Positions 1 to 6,651 of a stretch of DNA of 6,651 nucleotides are shown here, in pieces. A program made the translations under genes and the position numbers. Origin of the DNA: an uncultured Bryobacterales bacterium (GTDB lineage Bacteria; Acidobacteriota; Terriglobia; Bryobacterales; UBA6623); assembly GCA_946887065.1 (NCBI GenBank), contig CAMPKL010000204.1:1-6651 (forward strand), read 5' to 3'. The notes under the pieces are model-generated. The model did no database searches. It was not told where the DNA came from and worked only from the letters and a program-made list of their open reading frames with translations. Positions within the stretch are counted from its first letter, which is position 1; each line of letters begins with the position of its first letter.

Positions 1-41
1 ACACCCGCCGCTTACGCGCCTGGGCTCGGGTTGCGCTTCGC

Positions 42-1451
42 TTAATCCGCCTTGATTAGGGCGCCGGCGTTGAGTAGGCATTCGAAGAAGATTTCGGCTT
101 CGTCGAGATCGATGGCGGCCTCGCTTAGGGATTCGCGCAGGGTTACTGTTCCGTCGAGTTTGGCCAGGGCTTCGGCGGCCCACTCGGGGCAGTCGGTGCG
201 GAAGTGGAAGGGGTGTTGGCAGTCTAGGATGCGATTGAAGGAGCGCCAGCGGTTTTCGCTGATGGCGGAGGTCGATTCGAGGGTGGACCAGGACGAGAGA
301 ACGAGGCGCTGATCGAGTATGCCGGTGATCTCGGGGACGGGTGCGAAGGCGGCGTCGAGTTCGGCGGCGCCCGTGCCTTGGCCCATGACGCGGCGCATGA
401 CTTGCGGTCCGCCGGCGGATTCGCGGGCGACGACGACGGCGCAGCGGACGAGTTGCGTGACTCCGGCTTCGCGAAAGCTGAGGACTTGGCGAACGCCTTC
501 GTCGAAGCCGAGTTCACCTGCTTCGACAAGCCGCATGACGAATTCGACGGCGGCGAGAGATTCCCACTCAGCGACTAGAAGACGAAACTCATGGGCGTCT
601 GGGCCGAGCATCGCCAATAGGCGTTCTTCGACTGGAGCGTCGGAGTGATCGCAGGCGAGCGTGCTGAGGTAGGCGCGTCCGCCGGGGCGGAGATGTTTCG
701 AGAGGCCTTGGAGAATGCGGCGCAGGATGTCTTCGCCGTGGGGTCCGCCGTGGCGGTAACTCTCGCCTTCGCCCAGCGTGGGGATGTAAGGCGGGTGGGC
801 GATGATGCGGTCGAAGGTGCGCGAGCCGAGGGCGTCGTAGACGTCGCTTTGCAGAACCTCGGCGTTCGACACGCCGTTCAGGCGCCGGTTGAACTCGGCG
901 AAGAGAACGCAGCGCGGGCTGATGTCGCCGGCGCAAACAGCGGCGGCGTAGTCGCGGGCGGCGGCTAGCGACGCCGCCGCGGCGCCGGCGCCGATGTCGA
1001 GCAACGCTTCGCAGGGCGTATCGGGCAGGATGGCGTGGAACTGATGGCTTTGGGTGGAGAGGGCGGGGAAGACGAAATCTTCGCGCGAGGCTCCGGGGAA
1101 GTCGGAAGCGATCCAAAGGTCTTCGAAGGGGTAGAGCAGGCAAGTCGCTTTGACGGAGTCGCCCTCGGGCACAACCAAGCCGAGCGCCTGGAGGGAGGCT
1201 AGTGCCTCGTCGCCGAGCAGAGAAGCGGCGGCGGCGGTCTCGACTGTTTGGGCGCGGGCGAAAAGATCGATGAGAACGCCGAGGGTATCTGGATTTTCCG
1301 GCGAGCCGGCTTGAAGCCTTTCGGCGATGGGTTGCTCCAGAAATCCGGCGCTCGTCAGCAGTTGCCGGACCGCGGCGAAATGCTCAGGTGAAGCTAGTTG
1401 CAGCGGCACGTCCCATGCTAACAATCGGGCCGCCGGACGAGAACTTGGCAC
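42..1451 (-). CDS. HemK/PrmC-like class I SAM-dependent methyltransferase with N- and C-terminal extensions
   Basis: Predicted cytoplasmic methyltransferase of 469 residues. The Rossmann-like core lies at about residues 130-300. It has SAM-binding motif I LLDIGAG (150-156), an acidic residue after strand 2 in AGDISP (D176), NRRLNG (188-193), and motif IV as AHPPYIP (218-224). PPY in motif IV is typical of enzymes that methylate a planar amide or exocyclic nitrogen (PrmB/PrmC, N6-adenine enzymes), but the usual Asn/Asp/Ser before PPY is His219 here. About 130 residues precede the core and look helical, like a small winged-helix or substrate-recognition domain. The last ~100 residues (DGTVTLRES ... 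NAGALI) also look like a winged-helix fold. The whole is much longer than PrmC (~280 residues), so it is probably not the release-factor enzyme itself, and the substrate is unknown. The start is uncertain. The longest form begins with GTG at 1451 without a clear ribosome binding site; TTG at 1424 and GTG at 1409 are in-frame alternatives. It is divergent from the nfeD-like gene. Confidence 0.85.
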   Translation of the reverse strand: MPSSRPAARLLAWDVPLQLASPEHFAAVRQLLTSAGFLEQPIAERLQAGSPENPDTLGVLIDLFARAQTVETAAAASLLGDEALASLQALGLVVPEGDSVKATCLLYPFEDLWIASDFPGASREDFVFPALSTQSHQFHAILPDTPCEALLDIGAGAAAASLAAARDYAAAVCAGDISPRCVLFAEFNRRLNGVSNAEVLQSDVYDALGSRTFDRIIAHPPYIPTLGEGESYRHGGPHGEDILRRILQGLSKHLRPGGRAYLSTLACDHSDAPVEERLLAMLGPDAHEFRLLVAEWESLAAVEFVMRLVEAGELGFDEGVRQVLSFREAGVTQLVRCAVVVARESAGGPQVMRRVMGQGTGAAELDAAFAPVPEITGILDQRLVLSSWSTLESTSAISENRWRSFNRILDCQHPFHFRTDCPEWAAEALAKLDGTVTLRESLSEAAIDLDEAEIFFECLLNAGALIKAD

Positions 1452-1462
1452 GTGAAATGAAC

Positions 1463-1469
1463 GTATACT
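1463..1469 (+). promoter_or_regulatory. Candidate -10 element for the nfeD-paraslipin operon
   Basis: TATACT at 1464-1469 matches five of six bases of the sigma-70-type -10 consensus. It would place transcription start near 1476, giving a leader of about 20 bases that includes the ribosome binding site. A TTGGCA at 1445-1450 matches a -35 box in five of six bases, but the spacer would be only 13 bases, so I do not pair the two. The core GTATAC (1463-1468) is palindromic, so weaker minus-strand initiation toward the methyltransferase is conceivable. Confidence 0.4.
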
Positions 1470-1483
1470 TGGGTTCGATCTGT

Positions 1484-1489
1484 AGGAGA
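1484..1489 (+). promoter_or_regulatory. Ribosome binding site of the nfeD-like gene
   Basis: AGGAGA lies seven bases before a GTG codon at 1497. It decides the non-ATG start of the nfeD-like gene, whose hydrophobic N-terminus begins right there. Confidence 0.75.
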
Positions 1490-1496
1490 AACCGAA

Positions 1497-1928
1497 GTGC
1501 CCTGGTGGATTTGGATCGTGAGCGGGCTAGTTCTCGCGGGCCTGGAGGCGGTGCTTGCAGGCGGCGAGTTGTACCTGCTGTTCATCGGAGCGGCGGCTGT
1601 TGTGGTGGGCTTTGTGGCCCTCGGCGGCGGACATGCGATGACGACGCAGTTGTTCGTGTTCTGCGCGGTTGCGGGAGGTTTGTTGATCTTCTTCCGCAGG
1701 CGGCTTTCGGATCGGCTGAAGGCGGGCGCGGTCGACCGAGTGGTCGATACGTTCGTTGGCGAGCGGGCGCGCGCTGTTAAGGATTTGGCGGGGGGCGGCG
1801 AAGGCAAGGTGGAGTTTCGCGGATCGGCGTGGAACGCCAGGAACTTGGACGAGCGAAGCATCGCAGCCGGCCAAGCTTGCCGAGTAGAGAAGGTCGAGGG
1901 ACTCACGCTGTGGGTGCGATCGGAGTAG
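1497..1928 (+). CDS. Short NfeD family membrane protein (NfeD1b/YbbK-like partner of SPFH protein)
   Basis: Small integral membrane protein of 143 residues. It begins with a hydrophobic block (about residues 3-43) long enough for two membrane helices, containing the NfeD-like stretch GLEAVLAGGELYLLFIG. A further helix follows at about 50-67, ended by FFRRRL on the cytoplasmic side. The remainder (about 83-143) is a soluble beta-rich OB-fold: FVGERARAV, then GSAWNAR (109-115), IAAGQACRVEKVEGLTLWV. The G-x-x-W-x-A pattern and the GLTLWV ending are characteristic of NfeD. The N-terminal ClpP-like serine protease of long NfeD proteins is absent, so this is the short form, which typically sits next to a stomatin or paraslipin gene. 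The gene starts at GTG behind a good ribosome binding site and is followed after 15 bases by the paraslipin gene, so the two are very likely co-transcribed and their products associate in the membrane. Confidence 0.9.
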   Translation: MPWWIWIVSGLVLAGLEAVLAGGELYLLFIGAAAVVVGFVALGGGHAMTTQLFVFCAVAGGLLIFFRRRLSDRLKAGAVDRVVDTFVGERARAVKDLAGGGEGKVEFRGSAWNARNLDERSIAAGQACRVEKVEGLTLWVRSE

Positions 1929-1932
1929 GGAA

Positions 1933-1939
1933 GGGAGGA
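1933..1939 (+). promoter_or_regulatory. Ribosome binding site of the paraslipin gene
   Basis: GGGAGGA sits in the 15-base gap between the NfeD stop and the ATG at 1944, four bases before the start. It supports that start and translation as the second gene of an operon. Confidence 0.75.
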
Positions 1940-1943
1940 TTCG

Positions 1944-2867
1944 ATGGAGTTCGGAGTTTTACTTGTACTCGGCTTCCTGCTGATCGTCTTGCTGATCTTG
2001 ATCGCGAAGACGGCGGTGGTCGTGCCGCAGCAAAGCATTTACGTGATCGAACGCTTAGGCAAGTTCGCGGGGACGCTGGAGGCGGGATTCCACATCTTGA
2101 CGCCGTTCGTCGACTTGATCCGTTACAGGCATTCGCTCAAGGAGACGGCGATCGATATTCCCGAGCAGGTCTGCATCACGCGCGACAACGTGCAAGTCGG
2201 CGTGGACGGCGTGTTGTATCTGAAGGTGATGGACGCGGAAAGGGCGTCCTACGGTATTTCGAACTACATCTTCGCGGTGACGCAGTTGGCCCAGACGACG
2301 CTGCGCAGCGAGATCGGCAAGATCGATCTCGACAAGACTTTCGAGGAACGCGGCACGATCAATGCGCAGGTGGTGGAGGAGTTGGACAAGGCAAGCGATC
2401 CTTGGGGCGTCAAAGTGATGCGCTATGAGATCAAGAACATCAATCCGCCGCGCGATGTGCTTGAGGCGATGGAGAAGCAGATGCGCGCCGAGCGTGAGAA
2501 GCGGGCGAGAATCCTGGAGTCCGAAGGCGCCCGCGACTCAGCCGTCAACAATGCCGAGGGCGACAAGCAGAAGACGATCAAAGAATCGGAGGCGCAGAAG
2601 CAGCGGCAGATCAACGTTGCCGAAGGCGAAGCGGCGGCGGTGTTGACGGTTGCCGAGGCTACGGCGGAAGGGATTCGCAAGGTGGCTCAAACGATCACGC
2701 AGCCGGGCGGTTTCGAGGCGGTGCAGTTGCGGCTGGCCGAGCGCTACATTGAGCAGTTCGGCAAATTGGCTCAGCATAACAACGCGATGATCGTGCCGTC
2801 GAACGTCAGCGACGTGGCGGGAATGTTGGCGACGGCGATGGAAGTGGTGAAGCGGCGCGAGACGTAG
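1944..2867 (+). CDS. qmcA: SPFH/Band 7 paraslipin (stomatin-like, QmcA type)
   Basis: Membrane scaffold protein of 307 residues, about the usual length for QmcA or paraslipin. One N-terminal membrane anchor lies at about residues 4-22. The SPFH domain then follows: VPQQSIYVIERLGKF (27-41), LEAGFHILTPFVD (45-57), RHSLKETAIDIPEQVCITRD (62-81), VDGVLYLKV (87-95) and ASYGISNYIFAVTQLAQTTL (101-120). LDKTFEER (129-136) and WGVKVMRYEIKNINPP (154-169) are hallmark paraslipin stretches. Residues about 170-245 form a charged, Ala/Glu-rich helical segment (AEREKRARILESEG ... EGEAAAVL) that drives oligomer assembly in this family. The C-terminal part (GGFEAVQLRLAERYIEQF ... IVPSNVSDVAGM) is also conserved. 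Family members form large membrane-bound cages or microdomains and work with NfeD proteins, and the upstream gene encodes exactly such a partner. The gene ends six bases from the stop of the convergent PAD-like gene. Confidence 0.95.
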   Translation: MEFGVLLVLGFLLIVLLILIAKTAVVVPQQSIYVIERLGKFAGTLEAGFHILTPFVDLIRYRHSLKETAIDIPEQVCITRDNVQVGVDGVLYLKVMDAERASYGISNYIFAVTQLAQTTLRSEIGKIDLDKTFEERGTINAQVVEELDKASDPWGVKVMRYEIKNINPPRDVLEAMEKQMRAEREKRARILESEGARDSAVNNAEGDKQKTIKESEAQKQRQINVAEGEAAAVLTVAEATAEGIRKVAQTITQPGGFEAVQLRLAERYIEQFGKLAQHNNAMIVPSNVSDVAGMLATAMEVVKRRET

Positions 2868-2873
2868 CCGGGA

Positions 2874-4556
2874 TCATCGAATGATGCCGAAGACGCAATG
2901 GACGCCGCCGTTGTTGATGAGCGATGTGCGGGCGTTGACCGGAACGATGTCGTAGGCGCCGTTGAGATCGCTGCGCAGCTTGGAGATGAAGTTCTCCTCG
3001 ACCTGACCGAGGCCGAGCGTGGGCACGAAGAGAGTGCGGTCGAAGGCAAGCATGTTGGCGTAGCCGACGCCCGGCCACAAAGTATGGAAGGTCTTGGCGG
3101 CCAAATGCGGCGCGCGAACCACCTGAAAGCCCCAACCTTGGAGTTTGGATGCCGCTTCGTCCAGCAGGCTCTCACGCCACTCCGGCTTTGCGACTTGAGC
3201 TTCAACTAGGTCGAGAAGAAGGGGCCGCAACAGTTCATTGATTGCCGCGGCGGCATCTTGAGAGATCGAGCTGCGCAATAACTCGCGGTCTTGGTCCAGC
3301 ATTTGCACGGCGCCGGCTGCATCGAAACAGCCCTCCGGGTTTTGCGGGCAGTACTTGGTGATGTATGCGTTGAGACGACGGGTGATCTGCGGGTCGCTTT
3401 TTTCGGAAACGCTTCCAAGTTGGCGTCGTGCGGCGGCAATCGAATCGATCAACACTCGTGCGGCCTTCTTATCGGAACCGTCCCAATCGGCTGCGGCCGC
3501 CGCCAATGCGAGAAATTCCGAAGGAGCCTGGTCTGCGAAGGAGCCAACGAGTTCGAATGCGGCCGCCCGAGCCACGTCGGGATTTGCGGAGACCAACTGG
3601 GAGACTAGAGCCGTACGGCCGGCGGGCAGAAAGGCGACGAGATAGTCGGCATGGGGTCCGAGGCGACTCAGATCGAGGACGTCATCGGCTCCGAACTCGA
3701 CGCGCAGTACGTAGCTGTACTCCTTGGCGGTCAATTCGGGTCCCCAGTACACGCGGGCTGTCGCGCCGTGGGCGAGGATGATTCGGCTGGGGTCGTTGGG
3801 ATTGGCGACGAATTGCAGGTCGCCGCCTTCCCAAGAGAGCTTCGAGCGGACGACGTGGGGTTCCTCAAGACGCTGCAGCAAGGACTCGAACTTTGCGCCA
3901 TCCTCGGGGCGGCCTTCGTACAAGTGACGGGGTATCAAGACGCGCCGTTCGCCGTGTACCGTGCCGGCTTCGAGATGGTCCTGGGTCCAGGGATGCGCCT
4001 GTTCGAGACCCGTGTCGAAGAAGTCGAGATGGTGGGGCGTGCCCCCGAAGTGATAGGCCGCGGTAGGCTGCCAAAGCTCTTTGGGAAAGCTGCCTGAGAC
4101 GCTCAGCCGAACGTCGACGGAGCGCGGAAGCTTACCCAAAACGGTCTTGGCGATGTCGAGACTGCTGCCCGAATACTCGGCATCGGCGAAGAAGTTCAGG
4201 GGATCCACGGCGACGTAGAGCCTTTGGATGGGCAAGTCTTCGACGGAAGCGCGGAAACCCGGCAGCGTCGGCTCGTAGTAAATGTGGCAGGCCGCGAACT
4301 TGCCGTTGGGCTGGACGAGGTCCGGCTCGAAAGGCAGGCCTCGATCACGGCAGTAGATCTCCAGGGGTCCAGCCGTATCGGAGCAGGCGAATGAAAAGGC
4401 GTTGGGGGCGGCGGAGTCGGCGTAGCCTTCCTTCAAAGGGAGGGGGACGACGGTAACTCCCCCGCCCGCGCTAGACGCGCTTTGCGCCATCGCCAATGGA
4501 AGAATAATTAGGCCCGCGGCGGTTGCCGCAACACCAATCGTAGAGAGAAACGACAA
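2874..4556 (-). CDS. Exported protein-arginine deiminase (PAD)-like enzyme, pentein superfamily
   Basis: Predicted guanidino-group hydrolase of 560 residues, probably converting arginine in proteins or peptides to citrulline plus ammonia outside the cytoplasm. Residues 1-24 look like a Sec signal peptide (hydrophobic core, AMA before Q25), although the n-region has no Lys or Arg. The catalytic region resembles the C-terminal domain of animal PADs when compared by eye with remembered human PAD4. PWTQDHLEAG (189-198) matches RWMQDEMEIG, with D193 as the catalytic Asp. GPHADYLVAFLPA (300-312) matches GHVDEFLSFVPA, with H302 and D304. DRELLRSSI (423-431) matches the NRELLKREL segment. GYANMLAFDRTLFVP (498-512) matches the NMLVLGKHLGIP region. 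GGVHCVFGIIR (550-560) matches GEVHCGTNVRR, with nucleophile C554. All four catalytic residues are therefore present, and the protein ends naturally just after the Cys loop. It lacks room for the two immunoglobulin-like N-terminal domains of vertebrate PADs. Extra helical sequence lies at about 320-420. The only usable start is TTG at 4556, because an in-frame TAG lies six codons upstream. The exact substrate is unknown; an agmatine-type enzyme is less likely given the motif spacing. Confidence 0.75.
   Translation of the reverse strand: MSFLSTIGVAATAAGLIILPLAMAQSASSAGGGVTVVPLPLKEGYADSAAPNAFSFACSDTAGPLEIYCRDRGLPFEPDLVQPNGKFAACHIYYEPTLPGFRASVEDLPIQRLYVAVDPLNFFADAEYSGSSLDIAKTVLGKLPRSVDVRLSVSGSFPKELWQPTAAYHFGGTPHHLDFFDTGLEQAHPWTQDHLEAGTVHGERRVLIPRHLYEGRPEDGAKFESLLQRLEEPHVVRSKLSWEGGDLQFVANPNDPSRIILAHGATARVYWGPELTAKEYSYVLRVEFGADDVLDLSRLGPHADYLVAFLPAGRTALVSQLVSANPDVARAAAFELVGSFADQAPSEFLALAAAAADWDGSDKKAARVLIDSIAAARRQLGSVSEKSDPQITRRLNAYITKYCPQNPEGCFDAAGAVQMLDQDRELLRSSISQDAAAAINELLRPLLLDLVEAQVAKPEWRESLLDEAASKLQGWGFQVVRAPHLAAKTFHTLWPGVGYANMLAFDRTLFVPTLGLGQVEENFISKLRSDLNGAYDIVPVNARTSLINNGGVHCVFGIIR
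4488..4556 (-). other. Signal peptide region of the PAD-like enzyme
   Basis: Codons 1-24 (4556 down to about 4485) encode a short n-region without positive charge, a hydrophobic core at about residues 6-21 (IGVAATAAGLIILPLA), and an A-x-A cleavage motif (A22-M23-A24) before Q25. The following Ser/Ala/Gly-rich stretch fits a mature, exported N-terminus. Five Cys besides C554 (C58, C69, C90, C403, C410) could form disulfides in an oxidising compartment. Confidence 0.6.
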
Positions 4557-4609
4557 CGGACGAACCTGTATCTAGTTTGGGTCTGGTTGGCCCGCGCTAG
4601 TTACCGTCA

Positions 4610-4623
4610 CGAATGAAAATTCG
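4610..4623. repeat. Small perfect inverted repeat upstream of dps
   Basis: CGAAT and ATTCG form a 5-base perfect inverted repeat around a GAAA spacer, about 50 bases before the dps start. As RNA it would be a short stem closed by a GNRA-type tetraloop; as DNA it could be half of an operator. A repeat this short can arise by chance. Confidence 0.35.
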
Positions 4624-4660
4624 CGCATCGGTTTTCAGCGTTGCCGCATCTACGAGATGA

Positions 4661-4668
4661 AGAGGAAG
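4661..4668 (+). promoter_or_regulatory. Ribosome binding site that decides the dps start
   Basis: AGAGGAAG lies three bases before ATG 4672, with its AGGA core (4663-4666) five bases from it. The alternative ATG at 4657 would have no purine-rich site and would put this ribosome binding site inside the coding region. The start at 4672 (MATTTL) is preferred. Confidence 0.75.
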
Positions 4669-4671
4669 ATT

Positions 4672-5169
4672 ATGGCCACGACCACACTGACCAAACTAAA
4701 TGCGACGAAGAACGATCTGCCCGAGGCAAAGCGAGAGACGGTCGTCGGGCTCTTGCAGGAGAAGCTGGTCAGCGCAATTGACATGCAGCTTCAGGCCAAA
4801 CAGGCTCACTGGAACGTTAAAGGTCCCAATTTCATAGCGTTGCACGAGCTATTTGATGCAATAGAGGCAGAAGCGAGGGAGTGGGTCGACGAGATCGCGG
4901 AACGCAGTACCGCGCTGGGCGGCGTTGCCGACGGGCGGGCTAAGACTGTCGCGGCGAAAAGCGCGCTGGACGCCTATCCGCTTGAAATCCGGACCGGGCC
5001 GGAGCATGTCGAGGCGCTGGCGAACGCGCTGGCGGCGTTCGGCAAGAGCGTACGCAAAGGCATCGATGCGGCGGAAGCCGAGGGCGATGCGGGCACGCAG
5101 GATCTATTCACGCAAATCTCTCGCGCTGTCGACAAACAGCTCTGGTTCGTCGAGTCGCACAACAACTAA
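4672..5169 (+). CDS. dps: Dps family ferritin-like DNA-protection protein
   Basis: Protein of 165 residues, the normal Dps length. Members assemble as hollow dodecamers that oxidise Fe(II), usually with hydrogen peroxide, store the iron, and in many species coat DNA in starvation or oxidative stress. The ferroxidase signature is intact: H46 in AHWNVKGPNF, H58 and D62 in LHELFD, and D73 and E77 in DEIAER. This is the same spacing as the E. coli residues H51, H63, D67, D78 and E82. The Trp after the first His (W47) is also kept. LGGVADG follows, as in Dps. The N-terminal tail (TKLNATKNDL) carries three lysines before helix 1 and could contact DNA. The ATG at 4672 is preferred over the one at 4657 because of the ribosome binding site. 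It stands alone on its strand, divergent from the PAD-like gene and convergent with the M16 peptidase gene. Regulation by peroxide or iron is usual for the family but no known operator is recognisable here. Confidence 0.95.
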   Translation: MATTTLTKLNATKNDLPEAKRETVVGLLQEKLVSAIDMQLQAKQAHWNVKGPNFIALHELFDAIEAEAREWVDEIAERSTALGGVADGRAKTVAAKSALDAYPLEIRTGPEHVEALANALAAFGKSVRKGIDAAEAEGDAGTQDLFTQISRAVDKQLWFVESHNN

Positions 5170-5178
5170 GCTCGCGGA

Positions 5179-6651
5179 CTAAAGGAGATTCCCTTCGACG
5201 TCCATGCGCCGGATGGGTCCCCAGCCGAGTTCGGAGAGGGGGCCTTCGATCGTCGCACTATCGCCGACGACTATCCAAATCACGCGGTCGGGATCGAGGA
5301 TGAGCTTCGCAGCGGCTTCGGCTTCGGCGATGGTGACGGCGTTGATTCGATCGGCATAGAGTTCGAAATGGTTTTCCGGGAGGCCGTAGATGAGGATGTC
5401 CTGCATGGCTCCGATTACGGCCCGCTTGGTTTCGAAGCTTCCAGGCAGGCTGAGGGTTGCGTTGTTCTTGGCCTGTTGCAACTCTTCGGCGGTGAAGCGT
5501 TTCAGGCCCAGGGCGGCGCGGAGTTCCATGTCCAATTCCTGAAGAGTCTCCTTGGTCTTATCCGCTTGGACTGGCGCGTAAAGCAGGAACGGCCGGGGGC
5601 CCTTGGCGTCGACAAACATGGTGCGCGCGCCGTAGGACCAGTGTTTTTCCTCGCGGATGTTCTGGTTGATGCGCGAAGCGAAATCGCCGCCGAGGATGGC
5701 GTTCATCATCTCAATCGCGGGTTCGTGCGGGTTACTCGTGGGCGGCGCCGGCAGGCCGCCGATGACGACGCTCTGGTGGGCGCCGGGCTTGTCGACAAGG
5801 TAAATGGCGCGCCGGTCGGGGAGCGGCACTTGGGCGATGTTTTTTAGCGGCGGCGGGGCGGAGTCCTGCCAGTGTCCCAGATGCTGCTCTAGGAGGGGCA
5901 AAAGCTCGGCCAGGGTCACGTCGCCGGCCACTGCTAGAGAGGATCGGCTGGGCTGCAACCAGGTGCGGTGGAAGGCGACCAAGTCTCCGCGCGTCATCGC
6001 GGTGACTGTGTCTGGGTGGCCGGTGCCGGTTAGGGGCGTGCCGTAAGCGTGCGTCGAGCCGAAGAGCAGATGGGGAAGCAGCCGGAAGGCGGTGCTGGAG
6101 GGAGCGCTCTTCTCCTGCTCAATTCGCGCTAGCCGTTGCCGCTTAAGGCGGTGGAAGTCGCCGTCGGGGAAGGACGGGTTGCAGATTACGTCGGCGAACA
6201 GTTCCAGTGATGGACCGAGTTGCTCGGTTAGGGCTGAAAGACCGACGTAGCAGGTATCGAGGCCTGCTCGGCCGCCCAGGCCGGCGCCGAGGCGATCGAG
6301 TTGATCGTCGATTTCGAGAGATGTCCTGGTCGTGGTGCCCTCATCGAGCATCGCCATGGTCATGCTGGCCACGCCCGAGGGGGTGAACTGGTCCGCCGCG
6401 AACCCCGCGTCGACAATCAGGGACAACTCGACGGTTGGAATCTCATGCCGCTGAGCGAGAACGACTTGCAGGCCATTGGAGAGAGTCGCTTTTTCGAACT
6501 GGGGGAGCGACAGCTTGGTCTTGCCGGTGCTGGGGGGCGGGGCGGACCGGTCGGCTCCGTTGGAGCTGGAGCGGCGCTCGGGAGCGGGCTGGATGCCCAG
6601 GACGTAAGCGCCGTCGGATAGCCACTCGCGGGCGGTTTCGATCAATTCTTC
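5179..6651 (-). CDS. Two-domain M16 (insulinase-type) zinc peptidase, C-terminal part, truncated by the window edge
   Basis: The reading frame stays open to the right edge, where it reads EELIETAREWLSDG. The TTG at 6645 would be an internal Leu, so the gene continues beyond the window. About 490 residues are visible. WLSDGAYVLGIQPAPE followed by ADRSAPPP matches the linker region before the second domain of fused M16 proteins of roughly 900 residues. Residue numbers here count from the Leu at 6645. The visible domain starts at about 48 (LPQFEKATLSNGLQVVLAQRH). At the place of the zinc motif HxxEH it has GVASMTMAMLDEG (91-103), so the metal ligands and catalytic Glu are replaced by S94, M97 and A98. 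This is the normal inactive partner domain. The substrate-clamping R/Y motif is kept (HWSYGART, Y338 and R341), within the second M16 half that begins at about 280. The active domain should lie upstream, off the window. Such proteins are usually periplasmic and degrade peptides. The 3' end is nine bases from the dps stop. Confidence 0.88.
   Translation of the reverse strand, partial: EELIETAREWLSDGAYVLGIQPAPERRSSSNGADRSAPPPSTGKTKLSLPQFEKATLSNGLQVVLAQRHEIPTVELSLIVDAGFAADQFTPSGVASMTMAMLDEGTTTRTSLEIDDQLDRLGAGLGGRAGLDTCYVGLSALTEQLGPSLELFADVICNPSFPDGDFHRLKRQRLARIEQEKSAPSSTAFRLLPHLLFGSTHAYGTPLTGTGHPDTVTAMTRGDLVAFHRTWLQPSRSSLAVAGDVTLAELLPLLEQHLGHWQDSAPPPLKNIAQVPLPDRRAIYLVDKPGAHQSVVIGGLPAPPTSNPHEPAIEMMNAILGGDFASRINQNIREEKHWSYGARTMFVDAKGPRPFLLYAPVQADKTKETLQELDMELRAALGLKRFTAEELQQAKNNATLSLPGSFETKRAVIGAMQDILIYGLPENHFELYADRINAVTIAEAEAAAKLILDPDRVIWIVVGDSATIEGPLSELGWGPIRRMDVEGNLL

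Follow-up and report, generated by a model that had tools for sequence, protein, structure and literature searches.

The stretch of DNA analysed in this study (the window) is 6,651 nucleotides long and contains, at 2874..4556 on the minus strand, a gene for a probably exported pentein that resembles guanidino-modifying enzymes. The open reading frame has 560 codons, begins with TTG in the ORF list and encodes a protein of 560 amino acids. It is marked as a gene by homologous clusters and by dN/dS, which was 0.13, 0.19, 0.13, 0.15, 0.53 and 0.23 in six pairs, the last three values being rough with dS > 1. Adjoining NfeD-like and SPFH/stomatin-like genes, which are a common pair, lie at 1497-2867 on the plus strand. 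A methyltransferase gene with an MTS domain is located at 42-1451 on the minus strand, and its match to DUF7059 was just below the cut-off (25.6 vs 27 bits). On the other side, a Dps gene (4657-5169, plus strand) lies between the M16 peptidase gene and the pentein gene. The closest locus, L001, has the M16 peptidase, pentein, SPFH protein, NfeD and methyltransferase genes in the same order with 80-93% identity, and the Dps gene of the window has no match in this otherwise syntenic locus. The genome of L001 belongs to the same taxonomic order as L010, a Bryobacteraceae genome, and the window is therefore very likely to derive from this order. In the syntenic pentein homologue (L001 7001-8617, plus strand), the matched stretch is interrupted by a single in-frame stop, so that it is a pseudogene or contains a sequencing error; the MAG title gives a coverage of 0.10. 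A conserved operon was not found in the loci seen, nor was a conserved partner gene, in agreement with the preliminary description, which had noted no obvious partner.

The start of the window protein is not certain because its homologue P0001, which is 99% identical, is listed from the internal Met23. Other homologues, such as P0002 and P0004, are longer and have a signal-like N-terminus. In the window protein, residues 1-24 (4485..4556, minus strand) resemble a signal peptide, with a hydrophobic core and a small-x-small site that would allow cleavage after AMA, before Gln; no Lys or Arg precedes the hydrophobic stretch, and pLDDT in the predicted model is below 50 across residues 1-31. This N-terminus passed a crude signal rule, as did 80 of the 89 family proteins of at least 530 residues and none of ten agmatine deiminases (AgDs). 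The rule is loose, since 80 of 142 neighbourhood ORFs, used as a control, and the methyltransferase of the window also passed it. With a stricter rule, 62/142 neighbourhood ORFs, 70/89 long family members and 0/10 AgDs passed. Thus, the signal-like N-terminus reported previously was recovered, and the protein is probably exported, although the looseness of the rule lowers our confidence.

The preliminary description had assigned catalytic roles to D193 in WTQDHLE, H302 and D304 in GPHADYLVAFLP, and C554 in GGVHC, and all four residues were found at these places. The first guanidinium-binding Asp is in the W190-x-Q192-D193 motif (3978..3989), in which Gln occupies the place of PAD4 Gln349. The catalytic His and the second Asp are in H302-A-D304 (3645..3653), and the putative nucleophilic Cys is in G550-G-V-H-C554 (2895..2909), all on the minus strand and all placed by motif alignment. 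Two further motifs on this strand are W242-E243-G-G-D-L-Q248 (3813..3833), which contains a Glu common to the ten AgDs compared, and N501 (3054..3056), which is the counterpart of PPAD Asn297 according to the residue assignments in PMC4893104. Conservation was counted in an alignment of 101 rows, consisting of the window protein and 100 homologue clusters, with gapped rows left outside each denominator. D193 was conserved in 96/96 rows, H302 in 97/101, D304 in 101/101, N501 in 99/99 and C554 in 95/99. Such near-invariance argues that the motifs did not arise by chance. The whole PPAD-type set of Asp, His, Asp, Asn and Cys is intact in 91 of the 95 near-full-length members, including the window protein.

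The N-terminal region (residues 35-125; 4182..4454, minus strand) is specific to the family and has C58 in 89/89 rows, C90 in 93/93 rows and a CHxYYxPTxxGFRA motif, and alignments to PDB chains mostly begin at residues 92-100 among the 50 matches listed. Residues 322-475 (3132..3593, minus strand) form an insert that is nearly all helix in predicted models and for which a fold search gave no clear match. Within it, C403-x6-C410 (3327..3350, minus strand) is present in 100/100 rows at each Cys, and this pair likely forms a disulfide. In the window protein, 252 residues separate the catalytic His from the Cys, compared with 122 in the AgD-like protein L041. The same stretch is 115 residues in PPAD by the numbering in PMC4893104, 137 fewer than in the window protein, and 174 residues in PAD4 by the numbering in PMC13023937.

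Protein searches covered about 5.8 billion proteins, and the best 7,998 candidates by shared words were scored each time, which leaves the limits of the family approximate. At least 98 homologous clusters were found at E ≤ 1e-3, and a second, profile-based search found at least 100. The 49-row alignment A1 holds the window protein and 48 of the 98 clusters; the later 101-row alignment holds all 100. When genome contigs were scanned with a pattern, 21 loci were obtained, whose titles are all Acidobacteria, Acidobacteriota, Bryobacterales or Bryobacteraceae. The family is rare and patchy even within its home order, since a match was found in at least 7 of 396 phylum-wide genomes (three at full length; at most the best three candidates per genome scored) and in at least 23 of 257 genomes of the order of L010 (at most the best five scored). 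In the latter set, 16 matches were counted as full length and one more, in G462, was in two pieces. The protein had been proposed to represent an undescribed bacterial branch. We found no earlier description in the open-licence literature on deiminases and citrullination, Acidobacteria and soil bacteria, a weak kind of absence since only open-licence texts were covered. It is most likely that this is a separate, small acidobacterial pentein lineage for which no description was found.

The preliminary description had also identified the protein as an animal-type PAD, and this was not supported. At E ≤ 1, the PAD profile PF03068 matched 0/49 members of A1 whereas PF04371 matched 49/49, with a best E of 2e-11. 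The preliminary description had named the lack of a significant PAD profile match as a result that would overturn its reading, and for PF03068 this was the outcome. As controls, three actinobacterial PADs (L064, L065 and L066) matched PF03068 at 227-402 bits, while PF04371 was matched at about 384 bits by two AgD-like proteins from Acidobacteriota. The window protein itself matched PF04371 only weakly, with E 2e-4 and a score of 21 bits that falls short of the curated cut-off of 25, and the match covered only residues 468-555, that is, 88 C-terminal residues. In a scan of 12 genomes, all 12 held a family copy above the PF04371 cut-off, one of them only when neighbouring stretches were added. 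No PAD_N or PAD_M domain was matched in the window protein, which does not discriminate because the three actinobacterial PADs scanned also lack them. When the A1 profile was searched against the PDB, AgD-type chains were found at E 5e-9 to 0.14 and PPAD only at 0.47-0.6, several unrelated chains being in the weaker range, and animal PADs were absent at E ≤ 10. Of the 11 AgD-like proteins from the 12-genome scan, ten were aligned to A1 by hhalign; the probability was 90 and E was 1.7e-6, with the alignment spanning some 80 C-terminal residues. Against five PADs (four actinobacterial and one human PAD4 fragment) the probability was 3.6, but this figure says little alone because AgD against PAD, which have the same fold, gave only 3.8; the five-row PAD alignment makes hhalign a weak discriminator. 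Three motif blocks, those of Glu, Asn and Cys, resemble AgD more closely than PAD, and the five PADs have no Glu at the EGGD place.

Some of the PAD-like look did stand. In the motif-block comparison, which used 48/49 rows and excluded P0030, whose His motif was missed by the script, the Asp block WxQDxxE was nearer to PAD, with a mean identity of 22.6% to PADs vs 13.9% to AgDs. The His block was mixed; its substitution score favoured AgD and its identity was slightly higher with PAD. The long stretch before the Cys is also PAD-like. In Foldseek, a PAD4 entry (rank 17) was placed above PPAD (rank 27), which counts against the reading favoured below, and the first AgDs were above both. In a 33-row tree, PADs and AgDs were each recovered as a distinct group (100/99 each). 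The family also came out as a single group, but it was weakly supported (61/94; 64% of 200 bootstrap trees) and subject to long-branch warnings; the tree gave no signal on whether AgD or PAD is nearer to the family. Taken at the level of sequence, the closer relatives of the window protein are most likely the bacterial agmatine deiminases and not the animal citrullinating enzymes. Membership in the animal and cyanobacterial PAD family (PF03068) was largely refuted by the profile tests, and we regard it as very improbable.

PAD4 residues 349, 353 and 411 bind Ca1 according to PMC13023937, which prints Glu at 349 where the PAD4 sequence has Gln. In motif-anchored comparison, the place of residue 349 is Gln in 96/96 rows and that of residue 411 is Gln in 94/100. 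The Gln before the catalytic Asp is shared with the five PADs, whereas the ten AgDs have Arg. At the place of residue 353, which is position 196 in the window protein, 85 of 96 rows have Lys, 10 have Glu, these being the clade of the window, and one has Arg. This difference between Lys and Glu makes it fairly likely that most members act independently of Ca2+, whereas the clade of the window might need it.

Four full-length members (P0019, P0021, P0024 and P0027) have His302 replaced by Pro or Arg together with Cys554 replaced by Arg. The joint change suggests that they are inactive paralogues and that the family may have a function besides catalysis. The intact P0012 may lie next to P0027, since a longest contig of 5,913 bases is given for each of the two. 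Three short relatives in three genomes of the same order, L078 1402-2391, L079 1114-2280 and L080 1441-2019 (all plus strand), have retained CHxxYxPT near the N-terminus as well as the region of the third motif, EFGVD, and no Asp, HxD or Cys motif was seen in them by eye. More distant penteins occur in other genomes of the phylum at L035 901-2949 (minus strand), L036 406-1869 (plus strand) and L038 1495-2682 (minus strand). These three have signal-like N-termini by eye, weak PF04371 matches and W-A-Q-D or W-A-R-D; L035 and L038 were near the family base in the 33-row tree, and it is possible that all three are bridging lineages.

We favour, with moderate confidence, the following reading: the family is a probably exported, disulfide-stabilised acidobacterial pentein lineage on the AgD/PPAD (PF04371) side that hydrolyses guanidino groups, peptide arginine being the likeliest substrate. 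In the proposed mechanism, D193 and D304 would hold the guanidinium group, C554 would attack its carbon, and H302 would move protons with E243 and N501. Water would then release ammonia and leave a ureido product of the citrulline type. The insert of helices, together with the N-terminal region, may form the entrance and determine which substrate is accepted. This substrate would be peptide arginine outside the cytoplasm, perhaps at a peptide terminus as for PPAD; the reaction might serve nitrogen scavenging or the modification of surface peptides. Deiminase chemistry is likely for the window protein. Peptide arginine is put forward only tentatively, by analogy, because export is likely and PPAD is the most alike in location and catalytic set.

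The main alternative is that free guanidino compounds are the substrate, the protein being an exported agmatine or free-arginine deiminase that feeds nitrogen uptake. This agrees with the nearest solved structures, which are AgDs, and with weak TIGR03380 matches in 33/49 members (best E 1.6e-4). However, the NCBIfam AgD models (TIGR03380 and NF010070) gave no match in the window protein, and the best of the 49 members reached E 5e-5 and 22 bits vs a cut-off of 483, a strict one since the AgD-like controls L041 and L042, at 269-289 bits, also fall under the cut-offs. Residues invariant in the ten acidobacterial AgDs are mostly lost outside the catalytic motifs, as judged by eye, and no recurring transporter or catabolic gene was seen among the neighbours. 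In addition, 11 of the 12 genomes examined carry another full-length PF04371 protein that is AgD-like in sequence; the best NCBIfam matches of two such proteins tested were agmatine deiminase models, below the cut-offs. Thus, the family would be an added, probably exported function, and we consider a small-molecule substrate rather unlikely. Still more doubtful is that the pentein is now mainly an exported binding or structural protein, in which catalysis plays a minor part or has disappeared from some members; the four members without His and Cys and the three short relatives fit this idea, but the intact set in 91/95 members, the window protein among them, is against it.

According to PMC8826395, protein citrullination is known from few lineages, namely PADs, PPAD and Giardia ADI. 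It is conceivable, though speculative, that the present family is a further lineage that citrullinates peptides or proteins, acidobacterial and exported, mostly Ca2+-independent through the lysine at the Ca1 place. In such a lineage the helical insert would govern specificity, and active members might form pairs with the inactive paralogues. If this is true, an exported deiminase-like family of environmental bacteria with apparent pseudoenzymes would make it possible to test directly whether extracellular citrullination arose again, and how built-in charge can replace a Ca2+ site. Should a small guanidine be the substrate instead, the family would be a modest addition to nitrogen scavenging.

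Among known enzymes, vertebrate, cyanobacterial and actinobacterial PADs share the order of catalytic Asp, His, Asp and Cys in the pentein domain with the window protein, but the latter has the EGGD Glu and no PF03068 match, and most of its family has Lys in place of the Ca1 ligand Glu353. PPAD has the same catalytic set as D193, H302, D304, N501 and C554, and prefers C-terminal arginine (PMC4893104), whereas its sequence match to the family in the PDB profile search was not significant. As described in PMC4893104, PPAD continues after the Cys with Ig-like and C-terminal domains; the window protein ends 6 residues after C554, and A1 (49 rows) has fewer than 30 columns beyond this end. PPAD R152 and R154, which hold the C-terminal carboxylate of the substrate, have no secure counterpart. 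By sequence alignment, R210 (92/96 rows) and R216 (79/96) are in the corresponding segment, and R210 is only a candidate for the carboxylate-binding Arg. Agmatine deiminases (AguA; PF04371, TIGR03380), such as those of H. pylori (3hvm) and C. jejuni (6b10), are the nearest solved structures; acidobacterial AgDs are about 350 residues long and have Arg before the Asp, whereas the window protein has Gln there, a signal-like N-terminus and an extra N-terminal region. The Arabidopsis agmatine deiminase At5g08170 likewise differs in its W-x-R-D-[TS]-G motif and its 383-residue PDB chains. In vitro citrullination of fibrinogen and of a peptide by this enzyme is reported in PMC8060559, an indication that substrates of this kind are within reach of the AgD side.
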